Positions 1 to 64,000 of a stretch of DNA of 64,000 bases are shown here, one piece after another. Origin of the DNA: an uncultured SAR86 cluster bacterium (GTDB lineage: Bacteria; Pseudomonadota; Gammaproteobacteria; Magnimaribacterales; AG-339-G14). How positions within the stretch are numbered: position 1 is the stretch's first letter; the number at the start of each line of letters is the position of its first letter. The stretch spans positions 459,900 to 523,899 of the forward strand of contig CABZJI010000001.1 of the NCBI GenBank assembly GCA_902526045.1. Reading direction: 5' to 3'. Made by a program: the position numbers and the translations under genes. A model generated the notes under the pieces. It saw nothing but the letters and a program-made list of their open reading frames with translations. It made no database searches and had not been told where the DNA came from.

Positions 1-157
1 TAAATTCGACACGAAAAATCTTAGATATTCCGTTGGTTTAGCAGTAACTTGGATTACACAACTAGGCCCTTTATCATTTGCGATTTCTCAAGTATTTAAT
101 AGGGATCCATTGGAAGAAGTAGAGCAGTTTCAATTTGAAATTGGTACGCAATTCTAA
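1..157 (+). CDS. bamA: BamA outer-membrane assembly factor, C-terminal end (partial)
   Basis: An open frame (codons starting at base 2) enters from the left edge and stops at 155-157. Its last residues include LGPLSFAISQVFNRD and end FQFEIGTQF. This is the closing beta-strand of the BamA barrel, with the aromatic C-terminal beta-signal ending in Phe. BamA inserts beta-barrel proteins into the outer membrane. The call rests on only about 51 residues, but the motif is characteristic and the next gene is skp, the usual neighbour. The N-terminal POTRA domains and most of the barrel lie outside the window. Confidence 0.9.
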   Translation, partial: KFDTKNLRYSVGLAVTWITQLGPLSFAISQVFNRDPLEEVEQFQFEIGTQF

Positions 158-233
158 AATATTTATTGGATAATTTGCCCTGCTATCATGTAAACTTGCC
201 TCAAATTTAGAAAATTAATACATAAGGCATATT

Positions 234-764
234 ATGAAAAAAATTACTTCCGCTTTAATCTTAGCCGCTCAAATATTTTTAGGTGGTTCTTTACTAGCGA
301 ATACTGATGGAATGGCTGTTATAGATTATCAAGCAATCTTTTTTGGAACTGATGCAGCAAGACAGGCATTTGAAGAGCTTCAAGAGTCTGATGAATACAA
401 AGAAATCACGGATGATATTGCCTTAAAAGATGGAGAAAGAAAGGACACAGCAGATAAGCTTGAAAAAGATGGGCCCACAATGTCAGAATCTGAAAAAGCT
501 GATCTTTATAAAAAGATTCAATCGCTAACCCAAGATTTGCAGTTTTTAGCTCAAAAGAGAGGAGCACTCGAGCAAGAATTAGGTCAAAAATTACAAGCCG
601 AGCAAGCGGAAACAGTTCAAAAAGTCGTCAATGAACTTATTATTGCCAAAAAAATCAAGCTATTATTCAGGAGAGAGGCTTTAGCAGCATTTGAGGGAAC
701 TAATCCGCTGATAAACATTACTCCTGAAGTAATAGAGCTGATAAATCAAGAAAGCGAAGAATAA
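234..764 (+). CDS. skp: Periplasmic chaperone Skp/OmpH
   Basis: The 176-residue protein starts with a Sec signal peptide: MKK, a hydrophobic stretch over residues 5-21, then a small-residue cleavage region near LLANT. The middle (about residues 50-135) is rich in Glu, Lys and Gln with heptad spacing, as expected for the coiled-coil tentacles of Skp, which holds unfolded outer-membrane proteins in the periplasm. An AAGG Shine-Dalgarno-like element precedes the ATG. The position between bamA and lpxD is the classical gammaproteobacterial order. The length is close to the family norm of about 160. Primary sequence in this family is weakly conserved, so synteny carries part of the call. Confidence 0.88.
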   Translation: MKKITSALILAAQIFLGGSLLANTDGMAVIDYQAIFFGTDAARQAFEELQESDEYKEITDDIALKDGERKDTADKLEKDGPTMSESEKADLYKKIQSLTQDLQFLAQKRGALEQELGQKLQAEQAETVQKVVNELIIAKKIKLLFRREALAAFEGTNPLINITPEVIELINQESEE

Positions 765-773
765 GATTAAATT

Positions 774-1715
774 TTGTCCTCAAAGCCCTATAAGCTTAGT
801 TACATAGCAAAATATATCGGCGCTTCATTAGATGGAGATGATATTGAGATATCGTCCATGAAATCTCTGGCTTCAGCATCTGAAAATGATATTTCATTTT
901 TTTACAACAATAAGTTCAAAGAAGACCTTTTAAAAACCAATGCAGGTGCTGTTATTACAGATACTGCGAACTCAAAATACTTTAAAGGAAATAAATTAAT
1001 AATAGATAATGTTCATCTTGCTTATGCTAAAGCAACTGACTTATTTACTGAATCAACTTTTTTATCTGAAAAAAAAGATTTATCCAAGGAAGCATTTATC
1101 AATAAAGATGCTTTAATTTCAGACGATGTTTATGTTGGATCTGGTTGCGTGATAGAAAAAAACGTCGAAATAGGAAAGGGTTCTATTTTATTACCTAATG
1201 TAACTATACTTTCTAATGTTTCAATTGGTGAGAATTGTATAATCCATTCAGGTACTGTAATCGGCTCAGATGGACTTGGTTTTGCTAAGGACGAAAATGA
1301 TAAATGGAGAAAAATAAACCATTTGGGAAAAGTGATGATAAGTAATGATGTTGAGATAGGATCTAATTGTACTATTGATAGAGGTACTCTTGACGACACA
1401 ATCATAGGCGAAAATGTGAAGTTAGATGATCAAGTTCATATTGCGCATAATTGCAAAATCGGAAAATCAACAATAATGGGAGCAAATGCAACAATTGGAG
1501 GAAGCACAATCATTGGAGAAAACTGCATGATAGGTGGACTTTGTGGAGTAGCTGACAATTTAGTTATAGCAGATGGAGTTACAGTGTCTCCAGTTTCATT
1601 CATATTTAAATCAATCAATAAAGCGGGTAAATACTCAGGTTCAGCACCGCTGATGCCAAGGGGAGAATGGTTGAAAGCTTCAGCAACTTATAAAAAATTA
1701 TCAAAAAAAGATTAA
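774..1715 (+). CDS. lpxD: UDP-3-O-acylglucosamine N-acyltransferase LpxD
   Basis: This enzyme adds the N-linked hydroxyacyl chain from acyl-ACP in the third step of lipid A synthesis. The 313-residue protein has an N-terminal uridine-binding domain (about 1-100) followed by hexapeptide repeats of left-handed beta-helix type ([LIV]-G-x-x-x-x) from about residue 110 to 265. The motif HIAHNCKIG supplies the probable catalytic His at about residue 225, equivalent to His239 of E. coli LpxD. The start is TTG at 774, nine bases after the skp stop; the next in-frame Met would remove conserved N-terminal sequence. The stop overlaps the fabZ start as TAATG. Confidence 0.96.
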   Translation: MSSKPYKLSYIAKYIGASLDGDDIEISSMKSLASASENDISFFYNNKFKEDLLKTNAGAVITDTANSKYFKGNKLIIDNVHLAYAKATDLFTESTFLSEKKDLSKEAFINKDALISDDVYVGSGCVIEKNVEIGKGSILLPNVTILSNVSIGENCIIHSGTVIGSDGLGFAKDENDKWRKINHLGKVMISNDVEIGSNCTIDRGTLDDTIIGENVKLDDQVHIAHNCKIGKSTIMGANATIGGSTIIGENCMIGGLCGVADNLVIADGVTVSPVSFIFKSINKAGKYSGSAPLMPRGEWLKASATYKKLSKKD

Positions 1716-2152
1716 TGATTGAAAAGCAAGATATAAAAAGATATTTACCTCATAGAGAACCTTTCTTATTTGTTGATGGCGTGACAGAAATAATTGAAGA
1801 TGAATATATAAAAGGTTTCAAAGAGGTTAAAGAAGAGGAGTATTATTTTAAAGGTCATTTTCCTGATAACCCTATTCTTCCCGGAGTAATAATTATTGAG
1901 GCGTTAGCTCAAGTATCAGGAATTTTAGGTTTTGTTACCATGAATAAGACCCCTGAAGAGGGTTCAATTTACTACTTTGTTGGAGCTGATAATGTACGTT
2001 TTAGATCTCCAGTTGTACCACCAAGTTTATTAACATTAGAATCTAAGAAAATTCAGGATAGGCGCGGCATATGGAAGTTTGACTGCAAAGCCTCATTGGA
2101 AGAGAATTTAGTTTGTTCCGCTACAATTTTATGTGCAGACAGACCAAAATGA
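1715..2152 (+). CDS. fabZ: 3-hydroxyacyl-ACP dehydratase FabZ
   Basis: This hot-dog fold dehydratase of type II fatty acid synthesis removes water from 3-hydroxyacyl-ACP. The 145-residue protein has the family N-terminus YLPHREPFLFVD and the active-site segment GHFPDNPILPGVIIIEALAQ, with the catalytic His (GHFP) and Glu (IEA). The gene starts at a TAATG junction with lpxD and ends at an ATGA junction with lpxA, so translational coupling is likely. It sits in the lpx cluster because 3-hydroxyacyl-ACP is shared between phospholipid and lipid A synthesis. Length is normal. Confidence 0.97.
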   Translation: MIEKQDIKRYLPHREPFLFVDGVTEIIEDEYIKGFKEVKEEEYYFKGHFPDNPILPGVIIIEALAQVSGILGFVTMNKTPEEGSIYYFVGADNVRFRSPVVPPSLLTLESKKIQDRRGIWKFDCKASLEENLVCSATILCADRPK

Positions 2153-2919
2153 TTCATGAAACTGCAATAATAGATCCGTCAGCAAAAATCGCTATAAATG
2201 TCTCAATTGGTGCGTATTCCTCTATTGGTAAAGATGTAGAGATTGGTTCAGGAACTATAATTGAATCGAATGTAGTCATTCATAAAAACTCAAAGCTAGG
2301 AAAAGATAATCATATATATTCTTTTGCAAGCATAGGAGGAGATCCTCAAGATTTGAAATATGAGGATGAAGAAACTTTTCTCAAGATTGGTAATAACAAC
2401 CAAATACGAGAGGGAGTTACTATGAATAGAGGGACTGCCCAAGAGAAAGGTGTAACAACAATTGGAAATAATAATCTGTTTATGGCTTATTCTCATGTAG
2501 CTCACGATTGCACTTTAAATGATGATATCGTTTTAGTTAATAATGTGGCTTTAGCGGGAGTTGTAAATATTGCAAAAGGTGCAAGGTTAGGCGGTTATAC
2601 TTTAGTTCATCAATTTTGCAATATAGGTCCATATAGTTTTTGTGCCATGGGATCTGCAGTTTCAAAAGATATCCCTGCCTTTGTAAGAGTTAGTGGAAAT
2701 CCTGCCATACCAAGAGGACTGAATATAATTGGAATCCAAAGATTAGATCTTGATAAAGGCCAGTCATCACTGCTAAAAAAATTCTATAAGCTTGTATATT
2801 TAAGAAAACTTAAACTCGATCAAGCCATCTCAGAGATTGAAAAAGAAGTATCCAATTTTGATGAAGGAAAACTTTTTCTTGATTCAATCCAAAGTTCTGA
2901 TCGAGGAATTGTTCGCTAA
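2149..2919 (+). CDS. lpxA: UDP-N-acetylglucosamine acyltransferase LpxA
   Basis: LpxA catalyses the first acylation of UDP-GlcNAc in lipid A synthesis and works as a soluble homotrimer. The start MIHETAIIDPSAKI at 2149 was chosen over an upstream in-frame ATG because it matches the family N-terminus and forms the ATGA overlap with the fabZ stop. That gives 256 residues, close to the E. coli length of 262. Hexapeptide repeats cover about residues 1-185. The motif HVAHDC places the catalytic His at residue 119 (E. coli His125). An alpha-helical C-terminal domain follows. Confidence 0.97.
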   Translation: MIHETAIIDPSAKIAINVSIGAYSSIGKDVEIGSGTIIESNVVIHKNSKLGKDNHIYSFASIGGDPQDLKYEDEETFLKIGNNNQIREGVTMNRGTAQEKGVTTIGNNNLFMAYSHVAHDCTLNDDIVLVNNVALAGVVNIAKGARLGGYTLVHQFCNIGPYSFCAMGSAVSKDIPAFVRVSGNPAIPRGLNIIGIQRLDLDKGQSSLLKKFYKLVYLRKLKLDQAISEIEKEVSNFDEGKLFLDSIQSSDRGIVR

Positions 2920-4034
2920 TGCCATTGAAAGTGGGGCTATGTGCCACTGAGTCGTCTGGAGATATTCTCGGTTCAGACTTAATTAGAAACCTTAAATCTA
3001 AAGATCCAAATATAGAGTTTTTTGGCCTTGGTGGCTCTAAAATGCGAAAAGAGGGTTTCAACTCATTTGATTCAAATGAAGAATTTCAAGTAATGGGATT
3101 GATTGATCCAATATTTAGAATCAATAGAATTCTTAAAAAAAGAGACGAACTAATTGATCACCTAATAGATAAAAATATAGATATTTTTATAGGAATCGAT
3201 AGCCCATCATTAAATTTAGGAATTTCACGAATTTTAAAAAAAAAGTCCAATGTCAAAACAGTACAGTATGTTTGTCCTCAGGTTTGGGCGTGGAGACCAA
3301 ACAGAGCAAAAAAATTTAATGATTTTTTAGATCTTGTTTTAAATTTATTCCCTTTTGAAAAAAGTTTTCTTCAAAATTTCAGCGTTAATTCAGTTTTTGT
3401 AGGTCACCCTAAAGCATCTCGCATTTCAACTAATATTGATAAATTAAAATATAAATTGGAATTAGACTTAGATCCTAATCTAAAAACACTTTCTTTTTTA
3501 CCTGGGAGCAGAAAATCTGAAATCAAAGCTCATTTGCCCATGATGATTCAAACGATTAATTCTCTATGCAATAAGGGAGATTATCAATTTTTGATTCCCT
3601 TAAGAGATGAAAACGAAATTTCGAGCAATTTAGGTAATTTAAAATCAAAAACTTACAAAATATTCATCGATAAGACAGATTCAGTTCTTGCTGCGACTGA
3701 CATCGCAGTTAGTGTGTCTGGCACAGCTACTCTTGAGTGTCTTTTAAATCAGGTTCCTCCAGTAGTTTGTTACAAAACAAATTTTTTTAATAACTTTCTT
3801 TTGAATCAATTTTTAAAAACAAAATACATTTCACTCCCGAATATTCTTGCAGAGGAGAAATTAATCCCAGAATTGAGACAAGGCTTTGTAAATGTCGATC
3901 AAATAGAAAAAGAGCTGCTTAATTTGAGTGAGGCCACAAACTTAGAACGGATAAAAATGAAATTCCATAAGATTCATAATTCTTTGAAAGTAAATCAAGA
4001 AGATAAATTTAACTGTCTTTTTGATTTAGTATGA
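2919..4034 (+). CDS. lpxB: Lipid-A-disaccharide synthase LpxB
   Basis: This GT19 glycosyltransferase condenses UDP-diacylglucosamine with lipid X to give the lipid A disaccharide on the inner face of the inner membrane. The 371-residue protein has the N-terminal motif ATESSGDILGSDLI, the central segment YVCPQVWAWRPNRAKK and the SFLPGSRKSEI loop. The C-terminal part contains SVSGTATLECLL, typical of the nucleotide-sugar binding half. It starts at a TAATG junction with lpxA and its end overlaps rnhB by four bases. Confidence 0.96.
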   Translation: MPLKVGLCATESSGDILGSDLIRNLKSKDPNIEFFGLGGSKMRKEGFNSFDSNEEFQVMGLIDPIFRINRILKKRDELIDHLIDKNIDIFIGIDSPSLNLGISRILKKKSNVKTVQYVCPQVWAWRPNRAKKFNDFLDLVLNLFPFEKSFLQNFSVNSVFVGHPKASRISTNIDKLKYKLELDLDPNLKTLSFLPGSRKSEIKAHLPMMIQTINSLCNKGDYQFLIPLRDENEISSNLGNLKSKTYKIFIDKTDSVLAATDIAVSVSGTATLECLLNQVPPVVCYKTNFFNNFLLNQFLKTKYISLPNILAEEKLIPELRQGFVNVDQIEKELLNLSEATNLERIKMKFHKIHNSLKVNQEDKFNCLFDLV

Positions 4035-4588
4035 TTCTTGGAGTAGATGAAGTTGGAAGAGGATCCATTGCCGGTCCGGTAGTGTCTGCGGCGGTTATTT
4101 TAGGAGAAAATAAAATCTCTGGGCTTAAGGACTCTAAAGATCTTTCAGAAAAAAAACGTATAGAATATTCTAACCAAATTAAGAAACTATCTCTTGAGTG
4201 GTCTATTGGCTTATCTTCTGCTGAGGAAATAGATAAATACAATATCCGGGAAGCTACTAAGCTTTCAATGATAAGGGCAATAAATAAAGTAAAAAAACCT
4301 TTCTCAAAAATAATTATTGATGGAAATGATAATTTCTTTAATGATAAATCTATAGAATTTATAATCAAAGCTGATACTAAAATTAGGGAAGTAATGGCCG
4401 CTTCTATAATTGCAAAAGTCTATAGAGATGAATACATGAGAGAACTAGAAAATAAATTTAAAGGCTATTTTTTTGATAAACACAAAGGTTACTCAACCAA
4501 ACTTCATAAGAGTATGATTAAGAAATATGGAGTCACAAATATTCATAGAAAATCCTTCAAGCCAGTTAAGCAATTTCTAAATGAATAA
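4031..4588 (+). CDS. rnhB: Ribonuclease HII
   Basis: RNase HII cleaves RNA in RNA-DNA hybrids and removes misincorporated ribonucleotides. The 185-residue protein opens with GVDEVGRGSIAGPVV, which carries the Asp-Glu metal-binding pair; the third acidic residue is probably the Asp in IIDGN, and a further one lies in KADTKIREVMAASIIAKV. The C-terminal HKGYSTKLH segment is also typical. The length is slightly short for the family (E. coli 198). It overlaps lpxB by four bases and dnaE by eight, matching the conserved lpxB-rnhB-dnaE order. Confidence 0.95.
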   Translation: MILGVDEVGRGSIAGPVVSAAVILGENKISGLKDSKDLSEKKRIEYSNQIKKLSLEWSIGLSSAEEIDKYNIREATKLSMIRAINKVKKPFSKIIIDGNDNFFNDKSIEFIIKADTKIREVMAASIIAKVYRDEYMRELENKFKGYFFDKHKGYSTKLHKSMIKKYGVTNIHRKSFKPVKQFLNE

Positions 4589-7500
4589 ATTTACACACTT
4601 AAATATACATTCTCAATATTCAATCTCTGACGGCTTAGTGAGATTAGATGAGCTTTCGAGCAAAGCAAAAGATTTAAATTTTGAATCTATTGCAATAACA
4701 GATGATTCAAATTTATTTGGATTTGTAAAATTTTATAAAGAAATGCGCGACAAAGGCATTAAGCCAATTTGTGGGGTAAATTTTAATTCAGTGAAAGACA
4801 TTTACGATAATTCTGAGTCTGGCAAATTAACTCTTTATGCAAAAAATTTTGAAGGTTATAGAAACCTAACAAAGTTAGTTTCACAATCCCATATAGAAGG
4901 AAGAATTAGATCGATACCTCATCTTAAGTTGGAGTGGCTTAAAGATTTAAATGAAGGATTAATTTTATTATCAGGAGACATGGAAGGGCACATCGCTGAT
5001 GCAATTCTAAAAAATAATTTTGAGCTAGCCGAAGCAAGAATAGATTTTTTTAAAAAAATATTTAATGAGAATTTCTTTATTGAGATTTCAAGGCTAGGAA
5101 GGGAAAGGGAAGAAGATTATATAAATATTGTCTCAACTATGGCGGCTAAGGCAAAAATACCTCTTGTAGCAACCAATCAGGTTAGATTCATGGAAGAAGA
5201 AGAATTTGAAGCTCATGAAACGAGAGTATGTATTCAAAATGGAAATGTTCTAAGCGATCCTGCAAGAAAAAAGAATTACTTATCAACTCAGTATTTCAAA
5301 TCAACAGATGAAATGTTTGAGTTGTTTGAGGATATACCAGAAGCTTTAGAAAATTCTTATTTGATTTCACAAAAATGCAACCTTGAAATAGAGCTAGGCA
5401 AATATATTCTTCCTGACTTTGAAACACCTAATGGTGAAACAGAAGATGATTACTTAAAAAAAATATCTATCGAGGGCCTGCATAAAATTTTTGGTGATGA
5501 AGTTAAGGAAAATTATTTTTCAAGGCTAGATTTTGAATTAAGTGTAATTCAAAAAATGGGATATTCAGGTTATTTTTTAATTGTTGCAGATTTTGTTAAC
5601 TGGGCTAAAGAGAATGATGTACCTGTTGGTCCAGGAAGGGGATCCGGAGCTGGATCATTAGTTGCATATGCAATAGGTATAACAGGATTAGATCCAATCA
5701 AATATGATCTTTTGTTTGAAAGATTTCTGAACCCAGACCGAATTAGTAATCCAGATTTTGATATTGATTTTTGTAAGGATGGTAGGGAAAAAGTAATTGA
5801 ATACGTCACAAATAAATACGGTCAAGATTCTGTTGCTCAAATAAGCACCCTAGGCACTATGGCTGCTAGAGCAGTTGTAAGAGATGTGGCAAGAGCTCAA
5901 GGAAAATCCTATAGCCTTGCAGATCGTATAGCTAAATTAATCCCTTTTCATCCTGATATGACATTAAAAACTGCATTGCAAAATAAAGAATTAAAACAAG
6001 CAATCAAAAATGATGAAGATGCAGAAGAAATCATTGAGATGTCACAGAAACTTGAGGGTTTATCAAGGAATGTGGGAAAGCATGCAGCTGGGGTAGTTAT
6101 GGCTCCATCAAAAATAACTGATTTTTCCGCTCTCTATTTAGATGAGGAAACCGGTGCAGTATCGACTCAATACGATATGAAAGATATTGAACTTGTTGGA
6201 TTGCAAAAATTTGATTTCTTAGGCCTAAAAACTTTAACAATAATGAAAAACGCCCTGAAGCTAATTAATCAGAATAGGAAGACTTTAAAACTTGAAACAA
6301 TTAATTTAGATGACCTTCCTCTTGATGATTCAAAGACTTACCAGCTACTCCAAAAAGGCTTAACAACTGCTGTTTTTCAGCTGGAATCACGAGGAATAAA
6401 AGAGTACATAGTAAAGCTAAAACCGAATAACTTTGAAGATATTATTACCTTAATTGCCCTCTACAGGCCTGGTCCGCTGGAAATGAATATGGTTGATACA
6501 TATATTGAAAGAAAACATGGAAGAGAAGAATTTTCATACGGAGACGAATCAGTTGAAAAAATACTCGATAAAACTCACGGAGTGATTGTTTATCAAGAAC
6601 AAGTTATGCAGTTGGCTCAAGAATTCTCCGGTTTTTCGCTTGCTGAAGCGGATATTCTTAGAAGAGCGATGGGAAAGAAAATAGCTTCAGAAATGGAAGA
6701 ACAAAAAGAACCTTTCATAAAGGGCGCAATTGAAAAAGGAAAAAATAAAAGATTTGCAGAAGGATTATTTGATCAAATTGAAAAATTTGCTGGCTATGGT
6801 TTTAATAGGTCTCATTCTGCAGCTTACGCCTTTATTTCTTATCAAACAGCATGGTTAAAAGCCCATTATCCAGCAGAGTTTATGTCTGCTGTTTTAAGTT
6901 CAGAAATGGACGATACTGATAAGATTCAGATGCTTCTTGATGACTGTAAGCTTTTGGGACTAAAAGTTTTGCCACCCGATATTAATTCAAGTTTTTATGA
7001 GTTTAGAAATATTGATAATGAAACACTTATGTATGGATTAGGAGCAATAAAGGGAGTAGGTAAGTCAGCTATCGAAAGTATAATTGATAACAGAAACTCA
7101 AAAGGAAACTTCGAGACACTCTCAGATTTTTCTAGTCGTATTGATACAGAAAAAGTAGGAAAAAGAGCTCTTGAACCGCTGATTGCTTCTGGCTCAATGG
7201 ATTCATTTCAATCCAGCAGGGAAGAGATGTTTGTGAATATTGAATCTGCTTTGAAGTTTGCCAGACAGGTGTCTGAAGAGAAAAAAAGCGGTATCGATGA
7301 TTTATTCGGGAATGTTGAACTACCAAATGTTATTCAAATCACAAAAGCAAAATCTATAGAGTTTGATAAATCACTGGGTGAGCTAAACTCTTTAGGATTT
7401 TATCTTTCATGTCATCCAATGGATGAATATAAATGGGAAATTGAGGAGATTTGCCCTAACAGGATTTCTAGTCTCAATGAGGATAAGAATATCCAAAGAT

Positions 7501-8018
7501 GTGCTGGTGTTATAACTACCAAAAGGACAATTCAAGGCAGGAGAGGTCCGGTAACCTTTGCAACATTAGATGATGGAACCGAAAAAATAGAGATTATTCT
7601 GGGTTCTGATGTAATGCAATCAATGCAGGTTGAATTGAATAACAAAGATATTTTTATTGTAGACGGCAAAGTTACTGTAGATAATTCTCGAGAAGTTTTG
7701 TACGGATTAGCAAAAAAAATTGAGATTACTAATATTAATACTCTTGAAAACTTAAGAATCAGAATGGTAGAAAAATTAAGAATATCCTTGATCGAATCAA
7801 AAAAGTCCAACATTGAAAGCTTCAAGAGACTCCTCGATGACCTTAACACAGAATCTTCTATAGGTTGTCCTGTTGAGCTGAAATATACTTCAAAAAAATC
7901 TGAAGCAGAAATAGAATTCGATGACGATAGAAGAATACTGCTGACCAACAACACCATGAAAGCTCTTCTAAATACATATGGAAGAGATAATTTAGAACTT
8001 ATGTATCATAGAAGGTAA
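4581..8018 (+). CDS. dnaE: DNA polymerase III alpha subunit
   Basis: This is the replicative polymerase subunit, 1145 residues against about 1160 in E. coli. The N-terminal PHP domain begins HLNIHSQYSISDG. The polymerase core contains GPGRGSGAGSLVAYAIGI and the catalytic Asp motif PDFDIDF near residue 391, with a further active-site Asp in KFDFLGLKTL. The finger region includes RPGPLEMNMV and YQEQVMQLAQ. A helix-hairpin-helix segment (about 820) and an OB-fold (about 980-1060) precede a C-terminal tail that would bind tau. As in other gammaproteobacterial DnaE proteins, the PHP metal ligands look incomplete, so an inactive PHP domain is inferred. Confidence 0.98.
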   Translation: MNKFTHLNIHSQYSISDGLVRLDELSSKAKDLNFESIAITDDSNLFGFVKFYKEMRDKGIKPICGVNFNSVKDIYDNSESGKLTLYAKNFEGYRNLTKLVSQSHIEGRIRSIPHLKLEWLKDLNEGLILLSGDMEGHIADAILKNNFELAEARIDFFKKIFNENFFIEISRLGREREEDYINIVSTMAAKAKIPLVATNQVRFMEEEEFEAHETRVCIQNGNVLSDPARKKNYLSTQYFKSTDEMFELFEDIPEALENSYLISQKCNLEIELGKYILPDFETPNGETEDDYLKKISIEGLHKIFGDEVKENYFSRLDFELSVIQKMGYSGYFLIVADFVNWAKENDVPVGPGRGSGAGSLVAYAIGITGLDPIKYDLLFERFLNPDRISNPDFDIDFCKDGREKVIEYVTNKYGQDSVAQISTLGTMAARAVVRDVARAQGKSYSLADRIAKLIPFHPDMTLKTALQNKELKQAIKNDEDAEEIIEMSQKLEGLSRNVGKHAAGVVMAPSKITDFSALYLDEETGAVSTQYDMKDIELVGLQKFDFLGLKTLTIMKNALKLINQNRKTLKLETINLDDLPLDDSKTYQLLQKGLTTAVFQLESRGIKEYIVKLKPNNFEDIITLIALYRPGPLEMNMVDTYIERKHGREEFSYGDESVEKILDKTHGVIVYQEQVMQLAQEFSGFSLAEADILRRAMGKKIASEMEEQKEPFIKGAIEKGKNKRFAEGLFDQIEKFAGYGFNRSHSAAYAFISYQTAWLKAHYPAEFMSAVLSSEMDDTDKIQMLLDDCKLLGLKVLPPDINSSFYEFRNIDNETLMYGLGAIKGVGKSAIESIIDNRNSKGNFETLSDFSSRIDTEKVGKRALEPLIASGSMDSFQSSREEMFVNIESALKFARQVSEEKKSGIDDLFGNVELPNVIQITKAKSIEFDKSLGELNSLGFYLSCHPMDEYKWEIEEICPNRISSLNEDKNIQRCAGVITTKRTIQGRRGPVTFATLDDGTEKIEIILGSDVMQSMQVELNNKDIFIVDGKVTVDNSREVLYGLAKKIEITNINTLENLRIRMVEKLRISLIESKKSNIESFKRLLDDLNTESSIGCPVELKYTSKKSEAEIEFDDDRRILLTNNTMKALLNTYGRDNLELMYHRR

Positions 8019-8968
8019 TGTCTTATTCTTTTTTAGATTTTGAAAAACCAATCAGCCTTTTAGAAAAAAAGATTGAGGATCTGCGCTCGAGCCAGGACCA
8101 ACCTGATGTTATTCAAAGTCAAATTGACTCTCTTAACAAAGAAATTATTAAAATAACTAATGATCTTTACTCAAATCTTTCAATATGGCAAAAAGTTCAA
8201 GTTGCGAGACATCCACACAGACCTCATTTTAGCGATTATATAGAAAAGATTTTTGATAATTTTGATGAACATCATGGCGATAGAAATTTTGGTGATGATA
8301 GAGCAATAATTGGAGGGACCGCTTTTTTCAAAGGAAAACCTGTGATGCTTATCGGCCATGAAAAAGGCAAGGATACGAAAGATAAGATAGTAAGAAATTT
8401 TGGCATGTCACAACCTGAAGGTTATAGAAAAGCAGCTAGGTTAATGAAGCTTGCAGAAGATTTTTCTATGCCTGTCATAACATTTATCGATACTCCTGGG
8501 GCTTATCCTGGCATTGAAAGTGAGGAAAGAGGAAACTCACAGGCTATAGCATACAACCTAAGTGTTATGTCTAAACTTAAAACACCCATCATTGTAATTA
8601 TTACCGGAGAAGGTGGTTCTGGTGGAGCTTTGGCAATTGGAGTGGGAGATAACATATCCATGTTAGAGTACTCTATTTATTCTGTGGCTTCTCCAGAAGC
8701 TTGTGCGTCAATCGTTTGGAGAGATTCCTCAAAAGCCGAGGATGCTGCCAAAGCAATGAAACTAGATGCTTCTAATCTTTTAGAATTAAGTTTGATAGAT
8801 AAAATCATCGTTGAGCCCTTAGGCGGTGCTCACAGAGATATTCAAAAAATGAGTTCTGTGCTAACAGAACACATTTCTGAGCAGCTCAATAAATGTTCTT
8901 CCCTCAACATTTCGGATCTTCTTAATGAAAGACACAAGAAAATTATGAGCTACGGAGCCATTGAGTAA
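8018..8968 (+). CDS. accA: Acetyl-CoA carboxylase carboxyltransferase alpha subunit
   Basis: AccA, with AccD, transfers the carboxyl group from carboxybiotin to acetyl-CoA and so makes malonyl-CoA. The 316-residue protein matches the family length (319 in E. coli) and starts SYSFLDFEKPI. Typical motifs are ARHPHRPHFSDYIEKIF, the oxyanion segment FIDTPGAYPGIESEERG and GEGGSGGALAIGVGD. The start overlaps the dnaE stop as TAATG and tilS follows with no gap, the standard dnaE-accA-tilS order. Confidence 0.98.
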   Translation: MSYSFLDFEKPISLLEKKIEDLRSSQDQPDVIQSQIDSLNKEIIKITNDLYSNLSIWQKVQVARHPHRPHFSDYIEKIFDNFDEHHGDRNFGDDRAIIGGTAFFKGKPVMLIGHEKGKDTKDKIVRNFGMSQPEGYRKAARLMKLAEDFSMPVITFIDTPGAYPGIESEERGNSQAIAYNLSVMSKLKTPIIVIITGEGGSGGALAIGVGDNISMLEYSIYSVASPEACASIVWRDSSKAEDAAKAMKLDASNLLELSLIDKIIVEPLGGAHRDIQKMSSVLTEHISEQLNKCSSLNISDLLNERHKKIMSYGAIE

Positions 8969-11598
<2,630 letters not shown>

Positions 11599-11628
11599 TT
11601 AAATAACCGATAATTAAATTATTATACT
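11599..11628 (+). promoter_or_regulatory. Possible promoter for the HolD-like gene and rimI
   Basis: In the short gap between the divergent leuA and HolD-like genes there is a good -10 box, TATACT, at 11623-11628. The best -35 candidate is TTAAAT at 11599-11604 with an 18-base spacer, which is a weak match. A start near 11635 would leave about 12 bases before the ATG at 11647. The call rests on base pattern only. Confidence 0.3.
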
Positions 11629-11646
11629 ATTCATAGCGAATGATTA

Positions 11647-11916
11647 ATGAATAAAGAAATTTTAAACAAAATGGGCATCTCAACTTATGAATTGGTTGAG
11701 GATTTTATATTTGTAGATAACAAAGTAAAGGCAGTCGATAAAAGCGATGAAAATAATGGCAATAATAAATTTTTAAAGTCATTGGATTATTATTTAAATA
11801 ATTTCACTCAAGATAACTTAAGTGCAATAGATTTCCTAAATTCAAAATCACTGAAGTTATCTGAATTATTGGAAAATTCTCTAAAGAGGAAAAAAGCTTT
11901 GAAAAATGAAAATTAA
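11647..11916 (+). CDS. Candidate DNA polymerase III psi subunit (HolD-like, short)
   Basis: An 89-residue acidic and Lys-rich protein without signal peptide or membrane segment. Residues 4-17, ILNKMGISTYELVE, resemble the N-terminal peptide of E. coli psi (LQQLGITQWSLRRP, recalled from memory), the part that docks on the DnaX clamp-loader subunit. The next-but-one segment LKSLDYYLNNFTQDN could match the following helix of psi. The gene sits directly upstream of rimI with an 11-base overlap, just as holD precedes rimI in E. coli, and the psi partner chi (holC) is in this window. Psi is normally about 137 residues, so this would be a shortened form. If not HolD, it is an unknown small protein. 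Confidence 0.5.
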   Translation: MNKEILNKMGISTYELVEDFIFVDNKVKAVDKSDENNGNNKFLKSLDYYLNNFTQDNLSAIDFLNSKSLKLSELLENSLKRKKALKNEN

Positions 11917-12421
11917 TTTTAGACCTATGAAAAAAAATGATATCTACTATGTTCAGGGCATAGAATCACTAACAAATGAAACTCCTTGGTCTGAAAATAA
12001 TTTTTATGATGCTCTAAGGTTTAGTAAAGCCGATGTGGTTATTATTGATGGCAAAGTTAACGGGTATGTCATCTACCAGTATGTGATGGATGAAATCCAC
12101 CTTTTAAATATTTCTGTTGCACCACAATTTATTGGAAAAGCAATTGGTTATCAGTTGCTAAAAAGAATTGTGGACCAATCAAAATACACTTTTAAAAAAA
12201 GAATTTTTTTAGAGGTTAGAGAATCAAACGAAAGAGCTATTAAGTTTTATCGTCGAAATGGCTTTCAGGAAGCAGGAGTAAGAAAGAATTATTACAAATT
12301 AAATTTTGGTAGAGAAGATGGGTTAATTATGCAAAAAAATTTAAGCAAGCCTGTAATTATTCTTCTACTCGATAATGTCTTTAAGTTCTTCTTCAATCTC
12401 GCTAGGTTCCGTTTGAGGTGA
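11906..12421 (+). CDS. rimI: Ribosomal protein S18 alanine N-acetyltransferase RimI
   Basis: This GNAT enzyme acetylates the N-terminal alanine of ribosomal protein S18. Residues 1-146 align with the RimI pattern: IESLTNETPWSENNFYDAL, an acetyl-CoA loop at QFIGKAIGYQLL (a variant of Q/R-x-x-G-x-G/A), ESNERAIKFYRRNGFQEAGVRKNYY and the end REDGLIMQKNL. E. coli RimI has 148 residues. Here about 25 further, largely hydrophobic residues follow, encoded opposite the 3' end of gpx. The normal stop seems to have been lost, giving a 57-base convergent overlap. The gene overlaps the HolD-like gene by 11 bases. Confidence 0.9.
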   Translation: MKINFRPMKKNDIYYVQGIESLTNETPWSENNFYDALRFSKADVVIIDGKVNGYVIYQYVMDEIHLLNISVAPQFIGKAIGYQLLKRIVDQSKYTFKKRIFLEVRESNERAIKFYRRNGFQEAGVRKNYYKLNFGREDGLIMQKNLSKPVIILLLDNVFKFFFNLARFRLR

Positions 12422-12844
12422 ATACCTTTTTATAACTTTCCCATCTCTATCAACTAAAAACTTTGTAAAGTTCCACTTAATGGCTTCGGTTAAAATTCCA
12501 GTTTTTTCCGATTTTAAATATTCATAAAGCGGATGAGTATTTGACCCATTTACCTCGATTTTTTTCATTACAGGAAAATTAACATCGTACTTCGTTTTAC
12601 AAAAAGTTTGAATTTCCTCATCGGTACCTGGTTCTTGACCCATAAATTGATTGCAAGGAAAACCAATAACTTGCAAATCTTTTTCATATAAATCTTGAAT
12701 TTGTTTAAGGCCTTTGTACTGCGGTGTAAGACCACATTTACTAGCAACATTTACTATCAAAATATACTTTCCTCTGTATTCTTCTAAGTTTTTTTCTGCT
12801 TCTTTTGAATTATAAAAATTTATCGAATAGATGTTTGGTTCCAC
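12365..12844 (-). CDS. Glutathione peroxidase family protein (Cys type)
   Basis: A 159-residue thioredoxin-fold peroxidase that reduces H2O2 or lipid hydroperoxides. The active-site segment NVASKCGLTPQYKGL holds the peroxidatic Cys in place of selenocysteine; IGFPCNQFMGQEPG contributes Gln and a Cys, and WNFTKFLVDRDGK gives the Trp-Asn pair. Cys-type members in bacteria often use thioredoxin, which is inferred here. The start is GTG at 12844-12842; no in-frame ATG lies near. A G7 run three bases upstream of the GTG acts as the only purine-rich ribosome binding site. No signal peptide is visible, so it is probably cytoplasmic. Confidence 0.94.
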   Translation of the reverse strand: MEPNIYSINFYNSKEAEKNLEEYRGKYILIVNVASKCGLTPQYKGLKQIQDLYEKDLQVIGFPCNQFMGQEPGTDEEIQTFCKTKYDVNFPVMKKIEVNGSNTHPLYEYLKSEKTGILTEAIKWNFTKFLVDRDGKVIKRYSPQTEPSEIEEELKDIIE

Positions 12845-12862
12845 TTTCCCCCCCTATATACT
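12835..12862 (+). promoter_or_regulatory. Putative promoter of the aldo/keto reductase gene with C7 spacer tract
   Basis: A -35-like TTGGTT (12835-12840) and a -10 TATACT (12857-12862) are 16 bases apart. The spacer contains seven consecutive C residues (12848-12854), unusual in this AT-rich sequence. The predicted start is near 12869, about 22 bases before the ATG at 12891. The same tract read on the minus strand is the ribosome binding region of gpx. Confidence 0.4.
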
Positions 12863-12890
12863 AAGCAAATGTTATTGGAGGGTAATTATT

Positions 12891-13928
12891 ATGGAATATA
12901 GAAAATTAGGCAACACAGACATAGATGTGAGTGTTATTTGCTTGGGTACCATGACTTGGGGGCAGCAAAATACTGAAGAAGAAGGTTTTGAACAAATGGA
13001 TTACTCTGTTGATCAAGGAGTAAACTTTTTTGATACTGCTGAGTTATATTCCATTCCGCCAATGGAAGATACTCAGGGAAGTACTGAGACAATAATTGGT
13101 AATTGGTTTGAAAAAAGAGGCAACAGAGAAAAAATTATCCTCGCAACTAAAGTTGCCGGAAGAAGCGGCATGAAATGGTTCCGAGGTGGTGAAACAAGAC
13201 TTGATAGAGATAATATTACAAAGGCCATAGAAGGAAGCCTAAAAAGACTCAAAACTGACTACGTTGATCTTTATCAACTTCACTGGCCAGATAGACCAAT
13301 AAATTTATTTGGTGGAGGCCTTTCTTATAAGCATTACAATTTAGAATCAGTAGCCATTGAGGAGACTTTAAAAGTATTGGGTGATTTAGTGAAAGAAGGA
13401 AAAATTAGGTACGTTGGCCTTTCCAACGAGACCCCATGGGGCCTGTCCGAATTTATTAAGGCTGCAGATATGCATGATTTACCTAAAGTTGTGAGTGTTC
13501 AAAATGCCTATAACTTGTTAAATAGAATTTACGAAAGTGGGATGTCCGAATTTCATCATAGATCTCATGTTGGTTTGTTGGCTTATTCACCTCTTGCACA
13601 GGGATACCTTACTGGGAAATACCTTGATGGTGCTAGACCTGCTGGAGCTAGGACCACGTTGTTTGAACGAGGCCAAAGATACGAAACGGAACAAGCAGAG
13701 GAAATAATAAGGAAGTATATAAATCTTGCTAATGAGTATTCAATGGATCCTGCTTTGATGGCAAATTCATTTGTTAATGATCAAGATTTTGTCACTTCAA
13801 ATATTATTGGCGCTACAACTATGGAGCAGCTAAAGATTGCTGTTAGCAGTATTGATACGAAGCTTGATGAAGAATGTCTGAAGAAAATTGAAGAAATTCA
13901 TTACGGATGTCCAAATCCTTGTCCATGA
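12891..13928 (+). CDS. Tas-like aldo/keto reductase
   Basis: An NADPH-dependent aldo/keto reductase of 345 residues. The start at 12891 was chosen because GGAGGG lies 8-13 bases upstream and MEYRKLGNTDIDVSVICLG matches the family start; the frame is open further upstream, but that part is antisense to gpx. The catalytic tetrad is visible as Asp and Tyr in FDTAELY, Lys in ATKVAG and His in LYQLHWPDRP. Overall pattern, including SNETPWG and NAYNLLNR, follows E. coli Tas (346 residues), for which the physiological substrate is uncertain. The stop overlaps the elaA-like start as ATGA. Confidence 0.92.
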   Translation: MEYRKLGNTDIDVSVICLGTMTWGQQNTEEEGFEQMDYSVDQGVNFFDTAELYSIPPMEDTQGSTETIIGNWFEKRGNREKIILATKVAGRSGMKWFRGGETRLDRDNITKAIEGSLKRLKTDYVDLYQLHWPDRPINLFGGGLSYKHYNLESVAIEETLKVLGDLVKEGKIRYVGLSNETPWGLSEFIKAADMHDLPKVVSVQNAYNLLNRIYESGMSEFHHRSHVGLLAYSPLAQGYLTGKYLDGARPAGARTTLFERGQRYETEQAEEIIRKYINLANEYSMDPALMANSFVNDQDFVTSNIIGATTMEQLKIAVSSIDTKLDEECLKKIEEIHYGCPNPCP

Positions 13929-14377
13929 ATGAAATCATCTGGGTAGAAGGAAAATTCGAAGACCTAAGCGTTCATCAACTTTATGACGTAATGAATCTTC
14001 GCCAAGAAGTATTTTTAATAGAGCAAAATACTTCATATTTGGATGCGGATAATGTTGATCAGGACTCGTTTCATTTGCTTGCCTACATTGGATCTGATCT
14101 TCAGGGCTACAGCCGTCTAGTACCGCCAGGAATAAAGTATAAAGACGCTTCAATAGGAAGAGTTGTCTTACACAAAAAATCTCGCGGCAGAGGGTTGAGT
14201 AAAATTTTGATGGATAAATCTATCCATACATGTCATGTTCTTTATCCTGACAAAGGCATTAGAATTTCTGCTCAACATCCCTTGGTAGATTTTTATCAAG
14301 GTTATGGATTCGAAACAGTTGGAAAAATTTATGATGAGGATGGGATTCCTCATATAGAAATGGTCCTAGCAAAATAA
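13925..14377 (+). CDS. ElaA-like GNAT acetyltransferase
   Basis: A 150-residue GNAT-fold protein of the ElaA family, whose acceptor is unknown. The start MNEIIWVEGKFEDL at 13925 overlaps the preceding stop by four bases. Recognisable family segments are LRQEVFLIEQNTSYLDADNVDQ, here split by eye, the RVVLHKKSRGRGLSKILM acetyl-CoA binding loop (RGRGLS), and ISAQHPLVDFYQGYGFE near the C-terminus. It is probably cotranscribed with the reductase. Function beyond acyltransfer is not visible from sequence. Confidence 0.88.
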   Translation: MNEIIWVEGKFEDLSVHQLYDVMNLRQEVFLIEQNTSYLDADNVDQDSFHLLAYIGSDLQGYSRLVPPGIKYKDASIGRVVLHKKSRGRGLSKILMDKSIHTCHVLYPDKGIRISAQHPLVDFYQGYGFETVGKIYDEDGIPHIEMVLAK

Positions 14378-15124
14378 TTGAATATTTCTTACCTCAATTT
14401 TGGATTCTTCCTTTCATTTATTCTAGGTATAGTTTTCCTAACTTTTGATTTTTTTGAAGATATTTCTTTTCCGTCTTCAAACTGGGCAATCAAAGTTGGG
14501 GATAAATCCGTTTCCATGGAAAGTTATTTAGCTCAGATCAGTCAACTTGATTTCAATAATGACGGGCAGATAGACAGCAAACTTAAAGAGTCAGTGATTG
14601 ATCAACTTGTCATTGAGCAATTATTGATTATGAAGGCAATCGATGAGGATATTATCCAAAGTGATCCTCTATTGAAAAATAATCTAATTAATTACATGAC
14701 AAACATCATTTCAGATCAGATAATCTTGAAAATTGATAATGATGATGTAGAGAAATATTACAAAGAAAATTTAGATAAATTTTCTCAAAATAATTTGTAT
14801 TTAATAAAATCTGATAGTGAATTTATTAATTTGCCTAATGATTATCTAACAAAGCAGAAACTAAGAGACTATTTGGGAGCAGATGTAATTGGAAACATAG
14901 ATGCTCTTAAGATCGGAAGTGAAATTAAATTTATCCAAGATGATCAACCATTTAGTGTTTCTCTTATAGATAAGAAAGAAGGGGAGCCCACTCCACTGAA
15001 CTCAATATTTGACATAGTAAGTCAAGAGGCAATGAGGAGCGAAAGAGAAAAGTCTTTTAGAGAATACATAAATGAACTTAAAAAAAGTTATCCAGTTGAA
15101 ATAAACCCTATCCTGTATAAGTAA
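14378..15124 (+). CDS. Membrane-anchored parvulin-like (SurA/PpiD-type) protein
   Basis: The 248-residue protein starts at a TTG directly after the preceding stop. One hydrophobic segment (about residues 8-25) anchors it, with the rest probably periplasmic. Residues 38-125 resemble the SurA/PpiD N-terminal chaperone region (a helix-rich stretch with SVIDQLVIEQLLIMKAI). Then comes the VEKYYKENLDKFSQ linker typical before a parvulin domain, and a short, degenerate parvulin-like part up to about residue 215. Rotamase activity is uncertain. The stop overlaps the HupE/UreJ gene as TAATG, which suggests a two-protein unit in which it could help fold that partner. Confidence 0.65.
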   Translation: MNISYLNFGFFLSFILGIVFLTFDFFEDISFPSSNWAIKVGDKSVSMESYLAQISQLDFNNDGQIDSKLKESVIDQLVIEQLLIMKAIDEDIIQSDPLLKNNLINYMTNIISDQIILKIDNDDVEKYYKENLDKFSQNNLYLIKSDSEFINLPNDYLTKQKLRDYLGADVIGNIDALKIGSEIKFIQDDQPFSVSLIDKKEGEPTPLNSIFDIVSQEAMRSEREKSFREYINELKKSYPVEINPILYK

Positions 15125-16227
15125 TGAGACTTCTGTCATTGTTTCTTTTACTGACAGCCTCTTTTTTGAGCTCACATGAGCTTCAAAAACTTAACTTGTC
15201 CTTAGACTTTCTTGAATCAAGCGAATTTAAGGAAATTGACATGGATATTAAAGTGCCTCGAAACATATACAGTCCATTTTTGAAAGAAGCTCTTAACAAT
15301 GGCTTTAACCTTGATGCCTGTAACGAAGAAGATTTCGATCTAATTAATTCATCTTCGAGATACTTAACATTCAAGAAAAAAATTTCTTGCAATAATTTTT
15401 CTGGATCGCTTGAGGCAAGAAATTTTTTTTCTATATATCCAGATCAAACTATTTTGGTGAATATAAAAAAAGAGGGTAGCCTTCAAAATCAAACCTTTTT
15501 GAACAACTCTAAAAGTAAAATTGGTTTCAAAGAAGCTAATCGGAATTTTAGTTTTTTTTCATTAGGACTAAACCATTTTTTTGGGGGTTACGATCATATT
15601 GCGTTTGTTTCTCTTTTAGCCTTGCTAATCGTTGGAACAAAACAATTAATTTACCTGCTCTCAGGCTTTACCTTAGGTCACGCTATCAGCATCACGCTCT
15701 CCACCCTAGGCTTCATTTCTGTAAAAATATCAATCATTGAAATCCTTATCGGTTACTCAATATTTATATTAGCTTTCGAGTACTTAGCACTTAGACAAGT
15801 TAATAAAAATAGAATTATGAAGATAAACTTAGTATTTTGGATATCATTGCTCAGCGTTTCACTTGTCTTCTTACCAGAAATTATAGTTCTAACCATAGGT
15901 ATAGCTTTGGTTGGATTTTCTTATCCTTATTTAATTGCAAAAAATTCACTTATTAGAATTTTTGCAACGGTATTTTTTGGACTAATACATGGTTTTGGAT
16001 TTGCCTCAAACTTATCTAATTTTGATTCTCAATCACTAGTTTCATCTATTGTTTCCTTCAACTTTGGAATAGAGGCAGCTCAGATTTTATATGCTTTTTT
16101 TCTTCTCATGAGTCTTAAACTCATTGCAAAAACCAGGCTTGTAAGCAAACTATTCATAAAAGATTTTATCTCTTTGATTATTTTTTTCTTTTCTACCATA
16201 TGGTTTATTGGAAGGTTACTTTTCTAG
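15124..16227 (+). CDS. HupE/UreJ-family membrane protein with periplasmic domain
   Basis: The 367-residue protein has a signal peptide (residues 1-17), a periplasmic region to about residue 145 with two Cys (66 and 89) that could form a disulfide, and then about seven hydrophobic helices. The membrane half carries HFFGGYDHIAF (His151, Asp157, His158), LSGFTLGHAIS (His186), GLIHGFGFASNL and SFNFGIEAAQ, all family signatures. HupE/UreJ proteins have been linked to nickel or cobalt uptake. For this longer subfamily the substrate is unknown, so metal transport is inference from the conserved His/Asp residues. Coupled by overlap to the parvulin-like gene; converges on valS with a 10-base gap. Confidence 0.85.
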   Translation: MRLLSLFLLLTASFLSSHELQKLNLSLDFLESSEFKEIDMDIKVPRNIYSPFLKEALNNGFNLDACNEEDFDLINSSSRYLTFKKKISCNNFSGSLEARNFFSIYPDQTILVNIKKEGSLQNQTFLNNSKSKIGFKEANRNFSFFSLGLNHFFGGYDHIAFVSLLALLIVGTKQLIYLLSGFTLGHAISITLSTLGFISVKISIIEILIGYSIFILAFEYLALRQVNKNRIMKINLVFWISLLSVSLVFLPEIIVLTIGIALVGFSYPYLIAKNSLIRIFATVFFGLIHGFGFASNLSNFDSQSLVSSIVSFNFGIEAAQILYAFFLLMSLKLIAKTRLVSKLFIKDFISLIIFFFSTIWFIGRLLF

Positions 16228-16237
16228 AAATGAATGA

Positions 16238-18976
16238 TCAGCTAAGTTTGTTCAAATTCTTTAAATGTAATTGAATAGACTTAGACTCTTTAAGTGCCTG
16301 CTTATATTGACGTTTTCTCTCATTCACAAGTCTTTTAGGAGCGCTTGAAACAAATTTTTTGTTGCTTAAAATATTTTCAATATTGGCTAGATTTTTGGTT
16401 ATTTTCTGTAATTTTTTCTCATTTCTTAATTTTTCTGATACTGGATCCACGTTTCCTTCAAAAGGTATATGAAATTTGAGATCGTGTGAAACAACTATGG
16501 CACAAGGTTTATTTGTCTCTAAAATCTTTAAATCTTTTATTCCAGCAAGTTTGTTTAAATGATCAGAGTTTTCAAGAATAAAATCCAGTGAAGTTTTATT
16601 GCCCGATACAAACATCTCTTCAAGTTTTGAAGATGCAATACCCATTTCTGCTTTCATGTTTCTTATCGACGATATTGAGTTTTTTAAATTTTCTATTTCT
16701 TTGTATTTTGATCCCGAAATCCTTTCTTTTTTTGGAAACGACTGATTTAACAAGAATGATTGTTTTTTACCGGAAGCAACCTGATTCCATATTTCTTCAG
16801 TAATAAAAGGGATAAAAGGGTGACAAAGTTTTAAGATTGACTCAAGAATATGAATCAAACCAGATATGATTCTATTTACTTCTCTTTTCTTAATATTATT
16901 CGAATCAAGTCGATTTTTTGAAAACTCGATGTACCAATCACAAAAATCATTCCATACAAATTCATATACACTTTGAGTAGCTAAATCAAATCTATAATTA
17001 TCCATATGCGCATCCATAGAAACTATCGTGTTATTTAATTTCTCCATGATCCACTTATCTTCAGGTGTTTTTATAAATTGTTTAGTCTTTTTGAAATTAC
17101 TTGGCTTATTTAAATCAATGAATCTGGAGGCATTCCATAGTTTGTTGCAAAAGTTTCTGTAACCCTCTACGCGCTTCATATCAAAATTAATATCTCTACT
17201 TCCAGAAGCAAGAGACAAAAAAGTAAATCTCAACGCATCAGTACCGTGCGCTTTTATTCCTTGAGGGTAATCTTTCTTTGTTTGTTTAACTATCTTCTGT
17301 TCGTCATCTGGATTTATAAGACCAGAAACTCTCTTAGAAATAAGACCTTCTAAATCTATTCCATCGATAATATCCAAGGGATCAAGAACATTTCCTTTTG
17401 ACTTAGACATTTTTTGACCTTCACTATCTCTTATAAGCCCAGTAATGTAGATCTCTTTAAACGGTATCGCCTTGGTGAGATGCTTAGTCATCATTATCAT
17501 CCGTGCGACCCAAAAAAAGATGATGTCGAAACCAGTCACTAACAGTGAGGTAGGGTGATATTTCTCTAATCTTCTAGTTTGTTGAGGCCATCCAAGGGTA
17601 GCAAAAGTCCACAAAGACGAGGAAAACCATGTATCCAGAACATCTTGATCTTGATCCAAAGATATTTTTTTATTTAAGTTAAATTTTTTTCTTATATCTT
17701 TCTCGTTTTCCCCGCAATATTCATTTCCATCTTGGTCATACCAGATTGGGATTTGATGGCCCCACCACAATTGCCTACTGATGCACCAATCTTGAAGCTC
17801 ATTCATCCACGAGAAATAAGTTTTTTTCCAATTATCAGGAATAAAACTGATTGACTTTTTTTTGACTAAGTTCAAGGCTTCTTTACCTAAAATATCTGTA
17901 CTTAAGTACCATTGATCTGTTAGATAAGGCTCTAGTATCGTATCGGATCTTTCAGCTCTTGGAATCGATAATTTATGCGGTTCAGTTTTATCTAGCATCT
18001 GGATATCTTTTAACGATTTAATAATTTCTCTTCTAGCATCAAAACGATCCAGGCCCGCGAAAGGAGCTGGAGTCTGTGCATTCAAAGTACCGTCAGGATT
18101 CAAAATATTTATGGGTTCTAGTCCATGTTTTATGCCAAGCTCATAATCATTAAAATCATGACCAGGAGTAATCTTTAAGCAACCTGTTGCAAAATCCTTA
18201 TCAACGTACGGATCAGCAATGATGGGTATATATTTGTCGGTAAAAGGTATTTTTGCTTTTAAACCTATTAATTCTTTATACCTTTTATCTTTTGGATGAA
18301 CAGCTATTGCCTGATCACCAAACATCGTTTCAGGTCGAGTTGTAGCTACAATAATAAAGCCATCTTCAACTTCGTATTTGATATGCCAGATGTTCCCATT
18401 TTCTTCCTTAGTTGTAACCTCTAAGTCAGATAGACCAGTCTCATTTTTGGGATCCCAATTGACTAACCTATTCTTCCTATAAATAAGTCCTTTTTCATAA
18501 AGTTCAATGAATACTTTTCTTACAATGTATGCATAACCTTCATCCATTGTGAAAGCTTCATTTTCCCAGTCTAGAGATGCGCCTAACCTTTTTAATTGAC
18601 TTGTGATTGTATTTCCTGACTTGTTTTTCCACTTCCAGACTTCTTTGATAAATTTATCTCTTCCTAATTTACTTTTACTTTTACTTTCTAATTCAAGATT
18701 TCTTTCAACAACAATTTCTGTCGATATGCCAGCATGATCTGTGCCTGGTTGCCATAAAACATCGTATCCATTCATTCGTTTGTATCTACAAATCGAATCC
18801 ATGATAGATGTTTGAAATCCATGCCCCATGTGAAGAACCCCGGTCACGTTTGGGGGCGGAAGCATGATAGAGAAAGCTTTGCTATTTTTCTTTAAGCTCG
18901 GTGAAAATAATTTAGTCTCTTCCCATCTTGAAGACCAAAAGCTCTCAATTTTTTTGGGCTGATATTTAGAGTCCAT
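16238..18976 (-). CDS. valS: Valyl-tRNA synthetase
   Basis: A class Ia aminoacyl-tRNA synthetase of 912 residues. The HIGH-type motif appears as PPPNVTGVLHMGHGF near residue 45 and the KMSKS loop as GQKMSKSKGNVLDPLD. An editing (CP1) domain lies between, with TTRPETMFGDQAIAVHP. The anticodon-binding domain follows, and a C-terminal Lys/Glu-rich coiled-coil arm occupies about the last 65 residues. The start overlaps the holC stop (TAATG on the minus strand), giving the pepA-holC-valS order known from E. coli. Confidence 0.98.
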   Translation of the reverse strand: MDSKYQPKKIESFWSSRWEETKLFSPSLKKNSKAFSIMLPPPNVTGVLHMGHGFQTSIMDSICRYKRMNGYDVLWQPGTDHAGISTEIVVERNLELESKSKSKLGRDKFIKEVWKWKNKSGNTITSQLKRLGASLDWENEAFTMDEGYAYIVRKVFIELYEKGLIYRKNRLVNWDPKNETGLSDLEVTTKEENGNIWHIKYEVEDGFIIVATTRPETMFGDQAIAVHPKDKRYKELIGLKAKIPFTDKYIPIIADPYVDKDFATGCLKITPGHDFNDYELGIKHGLEPINILNPDGTLNAQTPAPFAGLDRFDARREIIKSLKDIQMLDKTEPHKLSIPRAERSDTILEPYLTDQWYLSTDILGKEALNLVKKKSISFIPDNWKKTYFSWMNELQDWCISRQLWWGHQIPIWYDQDGNEYCGENEKDIRKKFNLNKKISLDQDQDVLDTWFSSSLWTFATLGWPQQTRRLEKYHPTSLLVTGFDIIFFWVARMIMMTKHLTKAIPFKEIYITGLIRDSEGQKMSKSKGNVLDPLDIIDGIDLEGLISKRVSGLINPDDEQKIVKQTKKDYPQGIKAHGTDALRFTFLSLASGSRDINFDMKRVEGYRNFCNKLWNASRFIDLNKPSNFKKTKQFIKTPEDKWIMEKLNNTIVSMDAHMDNYRFDLATQSVYEFVWNDFCDWYIEFSKNRLDSNNIKKREVNRIISGLIHILESILKLCHPFIPFITEEIWNQVASGKKQSFLLNQSFPKKERISGSKYKEIENLKNSISSIRNMKAEMGIASSKLEEMFVSGNKTSLDFILENSDHLNKLAGIKDLKILETNKPCAIVVSHDLKFHIPFEGNVDPVSEKLRNEKKLQKITKNLANIENILSNKKFVSSAPKRLVNERKRQYKQALKESKSIQLHLKNLNKLS

Positions 18977-19413
18977 TATCCAATATAGTTTGGCTTAATC
19001 CCGTATTCTAAACAAACTTTAAAACTCTCTCTTGCAATCTTTTGATATTCACCACCATCTTCAATAACTAATTGATAAGAGGATTTAAAATCTTGAAAAT
19101 TAGGAGGCAGCTTAGGATTCAAATTGATCAGATATGTACTTTTATCGCAACGATATTTTATTCCGGGGAATGAAATCAAAATTGGAGCATCAGGTGAATC
19201 TGGATCGTTACAGATTTTATGAGGAAGGAAAATATCTGAAATACTTTCCCATAGAAAATCATCTAATTTTTTTGCTTGATTTAGATCTTTACAATTTATG
19301 ACAATATAATTTTTTTTTTCAGATTGAACATTTTTCCAATAAAGATCTTTTGTAAATTTACAGCAAAACTTTTCTCCCTCATCCAAGGAAGTTCCAGCCC
19401 TGTAGAATTCCAT
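18976..19413 (-). CDS. holC: DNA polymerase III chi subunit
   Basis: Chi binds psi in the clamp-loader complex and contacts the SSB C-terminal tail. The 145-residue protein shows the family layout: MEFYRAG start, an N-terminal helix (KFTKDLYWKN), YIVINCKDLNQAKKLDDFLW with the LW pair, FLPHKI, then PILISFPG and a final NLNPKLPPNF segment. It lies three bases after pepA and overlaps valS, matching conserved gene order. Similarity at the residue level is moderate, so synteny strengthens the call. Its partner psi is proposed at 11647-11916. Confidence 0.9.
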   Translation of the reverse strand: MEFYRAGTSLDEGEKFCCKFTKDLYWKNVQSEKKNYIVINCKDLNQAKKLDDFLWESISDIFLPHKICNDPDSPDAPILISFPGIKYRCDKSTYLINLNPKLPPNFQDFKSSYQLVIEDGGEYQKIARESFKVCLEYGIKPNYIG

Positions 19414-19416
19414 TAA

Positions 19417-20922
19417 TTACGATTGAGACAATAAGTAGTTAGTTAGGAGCGGAACAGGTCTTCCTCTTGAGGCTTTAGCCTTACCAGAGCCATGAGCTGT
19501 TCCAGCCACATCAAGATGTGCCCATGGATATTTTTTAGTAAACCTTGATAAGAAACACGCTGCAGTAATTGATCCTGCTCGTCCACCAATGTTTGCTATA
19601 TCAGCAAAATTACTGTCTAGGTCTCCTTGATATTCATCCCAAAGAGGCAATTGCCATGCTTTGTCCATTGAAGCATGACCAGCATCTATCAGTTTGTCGG
19701 CTAATTTCTGATTATTACTCATTAAACCAGACGCAACATGACCTAATGCAACTATCACTGCCCCAGTTAATGTAGCTATATCTATGACATTTTTAGGTTT
19801 AAATCTTTCTACATATGTAAGTGCATCGCAAAGAACTAACCGTCCTTCTGCATCCGTATTAAGTATCTCCACAGTTTGTCCAGACATAGTTTTCACTACA
19901 TCTCCAGGTTTCGTTGCTTTACTGCCAGGCATATTCTCAGCAGAAGCTACTACTCCAATGATATTAGACTTTGGTTTTATCAAAGCAATAGCCTCCATGG
20001 TTCCCAGAACACTAGCAGCTCCACTCATGTCATACTTCATTTCATCCATCGCTGGGCTTGGCTTTAAACTTATCCCGCCGGTATCAAAAGTTATGCCTTT
20101 TCCAACAATAACTTCCGGCTGTTCAGTTCTTTTTGCTCCTTTGTATTCGATAATAATGAACTTAGATTCTTGTACACTTCCATTTCCAACAGATAGAAGG
20201 CAATGCATACCAAGCTTTTCCATTGCTTTTTCGCCAAGAACTTTTACAGATAAATTTTTATATTTTCTGCCAAGCTCTTTAGCAGTATTTCCAAGATAAG
20301 TGGGTGTACAAATATTTGCAGGAGTATTGCCAAGCTCCTTCATTCTATTGATCCCTACACCTATGTTAGCCCCAACGGATATTGATTTTCTTAGATCAGA
20401 AATTTCTTTTTTGGAGTTAATAAGCAAATTAACGGAGGCAAGGATATTATTTTTCTGATCTTTTTTCCCATCAAAAATATATTTGTAAGTCGATGATTCC
20501 AATTGCATAGAAAGATTTTGTATGAACCAAGAAAAATCTCTTTTTTCAAACTTAATCTCAGGAAGAAACAATGAAACTTTTTTTGTATTTGCAGTTTTTG
20601 CTAAGGTGCAAATCTTAGTTATCAACTTCGATGCATCATCGTCTTTGAATTTATCTGACGTATTACCTAAACCTAATAAGAAAAACTTTTTATCTTTTTG
20701 ATCCGCTATGGCGGGGATATAACAAGAAGTATTAATTTTTCCTGAGAATTCTTTTCTTTTTGCCAAAGTATTCATTAAGCCATTAGAGACTTTATTAAAT
20801 ATATTTTTACTGGATTGAGAGCTGCCGTTTTCTTGAATACCAATAATAAGAGCTTCGTTTTTATCAGAAAGCATCTCGTTTGGAGAAGTTATAGTTAGGT
20901 TTATTTTCAAATTTGATGTCAT
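19417..20922 (-). CDS. pepA: Leucyl aminopeptidase PepA
   Basis: An M17 dimetal aminopeptidase of 501 residues (503 in E. coli). The C-terminal catalytic half has VGKGITFDTGGISLKPS with a metal Lys and Asp, the segment MKYDMSGAA, and the signature NTDAEGRLVLCDAL with metal-binding Asp and Glu; the Arg in the latter is the usual active-site Arg. In E. coli PepA also binds DNA and takes part in pyrimidine-dependent control of carAB; whether it does so here is unknown, but carAB lies in the same window. First gene of pepA-holC-valS, divergent from lptF. Confidence 0.97.
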   Translation of the reverse strand: MTSNLKINLTITSPNEMLSDKNEALIIGIQENGSSQSSKNIFNKVSNGLMNTLAKRKEFSGKINTSCYIPAIADQKDKKFFLLGLGNTSDKFKDDDASKLITKICTLAKTANTKKVSLFLPEIKFEKRDFSWFIQNLSMQLESSTYKYIFDGKKDQKNNILASVNLLINSKKEISDLRKSISVGANIGVGINRMKELGNTPANICTPTYLGNTAKELGRKYKNLSVKVLGEKAMEKLGMHCLLSVGNGSVQESKFIIIEYKGAKRTEQPEVIVGKGITFDTGGISLKPSPAMDEMKYDMSGAASVLGTMEAIALIKPKSNIIGVVASAENMPGSKATKPGDVVKTMSGQTVEILNTDAEGRLVLCDALTYVERFKPKNVIDIATLTGAVIVALGHVASGLMSNNQKLADKLIDAGHASMDKAWQLPLWDEYQGDLDSNFADIANIGGRAGSITAACFLSRFTKKYPWAHLDVAGTAHGSGKAKASRGRPVPLLTNYLLSQS

Positions 20923-20951
20923 TTATTACTCCTAAGTAAGCTAAATTTCTG

Positions 20952-20960
20952 TGGGATAAT
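20952..20960 (+). promoter_or_regulatory. Extended -10 promoter for lptFG
   Basis: TGGGATAAT at 20952-20960 has the TG extension one base before a -10 box (GATAAT). It lies 20 bases upstream of the lptF ATG in the 58-base gap between divergent pepA and lptF. There is no convincing -35, which extended -10 promoters can do without. Confidence 0.45.
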
Positions 20961-20980
20961 ATCACCATAGACAAATTAAA

Positions 20981-22147
20981 ATGTTCAGCATTATATCTAA
21001 GTATATTATCAGAAGCTTCTTACAGACTTTTATAGTTATATTCTCAGTACTATTTTTAGCCTTTTTCTTCCTGAGAAGTATTGATTTTTTGGAGGTAGCT
21101 GCCAGGGGGGATATGTATCCACAAATTGCTTTAGGTTATATATTTTTTAACATTCCAAGCGTCATTGAAATCATTCTGCCACTAAGCATTTTCTTGTCTA
21201 CTTTAATTTGTATTGCAAGAATGAACACAAGTAATGAAATAAATTTCATGAGACAGATGGGATTAAAGAATGGGAACTTTCTAAAAATCTTTGCAATGCC
21301 GATACTTTTAATGTCTTTTTTTGCACTATTTATATCCCTGATAGTTTCTCCTTATTCTCTAGACTCGTTGTATAAGCTCACAAGCAATCAGACTTTCTCT
21401 GATAGATTCAAAATGATGGGGGCAGGTAAGCCTACCTATTTTGAGGATGTAAATACTACTTTTTTTGCTAAAGAATCTAATGACTTTGATTTTGGATTTA
21501 GTGAAATATTTGCATCAATTGAACATGAAGAGATGGAGATCATTTTAACGGCAGATCAAGTTTCTTCCATACCAACCGATAAAACTACCAACAGATTGAC
21601 TTTTAAAAATGGGAGAATTGTTGGCCTAGAGATGGAGGAGAACTTTTTGATGAAATTCTCGCACCTAGAATTTACTTTTCCCAGGAAAATTAAAACCTCA
21701 TCAACCGATCTAAGCCATCTCTCAATAAATAGCCTCATTTCAAATTTAGAAAACTATCGAGAACAATCAGAACTTTTGAAAAGGTTATCAATTTTTGTAT
21801 TAATTATTGTAAGTGCCTACGTTGCTCTTAATTTTGGAATTGCAAATCATAGAATTGGCTTCACAGCATCATTAATTACTGGATCGTTATTTTTTTTGCT
21901 TTATTTTGGAATTTACTTAGGTATGCAAAACTGGACTTTATCGTCTGAGTATAATCCAACTATTTCTTTTGCTGCCTTTCACTTTGGATTTTTTTTGGTG
22001 GGTATTTTCTTAAGTTATTTTCTAAATAAAGAGTCACCCATAAGTATTTACAGTAGTGGAGTAACTTCAATAAATTTCTTTCAATTAATATTTAATCTGG
22101 TTCTTCTGGCTTTTGTAATTTATATGTTTTTTCATTTTTTAATCTAA
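20981..22147 (+). CDS. lptF: LPS export permease LptF
   Basis: One of two permease subunits of the LptB2FG ABC transporter, which extracts lipopolysaccharide from the inner membrane. The 388-residue protein has three N-terminal membrane helices (starting IISKYIIRSFLQTFIVIFSVLF), a periplasmic beta-jellyroll domain (about 125-265) and three C-terminal helices. The segment RMNTSNEINFMRQMG is the coupling region that contacts LptB. The gene is followed one base later by lptG, as in E. coli, and divergent from pepA. Confidence 0.95.
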   Translation: MFSIISKYIIRSFLQTFIVIFSVLFLAFFFLRSIDFLEVAARGDMYPQIALGYIFFNIPSVIEIILPLSIFLSTLICIARMNTSNEINFMRQMGLKNGNFLKIFAMPILLMSFFALFISLIVSPYSLDSLYKLTSNQTFSDRFKMMGAGKPTYFEDVNTTFFAKESNDFDFGFSEIFASIEHEEMEIILTADQVSSIPTDKTTNRLTFKNGRIVGLEMEENFLMKFSHLEFTFPRKIKTSSTDLSHLSINSLISNLENYREQSELLKRLSIFVLIIVSAYVALNFGIANHRIGFTASLITGSLFFLLYFGIYLGMQNWTLSSEYNPTISFAAFHFGFFLVGIFLSYFLNKESPISIYSSGVTSINFFQLIFNLVLLAFVIYMFFHFLI

Positions 22148-22148
22148 A

Positions 22149-23168
22149 ATGCTTAAGAGTCTATTTGATATAACTGGTGTGCTGATTCAGCTATCAATCC
22201 TAAAAAGCATAGGGTTGGTTTTTCTGATCCTTTTTTTTCTTGATTTCATTTTAATGATGGTGGGTGAGTTACAAAATATATCTGATTATAATAATTTTGA
22301 ATCTTTCGCAATTTCATTAGCTTATAGTCTCCCTAAAAGAATTTATGATGTGGTCCCTTTGGCATGTTTGATTGGCGCAATAGTTTCCTTTGGAAGGCTT
22401 CAAGAGTCTGGAGAACTCATTGCCATAAGGGTTTTGGGAAAATCATTCAAACAAATCTTCTCTTCAATGCTTCTTCCTATATTTGTCCTCTTATCAATAA
22501 TGCTCACGATGGGAGAATTTGTTATTCCTAATTCAAATTTGATGTCTGAAGTTTATAAAACAAATCCCCAGCAAGCTCAAAAAGCTCAGTGGTTAACAAG
22601 AAAAAATGAACTCATTTACCTAGGCGATATATCTAGTAAAAAAATTGATAATTTAAGAATTTATGAATTTAACGCAGAGGGTGACATTGTTTCAGTTTTT
22701 GAAAAAGATGAGTTTGATCTTTCGCTCGATAAAAAAGAAGCATTTTTTAAAGATAGAGCTTCGGATAACAGAGTACAAAAAATGTGGAAAGCCCCCTCTA
22801 AAATTGAGCTTTCAAAATACATTAAATTAAGCAGACAGTCTCCAACTATGCTTTTTCAGAATTTTAAATATTCAGATAGCACCAGAGAGAAGAACTTATT
22901 TTTGTGGCAATTTTTAAAAAAAATTATACAACCAATATCTATTTCAATTTTTGTGTTGTTGGCCCTTATCTTTTGCCAAGCATTTTTAAGAGACTATTCC
23001 ATCACTTATAAAGTACTCACGGGGGTGGTTTTAACAATATTTTTCAACTTTACAGAAAAAATAGCGGGAAATGTCTCCATCGTCTTTGGCTTCAGCCCAC
23101 TTGTCACCACTTTTATTTTTCTCCTTGGGCTGCTAAGTCTTATTTTTTTATTCAGTAAAAGACTTTAA
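22149..23168 (+). CDS. lptG: LPS export permease LptG
   Basis: The second permease of the LptB2FG complex, 339 residues. Three N-terminal helices are followed by a periplasmic domain (about 125-255) and three C-terminal helices. The cytoplasmic coupling segment reads GAIVSFGRLQESGELIAIRVLG, close to the LptG consensus with SGEL. A typical LptG feature, AQWLTRKNELIYLGDI, opens the periplasmic jellyroll. It directly follows lptF and its stop overlaps the convergent RDD gene by four bases. Confidence 0.95.
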   Translation: MLKSLFDITGVLIQLSILKSIGLVFLILFFLDFILMMVGELQNISDYNNFESFAISLAYSLPKRIYDVVPLACLIGAIVSFGRLQESGELIAIRVLGKSFKQIFSSMLLPIFVLLSIMLTMGEFVIPNSNLMSEVYKTNPQQAQKAQWLTRKNELIYLGDISSKKIDNLRIYEFNAEGDIVSVFEKDEFDLSLDKKEAFFKDRASDNRVQKMWKAPSKIELSKYIKLSRQSPTMLFQNFKYSDSTREKNLFLWQFLKKIIQPISISIFVLLALIFCQAFLRDYSITYKVLTGVVLTIFFNFTEKIAGNVSIVFGFSPLVTTFIFLLGLLSLIFLFSKRL

Positions 23169-23563
23169 GAGCGAACTATTTTGGTCTTTGAGTAGATATC
23201 ATTGAGACTTCTTTTATCTGATCTAAACAGAATCACAAAAAAATTCAAACCAGCTATTGATCCAAATAATAAGCCCAACACCAACCTTATTAGCATAGAT
23301 TTAATAGAGATTGCTTGATTGTCGTCAGCAACTAATTTTATTTTCCAAGCTTGCATTCCGAGGGTTTGTCCTTCGTTGAAATACCAAAAATAAATATAAA
23401 AAATAAACGAAATTAAAAAATACGAAAGAAGCATCAAGTTGCTTCCTAGGAAAGATGAAACCGCATTACCATTAATGATAACAATAAAGAGGGTGAAACT
23501 AAGTAATATGCCTGCTATTAAAAGTAGGTCATAAAATAACGCCAATAATCTTCTAAAGAACAT
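23165..23563 (-). CDS. RDD-family membrane protein
   Basis: The 132-residue protein has three hydrophobic helices (about 10-30, 45-65 and 95-115). The start MFFRRLLALFYDLLLI at 23563 gives the RDD signature (Arg followed by Asp in helix 1: RRLLALFYD). The frame is open 30 codons further, but that stretch lacks family features and runs into the divergent transporter gene. GQTLGMQAWKIKLV is the second family motif. RDD proteins have been proposed as small transporters or accessory proteins; no function can be assigned here. It converges with lptG. Confidence 0.85.
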   Translation of the reverse strand: MFFRRLLALFYDLLLIAGILLSFTLFIVIINGNAVSSFLGSNLMLLSYFLISFIFYIYFWYFNEGQTLGMQAWKIKLVADDNQAISIKSMLIRLVLGLLFGSIAGLNFFVILFRSDKRSLNDIYSKTKIVRS

Positions 23564-23596
23564 TCTAGAATTATGATATCTTAAAATCCTACATTT

Positions 23597-25090
23597 ATGA
23601 TGAATCCAGAAACAGAAAATACAGATTCGATTGATCAAGGATTTTTTGGTCATCCAAAAGGCCTAAGAACACTTTTTTTCACCGAACTTTGGGAAAGGAT
23701 GTCCTATTACGGGATGCGAGGTTTATTAGTTCTTTACATGACTGTAGGGGTAACTGGCAATCCTGGTTTAGATTGGTCTAATGCAGAGGCTAATGCGATT
23801 TACGGAATCTATGCAGGCATGGTCTATTTCCTAGCTCTCCCAGGTGGCTGGTTAGCAGATAACCTATTGGGCTATCAAAGAGCGGTTTTATTTGGAGCTT
23901 TGATCATAATGCTTGGTCACTTCACTTTAGCGATACCATTAGAACAAACATTTATTTTAGGACTAATTTTAGTTGCAGCCGGAACTGGTTTACTTAAGCC
24001 CAACATATCATCGATTGTAGGCCAACTTTACTCTACTTCCGACGATAGAAGAGATTCTGGTTTTACAATTTTCTATATGTCTATCAATATCGGAAGTATG
24101 CTTGGTTTTGCAGTCTGCGGATGGTTAGGGGAAAAAGTAGGATGGCATTGGGGATTTGGAGCTGCCGGATTTGGAATGCTTCTAGGTGTAATCCAATTTA
24201 TTTATTTTAGAGGCCAACTCGGAGACGCCGGTTTAAATCCAAATCCTAATTCTGACGAATATAAAATTAAACTTAGAAATATTTCCTTAGTAATCATTGT
24301 GTTGGTTTCATTAATAGTCCTCTCAGGCCTTTTAGGGTGGTGGTCGGTTGATGCAGTATTTTTTGCTGAGAGATTCAGAGATTTCCTTGTCATCCTATCG
24401 ATGGTTTATTTCGCTTACCTCTTCTTGTTTGCTGGACTTAACTCAGCAGAGAGAAGAAACGTCTTGATGCTTCTATTATTATTCATAGGTGCTGCTGCTT
24501 TTTGGTCTGGATTTGATCAATCGGCCGGATCTTTGACTATTTTTACACGTGACTACGTTGATTTAAGTTTTGGATCTTTTTCAGCACCTGTCAGCTGGAC
24601 TCAATTTGCTAATCCATTGTTCGTGGTAATGTTCGCTCCTTTTTTTGCTTATATTTGGGTCTTCTTGGGAAAAAGGAATCTCAATCCAAACACTCCTGTT
24701 AAATTCGCTATAGGTCTAATCTTCATGGCATTGGGTTTCATCATCATGCTCTTTGCAGTCGAGTATGCTTTAGTTTCATCCCCAGTAGGTGTTCAGTGGT
24801 TACTGCTAACTTATTTACTTCATACCTTTGGAGAGTTAGCTTTATCTCCAGTAGGATTATCAGCTTTTTCAAAATACTCTCCAAAGAGATACTTAGGCCA
24901 AATGATGGGATTGTGGTTTCTTGCCTCTTCCCTAGGAGGTGTTTTGGCAGGATTGTTTGGTGGCGAGGCAACGTCAACTGGATTAGATAGCATGACGCCT
25001 ATATTTTCAGAGCTAGTTTATTACTACCTTGTTTTAGCAGTAGTTTTAATTGTTTTATCTTTCTTTATTAAAGGAAAAGTTGAAGAGTAA
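23597..25090 (+). CDS. POT/PTR2-family proton-coupled peptide transporter
   Basis: A 497-residue inner-membrane transporter of the major facilitator superfamily. Helix 1 carries FFTELWERMSYYGMRGLLV, the ExxER-type POT signature used for proton coupling. Later motifs are GGWLADNLLGYQRAVLFG, GTGLLKPNISSIVGQLY and FYMSINIGSMLGF, the PTR2 signatures. About 14 hydrophobic segments can be counted. It imports di- or tripeptides by family knowledge. The start may be either of two adjacent ATGs at 23597 and 23600. A perfect but AU-only 6-bp hairpin with no T-tract follows the stop. Confidence 0.94.
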   Translation: MMNPETENTDSIDQGFFGHPKGLRTLFFTELWERMSYYGMRGLLVLYMTVGVTGNPGLDWSNAEANAIYGIYAGMVYFLALPGGWLADNLLGYQRAVLFGALIIMLGHFTLAIPLEQTFILGLILVAAGTGLLKPNISSIVGQLYSTSDDRRDSGFTIFYMSINIGSMLGFAVCGWLGEKVGWHWGFGAAGFGMLLGVIQFIYFRGQLGDAGLNPNPNSDEYKIKLRNISLVIIVLVSLIVLSGLLGWWSVDAVFFAERFRDFLVILSMVYFAYLFLFAGLNSAERRNVLMLLLLFIGAAAFWSGFDQSAGSLTIFTRDYVDLSFGSFSAPVSWTQFANPLFVVMFAPFFAYIWVFLGKRNLNPNTPVKFAIGLIFMALGFIIMLFAVEYALVSSPVGVQWLLLTYLLHTFGELALSPVGLSAFSKYSPKRYLGQMMGLWFLASSLGGVLAGLFGGEATSTGLDSMTPIFSELVYYYLVLAVVLIVLSFFIKGKVEE

Positions 25091-25094
25091 AACT

Positions 25095-25256
25095 TTAAAA
25101 AAAGTTATACCAAATTACCGATACTAGAAAACCTAAGAAACTTAATTGCAAAGACAGCCACCACCTTTTCTTTGGTTCAATTCCCTTGAAAATAAAAGTT
25201 GTGGCATAGGCAATTACATAAAGAGCCAGCCAAGTTAGTAGAAGATTGATGACCAT
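25095..25256 (-). CDS. Small two-helix membrane protein coupled to dapD
   Basis: A 53-residue open frame on the minus strand, too short for usual gene callers. It begins MVINLLLTWLALYVIAYATT and ends SVIWYNFF. Two hydrophobic helices (about 3-24 and 34-50) flank a charged loop, KGIEPKKRWW, so a hairpin membrane topology with a cytoplasmic positive loop is likely. Its ATG overlaps the dapD stop as TAATG, the same junction used between real genes throughout the window. It fills the whole gap between dapD and the peptide transporter. I do not recognise the family; function unknown. Confidence 0.6.
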   Translation of the reverse strand: MVINLLLTWLALYVIAYATTFIFKGIEPKKRWWLSLQLSFLGFLVSVIWYNFF

Positions 25257-26143
25257 TAATTATTATCGTGAAGGTCTTCGTTTAATTCGTTCACGTTTCG
25301 GTTGTCTCGGCATTCAATAGACCCGGTGATTGAATTTCTAATGAACAAGAGATCGGACTTATGGGCCAATTCCATCGCTTTGACAGTTTCTTTTACTTTT
25401 CCGTTTTCTATTACTTGAACTTTTGATGAACCAGTAACATATAGGCCTGATTCAATTGTGCATCGATCCCCAAGAGGAATGCCCAAACCAGAATTTGCAC
25501 CCAGCAAGCAACTTTCTCCAATGGATATGATCACTTCATTACCTCCAGATAGTGTTCCAAGAGTAGATGCACCGCCGCCAATATCTGATTTATCCCCAAC
25601 TATCACCCCTTGAGCAATTCTGCCTTCAACCATTGCTTCTCCTAAGGTTCCTCCATTGAAATTGACCGAACCTTCATGCATGACTGTTGTTCCTGGCCCA
25701 AGATAAGCTCCTAATCTGACTCTACTTGCATCTGCAACCCTTACATCGTTCAATGCAACGTAATCCGTTAAGCACGGAAACTTATCTACTGAATACACTT
25801 TTATATATTCGCCTTTACTTCGTTTTTCATTAAGAAATTCTTTTAATTCATTCGAATCTATTGGACCAGCTGAGGTCCATGCCACGGTATGTAATATGCC
25901 AAAAATACCGTCTAAATTAGTTTCGTTGGGCTTTACCAGGCGAAGAGAAAGAAGATGTAACTTCAGATAAGCTTCTGGGATTGAAGAGGGCGGTACATCA
26001 TCAGACACTTCTACTTTTTCATATCCTTCTTTGATTTCTGTGGCATTTGTAGATATATCATCAGGTGAAAAATACATTTCAATGTATTCACCCTTTTTAT
26101 TTTTGGTTCCTTTACCAAAACCAATCCATTTTTGATTTGTCAT
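25256..26143 (-). CDS. dapD: Tetrahydrodipicolinate N-succinyltransferase (long-type DapD)
   Basis: DapD transfers succinyl from succinyl-CoA to tetrahydrodipicolinate in the succinylase branch of lysine and diaminopimelate synthesis. The 295-residue protein is the type found in Pseudomonas and actinobacteria rather than the 274-residue E. coli type: GAYLGPGTTVMHEGSVNFNGG, EGRIAQGVIVGDKSDIGGGAST and ISIGESCLLGANSGLGIPLGD, the last with left-handed beta-helix repeats. It follows dapC after four bases in a map-dapC-dapD operon. Confidence 0.95.
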   Translation of the reverse strand: MTNQKWIGFGKGTKNKKGEYIEMYFSPDDISTNATEIKEGYEKVEVSDDVPPSSIPEAYLKLHLLSLRLVKPNETNLDGIFGILHTVAWTSAGPIDSNELKEFLNEKRSKGEYIKVYSVDKFPCLTDYVALNDVRVADASRVRLGAYLGPGTTVMHEGSVNFNGGTLGEAMVEGRIAQGVIVGDKSDIGGGASTLGTLSGGNEVIISIGESCLLGANSGLGIPLGDRCTIESGLYVTGSSKVQVIENGKVKETVKAMELAHKSDLLFIRNSITGSIECRDNRNVNELNEDLHDNN

Positions 26144-26147
26144 TTTT

Positions 26148-27311
26148 TTATAAAAGATTATTGATTCTTTTCAATGCCTCTTCTGTGGTTTCAAAATCAT
26201 ACACTAAAGCAATTCTTACGTATTTTTCTCCAGGATTAAAACCATTGACCTCGGCAGATAAATAACTTCCAGGAAGAACAATTAAACCCTCTTTTTCAAG
26301 AATATTTTTTGAAAATGATTGACCGTCTTTAACATCCAACCAAAGATAGAAAGCACCTTCAGGAATTACATTGCTTACCTTATCTTTAAACGTATCTGCC
26401 GCGAGACTAAATTTGTCATTGTAAGATTTTCTATTTTCAGCAACAAAGTCGTAATTCAGCCAAGCTTCAACGCTCGCTTTTTGAATTGGCAATGGAACAC
26501 TGACCCCATGAAAAGACCTAAACTTCTTGTAGGCAGAAATGGTTTTTTTACCGGAGCAAGCAAAACCCGATCTAAAGCCAGGTAAATTGGATCTTTTTGA
26601 TAAGCTATGAAGAGCAATCAATCTATCTGATCTATCTGATGAAGCTTGTAGGATGCTTGGACAGGATTTCTCCGAGGTGTATAAATCCACATAACACTCA
26701 TCAGAAACAACATAAAAATCATACTTCTCAGCTAAATCTAAAATATCTCTAAGTTTGTTTAGAGGTAATACTGAACCAGTTGGATTATTTGGGGAACAAA
26801 GAACTAAAATTTGACACTTCTGCCAATCCTCACTTTTAAGAGAATCGAAATCAGGCTGAAAATTATTTTCTTCAGGACAATCCAGAAACTTTGCTTTTCC
26901 TCCGGCAAGGGTAGTTGCTCCGCCGTAAATTTGATAAAAAGGATTGGGCATAACAACATAGGGTTTATCTTTAGCATTTTCTTTGTTAAAGAGAGCTTGA
27001 ATGATTGAGAATGTTCCTTCTCTTGTGCCAGCTACAAGACAAACTTCATCCTCGGCAACCTTTTCTATACCGAAATGATTTTTCAAATATTGCCGATATG
27101 CCTTTGATAATTCAGGAATTGCATTCATGGGAGGGTAGTTGGAAAAAGAATTAGTTTCTTTATTCAAAATATCGAGGACGTTTGGGTCAGCATTCAATTT
27201 TGGTTCGCCAATGGACAAGTTAATTACTTCTCTTGATGGCTTTATGCCCTTATGAAGAAGATTAAGTTTTTCAAAAGGATAAGATCCAATTTTAGAAAGT
27301 AGATGATTCAT
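26148..27311 (-). CDS. dapC: N-succinyldiaminopimelate aminotransferase DapC
   Basis: A PLP-dependent fold-type I aminotransferase, 387 residues. The PLP lysine is in SLSKRSNLPGFRSGFA, a segment characteristic of proteobacterial DapC. Other features are CSPNNPTGSVLPL, YVVSDECYVDLY and the C-terminal Arg in KYVRIALV that binds substrate carboxylate. It catalyses the step after DapD. Just before the PLP lysine a perfect 9-base tandem duplication (26621-26638) encodes SDRSDR. It overlaps map by four bases. Confidence 0.95.
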   Translation of the reverse strand: MNHLLSKIGSYPFEKLNLLHKGIKPSREVINLSIGEPKLNADPNVLDILNKETNSFSNYPPMNAIPELSKAYRQYLKNHFGIEKVAEDEVCLVAGTREGTFSIIQALFNKENAKDKPYVVMPNPFYQIYGGATTLAGGKAKFLDCPEENNFQPDFDSLKSEDWQKCQILVLCSPNNPTGSVLPLNKLRDILDLAEKYDFYVVSDECYVDLYTSEKSCPSILQASSDRSDRLIALHSLSKRSNLPGFRSGFACSGKKTISAYKKFRSFHGVSVPLPIQKASVEAWLNYDFVAENRKSYNDKFSLAADTFKDKVSNVIPEGAFYLWLDVKDGQSFSKNILEKEGLIVLPGSYLSAEVNGFNPGEKYVRIALVYDFETTEEALKRINNLL

Positions 27312-28099
27312 AATAATTCTTCTGATCTTGCAGTAAGAACCTCACAGCCATCATCGCTTATAAGTATCGTATGTTCCCATTGAGCTGACAATCTTCCATC
27401 AACGGTCTCCACAGTCCATCCATCGTTTTTGGATAGTTTAGTTTTGTATGTTCCAAGATTAATCATAGGTTCAATGGTAAAACACATACCTGCTTTTAAT
27501 TCCATTCCAGTACCAGGATTTCCATAGTGAAGAATTTGTGGATCTTCATGGAAAACTTTGCCAATACCATGCCCGCAATAATCTCTGACAACTGAGTAGT
27601 GATTTTCTTCTGCATGTTTTTGAATCGCAAATCCAATGTCACCGAGGTTTATTCCCGGTTTGCATATTGCTATGGCTTTATAGAGACATTCTTGAGTGAT
27701 ACTTACCAGCCTTTCTGCATGTGGTTGTTTTTTTCCAACAAAAAACATCTTACTTGTATCTCCGTGGTAACCGTCTTTAATCACAGTTACATCAATATTG
27801 ATAATATCTTCGTTTTTTAGGACTCTATTATCATCAGGTATTCCATGACAAACCACTTGATTTATTGATGTACAAATGGATTTTGGAAAACCATTGTAAT
27901 TTAAGGGTGCAGGAATGCAGTCAATGTGATTGACAATGTAATCGTGGCAAATTCTGTCTAACTCTCCTGAAGTTATCCCTGGCTGAACATGTTGTTCTAT
28001 CATTTCCAAAGTTTGAGCTGCAAGCTTACCTGCAACCTTCATTTTGGCTATTTCGTCAGAACTTTTAATCATTTTTTGAGATTTTACATCATAAGTCAT
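27308..28099 (-). CDS. map: Methionine aminopeptidase type I
   Basis: Map removes the initiator Met from nascent proteins. The 263-residue protein has the five metal ligands in order: Asp in NIDVTVIKDGYHGD (two Asp), His in YCGHGIGKVFHEDP, Glu in FTIEPMINLG and Glu in QWEHTILI, with a substrate-site His in VVCHGIPDD. The start may be at 28099 or at an internal Met nine residues on (MIKSSDEIAKM); the first gives the usual length. It leads a map-dapC-dapD operon. In Pseudomonas glnD lies between map and dapC; here they overlap. Confidence 0.96.
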   Translation of the reverse strand: MTYDVKSQKMIKSSDEIAKMKVAGKLAAQTLEMIEQHVQPGITSGELDRICHDYIVNHIDCIPAPLNYNGFPKSICTSINQVVCHGIPDDNRVLKNEDIINIDVTVIKDGYHGDTSKMFFVGKKQPHAERLVSITQECLYKAIAICKPGINLGDIGFAIQKHAEENHYSVVRDYCGHGIGKVFHEDPQILHYGNPGTGMELKAGMCFTIEPMINLGTYKTKLSKNDGWTVETVDGRLSAQWEHTILISDDGCEVLTARSEELL

Positions 28100-28127
28100 A
28101 GACTTATTAGTTACTCTTCATTATAGT
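28099..28127 (+). promoter_or_regulatory. Putative carA promoter
   Basis: TAGACT (28099-28104, 4 of 6 to consensus) and TATAGT (28122-28127, 5 of 6) are spaced by exactly 17 bases in the gap between divergent map and carA. The predicted start is near 28134, at the left arm of the first leader hairpin. No better candidate lies in the gap. Confidence 0.5.
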
Positions 28128-28159
28128 GTCCATCTAATGCCGATAGCATTAGAAAACAC
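28126..28159 (+). promoter_or_regulatory. Perfect inverted repeat at the carA transcription start
   Basis: CTAATGC (28134-28140) and GCATTAG (28146-28152) form a perfect 7-bp inverted repeat around CGATA. GTGT (28126-28129) and ACAC (28156-28159) extend it after small internal loops. It could be an RNA hairpin at the 5' end of the carA leader or a palindromic operator overlapping the start site. Regulator unknown. Confidence 0.5.
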
Positions 28160-28184
28160 CAATAACGCGAAACTGAAATTTTAG
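28137..28184 (+). CDS. Possible carA leader peptide
   Basis: A 15-codon frame, MPIALENTNNAKLKF, starts within the first hairpin and ends with TAG at 28182-28184, at the border between the loop and the right arm of the carA leader terminator. A ribosome reaching this stop would cover the left arm and block terminator folding, the geometry of pyrBI-type attenuation. There is no Shine-Dalgarno sequence and the ATG is only about three bases from the predicted start, so it would have to be translated as a leaderless message. Speculative. Confidence 0.25.
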   Translation: MPIALENTNNAKLKF

Positions 28185-28200
28185 TTCCGCGTTTTTTTTT
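28164..28200 (+). terminator. Intrinsic terminator / attenuator in the carA leader
   Basis: AACGCGAAACT (28164-28174) pairs with AGTTCCGCGTT (28183-28193), giving ten base pairs with one A-C mismatch and an 8-base loop, followed by a run of nine T (28192-28200). The T-tract ends six bases before the carA ATG. The nearest upstream genes (map, dapC, dapD) are on the other strand, so no plus-strand gene ends here. An attenuator for carA, or the end of a short RNA, is the simplest explanation. Confidence 0.8.
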
Positions 28201-28206
28201 GCCTAA

Positions 28207-29328
28207 ATGACAGAAAAAAAAGCATATTTATATCTGGATTCTGAAAGATTTTTTGAAGGTTTTTCCGTTGGAAAAAATGCTGATACTTGCGGTGAAGTGG
28301 TTTTTAATACTTCTATGTCTGGGTATCAGGAAATTATTTCTGATCCGTCTTATACCGATCAAATTATTAATTTTACATACCCTCATATAGGAAACGTGGG
28401 AACTAATGATGATGATTTAGAGTCTGATTCAAATGGATGTAATGGCGTCATCATCAGAGACCCGTCAACAATTACGAGCAACTGGAGAAAACAAGATGAT
28501 TTATCAAGCTTTTTAAAGACAAAAAATATTTCAGGTATTTATGGGATTGATACTAGAAAAGTCACTCGAATAATCAGAAGCGAAGGTGCAAAAGTAGGCG
28601 CCATAGTTTCCGGTAAAAATCATAAAAATAAAGCGCTTAAATTAATTGAAGAATTTGTACCTTTAGGTGGAAAAGATCTTGCCTCAGTTGTTTCAACAAA
28701 AAAAGCATATGAATGGAAAGAACCCTCTTGGAGAAAAGATTTTGAAGATAACAATTTAAAAATAGTAGCGATTGATTTTGGAGTAAAGCACAACATTTTG
28801 CGAATGCTCAAAGACAGAGGATTTCAGGTGATTGTAGTTCCAGCTAAAATAACTGCTGAAGAGATAATTGCACTGAAGCCTGATGGAGTGTTCCTTTCTA
28901 ACGGACCTGGCGATCCTGAGCCCTGCAAGTATGCAATTGAATGTATTAAGGAACTTAGGACTAAAAGAATTCCAATATTTGGCATTTGTTTAGGTCATCA
29001 ACTTTTAGGTTTAGCTTTGGGAATGAAAACCGTTAAGATGAAGTTTGGACATCATGGCGCCAACCACCCAGTTAAAGACCTTGATACAAATAGAGTTTTT
29101 ATAACAAGTCAAAATCATGGATTTACCATTGATTCGAAATCAATTCCTGAGGATGTAAAAATTACCCACCAATCTTTATTTGATAAAACTATTCAGGGAA
29201 TAGAAACGTCCGATAAGAGATGCTTCAGTTTTCAAGGACACCCTGAAGCAAGTCCCGGCCCTCAAGAAATACAAGAATTATTTGATAAATTTTTAACAGT
29301 AGTCAAAAGCAATGCCAAAAAGAAATGA
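28207..29328 (+). CDS. carA: Carbamoyl-phosphate synthase small (glutaminase) subunit
   Basis: CarA hydrolyses glutamine and channels ammonia to CarB, to make carbamoyl phosphate for arginine and pyrimidines. The 373-residue protein has an N-terminal domain with [19 protein letters not shown] and a class I glutamine amidotransferase domain with the nucleophile Cys261 in [11 protein letters not shown] and the His345/Glu347 pair in [11 protein letters not shown]. There is no ribosome binding site between the T-tract and the ATG. It overlaps carB by 17 bases. Control by leader attenuation is proposed. Confidence 0.97.
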
Positions 29329-32300
29329 TTTAGATTCTATTTTGCTGATTGGAGCAGGTCCAATTGTGATTGGTCAGGCATGCGAATTTGATTATTCTGG
29401 TGTGCAAGCATGCAAAGCTCTTAGAGAAGAAGGATACAGAGTTATTTTGGTGAATTCTAATCCTGCAACAATTATGACCGATCCTGAAACTGCTGACTCA
29501 ACTTACATTGAGCCTATTAATTGGAAAACTTTAGAAAAGATAATTGCAAAAGAAAAACCATCAGCTCTTCTGCCGACAATGGGAGGACAAACTGCCCTAA
29601 ATACTGCTTTGGATCTAGATCAAAAAGGTATTTTAAAAAAATACAATGTCGAATTAATAGGAGCCACAAAAGAGGCTATCGATAAGGCAGAGGATAGAGA
29701 ACTATTTGCAAAAGCGATTAAAAAAATAGGTTTAAAAACTCCAAAAGCTGGATTAGCGCATAATCTAGAGGAAGCCTTGAAAATCCAGCAGGAAATAGGT
29801 TTCCCTTGCATTCTTCGGCCGAATTTTACTCTCGGTGGTATGGGGGGTGGTATAGCCTATAACTCTGAAGAATTCGAATCTATTTGTTTAAGAGGTTTAG
29901 ATCTATCTCCTACTTCTGAGCTTTATATAGACCAGTACCTCTCAGGTTGGAAAGAGTACGAAATGGAGGTTGTAAGGGATAAAGTCGATAACTGCATTAT
30001 TATATGCAGCATAGAGAACTTTGATCCAATGGGAGTTCATACGGGTGACTCCATAACCGTTGCACCTGCTCAAACATTAACAGATAAGGAATATCAAGAA
30101 ATGAGAAATGCTTCTTTTGCCATTCTTAGGGAGATAGGTGTGGAAACAGGTGGCTCAAACGTTCAGTTCTCTATCAATCCGAAAGATGGAGAAATGGTCG
30201 TTATCGAAATGAATCCAAGAGTTTCCAGGTCATCTGCCCTAGCATCAAAAGCAACAGGATTTCCCATAGCTAAAATCGCTGCAAAATTAGCTGTTGGGTT
30301 TACCTTGGATGAATTAAGTAATGATATCAGTGGAGGAAAAATACCCGCTTCGTTTGAGCCAACTATTGATTACGTAGTTACTAAAATACCTAGATTTAAT
30401 TTTGAAAAATTTCCACAAGCTGATTCCACTCTAACTTCTCAAATGAAATCTGTCGGCGAGGTAATGGCAATAGGAAGCAACTTTGCAGAGTCTTTGCAAA
30501 AGGCCATTAGAGGCATGGAGAATGGAAAGACTGGTTTTGACAACATAGAGGAAGAACTAACAAAGACTACTTTAAGATCAAAATTAATATCTCCCTCTCC
30601 AGAAAGACTTTGGTTCATTGGTGAAGCTTTCAGAAAAGGCAGTTCTTTAGATGAAGTGCATGATTTAACTAAAATTGATAAGTGGTTTCTTCAAACCATT
30701 GAAGAGATTATTTCCGCTGAGAAAAAGATAAATAAGAAATCTTTGTCGTCTAGAGATATTTTTTTAAATCTCAAAAAAATGGGCTTCTCTGATCAACGTT
30801 TAGCGGTTCTTTCAGGTCAGTCTGAAAAAAAAATAAGATCTTTAAGGCAAAAGTTAAATATCAAACCTGTATTTAAGAGAGTTGATACTTGTGCAGGAGA
30901 GTTTGAGACTACCACAGCTTATATGTACTCAACATATCAAGATGAATGTGAATCAAAACCAACTAAAAATAAAAAAGTAGTCGTGCTGGGGGGAGGACCA
31001 AATAGAATCGGTCAGGGCATAGAATTTGATTACTGCTGCGTTCATGCATCAATGGCAATGAAAGAAGAAGGTTTTGAAACAATAATGGTCAATTGTAATC
31101 CCGAAACTGTTTCAACTGATTACGATACTTCCGATAGATTATATTTTGAACCAATTACTCTTGAAGACGTTCTTGCCATAATTGAAATAGAAAATCCCTT
31201 TGGCGTTATTATTCAGTTTGGTGGACAAACTCCATTAAAGCTTGCACAAGAGCTTGAAAAAAATAATGTCCCAATTTTGGGAACTTCACCAGATAAAATA
31301 GACCTTGCAGAGGATAGAGAAAGGTTTCAAAAATTTGTAAATAAAAATAAATTAAAGCAGCCTCCAAATGGGATGGCCTCGAACAAGTCTCAAGCTAAAA
31401 CTATCGCACATCAAATTGGTTATCCGATAGTTGTGAGGCCTTCTTACGTTCTTGGCGGAAGAGCCATGGAGATTGTCCACAACGATAATGATTTAGAAAA
31501 ATATCTTGATGAAGCCATACAAGCTTCTGATTCGAATCCTGTTCTTTTAGATAGATTTCTAGATATTGCTATTGAGTTGGATATTGAAGCGATATCTGAT
31601 GGAAGCCAGGTAGAAATTTATGGAGTTATGCAACATATTGAGCAAGCAGGAATACATTCAGGTGATTCAGCTTGTTCTCTCCCTCCTTACAGTCTTCCCG
31701 ACAAAGTTATTAATATAATAAAGCAACAAGTGAAAGTAATTGCTAAGGAAATGGATATTATTGGTTTAATGAATGTTCAAATGGCGTATGTAAATGAGGA
31801 GTTGTTTCTTTTAGAAGTAAACCCCAGAGCTTCAAGGACAATACCATTTGTTTCAAAGGCTATAGGACTTCCTTTAGCAAAAATAGCCTCTAAAACAATG
31901 ATTGGAAAATCGATAAAGCAACAAAAAATAAAAAATCCCACGAATTTGAATCATTTCTCGGTCAAAGAAGCAGTTCTTCCCTTTGATAGATTTCAAAATG
32001 TTGATCCTATCTTGGGCCCAGAAATGAAGTCTACTGGGGAAGTTATGGGTATAGGTACATCATTTGCTGAGGCATATGATAAATCTCAAATTTCAGCTGG
32101 AACAATTCTTCCAGATGGAGGATCTGTATTCCTAAGCGTAAGAGAGAATGATAAACCTCATCTGAAGGAGCTTGCAACAAGACTACATCAATTGAATATA
32201 TCTATTGTTGCTACCAAAGGAACTGCAAGGGAAATTCAAAGCATGGGGATTGAAGTAAGGATAATAAATAAAGTTGCTGAGGGAAGGCCACATGTTGTTG

Positions 32301-32515
32301 ATTTAATAAAAAACAATGAAATATCCCTTTTGATTAATACGACGGAAGGTAAAGAGTCAATCCAAGATTCATCCTCTATTAGGAGAACAGCATTAGATAA
32401 TAAAATTCCTTGCACGACAACTTTGCAAGGCGGGTTAGCTATATGCGAAGTTCTAGAAAAGAGACTTGATTGGTCGGTCCAAAACATACAAGATATTCAC
32501 AAAAATATTGAATAA
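29312..32515 (+). CDS. carB: Carbamoyl-phosphate synthase large subunit
   Basis: A 1067-residue protein with two homologous ATP-grasp halves: the first starts [22 protein letters not shown], read here in parts, and the second [20 protein letters not shown] near residue 555. [13 protein letters not shown] and [13 protein letters not shown] are the two matching glycine-rich loops. The C-terminal about 130 residues (from VFLSVREND) form the MGS-like allosteric domain that binds UMP and ornithine in E. coli. Length is close to the E. coli 1073. Followed after two bases by greA. Confidence 0.98.
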
Positions 32516-32517
32516 AA

Positions 32518-32994
32518 TTGAACAGAGAGCCAATGACAGTGGAGGGAGAAGAAAACCTTCGGACCGAACTACAGCATCTTATTACAGATGTCAGGCCAAA
32601 TATTACCAAAAAAATTGCTGAAGCAAGAGAGTTTGGCGATCTCAAAGAAAATGCTGAATATCATGCTGCAAAAGAACAGCAAGGCCTTTCAGAAGCAAGG
32701 ATCAGAGAAATTGAAGGAAAATTGAGTGCATCACAAATTATTGATATTACTAAAATTGAATGCACAGGTAGAGTTATTTTTGGATCTACGGTTTCACTGT
32801 TAGATATGCAAAACGATGAAAAGATTAGCTACCAAATTGTTGGCGAGGATGAGGCAAACGTGAAAATCGGAAAAATATCCTACTCATCTCCTCTTGCGAG
32901 ATCTCTGATTGGTAAAGAAGAGGGAGAAACTACAAAATTTGAAAGTCCTTCAGGTATCAAAGAGTATGAGATCCTTGAAGTTTCACACATTTAA
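32518..32994 (+). CDS. greA: Transcription elongation factor GreA
   Basis: GreA rescues backtracked RNA polymerase by stimulating transcript cleavage. The 158-residue protein starts at TTG 32518 ([17 protein letters not shown] matches the family start). The N-terminal coiled coil has the tip motif [19 protein letters not shown] with the functional acidic pair, and the C-terminal FKBP-like domain includes [14 protein letters not shown]. The gene order carAB-greA-rlmE is that of Pseudomonas except that the small RNA-binding gene yhbY is absent. Confidence 0.96.
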
Positions 32995-33567
32995 ATGTCA
33001 TATTCAGGAGGCGAGCACTTTAACAAGCTTGCTAAAGCTAAAGGATATAGATCTCGAGCAGCCTTCAAACTTCATCAAATAGATAAGAAATTTAAACTTC
33101 TCAAAAAAGGTTTCTCCGTAATGGATTTAGGAAGTTCTCCTGGAGGGTGGAGTCAAGTGGCTAAAGAATTGGTAGGCGATTCAGGAGAGGTATTTGCTTT
33201 AGATATCATTCCTATGAAACCCATTAATGGAGTTGAATTCATAGAGTATGATTTTAGGGATAAAGATATAAAGAAATTTATTAATCTTAATTTTAATGTT
33301 GTAATTTCTGATATTGCGCCCAATATAAGTGGTATAGCTATTACAGACAAAGAAAACATGCTTGAATTACTTAACAACGTCGTTAGTTTCTGCAACTCTT
33401 TTCTCTTGAAAGGAGGTTCTTTAATAGCTAAATGTTTTGATAGCTCAAAGAATGAGCTAAAAAAATCATTATCAAACCAATACAGTAATGTAATTTTCTT
33501 TAAGCCAGACGCTTCAAGAAAAATATCTAAAGAAATTTATGTTATTGCACAAAATAAATTGAAATAA
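32995..33567 (+). CDS. rlmE: 23S rRNA 2'-O-ribose methyltransferase RlmE (FtsJ)
   Basis: RlmE methylates U2552 in the A-loop of 23S rRNA with S-adenosylmethionine. The 190-residue protein has YRSRAAFKLHQIDKKF with the first catalytic Lys (the family K-D-K-E tetrad), the SAM motif VMDLGSSPGGWSQVA, then SDIAPNISG with the catalytic Asp and IAKCFDSS with another Lys. The usual G-A-A-P-G loop reads GSSPG. It adjoins ftsH, as in E. coli. Confidence 0.95.
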   Translation: MSYSGGEHFNKLAKAKGYRSRAAFKLHQIDKKFKLLKKGFSVMDLGSSPGGWSQVAKELVGDSGEVFALDIIPMKPINGVEFIEYDFRDKDIKKFINLNFNVVISDIAPNISGIAITDKENMLELLNNVVSFCNSFLLKGGSLIAKCFDSSKNELKKSLSNQYSNVIFFKPDASRKISKEIYVIAQNKLK

Positions 33568-33570
33568 GTT

Positions 33571-35475
33571 ATGTCAGATTTTTTAAGAAATATTTTCCTT
33601 TGGTTAGCAATCGCTGCTACAGCTTTTTTTGTTATTCAAAGTCTTTCCGGTCCCGCAGCTTCTTCTTCAATGAATTACTCTGAATTTGTATCTTTAGTAA
33701 ATTCAGATCAAGTTTCATCTGTTGAATTCAAAGGAGATGGTTATACATTAGAAGGTACACTTCAAGATGGTTCTCAATTCACAACAACACGTCCTGTCTA
33801 CGTCCAAGATAATCAATTGATGGACGATTTATTTGAACACAGAGTCCAAGTATTAGGAGAAGAGCCACAACAGGAAAGCATTTGGACTCAATTACTGGTT
33901 GCAAGTTTTCCTATACTTATAATTATTGCAATTTTTATGTTCTTCATGAGACAGATGCAGGGCGGAATGGGTGGTAGAGGAGGCCCTATGAGCTTTGGTC
34001 GAAGCAAAGCTAAACTTCTAGAAGGCGGGAAAGTCAAAACCACATTTTTAGATGTTGCTGGTGTAGAAGAAGCTAAGGAAGAAGTTCAAGAGTTAGTTGA
34101 CTTTTTAAGAGATCCATCAAAATTTCAAAAATTAGGTGGAAAAATCCCTCGAGGAATCTTAATGGTTGGTTCTCCAGGAACAGGTAAAACTTTACTTGCC
34201 AGAGCAATAGCAGGCGAAGCAAAAGTCCCATTTTTTTCAATATCAGGTTCTGACTTCGTTGAAATGTTTGTTGGAGTAGGTGCTTCAAGAGTGAGAGATA
34301 TGTTTGAACAAGCTAAAAGACAATCACCTTGCATCGTTTTTATAGATGAGATAGATGCAGTCGGAAGACATCGTGGGGCTGGTCTCGGAGGCGGCCATGA
34401 CGAAAGAGAACAAACCCTTAATCAATTGCTTGTAGAGATGGATGGATTTGAAGCTAATGAAGGAATAATCATAATTGCTGCAACAAACAGGCCTGATGTT
34501 CTTGATCCGGCACTTTTGAGGCCTGGAAGATTCGATAGGCAAGTAGTTGTTCCTTTGCCAGATATTAAGGGAAGGGAGCAAATTCTTAAAGTACATATTC
34601 GAAAAGTACCGATAGATAAAGATGTTGAAGTCTCTTTCATTGCTAGAGGTACTCCAGGGTTTTCAGGTGCAGATTTGGCTAACTTGGTTAACGAAGCTGC
34701 ATTGTTCTCTGCTCGAGCAGGAAAAAAGAAAGTCACTATGGAAGAGCTTGAGTTAGCTAAAGACAAAGTTATGATGGGAGCTGAGAGAAAATCCATGGTC
34801 ATGAGTGAGGCCGACAAAATCAAGACTGCTTACCATGAGTCTGGCCATGCAATTGTTGGCAGATTGCTTGAAGAGCATGATCCAGTCTATAAAGTATCTA
34901 TCATTCCTCGTGGAAGAGCTTTAGGTGTAACTGTTTTTCTTCCTGAAGAGGATAAGTATAGTAATAGCAAACAAGAAATCCTTGACAGAATTTGTGGATT
35001 ATTTGGTGGAAGGATTGCAGAAGAGCTTATCTATGGTGATAAGGGTATTACTACTGGAGCATCTAACGATATTGAGAGAGCAACAGATTTAGCTAGAAAT
35101 ATGGTCACAAAATGGGGTTTATCAACCGCAATTGGACCATTGAAATATGGTGAGGAATCTGACGAACCTTTTCTTGGAAGATCGGCTAGCTCACAATCAA
35201 AAGGAATCTCCGATCAAACTGCAGAAAAGATTGATAAAGAGATTAAGAAAATTATTGATGATTGCTATAAAAGAGCAACTAAAATTCTTAAAGAAAACAT
35301 TGATAAATTACATTTAATGTCAGAATCTTTAGTTGAGCTGGAAACCCTTGACGTAGCACAAATTGATGACATTATGGAAGGGGCGAAGCCTAGAAGAGAA
35401 TCAGATGATGATTCTGCTCCAAAAAATACTGGTAAAAAAAGTTCTTCTATAGAAGAACCTGCAAATCAAACTTAA
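33571..35475 (+). CDS. ftsH: ATP-dependent zinc metalloprotease FtsH
   Basis: This inner-membrane AAA+ protease degrades misassembled membrane proteins and regulators; in E. coli it controls LpxC. The 634-residue protein has two membrane helices (about 5-23 and 108-127) around a small periplasmic domain, then an AAA domain with Walker A GSPGTGKT (200-207), Walker [13 protein letters not shown] and the second region of homology [20 protein letters not shown]. The pore motif reads [10 protein letters not shown]. The zinc site is HESGH (422-426). A Ser/Lys/Asn-rich tail follows. Confidence 0.98.
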
Positions 35476-35476
35476 A

Positions 35477-36289
35477 ATGCCTTCTGCATCTAGGAGTCTC
35501 ACAAAAGAGTCTCCTAGTTTAATGGGGGTAATTAACCTCACCACTGACTCCTTTTCAGATGGAGGAGATTTACTTTCTGGCAATCTAGTAAATGTATCTA
35601 AAACCTTAAGAAAGGTTGAGAAACTCATAAATGATGGTGCTGACATTATAGATTTTGGAGCTGAGTCTACAAGACCAGGATTCACTGAAATTCCTTCACA
35701 AATCCAAATAGATAGACTGATTCCAATACTTGAGCAAATAAAAGATGAAGATGTCTTAATTTCAGTGGACTCAAGGGATTATAAGGTTCTGCATGAAGCA
35801 TCAAAGTTTGGAATGAAATTTGTAAATGACGTATCAAAGAATATATCTCCAAAGAATTTAAAATTAGTAAAAGAAAAAGAACTTTTCATTTGTACGACTC
35901 ATCAAGGTAATAAAAAACAAAAATCATCTAACATCCTTGTAGATGTAGATAATTTCTTTGAATCCAAAGAAAAGTTATATCTATCAAAAGGTATAAATAC
36001 AGAAAAATGTTTTTTTGATCCTGGATTTGGCTATGGAAAAACACCTTCAGAAAATATATTAATGATGTCTAACATAAGGTTTTTCAAAAAAGAAAATAGA
36101 AAAATACTCACTGGAACTTCAAGAAAAAAATCTTTTACTGATTTTTTTAGAGATACCTCAAAAACTAAACTATCAGCTAGCTTGCTGAGTGGTATAATTT
36201 GTGCTCTTGGCGGGAGTGATATTATAAGAAGCCACGAAATTGGATCCCTTCGAGAGGAATTAGAAAGATTAGGAATTTATGAGGAATAG
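35477..36289 (+). CDS. folP: Dihydropteroate synthase
   Basis: FolP joins 4-aminobenzoate to the pterin pyrophosphate in folate synthesis and is the sulfonamide target. The 270-residue TIM-barrel protein has MGVINLTTDSFSDGG (pterin/diphosphate loop), GADIIDFGAESTRPG, ISVDSRD and FDPGFGYGKTPSENI. The start may be ATG 35477, giving an N-terminus of usual length, or ATG 35522 (the Met of MGVINL). A strong hairpin lies between these two starts. It overlaps glmM by 11 bases. Confidence 0.96.
   Translation: MPSASRSLTKESPSLMGVINLTTDSFSDGGDLLSGNLVNVSKTLRKVEKLINDGADIIDFGAESTRPGFTEIPSQIQIDRLIPILEQIKDEDVLISVDSRDYKVLHEASKFGMKFVNDVSKNISPKNLKLVKEKELFICTTHQGNKKQKSSNILVDVDNFFESKEKLYLSKGINTEKCFFDPGFGYGKTPSENILMMSNIRFFKKENRKILTGTSRKKSFTDFFRDTSKTKLSASLLSGIICALGGSDIIRSHEIGSLREELERLGIYEE
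35490..35517 (+). promoter_or_regulatory. Strong RNA hairpin at the ftsH-folP junction
   Basis: CTAGGAGTCTC (35490-35500) pairs with GAGTCTCCTAG (35507-35517) apart from one T-T mismatch, with an ACAAAA loop: ten base pairs, followed by only three T. It begins 15 bases after the ftsH stop and falls in the first codons of folP if the upstream start is used. It could be a weak terminator, an mRNA processing or stability element, or a chance coding-region repeat. Confidence 0.5.
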
Positions 36290-37628
36290 AAAACTAATAT
36301 TTTTTGGTACTGATGGTGTAAGGGGATCTATAGATAAAGAAGTAAATCCAGAATCAGTCCTAAAGCTTGGCCATGCTGCAGGAAGACACTTCAAAAAAAG
36401 AGGCATCAACACCATTGTAATCGGAAAAGATACAAGAATTTCTGGCTACATGCTTGAGTCCGCTCTTCAAGCTGGAATTATTTCTTCAGGAGTAAATGTG
36501 AGGTTAGTGGGTCCGATGCCAACACCTGCAATTTCATACTTAGTTTCTACTTTCAAAGGACATGCTGGAGTAGTAATAAGTGCGTCACATAATTCATTTG
36601 AAGATAATGGTATTAAATTTTTTGATGAAAATGGAGAAAAGTTATCCATAGAAAATGAAAAAGAAATTGAAAGATTTGCGGATGAATCATATGAATTTGT
36701 GCATCCTGAAAATCTAGGTAAGGCTGCGAGAATAAGTGATGCTAAAGGAAGATATATAGAATTTTGTAAGAATACCTTAAGTGAAGATATTTCTTTTTCT
36801 GATTTAACTCTTGTTATTGATTCTGCTAATGGTGCAGCTTACGAAGTAGCGCCAAAAGTTTTCAAAGAACTAGGAGCTGAAGTTTATTCTATTGCTGACA
36901 ATCCTGACGGTTTGAATATTAATCAAGACTGTGGAAGTACCAACATAGAATTTTTAAAGGAAGAGGTCTTAAACAAAAAAGCAGATTTTGGTATTGCCCT
37001 TGATGGAGATGGAGATAGATTAGTTGTTATCGATGCATATGGACGAGAATTAGATGGGGATGATATTTTGTATGTGATTGCAAAAAATAAATTTGAATCG
37101 AAAATTCATCTTGGTGTTAAGGGAGTTGTAGGTACTTTTATGACAAACAAAGGCTTAGAAAAAGCTTTTAATCATGAGGGTATCGAGTTGGTAAGATCAG
37201 ATGTTGGAGACAAGTATGTCTTGCAAAAATTAAATGAACTTAATTGGACTCTTGGAGGAGAACAGTCTGGACATATCCTTTGCTTAGACAAATCAAATAC
37301 TGGAGATGGAATAATCGCTGCAATTCAATTTCTCCAATCTATTGTTGTTTTGAATAAAACCGCAGCTGAACTACTATCGGAGTTTAAAAAATATCCTCAA
37401 ATCCTTACTAATGTAAAAGTAAAGAATGGAGATAAAGTTTTAAAAAATAAAAAACTTCAGAAAGCTCAAAAAAAATCAGAGGAATTATTGAAAACTTTAG
37501 ATGGAAGAGTTCTTATAAGAAAATCAGGAACAGAACATAAGATCAGAATAATGGTTGAAAGTAATTCTGAAAAAGCAACCATTGAACATTCAGCTCTACT
37601 AACTGATCTTGTAGTATCAATTTCATGA
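36279..37628 (+). CDS. glmM: Phosphoglucosamine mutase
   Basis: GlmM interconverts glucosamine-6-phosphate and glucosamine-1-phosphate, feeding UDP-GlcNAc for peptidoglycan and lipid A. The 449-residue protein starts RKLIFFGTDGVRG. The phosphoserine loop ISASHNSFEDNG holds the catalytic Ser103 (Ser102 in E. coli). The metal loop is LDGDGDRLVV, the sugar loop GGEQSGHIL, and the phosphate-binding end VLIRKSGTEHKIRIMVE. Overlaps folP and tpiA by a few bases at each end. Confidence 0.97.
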   Translation: MRNRKLIFFGTDGVRGSIDKEVNPESVLKLGHAAGRHFKKRGINTIVIGKDTRISGYMLESALQAGIISSGVNVRLVGPMPTPAISYLVSTFKGHAGVVISASHNSFEDNGIKFFDENGEKLSIENEKEIERFADESYEFVHPENLGKAARISDAKGRYIEFCKNTLSEDISFSDLTLVIDSANGAAYEVAPKVFKELGAEVYSIADNPDGLNINQDCGSTNIEFLKEEVLNKKADFGIALDGDGDRLVVIDAYGRELDGDDILYVIAKNKFESKIHLGVKGVVGTFMTNKGLEKAFNHEGIELVRSDVGDKYVLQKLNELNWTLGGEQSGHILCLDKSNTGDGIIAAIQFLQSIVVLNKTAAELLSEFKKYPQILTNVKVKNGDKVLKNKKLQKAQKKSEELLKTLDGRVLIRKSGTEHKIRIMVESNSEKATIEHSALLTDLVVSIS

Positions 37629-38356
37629 AGCATTTGATTGCAAATTGGAAAATGAACTTTCTTAACTTTGATGAATGGCTCAAAGATTTTGATCACAATA
37701 ATATTTCGGAAGAAATTCAGATAGTAATTTGCCCTAACTATCTCGAGATAAAATATATTTGCAAAACCTTGCCAAAAACTCACAAAAAAATTTTAATTGG
37801 TGCTCAAAATCTATCATCAGAGATTGAGGGTCCATTCACCGGCCAAATATCTGGAAGAATGCTCAGAAAAATTGGGGCTTCTCACTCTATAGTAGGCCAT
37901 TCTGAAAGCAGACTTTTAGGCGAAGATGATGAAACTATTGCGAATAAAATGAATACAGCCCTTGAGTGTGAACTAACACCTATATTATGCATTGGTGAAA
38001 ATCAGGAGGAATATTCAAAAGGTAGTACAGAAAAAAAATTAAAGCATCAGTTAACCGAAAACTTACTTCCTATTCAAAATTTATCAGGCAATATTTTGAT
38101 AGCCTATGAGCCTATTTATGCTATTGGTTCTGGAATAGCAGTTCAGAAGGAGCATTTGAAAGAGGTTTCTCTTCTTATAAAAAACTTTGTTAGAGATAAT
38201 TTAGCTACAGATTTAACAGTTATCTATGGTGGTAGTGTAACTTCAGAAAGTGCTATTGATCTTGCAAAAGTAGATGGGATTGATGGATTTTTAGTAGGAA
38301 ATGCTTCTCTTGACCCTAAAGAATTTGCTAATATCGCGCTAAGTTTAGAGCGATGA
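37625..38356 (+). CDS. tpiA: Triosephosphate isomerase
   Basis: This enzyme interconverts dihydroxyacetone phosphate and glyceraldehyde-3-phosphate. The 243-residue TIM barrel starts MKHLIANWKMNF with the active-site Asn and Lys. The catalytic His is in SIVGHSESR and the catalytic Glu in AYEPIYAIGSG; the usual motifs are GHSERR and YEPVWAIGTG, so both loops vary slightly while keeping the key residues. YGGSVTSESA binds the phosphate. Four-base overlaps join it to glmM and secG. Confidence 0.95.
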   Translation: MKHLIANWKMNFLNFDEWLKDFDHNNISEEIQIVICPNYLEIKYICKTLPKTHKKILIGAQNLSSEIEGPFTGQISGRMLRKIGASHSIVGHSESRLLGEDDETIANKMNTALECELTPILCIGENQEEYSKGSTEKKLKHQLTENLLPIQNLSGNILIAYEPIYAIGSGIAVQKEHLKEVSLLIKNFVRDNLATDLTVIYGGSVTSESAIDLAKVDGIDGFLVGNASLDPKEFANIALSLER

Positions 38357-38667
38357 TCTTTTTTTTGATTATATTCCAAGTTATTTCAGCCGTTTTACTG
38401 ATTGGAATTATTTTGTTGCAACACGGTAAAGGAGCAGATATAGGCTCTGCATTTGGTTCTGGTTCTACAAATCCAATGCTTGGTCCTATTGATTCAACCA
38501 ACTTGCTAACAAAAGTAACTTGGGTTTTGGTAGCTATATTTTTTATAATAACTATTTCTATTTCAATAGTTCAAAAAAATGAAATAAATAATGAATTTGA
38601 TTTCCTAATTGATCAAAATAATGTTGAACAACTTGAAGAAGAAATCATTCAAGAATTACCAGAGTAG
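38353..38667 (+). CDS. secG: Preprotein translocase subunit SecG
   Basis: SecG is the small third subunit of the SecYEG channel. The 104-residue protein has two membrane helices (about 2-20 and 53-73) and the family motif LLQHGKGADIGSAFGSGS between them, with the conserved Gly-rich loop. The acidic tail (about 75-104) is variable in the family. It ends two bases before tRNA-Leu, so the tRNA is probably cotranscribed; secG followed by tRNA-Leu is conserved in E. coli. Confidence 0.95.
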   Translation: MIFFLIIFQVISAVLLIGIILLQHGKGADIGSAFGSGSTNPMLGPIDSTNLLTKVTWVLVAIFFIITISISIVQKNEINNEFDFLIDQNNVEQLEEEIIQELPE

Positions 38668-38669
38668 AG

Positions 38670-38756
38670 GCCGAAGTGGTGGAATTGGTAGACACGCTAT
38701 CTTGAGGGGGTAGTGGACAACTGTCCGTGGAGGTTCGAATCCTCTCTTCGGCACCA
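38670..38756 (+). tRNA. tRNA-Leu (GAG anticodon)
   Basis: An 87-base tRNA including encoded CCA. The acceptor stem GCCGAAG pairs with CTTCGGC, a long variable arm is present, and the anticodon loop CTTGAGG gives GAG, reading CUC/CUU. It matches E. coli leuU in sequence pattern and in location after secG. The 5' end lies two bases after the secG stop. Confidence 0.96.
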
Positions 38757-38762
38757 ATTTAC

Positions 38763-38791
38763 TTGAAAAACAAGCTTTAAAAACCTATACT
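38763..38791 (+). promoter_or_regulatory. Promoter of the initiator tRNA and rimP-nusA-infB operon
   Basis: TTGAAA (38763-38768) and TATACT (38786-38791) are 17 bases apart, each 5 of 6 to the sigma-70 consensus. The discriminator after the -10 box is GC-rich (CGCGC), a feature of stringently controlled stable-RNA promoters. The predicted start near 38798 is about 12 bases before the tRNA. Confidence 0.7.
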
Positions 38792-38809
38792 CGCGCAGTT
38801 TAAGAATAT

Positions 38810-38886
<77 letters not shown>

Positions 38887-38892
38887 TTTTTT

Positions 38893-38914
38893 GGGCCCTT
38901 TATGGGCTTCTTTT
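38893..38914 (+). terminator. Possible weak terminator or processing hairpin after tRNA-fMet
   Basis: GGGCCC (38893-38898) can pair with GGGCTT (38904-38909) using four Watson-Crick pairs and two G-U pairs around TTTAT, followed by CTTTT. It could partly uncouple tRNA and rimP transcription or guide 3' processing. It is a weak structure. Confidence 0.35.
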
Positions 38915-38924
38915 ATATGTGTTT

Positions 38925-39389
38925 ATGACGACTACGATAGAAAAGTTAGAAACAAATATTACAAAAGATATTGAGTCTTTTGGTCTTTCTCTGTGGGGTA
39001 TTGAATTATCAGGAAATTCAAGATCAAAATTAATAAGGATTTTTATCGATAAAAAAAGCGGCGTTGACATAGATGATTGTCAGAAAGTTAGCAATCAAGT
39101 TAATGAATTGCTCACCAATATTGAGCTAATTTCATTTGACTATACTTTAGAAGTATCTTCTCCAGGATTAGACAGAAAATTTTTTAAATTAAAACAATTT
39201 CATGAATTTATTGGACATGAAATTAAAGTCAAATTTTACGATGAAAACAAAAAAGTAACAAAAGTTGCTTTCTTGCTTGATGCTAATAAGGAAGGAATTT
39301 TTTTGAAAGATGAAAATGAATTCTTTATAAATTTTGACAAAATTATAGTCGCAAGACTTGAACCAAATTTTGAGGTTTCTAATGAATAA
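38925..39389 (+). CDS. rimP: Ribosome maturation factor RimP
   Basis: RimP assists 30S subunit assembly. The start was placed at ATG 38925 (MTTTIEKLETNITKDI); a GTG two codons upstream is also in frame. The protein of 154 residues contains GLSLWGIELSGN, the segment LIRIFIDKKSGVDIDDCQKVSNQV, LEVSSPGLDRKFFKL and the C-terminal SH3-like FFINFDKIIVARLEP, all typical. It overlaps nusA by eight bases in the conserved rimP-nusA-infB operon. Confidence 0.95.
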   Translation: MTTTIEKLETNITKDIESFGLSLWGIELSGNSRSKLIRIFIDKKSGVDIDDCQKVSNQVNELLTNIELISFDYTLEVSSPGLDRKFFKLKQFHEFIGHEIKVKFYDENKKVTKVAFLLDANKEGIFLKDENEFFINFDKIIVARLEPNFEVSNE

Positions 39390-40839
39390 TGAAATATTAA
39401 TGGTCGCAGAATCAGTCTCTAACGAGAAAGCCTTGCCAAAAGATACAATTTTTGAAGCGATTGAGTATGCATTAGCGAGTGCTGCAAAGAAAAAATACTC
39501 AGATGAGGTAGATATACGAGTCGATATAGATCATCAGACTGGAGATTATGAAACTTTCAGATGTTGGGAGGTAGTAGAGGTTGATGATTATGAAACTTCA
39601 GAAATGCATATCCTTATCGATAGCGATGATGCAGAGGAAAAAAACCTTACGCTCGGCGACTTGGTGAAAGAAAAAATCGAAAATGTTGAGTTTGGAAGAA
39701 TTGCTGCCCAAATTGCAAAACAAGTCATTGTTCAAAAAGTAAGAGATGCTGAAAGACTTGAAATAATCAAAAAATTCAGATCCTATTTGGGACAACTAGT
39801 TACAGGAACAGTAAAGAAAGTTACCAGAGAAACAATTATTGTTGATCTTGGAGAGGGGGCTGACGCAATTTTACCTAGGTCAGATTTGATTCAAGGAGAG
39901 ATATATCGTATTGGAGATAGGGTTAGAGCTATTCTTGAAGAGACTGTTCGAGAAAATAGAGGGTCACAACTAACTTTATCAAGAGGATCAAAAGAGATGC
40001 TAGTAGAATTATTTAAACTTGAGGTTCCTGAAATAGCTGAAGAAGTGGTTCAGATAAGAGCTGTCGCAAGAGAGCCTGGGGGAAGATCAAAAATTGCAGT
40101 TAAAACAAATGATACAAGAATTGATCCTGTTGGAGCCTGTGTAGGAATGAGAGGAGCAAGAGTGCAAGCAGTTTCAAATGAATTAGGTAACGAGAGAATT
40201 GATATTATAGTTTGGGAGGATGATCCAGCAAAACTTCTCATAAATACACTATCTCCAGCTGAAGTTACTTCAATAGTCTTAGATGAAGACTCAGATAAAA
40301 TGGAGGTTCAGGTCAAAGATGAAAGCTTGGCCCAAGCAATTGGAAGAAATGGTCAGAATATAAGACTTTCATCAGAACTCATAGGATGGGATATTCAGAT
40401 TAGAGGAGAAAATGAAGATAAAGAATCTTCTGAGACTGATCAAGCTTCAAATACTCTTGAAAAATATCTAGATATTGATACTTCTACTTCAGAGATTTTA
40501 ATTTCTAATGGTTTTGAATCTGTTAGCTCGATTGCAGAAGCAGAAATATCCAAACTTTGTGAAATAGATGAGATTACTGAGGAAATTGCTGGAACATTAA
40601 TAGAAAGAGCCTCTGACGCATTGATTGAAATAGCCCTTTTGGATATGGAGGAGGCATTTGACTTTAATTCATTAGAAGACGTTGATGAGGAAATTGCAAA
40701 AGCTTTATCAGAAAATTTATCAAGCAAAGATGAGCTCGCTGACCTATCTGTTGATGAATTAGTAGAAATAATCAAAATAGATGAAGAATTAGCTGCAAAA
40801 ATTATTATGAATGCAAGATCTGATTGGTTTGAGGAATGA
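39382..40839 (+). CDS. nusA: Transcription termination/antitermination factor NusA
   Basis: NusA binds RNA polymerase and RNA and modulates pausing, termination and antitermination. The start MNNEILMVAESVSNEKALP at 39382 matches the family; the frame is open eight codons further. The 485-residue protein has an N-terminal polymerase-binding domain (1-130), an S1 domain (GQLVTGTVKKV), two KH domains (with IDPVGACVGMRGARVQ and LAQAIGRNGQNI), and two acidic C-terminal repeats (about 360-420 and 430-485) as in E. coli. Confidence 0.97.
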   Translation: MNNEILMVAESVSNEKALPKDTIFEAIEYALASAAKKKYSDEVDIRVDIDHQTGDYETFRCWEVVEVDDYETSEMHILIDSDDAEEKNLTLGDLVKEKIENVEFGRIAAQIAKQVIVQKVRDAERLEIIKKFRSYLGQLVTGTVKKVTRETIIVDLGEGADAILPRSDLIQGEIYRIGDRVRAILEETVRENRGSQLTLSRGSKEMLVELFKLEVPEIAEEVVQIRAVAREPGGRSKIAVKTNDTRIDPVGACVGMRGARVQAVSNELGNERIDIIVWEDDPAKLLINTLSPAEVTSIVLDEDSDKMEVQVKDESLAQAIGRNGQNIRLSSELIGWDIQIRGENEDKESSETDQASNTLEKYLDIDTSTSEILISNGFESVSSIAEAEISKLCEIDEITEEIAGTLIERASDALIEIALLDMEEAFDFNSLEDVDEEIAKALSENLSSKDELADLSVDELVEIIKIDEELAAKIIMNARSDWFEE

Positions 40840-40845
40840 AAAAAT

Positions 40846-43197
40846 ATGGATGTAAGTGATTTAGCAAAGGTCATCGGATACGAAGTAAATTTATTGTTAG
40901 AAGCAATAAATCAGGCAGGTCTATCCCAATCGTCTGCAAACGATAATATTTCTACGGAAGATAGGAAAAAAATTCTCGAACATATAAAAAGTACAAAAAA
41001 AGGAACAAAAAAAACTATTTCCATCGCAAAGAAAAAAACTGAGATTAAAAATGATGAAGGTCAAATCTCTATCACAAGGTTCAAGTCTGACAATCAATCT
41101 GCTAAAGGAAAAAGTTCATCTGGAGACCTTTCTGGAACAATTGATTTTGATACTGCTGAAAAAAGAAGAGTTCAGGCTTCTAGTGAGAAAAAAGTTCAAG
41201 ACGAGGAAAGAGAAAAGAGAATAAAAGACTCATCTACCAAGGTAATAAGGAAGACAAAGCAGGAGCAAGCAAAACAAAGCAAAGGTAGTTCCTCGGCAAA
41301 AAAACCAACAAAAACTCAAAGAAAAGATCTTAAGAGCCCTGCTAAAGATTCAAAACTGGATAAAAAAGAGCAAGAAGGTGAAAAGTTCTTAGAATCTCAA
41401 CTTGCTTCAGTTCAAAAATTTGAAAAGCCTACTGAATTTGTTCAAAAAGAAATATCAATTCCAGAAACTATTTCTGTAGCCGAACTATCTAAAGGACTTT
41501 CCGTGAAGTCTTCAGATCTCATTAAAACTCTTATGAAAAATGGAATTATGGCCACGGTGAATCAATCTCTTGATCAGGAAACCGCAGTTCTCATTACCAC
41601 TGAGCTAGGTCACGTAGGTACCCCCATTCAAGAAAATGAAGCCGAAGAAAAAATGCTAGAGGGATTTGCACAAGAGGGGGAGCAAATTGAAAGAGATGCG
41701 ATTGTATCTGTCCTAGGACACGTTGATCATGGAAAAACTTCACTTTTGGATTACATAAGAAATTCATCTATAGCAGATAAAGAAGAAGGTGGTATCACTC
41801 AAAGTATAGGTGCTTACCAGGTTTCAATTGAGGATAAGAATCTCACATTCATTGATACGCCAGGTCACGCTGCATTTTCAAAAATGAGAGCTAGAGGTGC
41901 AAACTCTACCGATATTGTTATCTTGGTTGTTGCAGCTGATGATGGTGTTCAACCTCAAACAGTCGAAGCTATAAATCATGCCAAAGCAGCTGGTGTTCAA
42001 ATTGTAGTTGCAATTAACAAAATAGATAAACCAGAAGCTGATATAGATAAAATCAAGGGAGACTTAGCTAAAGAAGAGCTTGTTGCAGATGATTGGGGGG
42101 GAGATGTACAAATGGTTCCTGTATCAGCTCAGTCTGGTGAAGGAATTCCAGAATTACTTGAAACAATTTTCTTGGTTTCAGAAATCATGGACTTAAAAGC
42201 ATCTTTCGAAGGTCCTGCAACAGGAGTAGTTCTAGAGTCTGGGGTAAAAAGAGGCGAAGGCGCAGTTGCAACTTTATTAATCCAGCAAGGCAGCTTAAAT
42301 ACTGGTGATTTCATTTTAGTAGGTGATCAAACCAGAAAAATTAGAGCTTTGAAAGATTTTAATGATAAACCAATAAAAAAAGCAAAACCTTCCTCTCCTG
42401 TATCCGTATCAGGTCTAGAATATCCCCCATCAGCTGGTGATCAGTTTTATGTCTTAAAAGATGAAAAAACAGCTAAAAATTTATCAGAGGAAAGAGCTAC
42501 TAAGGAAAGAGAAAAAAGACTCTCAAGGATGGGATCTCTAAATTCTGAAAATATATTTGCAAATGCTGATGGAACGAAACCTTCAATAAATCTTATTCTG
42601 AAATCAGACTCTAACGGAACTTTGGAAGCATTATCTGGCTCAGTTCTTAATATGAAGATAGATGAAGTTAACTTGAAGATTGTTTTGGATGGAGTTGGGT
42701 CAATCACAGAAAACGATGTCAATTTAGCAATTGCATCTGAAGCAACTATTTTTGGCTACAATGTTAGAGCTGATACCACCGCACTTAATCTTGCAGAAAG
42801 CGAAGGGATAGACATAAAGTATTTTGGCATAATTTATGATTTACTTGACTCAATTAAAGGTTTAATAGAGGGATCTTTAGAGCCTGAAATAAAAGAAAGA
42901 CAGTTAGGTATCGCAGAGGTTAAAGAATTATTCAAGTCTCCAAAATTTGGTCTGATAGCAGGATCAATGGTTACCGATGGAAGCATTATGGTAAATAAAC
43001 TTGTCAGGGTTCTCAGAGATAATATTGTCATTCATGAAGGAAAACTAGACTCCTTAAGAAGATTTAAAGATGAAGCTTCGGAAGTAAAAAGTGGAACTGA
43101 GTGTGGAATAGGAATTACTAATTACACAGATGCTAAAGTTGGTGATGTTATTGAAGTTTACGAAAGACAAGAAATAGCCAGAAAACTTGAATCTTGA
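40846..43197 (+). CDS. infB: Translation initiation factor IF-2
   Basis: IF-2 is the GTPase that brings fMet-tRNA to the 30S subunit. The 783-residue protein has an IF2N domain (VSDLAKVIGYEVNLLLEAI), a long charged linker (about 45-190) and a second IF2N-like domain (about 205-255). The G domain has G1 GHVDHGKTS, G3 DTPGHAAF and G4 NKID, followed by the C-terminal domains that bind fMet-tRNA. The length is shorter than E. coli (890), mostly in the linker. Initiator tRNA is encoded at the head of the same operon. Confidence 0.98.
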   Translation: MDVSDLAKVIGYEVNLLLEAINQAGLSQSSANDNISTEDRKKILEHIKSTKKGTKKTISIAKKKTEIKNDEGQISITRFKSDNQSAKGKSSSGDLSGTIDFDTAEKRRVQASSEKKVQDEEREKRIKDSSTKVIRKTKQEQAKQSKGSSSAKKPTKTQRKDLKSPAKDSKLDKKEQEGEKFLESQLASVQKFEKPTEFVQKEISIPETISVAELSKGLSVKSSDLIKTLMKNGIMATVNQSLDQETAVLITTELGHVGTPIQENEAEEKMLEGFAQEGEQIERDAIVSVLGHVDHGKTSLLDYIRNSSIADKEEGGITQSIGAYQVSIEDKNLTFIDTPGHAAFSKMRARGANSTDIVILVVAADDGVQPQTVEAINHAKAAGVQIVVAINKIDKPEADIDKIKGDLAKEELVADDWGGDVQMVPVSAQSGEGIPELLETIFLVSEIMDLKASFEGPATGVVLESGVKRGEGAVATLLIQQGSLNTGDFILVGDQTRKIRALKDFNDKPIKKAKPSSPVSVSGLEYPPSAGDQFYVLKDEKTAKNLSEERATKEREKRLSRMGSLNSENIFANADGTKPSINLILKSDSNGTLEALSGSVLNMKIDEVNLKIVLDGVGSITENDVNLAIASEATIFGYNVRADTTALNLAESEGIDIKYFGIIYDLLDSIKGLIEGSLEPEIKERQLGIAEVKELFKSPKFGLIAGSMVTDGSIMVNKLVRVLRDNIVIHEGKLDSLRRFKDEASEVKSGTECGIGITNYTDAKVGDVIEVYERQEIARKLES

Positions 43198-43511
43198 CAA
43201 ATAAATACTCATTCAAAAGATCTGATAGGGTTGGAGATCTCATTTTTAGAGAAGTTTCTAACCTTGTCCAAACTCAGGTAAAAGATCCGCGAATTGATAA
43301 CACTGTCATTACTAGAGTAGAGATGTCTGACAATATGAAGATAGCAAAAATCTTTTATAGAAACCTAATATCTTCTACTAATAAACCGGAGTTAGAAGAA
43401 GGCTTTAAAAAGGCGTCAGGCTTTTTAAGATCAAGCCTGGCAAGTAATTTATCTTTAAAAAGGGTTCCAAGTCTGATTTTCATTTACGATGAGTTGAACA
43501 TCTATGATTGA
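43194..43511 (+). CDS. rbfA: 30S ribosome-binding factor RbfA
   Basis: RbfA is a KH-like cold-shock factor for 16S rRNA 5'-end maturation. The 105-residue protein starts at TTG 43194, overlapping the infB stop by four bases; there is no better start. It reads SFKRSDRVGDLIFREVSNLV, then VKDPRIDNTVITRVEMS, and ends with KRVPSLIFIYDELN, the expected domain layout with a shortened C-terminus. The end overlaps truB by eight bases. Confidence 0.95.
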   Translation: MTNKYSFKRSDRVGDLIFREVSNLVQTQVKDPRIDNTVITRVEMSDNMKIAKIFYRNLISSTNKPELEEGFKKASGFLRSSLASNLSLKRVPSLIFIYDELNIYD

Positions 43512-44388
43512 TGGGGTTCTTCAAATTGATAAACCAAAGGCTGAGTCATCCGCTTCTCATATAAGAAAACTATCAAAGATAGATCCAAATCTAAAAATTG
43601 GCCATTGTGGAACCTTAGATCCAATGGCGACAGGATTATTGATAGTTTGCCTTAATCAAATGACCAGATTTGCGTCATATCTGAGTTCATCTGAAAAAAC
43701 TTATCAAGCATTGATATTCTTTGGTCAGAAGACCAATACTGGTGATTCTGAGGGAGAAATAATCGAATCAAAGAGATTTTCCTTTTTGGATATTCCGCAT
43801 GAAGAGATAGAAAAAAAAATAAAAAAATTTGAAGGTAAATCAAACCAGAGACCCCCTGCATTTTCAGCCCTAAAGTACAAAGGAAAATCTCTTTATGAAT
43901 ATGCCAGAAAAGGTATAAAAATAGATAAAGATGAAAGAGAAATTTTTATATCTTCTATAAAACTTCTATCCATAACGAAAAATGAATTAACTATTGAAGT
44001 TTCTTGCAGTTCTGGAACTTACATTAGATCGCTAGCAGAAGATATTGGAGAACTTTTTGATTGTCCAGCATATTTAAAAGATCTTAGAAGAACCAGATCA
44101 GGAAATTTTGATGTGAAAGATGCGATTAAGCTTCCAGAATCTTATCTGCCTACCAAAAAAATAATTACACCAAATGATGCACTTAATTGCTTTAATGAGA
44201 TACAATGCGCGCCAGATATAGTAGATAAATTAAGAAACGGCCAATTCGTCGAATCTAACTTTAAATATGATTCTTCGACTATTTTAAGGCTAAGGGATTC
44301 CAAAAGGGGATTCATTGGATTGGTAGAATATAATGAAGGTTTACTAAAACCTAAACGATTCCTAGAAAATTTTCTATCTTTATCTTAA
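43504..44388 (+). CDS. truB: tRNA pseudouridine-55 synthase TruB
   Basis: TruB makes pseudouridine 55 in the T-loop of tRNAs. The 294-residue protein has the start GVLQIDKPKAESSA, the catalytic motif GHCGTLDPMATGLLIV with the nucleophilic Asp, the segment QRPPAFSALKYKGKSLYEYAR and SCSSGTYIRSLAEDIG, all TruB signatures. A C-terminal PUA-like region follows. It is in the conserved rbfA-truB-rpsO-pnp order. Confidence 0.97.
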   Translation: MIDGVLQIDKPKAESSASHIRKLSKIDPNLKIGHCGTLDPMATGLLIVCLNQMTRFASYLSSSEKTYQALIFFGQKTNTGDSEGEIIESKRFSFLDIPHEEIEKKIKKFEGKSNQRPPAFSALKYKGKSLYEYARKGIKIDKDEREIFISSIKLLSITKNELTIEVSCSSGTYIRSLAEDIGELFDCPAYLKDLRRTRSGNFDVKDAIKLPESYLPTKKIITPNDALNCFNEIQCAPDIVDKLRNGQFVESNFKYDSSTILRLRDSKRGFIGLVEYNEGLLKPKRFLENFLSLS

Positions 44389-44404
44389 AAACTAGGAGGA
44401 CTCA

Positions 44405-44674
44405 TTGAGTTTAACAACAGAACAGAAAAATGAAATTGTAAGTAAATTTGCCGTATCCGGTGGAGATACTGGTTCACCTCAGGTTCAAATAGCTTTATTG
44501 ACAGCAAATATTGAATCGTTACAAAAGCATTTTAAAAAGCACGCAAAGGATCATCACTCCCGTCAGGGACTTATAAAAATGGTGAATTCTAGGAGAAAGT
44601 TATTAGACTATCTCAAAGGAAAAGATTCTGCGGCTTATTCTTCTGTTCTAGAAGCATTGAACCTAAGAAAGTAA
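44405..44674 (+). CDS. rpsO: 30S ribosomal protein S15
   Basis: S15 binds 16S rRNA at the central domain junction. The 89-residue protein starts at TTG 44405 ([15 protein letters not shown] fits the family exactly), with AGGAGGA at 44394-44400 as ribosome binding site, the strongest in this operon. [22 protein letters not shown] is the conserved RNA-binding part. In E. coli S15 represses its own translation; whether the leader can do this here is not visible. Confidence 0.97.
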
Positions 44675-44703
44675 CTTAGATTCAGATTTACAAAGGAAAT
44701 TAA

Positions 44704-46809
44704 ATGTTTGAAGAGACTTATGCTTCAGTTACAACAAATGTAGCTGGTAGAGAAATAAAATTAGAAACAGGAAAAATAGCACGACAAGCTACAGCATCTA
44801 TAATTGCTTCTTCCGGCGATAATCAAGTTCTTGTAACTGTCGTTGCAGGAAGAGAGCCTGAAGGCCAATCTTTTTTTCCACTAACAGTAAATTACACAGA
44901 AAAATATTATGCCGCAGGAAAGATTCCTGGCAGCTTTTTTCGAAGAGAGGGTAGGCCAACAGAAAAAGAAACTCTTGTATCAAGGCTTATTGACAGACCT
45001 TTGAGGCCTTTATTTCCAAAAGGTTATTTTCAAGAAGTACAGGTAATATGCACTGTTTTATCTGCAGATAAGAATGAAAGCCCAGAAATTATTTCTCTCA
45101 TTGGTGCATCTGCTGCTTTAGCGATATCTGGCCTCCCCTTTGAGGGTCCAATTTCTGCAGCAAGAGTCGGATTTGTTGATGGATCATATGTGCTCAATCC
45201 TGATAATGAATCCCAAGAAAAATCAATGCTGGATATGGTTGTTGCTGGAACAAAAGATGCTATTTTAATGGTTGAATCTGAAGCAAAAGAACTTTCAGAG
45301 GATCAAATGCTTGGAGCCGTCTTATTTGCTCATCAAGAAATGCAAAAAACTATTACTTTAATTGAAGAACTTGCATCCAAAACATCCATCCCTGAAATTG
45401 AATATTCTTTAAGAGAAGATAATTCTGAATTAAAAGAAAAAATTATAAGTATCGTAAAGGATGACTTAGTAAATGCTTATTCCATTCCAGAAAAGGCTAA
45501 AAGACAGGAATCAGTTTCTCTTGCTCGAGATAAGATGAAAGAGAGCTTAAATGATGAGGACTTAGAAGACGAAAATGTTGTTTCTGGATACTTCAAATCA
45601 GTAGAATCAGAAATAGTTAGATCAAGACTCCTTAACGGAGATTCAAGAATAGATGGAAGAGATCTGGATACCGTCAGACCAATAGATATAGAAGTTGGCT
45701 TTCTAAATAAATCTCATGGTTCTTGTTTATTTACTAGGGGAGAGACTCAATCAATTGGTGTAGCGACACTTGGTGGGTCTAGAGATGCTCAACTAATTGA
45801 TGCCTTAGAAGGCACATCTAATGACCCATTTATGCTTCATTATAATTTTCCACCTTTTTCGGTTGGCGAGGCTGGTTTTATAGGAGCTCCGAAAAGAAGA
45901 GAAATTGGTCATGGAAAATTAGCCCGTAGAGCTCTGGAAGCTGTTTTGCCGTCTCAAGAAGAATTTCCTTACACAATAAGAGTTGTATCTGAAATTACTG
46001 AGTCTAATGGCTCTAGTTCAATGGCAACAGTTTGTTCTTCAAGTTTATCAATGATGGATGCTGGAATTCCAATTAAGAAAGCAGTAGCAGGAGTAGCAAT
46101 GGGACTTGTTCTTGATGGGGATAATTTTTGCGTTATAACAGATATTTTGGGAGATGAAGACCACCTGGGAGATATGGATTTTAAGGTTGCAGGAACTTCA
46201 GATGGTGTAACCGCTCTTCAAATGGATATAAAAGTAAAAGGAATATCAGAAGAGATAATGGAGGTAGCTCTTGAGAAAGCTCAAACAGCAAGGACTCATA
46301 TACTTGAAAAAATGAATTCTGTATTAGATTCACCAAGAAAAGAACTTTCTCCTAATGCACCTCAAGCTGTGAGTATGACTATTGCAAAAGATAAAATCAG
46401 AGAAGTGATAGGAAAGGGCGGATCAGTAATTAAAAGCATTACTGAAAAATCTGGTTCAAATGTAGATATCAATGATAACGGCGAGATTAAAATATTTGGT
46501 GATTCACCTGAATCTAGACAAACTGCCATAGATCTCATTAACCAAATAGTCGCAGATCCTGAAGTAGGTCAAATTTATACCGGGACTGTAGTCAAAATTG
46601 TTGAGTTCGGAGCATTTGTCTCGATTGATGGCGGTAAAGAAGGCTTAGTTCATGTCTCAGAAATAATGGAAGAGAGGGTCGAGAAAGTTTCAGACTATCT
46701 TGTTGAAGGGGAAGAAGTTGACGTTAAAGTCATTGGCATTGATGATAGAGGCAGAGTCAAACTAAGCATCAAAGCGGTGAATTCACCTGAAGAAAGTAGC
46801 AAGGAATAA
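44704..46809 (+). CDS. pnp: Polyribonucleotide nucleotidyltransferase
   Basis: PNPase degrades RNA 3' to 5' with phosphate. The 701-residue protein has two RNase PH-like domains: an N-terminal one with GQSFFPLTVNYTEKYYAAGKIPG and FFRREGRPTEKETL, and a second one with LFTRGETQSI, PPFSVGE and GEDHLGDMDFKVAG-like GDEDHLGDMDFKVAGT carrying the catalytic Asp residues. KH (IREVIGKGGSVIKSI) and S1 (GQIYTGTVVKIVEFGAFV) domains follow. AAGGAA precedes the ATG. Confidence 0.98.
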   Translation: MFEETYASVTTNVAGREIKLETGKIARQATASIIASSGDNQVLVTVVAGREPEGQSFFPLTVNYTEKYYAAGKIPGSFFRREGRPTEKETLVSRLIDRPLRPLFPKGYFQEVQVICTVLSADKNESPEIISLIGASAALAISGLPFEGPISAARVGFVDGSYVLNPDNESQEKSMLDMVVAGTKDAILMVESEAKELSEDQMLGAVLFAHQEMQKTITLIEELASKTSIPEIEYSLREDNSELKEKIISIVKDDLVNAYSIPEKAKRQESVSLARDKMKESLNDEDLEDENVVSGYFKSVESEIVRSRLLNGDSRIDGRDLDTVRPIDIEVGFLNKSHGSCLFTRGETQSIGVATLGGSRDAQLIDALEGTSNDPFMLHYNFPPFSVGEAGFIGAPKRREIGHGKLARRALEAVLPSQEEFPYTIRVVSEITESNGSSSMATVCSSSLSMMDAGIPIKKAVAGVAMGLVLDGDNFCVITDILGDEDHLGDMDFKVAGTSDGVTALQMDIKVKGISEEIMEVALEKAQTARTHILEKMNSVLDSPRKELSPNAPQAVSMTIAKDKIREVIGKGGSVIKSITEKSGSNVDINDNGEIKIFGDSPESRQTAIDLINQIVADPEVGQIYTGTVVKIVEFGAFVSIDGGKEGLVHVSEIMEERVEKVSDYLVEGEEVDVKVIGIDDRGRVKLSIKAVNSPEESSKE

Positions 46810-46811
46810 TT

Positions 46812-46888
46812 TGGTGGCTATGGGTAGACTTGAACTACCGACCTCTGCGTTATGAGTGCAGCGCTCTAACCAGCTGAGCTACATAGCC
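46812..46888 (-). tRNA. tRNA-Met, elongator (CAT anticodon)
   Basis: A 77-base tRNA with encoded CCA. The acceptor stem GGCTATG pairs fully with CATAGCC, unlike the initiator, and the anticodon loop CTCATAA reads CAT. The overall pattern follows E. coli elongator tRNA-Met rather than the lysidine-modified tRNA-Ile, but this distinction cannot be fully settled by eye. It converges on pnp with two bases between. Confidence 0.93.
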
Positions 46889-46899
46889 AAAGAATGAGA

Positions 46900-46928
46900 A
46901 TTCTCTTAGTCTGATCGTTAAAAGTCAA
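46900..46928 (-). promoter_or_regulatory. Promoter of elongator tRNA-Met
   Basis: On the minus strand TTGACT (46928-46923) and GAGAAT (46905-46900) are 17 bases apart. The -10 box ends 11 bases before the tRNA, so the predicted leader is only about four bases. The promoter fills the gap between the ychF stop and the tRNA. The -10 box is part of a 10-base palindrome, GAGAATTCTC. Confidence 0.5.
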
Positions 46929-46936
46929 GCAACAAG

Positions 46937-48022
46937 CTATACATTGAATCTGAAGTGAACTACGTCTCCATCTTCAATGATGTATTCAGAACCTTCGGAT
47001 CTTAATTTTCCAGCCTCTTTTGCTCCTAGCTCACCATTAAACTCAATATAGTCTTCATAGGAAATGGTTTCAGCTCTTATAAAACCTTTTTCAAAATCTG
47101 TATGAATTGTTCCTGCAGCTTGAGGAGCCAGAGATCCTTTTTTAATTTCCCAAGCTCTTACTTCTTTTTTTCCAGCCGTAAAAAAGGTTTGAAGACCTAA
47201 GCTATCAAACGCTGCCCTGATCATGATGTTTAATCCAGGTTCTTCCAGACCTATATCTCTAAGAAGATCATTTTTGTCATCTCCAAGTTCAGCTATTTCA
47301 GCTTCTAGCTGATTGCATAGACCAATGACTTGAGAATTATTTTCAGAGGCGAATTCTTTGACGGTAGAATAAAATTCATTTTCTTCAAGGCTATCATCTA
47401 TATTTGCAACATAAATAACAGGTTTGATTGAAATAAGGTTTAAGCCCTTAAGTTCAGCTAAATCGTTATTTTCAAAGCTTATATTTCTTAAATTTTCTTC
47501 CTTGTTGAGAAATTCCAATGTTTTTTCATAAACTTCTAAGGTAAAGAGAAGCTTTTTGTCGCCACTTTTAGCTTTCCTCTTAACATTTTCAATGGCGTTC
47601 TCAAGAACTTCCATATCTGCAAGGATAAGTTCAAGTTCTATCGTTTTTATATCATCTAGAGGAGATATATTATCTTTTACGTGAATTATGCTTTCATCTT
47701 CAAAGCATCTAACCACGTGAATAATCGCATCTGTTTCCCTGATATTCGCAAGAAACTTATTACCTAAACCCTCTCCCTTGGAAGCCCCCTCAACAAGACC
47801 TGCTATATCAACAAACTCAACAGTTGATTGAATTATTTCTTCAGGTTCAACAATTTCAGCTATTTTATTTAGTCTGCTGTCAGGTAAGTTTACTATTCCA
47901 ACATTAGGATCAATTGTGCAGAATGGAAAATTTTCAGCTTGTATGCCAGATGATGTTAACGCATTAAATAAGGTAGATTTTCCTACGTTAGGTAATCCAA
48001 CAATCCCACATTTAAGTCCCAT
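46937..48022 (-). CDS. ychF: Redox-regulated ATPase YchF (OLA1 family)
   Basis: A TRAFAC-class P-loop protein that binds ribosomes and prefers ATP. The start MGLKCGIVGLPNVGKS at 48022 overlaps the pth stop as TAATG; an upstream in-frame ATG would add 13 unrelated residues inside pth. The 361-residue protein has Walker A GLPNVGKST, the G3 segment DIAGLVEGASKGEGLGNKFL, a coiled-coil insertion (about 130-200) and a C-terminal TGS domain with TIHTDFEKGFIRAE and FNGELGAKEAGKLRSEG. The family-specific NxxE in place of NKxD cannot be confirmed exactly here. Confidence 0.97.
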   Translation of the reverse strand: MGLKCGIVGLPNVGKSTLFNALTSSGIQAENFPFCTIDPNVGIVNLPDSRLNKIAEIVEPEEIIQSTVEFVDIAGLVEGASKGEGLGNKFLANIRETDAIIHVVRCFEDESIIHVKDNISPLDDIKTIELELILADMEVLENAIENVKRKAKSGDKKLLFTLEVYEKTLEFLNKEENLRNISFENNDLAELKGLNLISIKPVIYVANIDDSLEENEFYSTVKEFASENNSQVIGLCNQLEAEIAELGDDKNDLLRDIGLEEPGLNIMIRAAFDSLGLQTFFTAGKKEVRAWEIKKGSLAPQAAGTIHTDFEKGFIRAETISYEDYIEFNGELGAKEAGKLRSEGSEYIIEDGDVVHFRFNV

Positions 48023-48600
48023 TATTTTTTTGAATGTAATTGCGTCAGGGCTTTTTCCCAATCATCAAAAGCAACAAGTTCAAAAACTTCCAATGCATTA
48101 TGCATCGCTAAAAGTTTATTTTTTCTTTCGCTAGAAGATCCTTTTTTTACGACAAAAGAATTCACTTTTTTAATGTCGCCTGGATGACCTATACCAATCC
48201 TTAGCCTCTTAAAACCTTTTTTACCAGATAAGCTTTGCATAATATCTTTCAAACCATTGTGACCTCCATCTCCTCCAGAGAATTTTAATTTTGATACTCC
48301 AGGAGGAAGATCAAGATCATCATGAACAACAAGAAGATTTTTTAATTTTATATTTTCCCCCTTTACAGTAGGAGCAACGCTTTTTCCACTTTGATTCATA
48401 AACAGGGTAGGGATAGAAAGTATGACTTCTATATCCTTCAACAGAAATTTTCCCATATAGGCTTTGTATTTCTTCTTTTCTGTTAGTTCAACATCATACT
48501 TTTCACAAAGCATATGAACGAAATCAGTTCCAGCATTGTGTCTTGTATTGGCATACCTTGAGCCAGGATTCCCTAACCCAACCACTAAAAAGGTTTCCAT
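48022..48600 (-). CDS. pth: Peptidyl-tRNA hydrolase
   Basis: Pth frees tRNA from peptidyl-tRNA that drops off the ribosome. The 192-residue protein begins METFLVVGLGNPGSRY with the catalytic His21 in NTRHNAG. FMNQSGKSV, VVHDDLDLPPG with the active-site Asp, and GGHNGLKDI carry the other active-site residues. The length is normal (E. coli 194). Three bases separate it from rplY; ychF overlaps at the stop. This prs-rplY-pth-ychF order is that of Pseudomonas. Confidence 0.97.
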   Translation of the reverse strand: METFLVVGLGNPGSRYANTRHNAGTDFVHMLCEKYDVELTEKKKYKAYMGKFLLKDIEVILSIPTLFMNQSGKSVAPTVKGENIKLKNLLVVHDDLDLPPGVSKLKFSGGDGGHNGLKDIMQSLSGKKGFKRLRIGIGHPGDIKKVNSFVVKKGSSSERKNKLLAMHNALEVFELVAFDDWEKALTQLHSKK

Positions 48601-48603
48601 AAA

Positions 48604-49305
48604 TTAGTTATCGTTAGATTCTTCTTCTCGAGATTCGTCTGTTTGAGATGAATCGGCAGAAGCTTGGGCATCGTCTGTAACTTCTTCACCATCTTCTCCA
48701 ATCACAGGATCATCATCAATTTCAAGAGAAGCCCTGGTAACAGCACAAGAGAGAATAGGTTGATCTTGGAGATCATTCAATACGCTAGTCAGTTCGACAC
48801 CTTCGGGCAAGGAAATTTCTGACATCATCACAGATTGGTTCAACTCTATATTTTGAGTATCAATTTCAATGAATTCAGGAAGAGAGGCTGCAGAGCATAA
48901 AACTTCCACTTCGTTTCTGAGGTGAGAAATCATACCACCTTGTTGTTTGACGCCAACACAAATATCCTCATTGATAAATTTTAACGGGACATTAACAGTC
49001 ACTTTGGTATCTTTTGAAACAACAAGAAAGTCAACGTGTGAAGGCCTATCATTTCTTGGGTTTCTTTGAATATCTTTCAATAGAACCTCAAAAGGAGAAC
49101 CATCAATATTCAAATCTATAACTTGGGAAAAAATACTTGGGTTTTCAAGGATTTTCTTAAGATCTTTCTCTAAGACTTTAATATTTGAGGATTGTTCTTC
49201 TCCGTATATAACCCCGGGGATTATTTCAGAAGATCTTAAGCTTCTTGAATTTGCCTTACCTGTTTCTTGTCTGGATTCACCAGATATGGTTATTTTTTCG
49301 CTCAT
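48604..49305 (-). CDS. rplY: 50S ribosomal protein L25, long (Ctc/TL5) form
   Basis: L25 binds 5S rRNA. The 233-residue protein has the N-terminal L25 domain (about 1-95) with RQETGKANSRSLRSSEIIPGVIYG-type sequence, a C-terminal TL5-like beta domain (about 96-185) with VPLKFINEDICVGVKQQGG, and an Asp/Glu/Ser-rich tail (about 190-233). E. coli has only the first domain (94 residues); the long form is common in other Gammaproteobacteria. It follows prs by three bases. Confidence 0.95.
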   Translation of the reverse strand: MSEKITISGESRQETGKANSRSLRSSEIIPGVIYGEEQSSNIKVLEKDLKKILENPSIFSQVIDLNIDGSPFEVLLKDIQRNPRNDRPSHVDFLVVSKDTKVTVNVPLKFINEDICVGVKQQGGMISHLRNEVEVLCSAASLPEFIEIDTQNIELNQSVMMSEISLPEGVELTSVLNDLQDQPILSCAVTRASLEIDDDPVIGEDGEEVTDDAQASADSSQTDESREEESNDN

Positions 49306-49308
49306 TTT

Positions 49309-50265
49309 TTATAAAAACATTTCACTGATTGATTCTTCTCTATTCACTCTTGTTATAGCGCCTGCTAATGTTAAATCCATAGAGACAATCTTTATTTTTT
49401 TACAATGTTCAGCCTCTTTTGAGAGCGGAATTGTATCAGTTACTATCAATGAGTCTAGCTTTGATTTGGATATTTTTTTTATTGCAGAGCCAGAAAGAAC
49501 TGGGTGAGAAATATAAGCATAAACTTTTTGAGCACCTTGTTTTTTTAACGCATCTGCAGCGTTACACAGAGTTCCCGCTGTATCAATTATGTCATCGATA
49601 ATAATGCATGTTTTGTTCTTAACGTCCCCAATAACATTCATGACTTCAGATTCATTCGCCTTTTCTCTTCTTTTATCAATGATAGCTAAATCTGTATCCC
49701 CCATATATTTTGCTAGTGCTCTTGCTCTCACAACACCACCCACATCAGGAGAAACTACAATTTGGTTGGCATATCTTGATCTGTTTATATGATTTAAGAA
49801 TGCTTTCGTAACGTAGATATTATCCACAGGTATATTGAAGAAACCCTGTATTTGGTCTGAGTGCAAATCTAGAGTCATGATTCTATTTGCACCAGCAATT
49901 TGAAGAATTTCAGCAACTAGTTTTGCTGAAATAGGCACTCTTTCAGATCTAACTCTTCGATCCTGTCTGGCATAACCAAAATAGGGAATAACCGCAGTAA
50001 TTCTGGATGCAGATGCTCTCCTTAAAGCATCTATCATAATTGATAACTCCATAAGATTTTCATTTGCAGGAGAACAAGTTGATTGGACTATGAATACATC
50101 CTTTCCTCTGACATTAACGTTTATCCTTACATCTGACTCGCCGTCGCTGAATCTCTCTACTTCAGCTTTTCCTAGATTTTTACCAAGTTTTTTAGCAATC
50201 TTTCCAGCTAACACATTGTTTGCATTACCTGAAAATAAAATAAGATTTTTAGCAGGCTTTAACAT
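49309..50265 (-). CDS. prs: Ribose-phosphate pyrophosphokinase
   Basis: Prs makes PRPP from ribose-5-phosphate and ATP for nucleotide, histidine and tryptophan synthesis. The 318-residue protein contains [20 protein letters not shown], the flexible loop [19 protein letters not shown], the metal site [30 protein letters not shown] and the PRPP loop [14 protein letters not shown]. It is preceded by tRNA-Gln and ispE, likely in one transcript. Confidence 0.98.
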
Positions 50266-50271
50266 TTTATC

Positions 50272-50346
50272 TGGCTGGGGTGGTAGGATTCGAACCTACG
50301 CATGGCGGCATCAAAAGCCGCTGCCTTACCGCTTGGCCACACCCCA
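50272..50346 (-). tRNA. tRNA-Gln (TTG anticodon)
   Basis: A 75-base tRNA including CCA. TGGGGTG pairs with CACCCCA in the acceptor stem, and the anticodon loop TTTTGAT gives TTG (CAA/CAG codons). It fills the gap between ispE and prs, as in Pseudomonas, and has no promoter of its own, so cotranscription is likely. The acceptor stem with U1-A72 is the type recognised by GlnRS and by Glu-tRNA(Gln) amidotransferase; gatCAB is in this window. Confidence 0.96.
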
Positions 50347-51147
50347 TCATTTATTAAGTTCATCATATATCGGAGACTTGTCTAAACTTCTTGTTACAAA
50401 AAACTTACAGTTAGTCGGAACTTTCGTTGCAATTGTATACGCCTCTTCTGAAGAATTAAAATTTAAATACATTGAAGAGCCAGTTCCAGATAATTCTACA
50501 GTTCCATATCGAGACATGAGGTTAAAAATTTCGTTTATTTCTGGATATACTTTTCTTGCAAAGTACTCAAAATCATTTTTTAAATGTTTAGGAAAATCTG
50601 TCTCATTTTCTTCATAAAACTTGAATGCATCAGCCGTGGATATTTTTATATTTGGATAGATAATCAAATAATAATTTGTCTCCTTTTCAATAGTTTCAAG
50701 TAATTCGCCTCTCCCTTTAGCAATAGAATTTTTTCCTTTTATGAAAAAAGGAACATCGCTTCCTAGACTAAATCCAATTTTTAATAACTTGTTGTCCGGT
50801 AGATTTAATTTAAAAAGTCTATTAAGAACAATCAATGCAGAAGCACAATTTGAACTTCCGCCTCCTAAGCCTGCACCTATTGGTATATTTTTTTGTACTT
50901 TAAAGGAGAATTCAGATTTTTCATTACATAAGCTTTTCATCAAAAAATAAGCTTTTGTAATGAGATTATCTTCAGTTTCAATTTCATCATTATTGATAAT
51001 AAGTTGGAAATTTTCACTTTCTTTTATTTCAAGATAATCATACAAAGATATTAATCTGAACTCAGTTTCAAGATCATGATAGCCATCAGATCTCTTTGAA
51101 TTTATTTTTAGGCCAATGTTTAACTTCGCTGGACAGGAAACTTTCAT
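50347..51147 (-). CDS. ispE: 4-diphosphocytidyl-2-C-methyl-D-erythritol kinase
   Basis: This GHMP kinase phosphorylates CDP-methylerythritol in the non-mevalonate isoprenoid pathway. The 266-residue protein begins SCPAKLNIGLKINSKRSDGYHDLET, read in parts, with the catalytic-site Lys and Asp region, and the ATP loop is IPIGAGLGGGSSNCASAL. GSDVPFFIKGKNSIAKGRGE and the C-terminal VELSGTGSSMYL are also standard. The stop is directly next to tRNA-Gln; the start overlaps lolB by four bases. Confidence 0.97.
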   Translation of the reverse strand: MKVSCPAKLNIGLKINSKRSDGYHDLETEFRLISLYDYLEIKESENFQLIINNDEIETEDNLITKAYFLMKSLCNEKSEFSFKVQKNIPIGAGLGGGSSNCASALIVLNRLFKLNLPDNKLLKIGFSLGSDVPFFIKGKNSIAKGRGELLETIEKETNYYLIIYPNIKISTADAFKFYEENETDFPKHLKNDFEYFARKVYPEINEIFNLMSRYGTVELSGTGSSMYLNFNSSEEAYTIATKVPTNCKFFVTRSLDKSPIYDELNK

Positions 51148-51659
51148 TTATTTATCTGAAGCTGAAGTTTATAAAATGGATTAGTTGCAACTAATTTATC
51201 CGTATCTTCTTGACCATCGGATATTTTTTCAACAAGGATAGAATTTTCTATTATTTTGAGAAGTTTGCAATTTCCTGATAAACAATCTTTGTAGTACCAA
51301 TCCACAACTGAATAAAGTGTATAAATTAAATTATCATTCCTTTGAATTATCTCTTCTGCTTTGTTTCTGAAAGAATTATTGACCAGTAATTGATATGCAT
51401 CTTTGTTTTTGAACACAAGGCTGAATTTTGGATAGAACCTACTACTTTTAAAATTTATTGTTATTTTTTCTTTTTGTTTTAAAAAACTGACTTTTCCGTT
51501 AAGGAAAGATTCACTTGTTCTAAATGAAAAACTTGCAGTTAAAAAATTTCTATCATTTTTTGAAGTCATTAAGTTATTTTTAACAGTTGCACAAGATGAA
51601 AGATAGGATACTAAAATAAAAATAAGTAGAATTGACCTCGGGATTGAATTTTTATTCAT
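51144..51659 (-). CDS. lolB: Outer-membrane lipoprotein receptor LolB
   Basis: LolB receives lipoproteins from LolA and inserts them in the outer membrane. The 171-residue protein has a lipoprotein signal peptide with lipobox LSSC (Cys at about residue 23). The rest has alternating beta-strand character, with SFSFRTSESFLNGKVSF and a C-terminal LQLQI end fitting the LolB beta-barrel. Similarity by eye is moderate; the start of the lolB-ispE-prs operon is a strong positional argument. In relatives hemA lies next to lolB on the other strand; here prfA does, 18 bases away. Confidence 0.82.
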   Translation of the reverse strand: MNKNSIPRSILLIFILVSYLSSCATVKNNLMTSKNDRNFLTASFSFRTSESFLNGKVSFLKQKEKITINFKSSRFYPKFSLVFKNKDAYQLLVNNSFRNKAEEIIQRNDNLIYTLYSVVDWYYKDCLSGNCKLLKIIENSILVEKISDGQEDTDKLVATNPFYKLQLQINK

Positions 51660-51677
51660 CTTTTAAAAATTTTATAA

Positions 51678-52769
51678 ATGTTAGATTCAATAAAAACAAG
51701 ATTAACTGAGATTAAGGATAATTTCTCTGATATTCAGACCAAATTGAGCATGCCAGATGTAATCAACGATCAAAAGCAGTATGCATTTTTATCAAAAGAA
51801 TATTCTAATTTAAAACCTATTGTAGAAAAATTCGAAGAGTACATTCAGTGTGAAATTAATATTTCAAGTGCTGAAGAAGTCCTTAATGAATCTGATATAG
51901 ATTTGGCAGAGTTAGCAAAAGAGGAAATTAAAGAAAATAACGAAAGAATATCTGAGATTGAAATAGAGCTGAAGAATCTTCTTATACCTGTTGATGAGAA
52001 TGATGATAAGAATGTTTTTGTTGAAGTTAGAGCCGGAACCGGTGGAGATGAGGCGGCACTTTTTGTTGGAGATCTTTATAGAATGTATCTAAGGCTAGCA
52101 GAAAGAAATAGATGGAAAAGTGAACTTATTTCGTCAAGAGAAAGCGAGCAAGGTGGATTTAAAGAAGTAGTAATTAAAATTTCTGGAGAGAATGTTTATA
52201 AAAAATTAAAGTTTGAGTCTGGGATACATCGTGTTCAAAGAGTTCCTTCAACTGAATCTCAAGGAAGAATTCATACCTCGGCATGCTCGGTAGCTGTTCT
52301 TGCAGAAATAGAAGATGTTGAAGAAGTTGAGATAGATAAATCTGAAATCAGAACAGACACTTTTCGTGCCTCTGGTGCAGGAGGACAGCATGTTAATAAG
52401 ACAGATTCAGCCGTGAGGTTAACTCACATTCCGACCGGAATAGTCGTTGAGTGTCAGGATGATAGGTCTCAACATAAGAATAAAGCAAAAGCACTTACAT
52501 TGCTCGGCGCGAAGCTCAAAGCAATTGCAGAAGAAGAACTATCTAAAGAGCAAGCTGAAAAAAGAAAAAATATGGTTGGATCAGGAGATAGATCTGAGAA
52601 AATTAGAACTTACAATTTTCCCCAAAGTAGAATCACTGACCATAGAATTGAATTTTCGGTTCATAATTTGGACGGTTTCTTGGATGGTGAAATGGAAATC
52701 ATGATTTCAACGTTATTAGAAGAAAATCAGGCTAGATTATTATCAAACCTTGAAAAAACATTCTCGTGA
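51678..52769 (+). CDS. prfA: Peptide chain release factor 1
   Basis: RF1 terminates translation at UAA and UAG. The 363-residue protein has a helical N-terminal domain, the class-specific VEVRAGTGGDEAALFVGDLY stretch, and the GGQ motif (residues 235-237, in SGAGGQHVNKTDSAVRL). The stop-codon reading loop should be P-x-T; the segment VQRVPSTESQGRIHTS contains PST, close to the usual PAT/PVT. The stop overlaps prmC as GTGA, and PrmC methylates the GGQ Gln. Confidence 0.97.
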   Translation: MLDSIKTRLTEIKDNFSDIQTKLSMPDVINDQKQYAFLSKEYSNLKPIVEKFEEYIQCEINISSAEEVLNESDIDLAELAKEEIKENNERISEIEIELKNLLIPVDENDDKNVFVEVRAGTGGDEAALFVGDLYRMYLRLAERNRWKSELISSRESEQGGFKEVVIKISGENVYKKLKFESGIHRVQRVPSTESQGRIHTSACSVAVLAEIEDVEEVEIDKSEIRTDTFRASGAGGQHVNKTDSAVRLTHIPTGIVVECQDDRSQHKNKAKALTLLGAKLKAIAEEELSKEQAEKRKNMVGSGDRSEKIRTYNFPQSRITDHRIEFSVHNLDGFLDGEMEIMISTLLEENQARLLSNLEKTFS

Positions 52770-53572
52770 CAAATCTCCGAAAGTTATTTTCAATTTCAAA
52801 CCTTCCAACAATAGATAAGGAACTAATCTTATGTCACATTCTCAAAATTGAAAGAGTTGATCTTTATAAAGAGTCAGATATTGAAATTCAAGATACAACA
52901 AAAAAAGCCTTTACCGATCTTGTAAAGAGGAGAGAAGATGGGTTCCCTTTGGCATACATAACAGGAATAAAACCTTTTTGGGATGATGAATTTCAGGTTA
53001 ATGAATATACCTTAATCCCCAGACCAGAGTCAGAATTATTAGTGGAAACAGCCATCTCTATTGATCTAGAGAATTGTTCACTTCTTGAGTTTGGAACGGG
53101 ATCAGGAGCTATAGGTATGTCTATAGCCAAAGCAAAGCCATTTTGGAATTGCACCTTAACAGATAAAAGTTTTGAAGCTTTATCTGTTGCGAGAGAAAAC
53201 ATGAAAGCTCTAAATCTAAAAAACTCTGTTCTAATTCAGCATGACTGGTATAAAAGATGGCTTTTTGAGCCAATGGATTTGATAATTTCTAACCCACCAT
53301 ATATTTATCGAAATGATTTAAAAGGAAATGAGGATGGAATTTGGTTTGAGCCACCATCTGCACTTTTTTCTGGTAAAAAGGGATTGGCTGACATTAGTAC
53401 AATCATAAAAAAAAGTGTTACTTTCTTAAAAAAAAATGGGAAGTTGCTTTTAGAGCATGGATTTGATCAGAAGGATCCTATTAACGAAATGGCAAATCAA
53501 AATGACTATAGCGATGTTTCTTTTTTAAAAGATTTGAATGGAAAATGGAGAGTAGCATGTCTAACCAAGTGA
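52766..53572 (+). CDS. prmC: Release factor glutamine methyltransferase PrmC
   Basis: PrmC methylates the Gln of the GGQ motif in RF1 and RF2. The 268-residue protein starts at GTG 52766. An N-terminal helical domain (about 1-80) is followed by a SAM-binding Rossmann domain with LLEFGTGSGAIGMSIAKAKP and the catalytic substrate loop IISNPPYIYRNDL (NPPY). It lies in the conserved prfA-prmC pair and overlaps moeB by 16 bases. Confidence 0.97.
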   Translation: MTNLRKLFSISNLPTIDKELILCHILKIERVDLYKESDIEIQDTTKKAFTDLVKRREDGFPLAYITGIKPFWDDEFQVNEYTLIPRPESELLVETAISIDLENCSLLEFGTGSGAIGMSIAKAKPFWNCTLTDKSFEALSVARENMKALNLKNSVLIQHDWYKRWLFEPMDLIISNPPYIYRNDLKGNEDGIWFEPPSALFSGKKGLADISTIIKKSVTFLKKNGKLLLEHGFDQKDPINEMANQNDYSDVSFLKDLNGKWRVACLTK

Positions 53573-54315
53573 ACTTTAGTGAAAAAGAGATGATGAAATA
53601 CAGCAGAAACATCATGCTTGCAGATATTGGGGTAGAGGGACAAAGACTACTAAAAAATTCTACTGTCACGATTATTGGAGTTGGTGGTTTGGGATGCGCC
53701 TGCTCGCAGTATTTGGTTGCAAGTGGAATTGGTAACTTAAACCTCTTTGATTCTGACCAAGTTGATCTAAGTAACTTACAAAGACAAATTTTATTCCGCG
53801 AAGAGGACTTGAATGCTTTCAAAGTAGATGCTGCAGTTACATCTTTACTGAGACTTAATCCTGATGTGAATATAAAAAAATTCAGACAAAGTTTTGGAAA
53901 AAACAAAGTTCCTGACGAAATAACAAAAAGCAAGATTATTATAGATTGCTCTGATAATTTTGAAACTAGAAGGTATACAAATGCCTATTGTTGTAAAAAT
54001 AAAATACCCTTAATTTCTGGTTCATGCATACAGTGGAAAGGGCAACTTATGAAATTTGATTTTCAAAATGATAGCGCATGTTATGAATGCTTATTTGAAG
54101 ATACATCTTCTGAAGACTTAAGCTGCACAGAATCAGCAATATTTTCTCCAATAGTAGGAATAATTGGGTCAATGCTAGCTTCAGAATCAATAAAAACTAT
54201 TACTAAGATTTCCAAGAACTGCCAAATTTTCCAAGATTATGATTTTAAAGATAATTTAAGTAGGGAAATATCTTTCAAGAAAAATAACTTATGTAAAATT
54301 TGTGGTGAGTGTTAA
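53557..54315 (+). CDS. moeB: MoeB/ThiF-family adenylyltransferase
   Basis: An E1-like enzyme that adenylates the C-terminus of a ubiquitin-like sulfur carrier (MoaD or ThiS). The start MSNQVNFSEKEMMKYSRNI at 53557 matches the MoeB start; four more upstream codons are in frame. The 252-residue protein has the ATP loop IIGVGGLGCACSQYL, the DLSNLQRQILF segment with the adenylation Arg, and two CxxC zinc pairs (ACYEC and LCKIC). MoeB versus ThiF cannot be separated with certainty; prfA-prmC-moeB order in Pseudomonas favours MoeB. Confidence 0.88.
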   Translation: MSNQVNFSEKEMMKYSRNIMLADIGVEGQRLLKNSTVTIIGVGGLGCACSQYLVASGIGNLNLFDSDQVDLSNLQRQILFREEDLNAFKVDAAVTSLLRLNPDVNIKKFRQSFGKNKVPDEITKSKIIIDCSDNFETRRYTNAYCCKNKIPLISGSCIQWKGQLMKFDFQNDSACYECLFEDTSSEDLSCTESAIFSPIVGIIGSMLASESIKTITKISKNCQIFQDYDFKDNLSREISFKKNNLCKICGEC

Positions 54316-55373
54316 TGATGAAAATCAGAGGATTTATAGAAGGTTTTTATAACAGAAAGCCAAAAAAAAACGATTATGGTTTTAAGGGTAATAATATTAC
54401 CCATTACATTTATGCGCCAAAAGAAGACTCTTACATCAGGCAAAAATGGCGAATTGAAGATAAATCTCTTGAAGCACGAAGCATTCCCAAAAATATAGCT
54501 CAAGTTTATACATTATCTCCAGGTGCAGACTTTAATAGAAAATCTAAGAAGGATTTTAACCTTCTGCTGTCAAAGTTTAACTTTGCCATTGATAAAGGAT
54601 TTTCCGAGGTAGGCTTATTGTTTGATGATATTGATATAAACAATATTGGAATAGAATCTGATGACAAGGATTTAGGTAAATTTCACGGCGAATTAATCTC
54701 AGAGGTAACTACTAAGTTAGGTTGCAGTAATGGATGGTTTTGTCCATCAATTTATTGCGAAAGCTTTTCTAAAAAAGGAATTCAAAATGATAAGTATCTC
54801 GAAGGAGTATCAGAAACCATAAATAATGATTTATTTTTTCTTTGGACGGGTCCAAAAGTAATTAGCGATTTTATTTCTCAAGATCACCTCAAAGAGTTAG
54901 CTCAAGTAATAAAGAATCCTGTGGTTATTTGGGATAATTTTTATGCAAACGATTATTGTCCTACAAGGCTCTTTTTGGGCAACATTACGGGTAGGGATTT
55001 TTTTAGAGGTAATCCTTATGGACACGCCATTAATGGCACTGGCCTCATAAACACTGATGAATTTTTAATAAGTAAAGTTTTTGATAAGAAAGAAAAGATA
55101 AATTTACCCAGTGAACTACTGCCTTTGTTTGATAGTCCATTCAAAAATCCAAATAAATCTGAAATCAATAAAATGATTAGAAATTCAAAAGATATTAAAA
55201 AAGCAGTTTTTGAGACTACAAATGATAATTTGTTTTTGGAATGGAAACCTTATTTAGTGCAAGCCTTAAATGATATAGACCTAATAAAAAATTTTAAATC
55301 TAAGCAGACTATTGAAACTTACTTGCATCGAAGATATTCTCCATTAGTAAGCCAGATTTTCAATAGGTATTAA
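54315..55373 (+). CDS. GH84-family beta-N-acetylglucosaminidase (O-GlcNAcase-like)
   Basis: The 352-residue protein matches glycoside hydrolase family 84. It starts IRGFIEGFYN (residues 4-13), then YIYAPKEDSYIRQKWR (31-46), TLSPGADF, the catalytic Asp pair in LLFDDIDI (Asp104-Asp105, like Asp174-Asp175 of human OGA), FLWTGPKV and WDNFYAND (206-213) with the substrate-binding Asn and Asp. GH84 enzymes remove GlcNAc by substrate-assisted catalysis. There is no signal peptide and no carbohydrate-binding module, so a compact cytoplasmic enzyme is inferred. The ATG overlaps the moeB stop as TAATG. Substrate unknown: glycoprotein, glycan fragments or peptidoglycan-derived sugars. Confidence 0.82.
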   Translation: MMKIRGFIEGFYNRKPKKNDYGFKGNNITHYIYAPKEDSYIRQKWRIEDKSLEARSIPKNIAQVYTLSPGADFNRKSKKDFNLLLSKFNFAIDKGFSEVGLLFDDIDINNIGIESDDKDLGKFHGELISEVTTKLGCSNGWFCPSIYCESFSKKGIQNDKYLEGVSETINNDLFFLWTGPKVISDFISQDHLKELAQVIKNPVVIWDNFYANDYCPTRLFLGNITGRDFFRGNPYGHAINGTGLINTDEFLISKVFDKKEKINLPSELLPLFDSPFKNPNKSEINKMIRNSKDIKKAVFETTNDNLFLEWKPYLVQALNDIDLIKNFKSKQTIETYLHRRYSPLVSQIFNRY

Positions 55374-55388
55374 TCAAAAGAGGTAATT

Positions 55389-57014
55389 ATGCTGGGTAAT
55401 ATGATGACTGAACCTTTACTCATCTCAGGAATTCTTGAACATGCAATTCAAAATAATTCTAATACTGAAATAGTAAGCAAGAGAGTTGAAGGAGACATTC
55501 ATAGATATTCTATTTTAGATGCTGCAAAAAGATCAAAGCAGCTTGCCAATGCTTTAGTTAACTTAGGAGTTAAAGAAGGCGATGTTCTCGGCACAATGGC
55601 TGTCAATGGCTACCGACATTTTGAACTTTATTTTGGAATTTCTGGGATTGGAGCGGTATTGCATACTTTAAATCCTAGACTTTTTCCGGAGCAGATAGAT
55701 TTCATAGTTAATCATGCTGAAGATAAGTATCTTTTTATTGATCTACCTTTTATACCGATAATTGAGGCAGTTTCTAAAAATTTGACAAATGTGAAAGGTT
55801 TTATTGTTTTATGCGATAGAGAAAACCTTCCTAAAGATTCAAAGTTAGAAAATTTAATGTGTTACGAAGAGTTAATCAAAGAAGAAAGTGAAGATTTTGA
55901 TTGGCCAACTTTTGATGAAAACACTGCATCATCCTTATGTTATACGTCTGGTACAACAGGAAATCCCAAAGGAGTCCTATATTCTCATAGATCCACAATA
56001 CTCCATGCATGGTATTCAAGCGCAGGAAATGCAATGAATTTAACTTCAAAAAGCGTTGTTCTCCCTGTGGTTCCTATGTTTCATGTAAATGCTTGGGGAG
56101 TTCCTTATGCAGCTAGTATGCTTGGGTGCAAATTAGTGTTTCCCGGCCCATTCACTGACGGAGAGTCGATTTATAACTTGATTAACGAAGAAGGAGTTAA
56201 CAATTTGCTTGGTGTTCCCACAGTATGGCTTGGGTTGCTTAATTATTTAGACGAAAAGGGTATTACTTTAAAAAATGTTAATTCAGTATTAGTAGGTGGA
56301 TCTGCTGCTCCCAAATCTATGATAAAAAATTTCCAAGAAAAACATAACGTTTTTCTTTTGCATGGATGGGGAATGACTGAAATGAGTCCTCTAGGGACAT
56401 TAAATCAAGATACAGCAGAGATGGATTCTATGGATTTAGACGATCGTTATGAGCTACAAACCAGTCAAGGAAGAGCAATATATGGGTGCCAAATTAAAAT
56501 TGTTAATGATGAGGGAGATACTTTGTCTAATGACGGGAAAACTTTTGGCAGGTTAATGGTTAAAGGCCCAGCAATAATTGAAAGATACTATAAGTCATCG
56601 GAAAGTGCTTTAGAAGATGGTTGGTTTGATACAGGGGATGTATCAACTATTTCACCAGATGGATACATGAGGATAGTAGATAGGAGCAAGGATGTAATTA
56701 AGTCTGGGGGTGAGTGGATAAGTTCTATTGATCTAGAGAATGCTGCTCTTGGATGCTCCGGAGTTTTGGAAGCTTGTGTCGTTGGAGTTGCCCATGAAAA
56801 ATGGGATGAAAGGCCTCTACTCTTTGTCGTTAAAAATTCTGACGAATGTACAAAAGAATCTGTTTTAGAGTATCTTTCTGATAAAGTTGCAAAGTGGTGG
56901 TTGCCTGACGATGTAATTTTTATTGATGAGTTGCCTCATGGTGCAACCGGCAAACTACTAAAAACAGGTTTAAGAGAAGACTATAAAGAACATTTAATTA
57001 AAAAAGGAGATTGA
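55389..57014 (+). CDS. Acyl-CoA synthetase, DmdB-like (methylmercaptopropionate/fatty acid-CoA ligase)
   Basis: An adenylate-forming enzyme of 541 residues that activates a carboxylic acid as an acyl-AMP and then CoA thioester. It has LCYTSGTTGNPKGVLYSHRS, GWGMTEMSPLGT and GWFDTGDVSTISPDGYMRI, with the C-terminal catalytic Lys in HGATGKLLKTGLR. The N-terminus MLGNMMTEPLLISGILEHA and the length fit the DmdB group of the DMSP demethylation pathway (about 540 residues). Members also act on medium and long fatty acids, so DMSP use is a hypothesis. GAGG lies before the ATG. A MaoC hydratase follows after one base. Confidence 0.88.
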   Translation: MLGNMMTEPLLISGILEHAIQNNSNTEIVSKRVEGDIHRYSILDAAKRSKQLANALVNLGVKEGDVLGTMAVNGYRHFELYFGISGIGAVLHTLNPRLFPEQIDFIVNHAEDKYLFIDLPFIPIIEAVSKNLTNVKGFIVLCDRENLPKDSKLENLMCYEELIKEESEDFDWPTFDENTASSLCYTSGTTGNPKGVLYSHRSTILHAWYSSAGNAMNLTSKSVVLPVVPMFHVNAWGVPYAASMLGCKLVFPGPFTDGESIYNLINEEGVNNLLGVPTVWLGLLNYLDEKGITLKNVNSVLVGGSAAPKSMIKNFQEKHNVFLLHGWGMTEMSPLGTLNQDTAEMDSMDLDDRYELQTSQGRAIYGCQIKIVNDEGDTLSNDGKTFGRLMVKGPAIIERYYKSSESALEDGWFDTGDVSTISPDGYMRIVDRSKDVIKSGGEWISSIDLENAALGCSGVLEACVVGVAHEKWDERPLLFVVKNSDECTKESVLEYLSDKVAKWWLPDDVIFIDELPHGATGKLLKTGLREDYKEHLIKKGD

Positions 57015-57015
57015 A

Positions 57016-57468
57016 ATGGCAGGATTAGTACCAGCAGATACTTTAAAAGATTACATTGGTGAAGATATGGGTACATCAGATTGGTTAGAAATTGATCAAG
57101 ATAGAATAAATCAATTTGCTGATGTAACGTTAGATCATCAATTTATTCATGTCGATGTAGAAAAGGCAACACCATTATTTGGTTCTACCATTGCTCATGG
57201 TTTTCTTTCATTGTCTTTGATGGCTGGAATGCCTGCTCCTCAAGTAGCCCCAGAGAATATGAAAATGGCTTTTAATTATGGTTTAGACAAGGTTAGATTC
57301 CTTACGCCAGTTAATGTTGGCTCGAAAGTTCGAACAAAAGCTACTTTGTTATCTGTAGATGATAAAGGGGATGGAAGGTATTTAGTAAAGAATGAAATCA
57401 AAATGGAAATAGATGGACAAGAAAAACCAGCATATGTAGCTGAGGCTCTAACCATGTATGTCACTTAG
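57016..57468 (+). CDS. MaoC-like (R)-specific enoyl-CoA hydratase
   Basis: A 150-residue hot-dog fold protein. The hydratase motif reads TLDHQFIHVDVEKATPLFGSTIAHG by segments, with the catalytic Asp and His as D-x-x-x-x-H and the Ile-Ala-His-Gly end. The NodN/MaoC family hydrates 2-enoyl-CoA thioesters. AAGGAG stands seven bases before the ATG. It is placed one base after the DmdB-like ligase, suggesting shared acyl-CoA metabolism. It converges with gatB with a four-base overlap. Confidence 0.9.
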   Translation: MAGLVPADTLKDYIGEDMGTSDWLEIDQDRINQFADVTLDHQFIHVDVEKATPLFGSTIAHGFLSLSLMAGMPAPQVAPENMKMAFNYGLDKVRFLTPVNVGSKVRTKATLLSVDDKGDGRYLVKNEIKMEIDGQEKPAYVAEALTMYVT

Positions 57469-58904
57469 ACTAATTTCTTTTTTAGAATCTCATTTACTAA
57501 TTTAGGATTTGCCTTGCCTTTGGATTCCTTCATTACCTGACCCACGAAAAATCCAAATAAACGATCTTTTCCAGAAAGAAATTGCTTTTTTTGATCAGGA
57601 TTATCGTTGATAACTTTTTCTATTATCTGTTCAATCTCATTGTCATCAGATAATTGTTCTAAATTTAGGTTTTGGATGCTTTCGGAAATTGAAATATCAC
57701 GATTTTCCCATATGTTTTCCAAGACCTTTTTCGCTGCTTGCCCTGAAATTTTTCCTTCTTTGAGATAAGTCAGTAGTTCAGCGAACTTGACCGCATCCAC
57801 TTTTGAGTTATTAGCATTTAAATCAAATTTATTTAATATGGCTGAAAAGTCCCCTAGTACCCAATTCGCTACAAGCTTGGGATCATCAATATTTACCAAG
57901 GTCTTCTCAAAGAAATTTGCAAGTTCTAAATCATAAGTAATATTCCTTGCATCATACTCAGATAGACCTAATTCGTTTATATATCTCTCTTTTTTTTCAT
58001 CAGGCAGTTCTGGCAATTCCTTTTTGATCCTTGCGATTTGATCAGATTTTATCTGAATAGGGATTATGTCTGGTTCAGGAAAATATCTATAGTCATTAGC
58101 TTCCTCTTTTGATCTCATTGATCTAGTAGTGTCATTTGTAGAATCATATAATCTAGTTTCCTGAACTATTTTTTCTCCTTTTTCCAAACAAGAAATTTGG
58201 CGCTTTATTTCAAAATTAATTGCTTTTTCGACAAATTTAAAAGAATTAATATTTTTAAGTTCAGTTCTTATTCCTAATTTTTTATCACCTTTCTTTCTTA
58301 TAGAAACATTCGCGTCACATCTCATCGAGCCTTGAGACATATTCCCATCAGAAATTTCCAAAGCACAAACTATAGAATGAATTTTTTTTAAGTAAGCAAC
58401 AGCCTCTTCAGAATTAGACATATCCGGCTCCGAGACAATTTCCAATAAAGGTGTACCTGCTCTATTAAGATCAATCGCTGTTTCATTTTCAAATAGGTCA
58501 TGTACCGACTTACCTGCATCTTCTTCAAGGTGAGCTCTAGTGATACCTATTGTTTTAACCTCTTGATCTCCTAATTGAATTTCTATCGATCCTTTGCCAA
58601 CTATTGGATCGTCAAGTTGACTAATTTGATAACCTTTTGGTAGGTCAGGATAAAAATAGTTTTTTCTAGCAAAACCAACTTTTTCTGCAATTTCTGCATT
58701 GATAGCAACTCCAAACTTTATTGCCTTCTCAATGGTTTTTTCATTTAAGACTGGAAGAGTGCCTGGCATGCCAAGGTCAACTTCGCAGGCTTGCAAATTC
58801 TGATCAGATCCAAATTTAGTAGGAGCATTTGAAAATATTTTAGATTCTGAATTCAACTGAACATGAATTTCTAGTCCAATTACACTTTCCCAGTTACCTT
58901 TCAC
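57465..58904 (-). CDS. gatB: Aspartyl/glutamyl-tRNA amidotransferase subunit B
   Basis: GatB activates misacylated Glu-tRNA(Gln) or Asp-tRNA(Asn) for amidation with ammonia from GatA. The 479-residue protein starts WESVIGLEIHVQL and has EVDLGMPGTLPVLNE, YPDLPKGYQISQLDDPI, HLEEDAGKSVHD and DLNRAGTPLLEIVSEPDM, then the C-terminal YqeY-like tail domain with KANPKLVNEILKKKL. It ends the gatC-gatA-gatB operon, overlapping gatA by four bases. Confidence 0.98.
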   Translation of the reverse strand: MKGNWESVIGLEIHVQLNSESKIFSNAPTKFGSDQNLQACEVDLGMPGTLPVLNEKTIEKAIKFGVAINAEIAEKVGFARKNYFYPDLPKGYQISQLDDPIVGKGSIEIQLGDQEVKTIGITRAHLEEDAGKSVHDLFENETAIDLNRAGTPLLEIVSEPDMSNSEEAVAYLKKIHSIVCALEISDGNMSQGSMRCDANVSIRKKGDKKLGIRTELKNINSFKFVEKAINFEIKRQISCLEKGEKIVQETRLYDSTNDTTRSMRSKEEANDYRYFPEPDIIPIQIKSDQIARIKKELPELPDEKKERYINELGLSEYDARNITYDLELANFFEKTLVNIDDPKLVANWVLGDFSAILNKFDLNANNSKVDAVKFAELLTYLKEGKISGQAAKKVLENIWENRDISISESIQNLNLEQLSDDNEIEQIIEKVINDNPDQKKQFLSGKDRLFGFFVGQVMKESKGKANPKLVNEILKKKLV

Positions 58905-60325
58905 TTTTCACCTGACTGAAATTTATTAGAAATATTTAAAAGGGAGGATTCCTCTAAAATGTTTCCTATGAATTGTATTCCAAGAGGCATCTTATTTTTT
59001 TCACCAAATGGAACAGATGTAGCAGGCAACCCACCAAGGTTTGCAGGTATGGTAAATATATCTTGTTTGTACATTTCTACAGGATCAGTTATTGAACCTA
59101 AATCAAAAGCTTCTCCAGATGTCGTAGGCAACATTATCGCAGTAACATCTTTGAATGCATTAACAAAATCACTTGAGATTAGGTTTCTAATTTTTTGTGC
59201 CTTTTTATAGTAAGCATCATAAAATCCAGAGGATAGGCAATAAGTTCCGATAAGAATCCTTTTTTTTGTTTCGTTTCCAAAACCTTCTCCTCTAGATTTG
59301 AAATAAAGATCTTCAAGATTATCAACATTTTCAGCCCTGTATCCAAATCTTATCCCATCATATCTTGATAAATTAGCCGAACATTCAGCAGGGGCTATTA
59401 CGTAGTATACAGGTAAAGATAATTCTAAATTTGGCAACTCAATTTCTTTCGTCTTAATTTTTAATTTTTCTAGCTTTTCGATAGCTTTAGTATAGTTAAC
59501 CGATAAATCTTCATCTCCTAAAGAATTAATTAAATTAGTAACCAAACCTACAACATGCTCAAATTCATTTGACTCGCAATCCACAGAAAAATTAGGAACT
59601 TTTGCTTTTATCGAAGTAGCATCTTTAGGGTCATATCCAGATATGATTTGAAGAGCAATCGCTGTATCTTTTATATTTTTTGCTAGTATTCCTCCCTGAT
59701 CGAGACTTGATGCAAAGGCAATCATCCCATACCTAGATACTCTTCCATAGGTTGGCTTAATTCCTGCCAAACCGCAAAAAGACGCTGGTTGTCTTATAGA
59801 TCCTCCCGTGTCTGTTCCAGTTGAAAAGCTACTGAAGTTTGCGGCAACAGCTGCTGCAGATCCTCCAGATGAGCCCCCTGGAGTTTTTTTTAAATTAAGG
59901 GGATTTTTTACTGAGCCATAAAAGCTTGTTTCATTAGATGATCCCATAGCGAATTCATCCATGTTTGCCTTCCCTAAACAAATTGATCCAGCTTGTTCTA
60001 ACTTTTCTACAACCGTAGCAGAGTAAGGAGGATAAAAATTATCTAACATTTTTGATCCGCAAGAAGTTTTGATTCCCCGAGTACAAAAAATGTCTTTGTG
60101 TACCATAGGTATTCCATCTAAGGCTATATTGCGTTGACTATTATTAGATTTGTCTGATTTTTTTGCTTTCTCAACCGCTTTTTCAAAATCAGTAGAGATA
60201 AAAACATTGAGGTCTTTGTTATTTTCTATGACTGAAATATAATTTTCCACAAGCTCTACTGAAGAAAATTTCTTTTCTCTTAAGCCGTCTATTTGCTCTT
60301 GAAGAGTTAAAGTTTCTAAAGCCAT
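58901..60325 (-). CDS. gatA: Aspartyl/glutamyl-tRNA amidotransferase subunit A
   Basis: GatA is the glutaminase of the GatCAB complex. The 474-residue amidase-signature protein has the catalytic Lys in GIPMVHKDIF, the cis-Ser region GGSSGGSAAAVAANF and the nucleophile Ser in DTGGSIRQPASFCG. The start directly follows the gatC stop on the minus strand. The C-terminal domain ends with PLGIQFIGNILEESSLLNI, typical of the family. Confidence 0.98.
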   Translation of the reverse strand: MALETLTLQEQIDGLREKKFSSVELVENYISVIENNKDLNVFISTDFEKAVEKAKKSDKSNNSQRNIALDGIPMVHKDIFCTRGIKTSCGSKMLDNFYPPYSATVVEKLEQAGSICLGKANMDEFAMGSSNETSFYGSVKNPLNLKKTPGGSSGGSAAAVAANFSSFSTGTDTGGSIRQPASFCGLAGIKPTYGRVSRYGMIAFASSLDQGGILAKNIKDTAIALQIISGYDPKDATSIKAKVPNFSVDCESNEFEHVVGLVTNLINSLGDEDLSVNYTKAIEKLEKLKIKTKEIELPNLELSLPVYYVIAPAECSANLSRYDGIRFGYRAENVDNLEDLYFKSRGEGFGNETKKRILIGTYCLSSGFYDAYYKKAQKIRNLISSDFVNAFKDVTAIMLPTTSGEAFDLGSITDPVEMYKQDIFTIPANLGGLPATSVPFGEKNKMPLGIQFIGNILEESSLLNISNKFQSGEK

Positions 60326-60613
60326 TTATTCAATAACTTTTGGCACAAGGTAAAATCCATCTTCTGTTTTGTTGGAAGTTTTTTGAAGACTTTCTCTATT
60401 TATGTCTTCAGATACCTTATCCTCTCTTAAATTAAAATTATCTTTTATTGGATGACTTAATTCTTCTATCTGATCACAATCAACTTTATTGATTTCATCA
60501 ATCATATCCATCGTCAAATTAAGATCTTCCTTCAGTTTATCTCTGAGCTTGTCATCGATTTTAATCTTAGATAGATTTGAAAGATTTTCTAAAGTCTTAT
60601 CGTTTATTGTCAT
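60326..60613 (-). CDS. gatC: Aspartyl/glutamyl-tRNA amidotransferase subunit C
   Basis: GatC wraps around and stabilises GatA-GatB. The 95-residue protein has the family pattern LENLSNLSKIKIDDKLRDKL at the start, DMIDEINKVDCD in the middle, and the C-terminal LREDKVSED followed by GFYLVPKVIE. It is the first gene of the operon and adjoins gatA with no gap. It is divergent from mreB with an 81-base gap, as in Pseudomonas. Confidence 0.95.
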   Translation of the reverse strand: MTINDKTLENLSNLSKIKIDDKLRDKLKEDLNLTMDMIDEINKVDCDQIEELSHPIKDNFNLREDKVSEDINRESLQKTSNKTEDGFYLVPKVIE

Positions 60614-60652
60614 TTCCTAAAAATTTTATTTTATTGCTATTTCTTGCCCCAT

Positions 60653-60680
60653 CGACACAGCATTGATACGATTTGATTAT
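60653..60680 (+). promoter_or_regulatory. Possible promoter of mreBCD
   Basis: TCGACA (60653-60658, 5 of 6 to the -35 consensus) is followed after 16 bases by GATTAT (60675-60680, 4 of 6). An alternative -10, TATAAA (60678-60683), gives a 19-base spacer. Both lie in the 81-base gap between divergent gatC and mreB. Confidence 0.35.
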
Positions 60681-60694
60681 AAAGCGAGAAACTA

Positions 60695-61735
60695 ATGGTA
60701 CTAAAATATTTTAGAGGATTATACTCCAATGACTTATCAATAGATCTAGGAACAGCAAATACTCTTGTTTACGTTCGAGACAAAGGGATAGTACTAAATG
60801 AGCCCAGCGTTGTTGCCATTAGAAAAACAGAAGGGGCTCGAACAGTTGTTGCTGTTGGAACTGAAGCAAAAAGGATGCTTGGAAGAGTTCCAGGAAATAT
60901 CGAAGCAATAAGGCCTTTAAAAGATGGAGTAATAGCTGACTTCCAGGTCACTGAGAAAATGCTCCAACATTTTATTCAACAAGTTCATGGCGATAATTTT
61001 ATGAGACCTAGTCCAAGAATTCTTGTGTGCGTTCCTTGTCAGTCAACACAAGTCGAGCGAAGAGCAATTAGAGAGTCTGTACTCGGAGCTGGGGCAAGAG
61101 AAGTAAGATTAATAGAAGAACCGATGGCGGCAGCAATAGGGGCTGGACTACCTGTAGAAGAAGCTTTTGGATCCATGGTAGTTGATATAGGTGGCGGTAC
61201 TACTGAAGTTGCAATTCTAGCTCTGAATGGAGTTGTCTATTCAAATTCGTTGAAAACTGGTGGAGATAGGCTTAACGAATCAATAATTTCATATCTCAGA
61301 AGAAAATATGGAATCCTTATCGGTGAATCTACCGCTGAAAGAATAAAAGAGACTATCGGTTGTGCAACCCCAGAAAGTGAGCTACAAGAGATGGAAATTA
61401 GGGGACGTAATCTAGCCGAAGGAGTTCCTAATACTTTATCTATCTCCAGTTTAGAAGTATACGAAGCAATGTCTGGTCCATTATCTTCAATCCTACAAGC
61501 AATTAAAAATGGTCTTGAGCAATCCCCTCCTGAGCTGAGTTCAGATATATCAGAAAGAGGAATTGTTTTGACTGGAGGAGGAGCGCTGTTAAGAGACTTA
61601 GATGTAATGATTTCAGAGCAAACCGGTATTCCAGTTATTCCAGCCGATGATCCTCTTACTTGCGTTGCAAGAGGAGGAGGTGTTGCCCTAGAAATTATGG
61701 ATAAATATGATATTGACCTCTTATCAACTGATTAG
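60695..61735 (+). CDS. mreB: Rod shape-determining protein MreB
   Basis: MreB is the bacterial actin that guides lateral wall synthesis. The 346-residue protein begins with an amphipathic membrane-anchoring segment ([12 protein letters not shown]), followed by the phosphate-1 loop [13 protein letters not shown]. The middle has [20 protein letters not shown], the phosphate-2 motif [12 protein letters not shown], and the adenosine motif [12 protein letters not shown] near the end. It heads mreB-mreC-mreD, which points to rod-shaped cells. Confidence 0.98.
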
Positions 61736-61745
61736 ATAGTTCTAT

Positions 61746-62591
61746 ATGGCCAAGGAGCATAAACAAGCTGTAATTGCTCAAAAAGCTATTTTCACAACGG
61801 GTTCTATGAGGCTCTCTAGAGTAATTCCTTCTATTCTTTTTGCAATCCTTATTCTCGCAGCAGATGTAAGCTTCAACGTAGGCGAAAGGATAAAAATTTA
61901 TGTAGGTTTTGCCACTGAACCTATCATTTACATACCTCAAATTGTTGAAGAAGGTTGGATTTCTTTTTCTGATTATTTTGAAGATAGGGAAGCATTACAG
62001 AATGAAATAGATCGTTTGAAAGAAGATATTGATTCTCAAAGATTTAATCTTATAAATTATGAAAAAGTTGTTCAGGAAAATAAAGAACTTAAAAAATTAC
62101 TTGGATATGTAGAGCAAACTAACAAGAAAAATTATATCTATGGCGAAATAGAAGAAATTAATTTTGCTCCAAAACCTTCAATGACTGTGGGCATTGGTAG
62201 AAATAAAAAACCTGATCAAATGATTGCCTTCAATTGGACAGGCTTGATTGGATCGGTCGAGCTATCAGCAGGATCAAAGGTAGAAATTAAACCAATCTTC
62301 GCTAAAGGTTCTCAAATTCCCATAAGAAATAGAAGAACAAATTCAAATATGATTTTGGTTGGTACCGATATGCCGCAGAATTTTGTAATAAAAGGATTAA
62401 AGAAAAATGAAGATATTGTTCCTGGTGACAAGCTTGTAACATCTGGACTTGGAAAAAAATATCCAAAAGGCATAAATGTTGGAACAGTTAATAAAATCTC
62501 AGCATTATCAAATAATGAATTTCTGGAAATAGAAGTCCTGGGGACCGCAGAATTTAATTCTGGCGACCAAATATTGTTAACCTTACCCTGA
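61746..62591 (+). CDS. mreC: Rod shape-determining protein MreC
   Basis: MreC is a periplasmic scaffold of the elongasome. The 281-residue protein has one membrane helix (about residues 25-45), a coiled coil (about 75-120, LQNEIDRLKEDIDSQRF) and two beta-barrel-like domains with TVGIGRNKKPDQMIAFN and GDKLVTSGLGKKYPKGINVG, the latter being the most conserved family segment. Its stop overlaps the mreD start as TGATGG. Confidence 0.95.
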   Translation: MAKEHKQAVIAQKAIFTTGSMRLSRVIPSILFAILILAADVSFNVGERIKIYVGFATEPIIYIPQIVEEGWISFSDYFEDREALQNEIDRLKEDIDSQRFNLINYEKVVQENKELKKLLGYVEQTNKKNYIYGEIEEINFAPKPSMTVGIGRNKKPDQMIAFNWTGLIGSVELSAGSKVEIKPIFAKGSQIPIRNRRTNSNMILVGTDMPQNFVIKGLKKNEDIVPGDKLVTSGLGKKYPKGINVGTVNKISALSNNEFLEIEVLGTAEFNSGDQILLTLP

Positions 62592-63103
62592 TGGCATATT
62601 TTTCTACAAGAAATCCCAACAAAACTATTTCAACTCAATTAGTAATTGGTATTTCTCTAATTTCAGGAGTTTTTTTTCAATCTCTTTTTAATTTTTTTTC
62701 TTATGAAATTGATGGATCTTCCATTCCAGTTACTTTGTTGGTTCTAATTTATTGGAATATTGCCTTACCAAAAAACATTGGTCTTGCTTGGTCTTTTATT
62801 TCTGGAATCCTGCTGGATTTAAACTTGGGATACTTTCTTGGAACTCATGTGATTTTATTTTTATTAATTTCTTACTTAACTCAGAGATATTTTCACAGAA
62901 TAAGGGCTATGTTCCAGGTACAACAATCCATTTTAATAGCAAGTATTGTTTTCCTATATTTGCAAATTTTTTATCTATTTTTTCAAGAATTTACCTTTTT
63001 TGGTTTCATGGCGATTATATTTAACAGCCTAATTTCGGCTTTAATATGGCCAATATTATTTGGTTTATTGAGATTAATCAGAAGAAAATATACTTATGCA
63101 TAA
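62591..63103 (+). CDS. mreD: Rod shape-determining protein MreD
   Basis: MreD is the integral membrane partner of MreC. The 170-residue protein has five or six hydrophobic helices. The conserved GLAWSFISGILLDLNLGYFLGTH segment (about 73-95), with Gly-Asp pattern, and YLTQRYFHRIRAM fit the family. Position after mreC completes the operon. It overlaps the convergent mgtE gene by ten bases. Confidence 0.92.
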   Translation: MAYFSTRNPNKTISTQLVIGISLISGVFFQSLFNFFSYEIDGSSIPVTLLVLIYWNIALPKNIGLAWSFISGILLDLNLGYFLGTHVILFLLISYLTQRYFHRIRAMFQVQQSILIASIVFLYLQIFYLFFQEFTFFGFMAIIFNSLISALIWPILFGLLRLIRRKYTYA

Positions 63104-64000
63104 ACAAAGGAAGCAATTCCCAGAAAAGTAAAAAAGCCCACAATATCCGTTACTGTCGTAACTATCACTCCACCACCAATTGCAGGATCAAATTTTAATC
63201 TTCTTAAAATGAGGGGGATAGAAATTCCCGAAACTGCAGCAGCAATTAAATTAATTGTCATTGAAAAAATTATAATCAAAAGAATATTGAAGTCTTGAAA
63301 CCAGAAAGAAGAAATAAAACCTAATATTATTGACCAAAAAAGACCATTCCAAAAAGAAACGATCAATTCTCTTGAAAATATCCATCTAATATTTCCTGAG
63401 ACTATTTGGCCTAATGCTAAACCTCTTACTGTAATAGCAAGAGTTTGGGTTGCAGCAACACCGCCCATGCTGGCAATTATTGGCATTAATACTGCAAGAA
63501 ATATAACTTTTTCAATAGTTTCTTGAAAAAGGTTTATTACTGAAGATGCTAAAAGAGCAGTAATAAGGTTTGCTCCAAGCCATAATCCTCTAGATCTAAG
63601 GGCTGAGAAAGTCTCTTGGAAGGTATCTCTGCTTAATCCTGAAATTTGTCTGAAAGGTGTATCTACCTCATCTTTAATTGAATCAATAACATCATCAATT
63701 GTAATTCGTCCAAGAAGTTCCCCATCATCATTGATCACGGGTGCAGAAATAAGATGATTACTTTCAAACAATCTATCAACTTCTTTCTCAGAACTCGTAA
63801 CAAGTAAAGAGTCAAATTTTCTCACCATGAGGTCTTCAGCTTTCTCTGAGCTTTTAGAAGATAAAATTTTTGAAAGGGGCAAATTACCCCTTAAAATATT
63901 ATTTCTATTTACAACAAAAACCTTATCCATATCCTGAGGAAGTTCATCTCTAATCCTGAGGTATCGTCTTATAACCTCAATAGTATGAGAAGGTCTTACT
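63094..64000 (-). CDS. mgtE: MgtE-family magnesium transporter, C-terminal part (partial)
   Basis: The frame stays open to the right edge, so the true start lies outside; the first visible residues are VRPSHTIEVIRRYLRIRDELP, given here only as context in the CBS region. The visible 302 residues contain a CBS domain pair (VFVVNRNNILRGNLPLSK and LGRITIDDVID) and five membrane helices with the family segments GGVAATQTLAITVRGLALG and VSGISIPLILRRLKFDPA. The latter include the pore region that binds Mg2+. MgtE channels close when cytosolic Mg2+ fills the CBS domains. Confidence 0.94.
   Translation of the reverse strand, partial: VRPSHTIEVIRRYLRIRDELPQDMDKVFVVNRNNILRGNLPLSKILSSKSSEKAEDLMVRKFDSLLVTSSEKEVDRLFESNHLISAPVINDDGELLGRITIDDVIDSIKDEVDTPFRQISGLSRDTFQETFSALRSRGLWLGANLITALLASSVINLFQETIEKVIFLAVLMPIIASMGGVAATQTLAITVRGLALGQIVSGNIRWIFSRELIVSFWNGLFWSIILGFISSFWFQDFNILLIIIFSMTINLIAAAVSGISIPLILRRLKFDPAIGGGVIVTTVTDIVGFFTFLGIASFVYA

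Follow-up and report, generated by a model that had tools for sequence, protein, structure and literature searches.

A SurA-like protein, eroded in its parvulin domain, encoded together with a HupE/UreJ-2 permease, a likely metal-capture protein, in SAR86 bacteria

Two overlapping genes in a SAR86 genome raise the question of why a parvulin-like, membrane-anchored protein should be encoded together with a membrane protein of the HupE/UreJ type. A preliminary description of the locus suggested that the first protein is a dedicated assembly factor for the second, seen there as a transporter of a metal or a small molecule. Both open reading frames were recovered on the + strand, at 14378-15124 and 15124-16227 of the window, i.e. 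the whole analysed stretch of 64,000 nucleotides (Table 1), and they join in the TAATG overlap already described. The TAA end and the TTG start of the upstream gene and the ATG start of the permease gene are alike in the window and in 7/7 congeners. Downstream of the permease gene lies a convergent gene of 912 aa, which we take to be ValS. With Rfam at gathering thresholds, the window gave 4 tRNAs and nothing else, and thus no known metal riboswitch.

Table 1. Features of the locus in window positions. His, Asp and Cys residues of the permease are given in mature-protein numbering.
Feature	Position	Strand	Basis or remark
Aldo/keto reductase, which may be the leading gene of this transcription unit	12891..13928	+	Pfam Aldo_ket_red 8e-68
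GNAT acetyltransferase (PRK10314-like)	13907..14377	+	stop codon abuts TTG of the putative chaperone gene
Membrane-anchored SurA-like protein (putative chaperone), 248 aa from a TTG start, parvulin domain eroded	14378..15124	+	Pfam, AlphaFold2, Foldseek
N-terminal membrane-anchor helix, residues 4-27	14387..14458	+	helix H3-26 of the model (which omits residue 1)
SurA N-like region, residues 11-103	14408..14686	+	PF13624 E 8e-6
What is left of the parvulin domain, with a part of its strands and helices (about residues 119-205)	14732..14992	+	alignment, model
TAATG overlap, one shared base	15122..15126	+	stop TAA 15122-15124, start ATG 15124-15126
HupE/UreJ-2 permease with putative periplasmic metal-capture domain, 367 aa	15124..16227	+	PF13795 101.4 bits
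Signal peptide, residues 1-17, ending SS	15124..15174	+	cleavage inferred
Proposed metal ligand His1, first residue after the signal peptide	15175..15177	+	invariant in 14/14 aligned
Periplasmic beta-sandwich, ZrgA/Ang-1-like fold, about 118 residues	15175..15528	+	structural alignment
Cys49, likely disulfide	15319..15321	+	covariation
Cys72, likely disulfide	15388..15390	+	covariation
HupE/UreJ transmembrane domain	15541..16224	+	in mature numbering, model helices begin at residue 123 and the PF13795 match at residue 127
HX5DH motif (His134, Asp140, His141), start of permease domain	15574..15597	+	invariant in 33/33
His169 of GFTxGH	15679..15681	+	invariant in 33/33
His272 of FGLIHGxGF	15988..15990	+	invariant in 33/33

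The downstream protein is a HupE/UreJ membrane protein, as proposed, and falls into the HupE_UreJ_2 family: its match to PF13795 scored 101.4 bits at a curated cut-off of 24.5, and that to the classical HupE_UreJ profile (PF04955) 16.7 bits, short of the cut-off of 23. In the AlphaFold2 model (pLDDT 91.4, pTM 0.86) a beta-sandwich precedes the membrane helices, in agreement with the extra periplasmic domain noticed earlier, and the conserved His and Asp residues seen in the helices were found to be invariant in all 33 aligned proteins. The name of the HX5DH motif comes from the HupE literature. Searched against PDB sequences, the permease profile had no match at E up to 1. With dN/dS of 0.23-0.26 against 7 congeners, the permease gene looks to be under purifying selection.

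As judged from the sequence, cleavage of the signal peptide would expose His1 at the start of the mature protein. In the window and at 67/67 SAR86 loci (66 distinct places, L066 and L005 being the same one), a His preceded by a small residue stands close to where the signal peptide ends; the 33-row permease alignment was picked to begin at a His and is thus no test of His1 conservation. The likely disulfide of the periplasmic domain is consistent with the Cys pair, of which 30 of the 33 aligned proteins hold both residues, 3 neither and 0 a single one, a perfect covariation such as a disulfide would predict. The best structural matches of the domain in VIA-align were ZrgA (8f1b_F, Z 11.7, 111 residues, 3.1 A) and PA4063 (7amx, Z 11.2), followed by the copper-bound Ang-1 domain (9gce, Z 8.9, 108 residues, 2.9 A). 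All remaining chains scored 7.0 or less, and the alignments begin at residue 35 of ZrgA (8f1b_F) and at residue 1 of 9gce. ZrgA is reported to bind zinc through His35 at its only widely conserved site (PMC9820375), and His1 is given as a copper ligand in the crystal of RbAng-1a (9GCE; PMC12537917); going by where the alignments start, His1 of the window protein is likely equivalent to both. Taken together, His1, the covarying Cys pair and the fold match to ZrgA and Ang-1 point to a metal-capture permease of the anglerase type, a kind of permease described in 2025 from its capture domains (PMC12537917), and the window protein is likely such a metal permease. The transporter of the preliminary description is therefore borne out as one of a metal-transport kind by Pfam, with a metal-capture fold in the model.

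At the level of sequence, the capture domain aligns weakly with ZrgA in hhalign (probability 37, E 4e-4), the ZrgA profile (PF10986) had no match among the 33 members at E up to 1, and the shared fold (Z 11.7) does not amount to ZrgA membership. DUF6702, presented as another His1 metal-binding family in the anglerase paper (PMC12537917), was matched weakly by 3/33 relatives (best E 0.006), and the capture domain alone, searched against PDB sequences, gave three weak, unrelated-looking matches only (E 0.31 or worse). The metal site of the window clade may be weaker or altered, since an SHxH motif located after FFD is lost there; at least its first His is kept in 16/32 other rows. An equivalence of this motif to His184 of ZrgA was considered and dropped, as the weak hhalign alignment puts the motif elsewhere. 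Furthermore, Asp apparently replaces His1 in eight partner-linked relatives, so His1 is not essential for the pairing.

The chaperone-like region of the upstream protein was compared with SurA-type proteins by profile and by fold. SurA_N_3 (PF13624) matched it with an E value of 8e-6 and 26.2 bits, just short of the cut-off of 27.2, and the AlphaFold2 model (pLDDT 90.8, pTM 0.74) consists of an N-terminal helix followed by a SurA-like, clamp-shaped fold. The best PDB matches in Foldseek were LIC12922, Cj1289/PEB4, HP0175 and SurA (E 6e-9 to 6e-4, with modest TM-scores of about 0.2-0.44), and a profile of the partner family recovered PEB4, HP0175 and SurA by sequence as well (E 6e-20 to 2e-15). 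The parvulin domain is indeed degenerate, being about 30-36 residues shorter than in relatives. Rotamase_2 was matched at E up to 0.01 by 37/38 members of the partner family, including the window protein, in which the match covers 24 residues and scores 19.5 bits, below the cut-off of 27. Two columns of the 38-row partner alignment, which presumably represent the active-site His residues of parvulins, hold His in 12 and in 27 rows, and the window protein has His at neither. Loss of these residues in the window genus suggests holding rather than prolyl isomerisation, and the protein is probably non-catalytic. The gene looks to be under purifying selection, with dN/dS of 0.19-0.22 against 7 congeners and the lowest values in the N-terminal part (0.09-0.17). 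An interpretation of the eroded domain as a sign of a pseudogene was ruled out by the dN/dS of about 0.2 and because the gene has the same length and start in all 8 genomes compared.

HupE_UreJ_2 is present in 53/61 SAR86 genomes, and 29 of them, the window genome included, carry the long permease form. A parvulin-like gene lies directly upstream of the long permease at 28/28 other SAR86 loci, and a chaperone gene of the same family precedes the short permease paralogue at 30/30 SAR86 loci; for nine short-form loci (L059-L067) the partner was confirmed by sequence clustering, and for two of these also by Pfam. Among the 8 SAR86 genomes in which no HupE was detected, a partner search returned nothing in 2, only weak partial matches in 5 (E 6.5e-6 or worse) and a positive result in 1 (G018), where 292 bases separate the partner from the end of its contig, and the beginning of a HupE is encoded in them. 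All six control genomes with HupE, selected by hand rather than sampled, carry the partner at E 2e-48 or better. Co-presence of HupE and the partner gave a Fisher p of 0.005 even with G018 scored as discordant, with the absences uncertain because the SAR86 genomes are 60-97% complete.

One explanation, to which we give a slight preference, is that the locus encodes a metal-capture permease with an N-terminal-His domain and a dedicated, non-catalytic SurA-like chaperone; the role of the SurA-like protein as a chaperone of the permease is plausible. It could also be a stable subunit of the transporter, gating or docking the capture domain, rather than an assembly factor. A near-strict gene pairing in SAR86, the membrane helix combined with the lost parvulin His residues, and the partial erosion that both proteins show in the genus of the window would all suit a subunit. 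On the other hand, SurA/PEB4-type folds act as client-holding clamps, and an alignment of 15 partner sequences contains no His, Cys or Asp among its invariant columns, which argues against a subunit and leaves it rather unlikely.

The pairing on which the chaperone reading is based extends beyond SAR86. In 80 loci across bacteria, the top scorers among at least 594 matches from genome contigs, 50 of the 81 permease ORFs have a same-strand chaperone gene upstream, often with a 4-base overlap; as these are top-scoring matches and include SAR86 (two loci so named, both paired), neither 50/81 nor 48/79 without the SAR86 pair is an unbiased rate. Paired records come from Alpha-, Beta-, Gamma- and Deltaproteobacteria, Campylobacteraceae, Bacteroidetes, Flavobacteriaceae and Vicinamibacteria. 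Among evenly drawn Gammaproteobacteria outside the order of the window, 23 loci had 500 bp or more of sequence upstream, and only 5 of them carry the partner.

On a permease tree of 118 rows, with the window and 20 of the 67 SAR86 loci among them, the partner label needs 6 changes, compared to a mean of 35.2 when shuffled, and 0/500 shuffles came as low. The tree was made by a quick method without a mixture model, with 48/114 inner branches open, and left out 11 loci that were duplicated, incomplete or situated at the end of a contig, 2 ORFs that were too short or had no upstream room, and L076, a copy of L058. In the clade of the 'HEVRPAYL' type (starred), which includes the SAR86 short form, 47/48 rows have the partner; the lone exception, L138, has a parvulin gene directly downstream and was scored as unpaired. 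The weakly supported group that unites the long 'HQRSESYS' type with the window has it in 23/27 rows, the other four being the long-branch set L148-L151. Many HupE_UreJ_2 proteins do without a partner, which is counter-evidence to be kept in mind: these include the long-type homologues L070 and L073 (Myxococcales, Deltaproteobacteria) and Rhodobacteraceae homologues with DUF4198, IndA and PfkB neighbours (one protein per neighbour type checked by Pfam). As the pairing is confined to some groups of the tree, the partner marks particular permease groups and not the whole family. Co-occurrence across genomes, put forward earlier as the test of the pair, held within SAR86 and failed in other HupE_UreJ_2 clades, where the two genes occur separately, as most of the 23 gammaproteobacterial loci illustrate.

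A chance neighbourhood was ruled out by the complete pairing of both permease forms in SAR86, by their co-absence with the partner and by clustering on the permease tree. On this genomic evidence, together with the pairing across bacteria, the initial suggestion of a dedicated pair is upheld. Judging from searches of open-access literature, the pair is apparently undescribed so far, while each of its parts belongs to a known family.

A third gene recurs in the vicinity. DUF3604 lies within 4 kb of 30/50 paired and of 1/30 unpaired loci (p 2e-7, a value that overstates independence because the loci are mutually related), and the single unpaired locus, L075, is without upstream sequence for judging pairing. 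Its identity was confirmed by Pfam in 5/5 proteins (three neighbour clusters; two proteins beside the SAR86 short form). Residues invariant in 6 sequences include HxH, TDH, a single His and DxH, a pattern that looks metal-binding and resembles PHP-type metal sites; searched against PDB sequences, DUF3604 returned nothing but weak tryptase matches (E 0.26 or worse). The recurrence of metalloenzyme genes next to the pair, also raised in the preliminary description, is therefore seen elsewhere in the form of a metalloenzyme-like gene, but not in this window, and the two DUF3604 genes of the window genome are both located away from the pair. It is conceivable, though quite unlikely, that a three-part metal-delivery module is widespread in Proteobacteria and beyond, composed of an anglerase permease, a non-catalytic parvulin and an extracytoplasmic DUF3604 enzyme receiving the metal, with the parvulin holding the capture domain, possibly in an apo or metal-accepting form and as a permanent subunit. 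The permease domain would then be partly a metallochaperone and not an importer alone, and the SAR86 window pair would represent a stripped-down form in which capture was kept and the enzyme link lost.

The neighbouring genes also allow for a chaperone that serves the GNAT protein, the aldo/keto reductase, DUF3604 or an envelope protein, with its adjacency to the permease being incidental. The chaperone gene abuts the GNAT gene in the window and shares one reading frame with a GNAT gene in L058. Neighbour gene order is the same in 27/28 relatives with the long permease. By clustering, the reductase, which presumably starts at an internal ATG (MEYRKLG), is the same-strand neighbour at position -3 in 27/28 of these relatives, with L058 as the exception, and a same-strand gene of GNAT length occupies position -2 in 27/28 (single-linkage cluster). 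However, clustering revealed no relative of the reductase or of GNAT near non-SAR86 loci or near the SAR86 short paralogues, DUF3604 is close to only 30/50 paired loci, and the constant neighbour is the permease, so a client of this kind is highly improbable.

In regard to the metal, the classical HupE/UreJ role had been considered unfitting because neither hydrogenase nor urease genes occur in the window. This now applies to the whole genome (93% complete), in which neither the urease alpha subunit (PF00449) nor the NiFe hydrogenase large subunit (PF00374) was found, and NicO and CbiM permeases were not found either; nickel itself stays possible, since the genome encodes a Ni-superoxide dismutase (Ni-SOD), with one SodN gene and an overlapping peptidase gene. 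The pair could thus supply nickel to Ni-SOD, preserving the classical nickel role of HupE with another client enzyme, and in SAR86 HupE_UreJ_2 does accompany SodN in 15/15 genomes. Yet it is also present in 38/46 genomes without SodN (61 genomes in all, Fisher p 0.18, not significant); family f2 has the long permease in 8/8 genomes and SodN in 0/8, while in genus g4 SodN occurs in 6/8 together with the short permease only. Delivery to Ni-SOD is consequently unlikely, and Ni-SOD as an obligate client is unsupported, as the presence of SodN does not track the permease. HupE/UreJ are listed as nickel transporters with highly variable neighbourhoods in a study of marine bacteria (PMC4771312). By analogy to one characterised relative, RbAng-1a, for which Kd values of 74 nM for Cu2+ and 220 nM for Ni2+ are given (PMC12537917), the transported metal is most likely copper or nickel, and zinc is possible.

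Returning to the reading of a permease with its own chaperone, the window protein, a member of the HupE/UreJ-2 family, would move divalent metals across the inner membrane, presumably in the direction of import. Signal peptidase would expose His1, and the capture domain could then bind a periplasmic metal ion and hand it over to a path of His and Asp residues within the membrane helices. The chaperone would sit in that membrane too and be made just before the permease, probably from the same transcript. Its clamp, with catalysis lost, would hold the emerging capture domain until the disulfide and the N-terminus are in place, and may also help this domain to fold and to remain attached to the permease.

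Two observations go beyond what had been described for this locus, namely that the mature permease appears to start with His and that the pair is kept far outside this genome. A specific, co-inherited partner can now be named for a large clade of anglerase-type permeases and for most of a second group, and it becomes directly testable how a permease whose N-terminal metal ligand is exposed can be folded and kept unloaded. The pair is also a candidate route of trace-metal uptake for abundant ocean bacteria, i.e. SAR86, SAR11 and OCS116.

Among known systems, Ang-1-HupE/UreJ-2 (RbAng-1a, 9GCE) shares with the window protein a HupE_UreJ_2 permease, an N-terminal periplasmic beta-sandwich and a His after the signal peptide. 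Of the traits by which anglerases are recognised, a His directly after the signal peptide is found, at the sequence level, in the window and at 67/67 SAR86 loci, and an Ig-like beta-sandwich fused to PF13795 is present in the model, where the Z score of 8.9 for 9gce is below that of 11.7 for ZrgA. On the other hand, the window domain is only 8% identical to Ang-1 and has about 118 residues compared to 168, and the window permease has a parvulin-like gene upstream, unlike Rhodobacteraceae homologues with Ang-1-type neighbours. The published Ang-1 neighbours DUF4198, IndA and PfkB are absent, going by the cluster names, from the clustered neighbours of 27/28 long-form relatives; the remaining relative, L058, has unclustered neighbours. 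The main text of the anglerase paper does not contain the words isomerase, parvulin or SurA and names no chaperone partner (PMC12537917).

ZrgA and PA4063 are the best fold matches of the capture domain, with an alignment to ZrgA that starts at residue 35, a ligand of the conserved site; nevertheless, ZrgA works in the periplasm as a protein of its own that belongs to an ABC importer and has a His-rich loop, whereas the window domain is fused to the permease and has no such loop. HupE of Rhizobium leguminosarum and UreJ (PF04955) have a related permease domain, in which the HX5DH motif is presumably a common feature, and the window permease differs from them by its extra capture domain and by a genome with no detected hydrogenase or urease gene. 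The periplasmic parvulins SurA, PEB4 (Cj0596), HP0175 and PpiD are sequence relatives of the upstream protein, with a fold that resembles its model at modest TM-scores. In comparison to them, the window protein has an N-terminal membrane helix and only one parvulin domain, which is eroded and lacks the His pair, and it is encoded together with one presumed client.

In eight of the permease homologues paired with the parvulin-like chaperone (L081, L101, L114, L120, L133, L142, L146 and L147), the likely signal peptide is followed by Asp and not by His, the proposed metal ligand of the periplasmic capture domain, and the sequence there reads ADD, ADE or SDE. Because of this replacement, the putative capture site of Asp-start permeases must, judging from the residues, differ from that of the His-start type.

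Organization around the permease gene varies within SAR86. A small antisense gene encoding a likely membrane segment and a cold-shock domain (L038 checked with Pfam) occupies the junction with the next gene in 22 of 28 relatives carrying the long permease, while the window has a gap of just 10 bases there. On the other side, the GNAT acetyltransferase and chaperone genes abut in the window, whereas L058 and L076, apparently one and the same SAR86 genome (CP097973), hold both in a single open frame of 439 aa; the stop between them may be missing, or the two genes may be fused. In a congener (L060), the short HupE paralogue is broken into two frames, the mark of a gene in decay or else of faulty assembly.

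Ni-superoxide dismutase is patchy across SAR86 (15/61 genomes). It is present in the window's genome, where no NicO or CbiM nickel permeases were detected.

Coordinates of the features discussed
Feature	Position	Remark
Gap, permease to next gene	16228-16237	only 10 bases
Ni-superoxide dismutase gene	G000:C1:620874-621248 (L180)	overlaps small S24-like peptidase gene
GNAT-chaperone frame	L058:5175-6494; L076:4626-5945	
Split short HupE paralogue	G001:C1, ~399521-399962	261 + 74 aa

Among the unpaired homologues, a distinct 'HKPSDSYL' permease class was observed (L089, L093, L117 and others). Its neighbours are DUF4331 and TPR proteins (one of each checked with Pfam), and the chaperone is absent. 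Since these neighbours replace the chaperone, they suggest a different partner set for HupE/UreJ-2 permeases.
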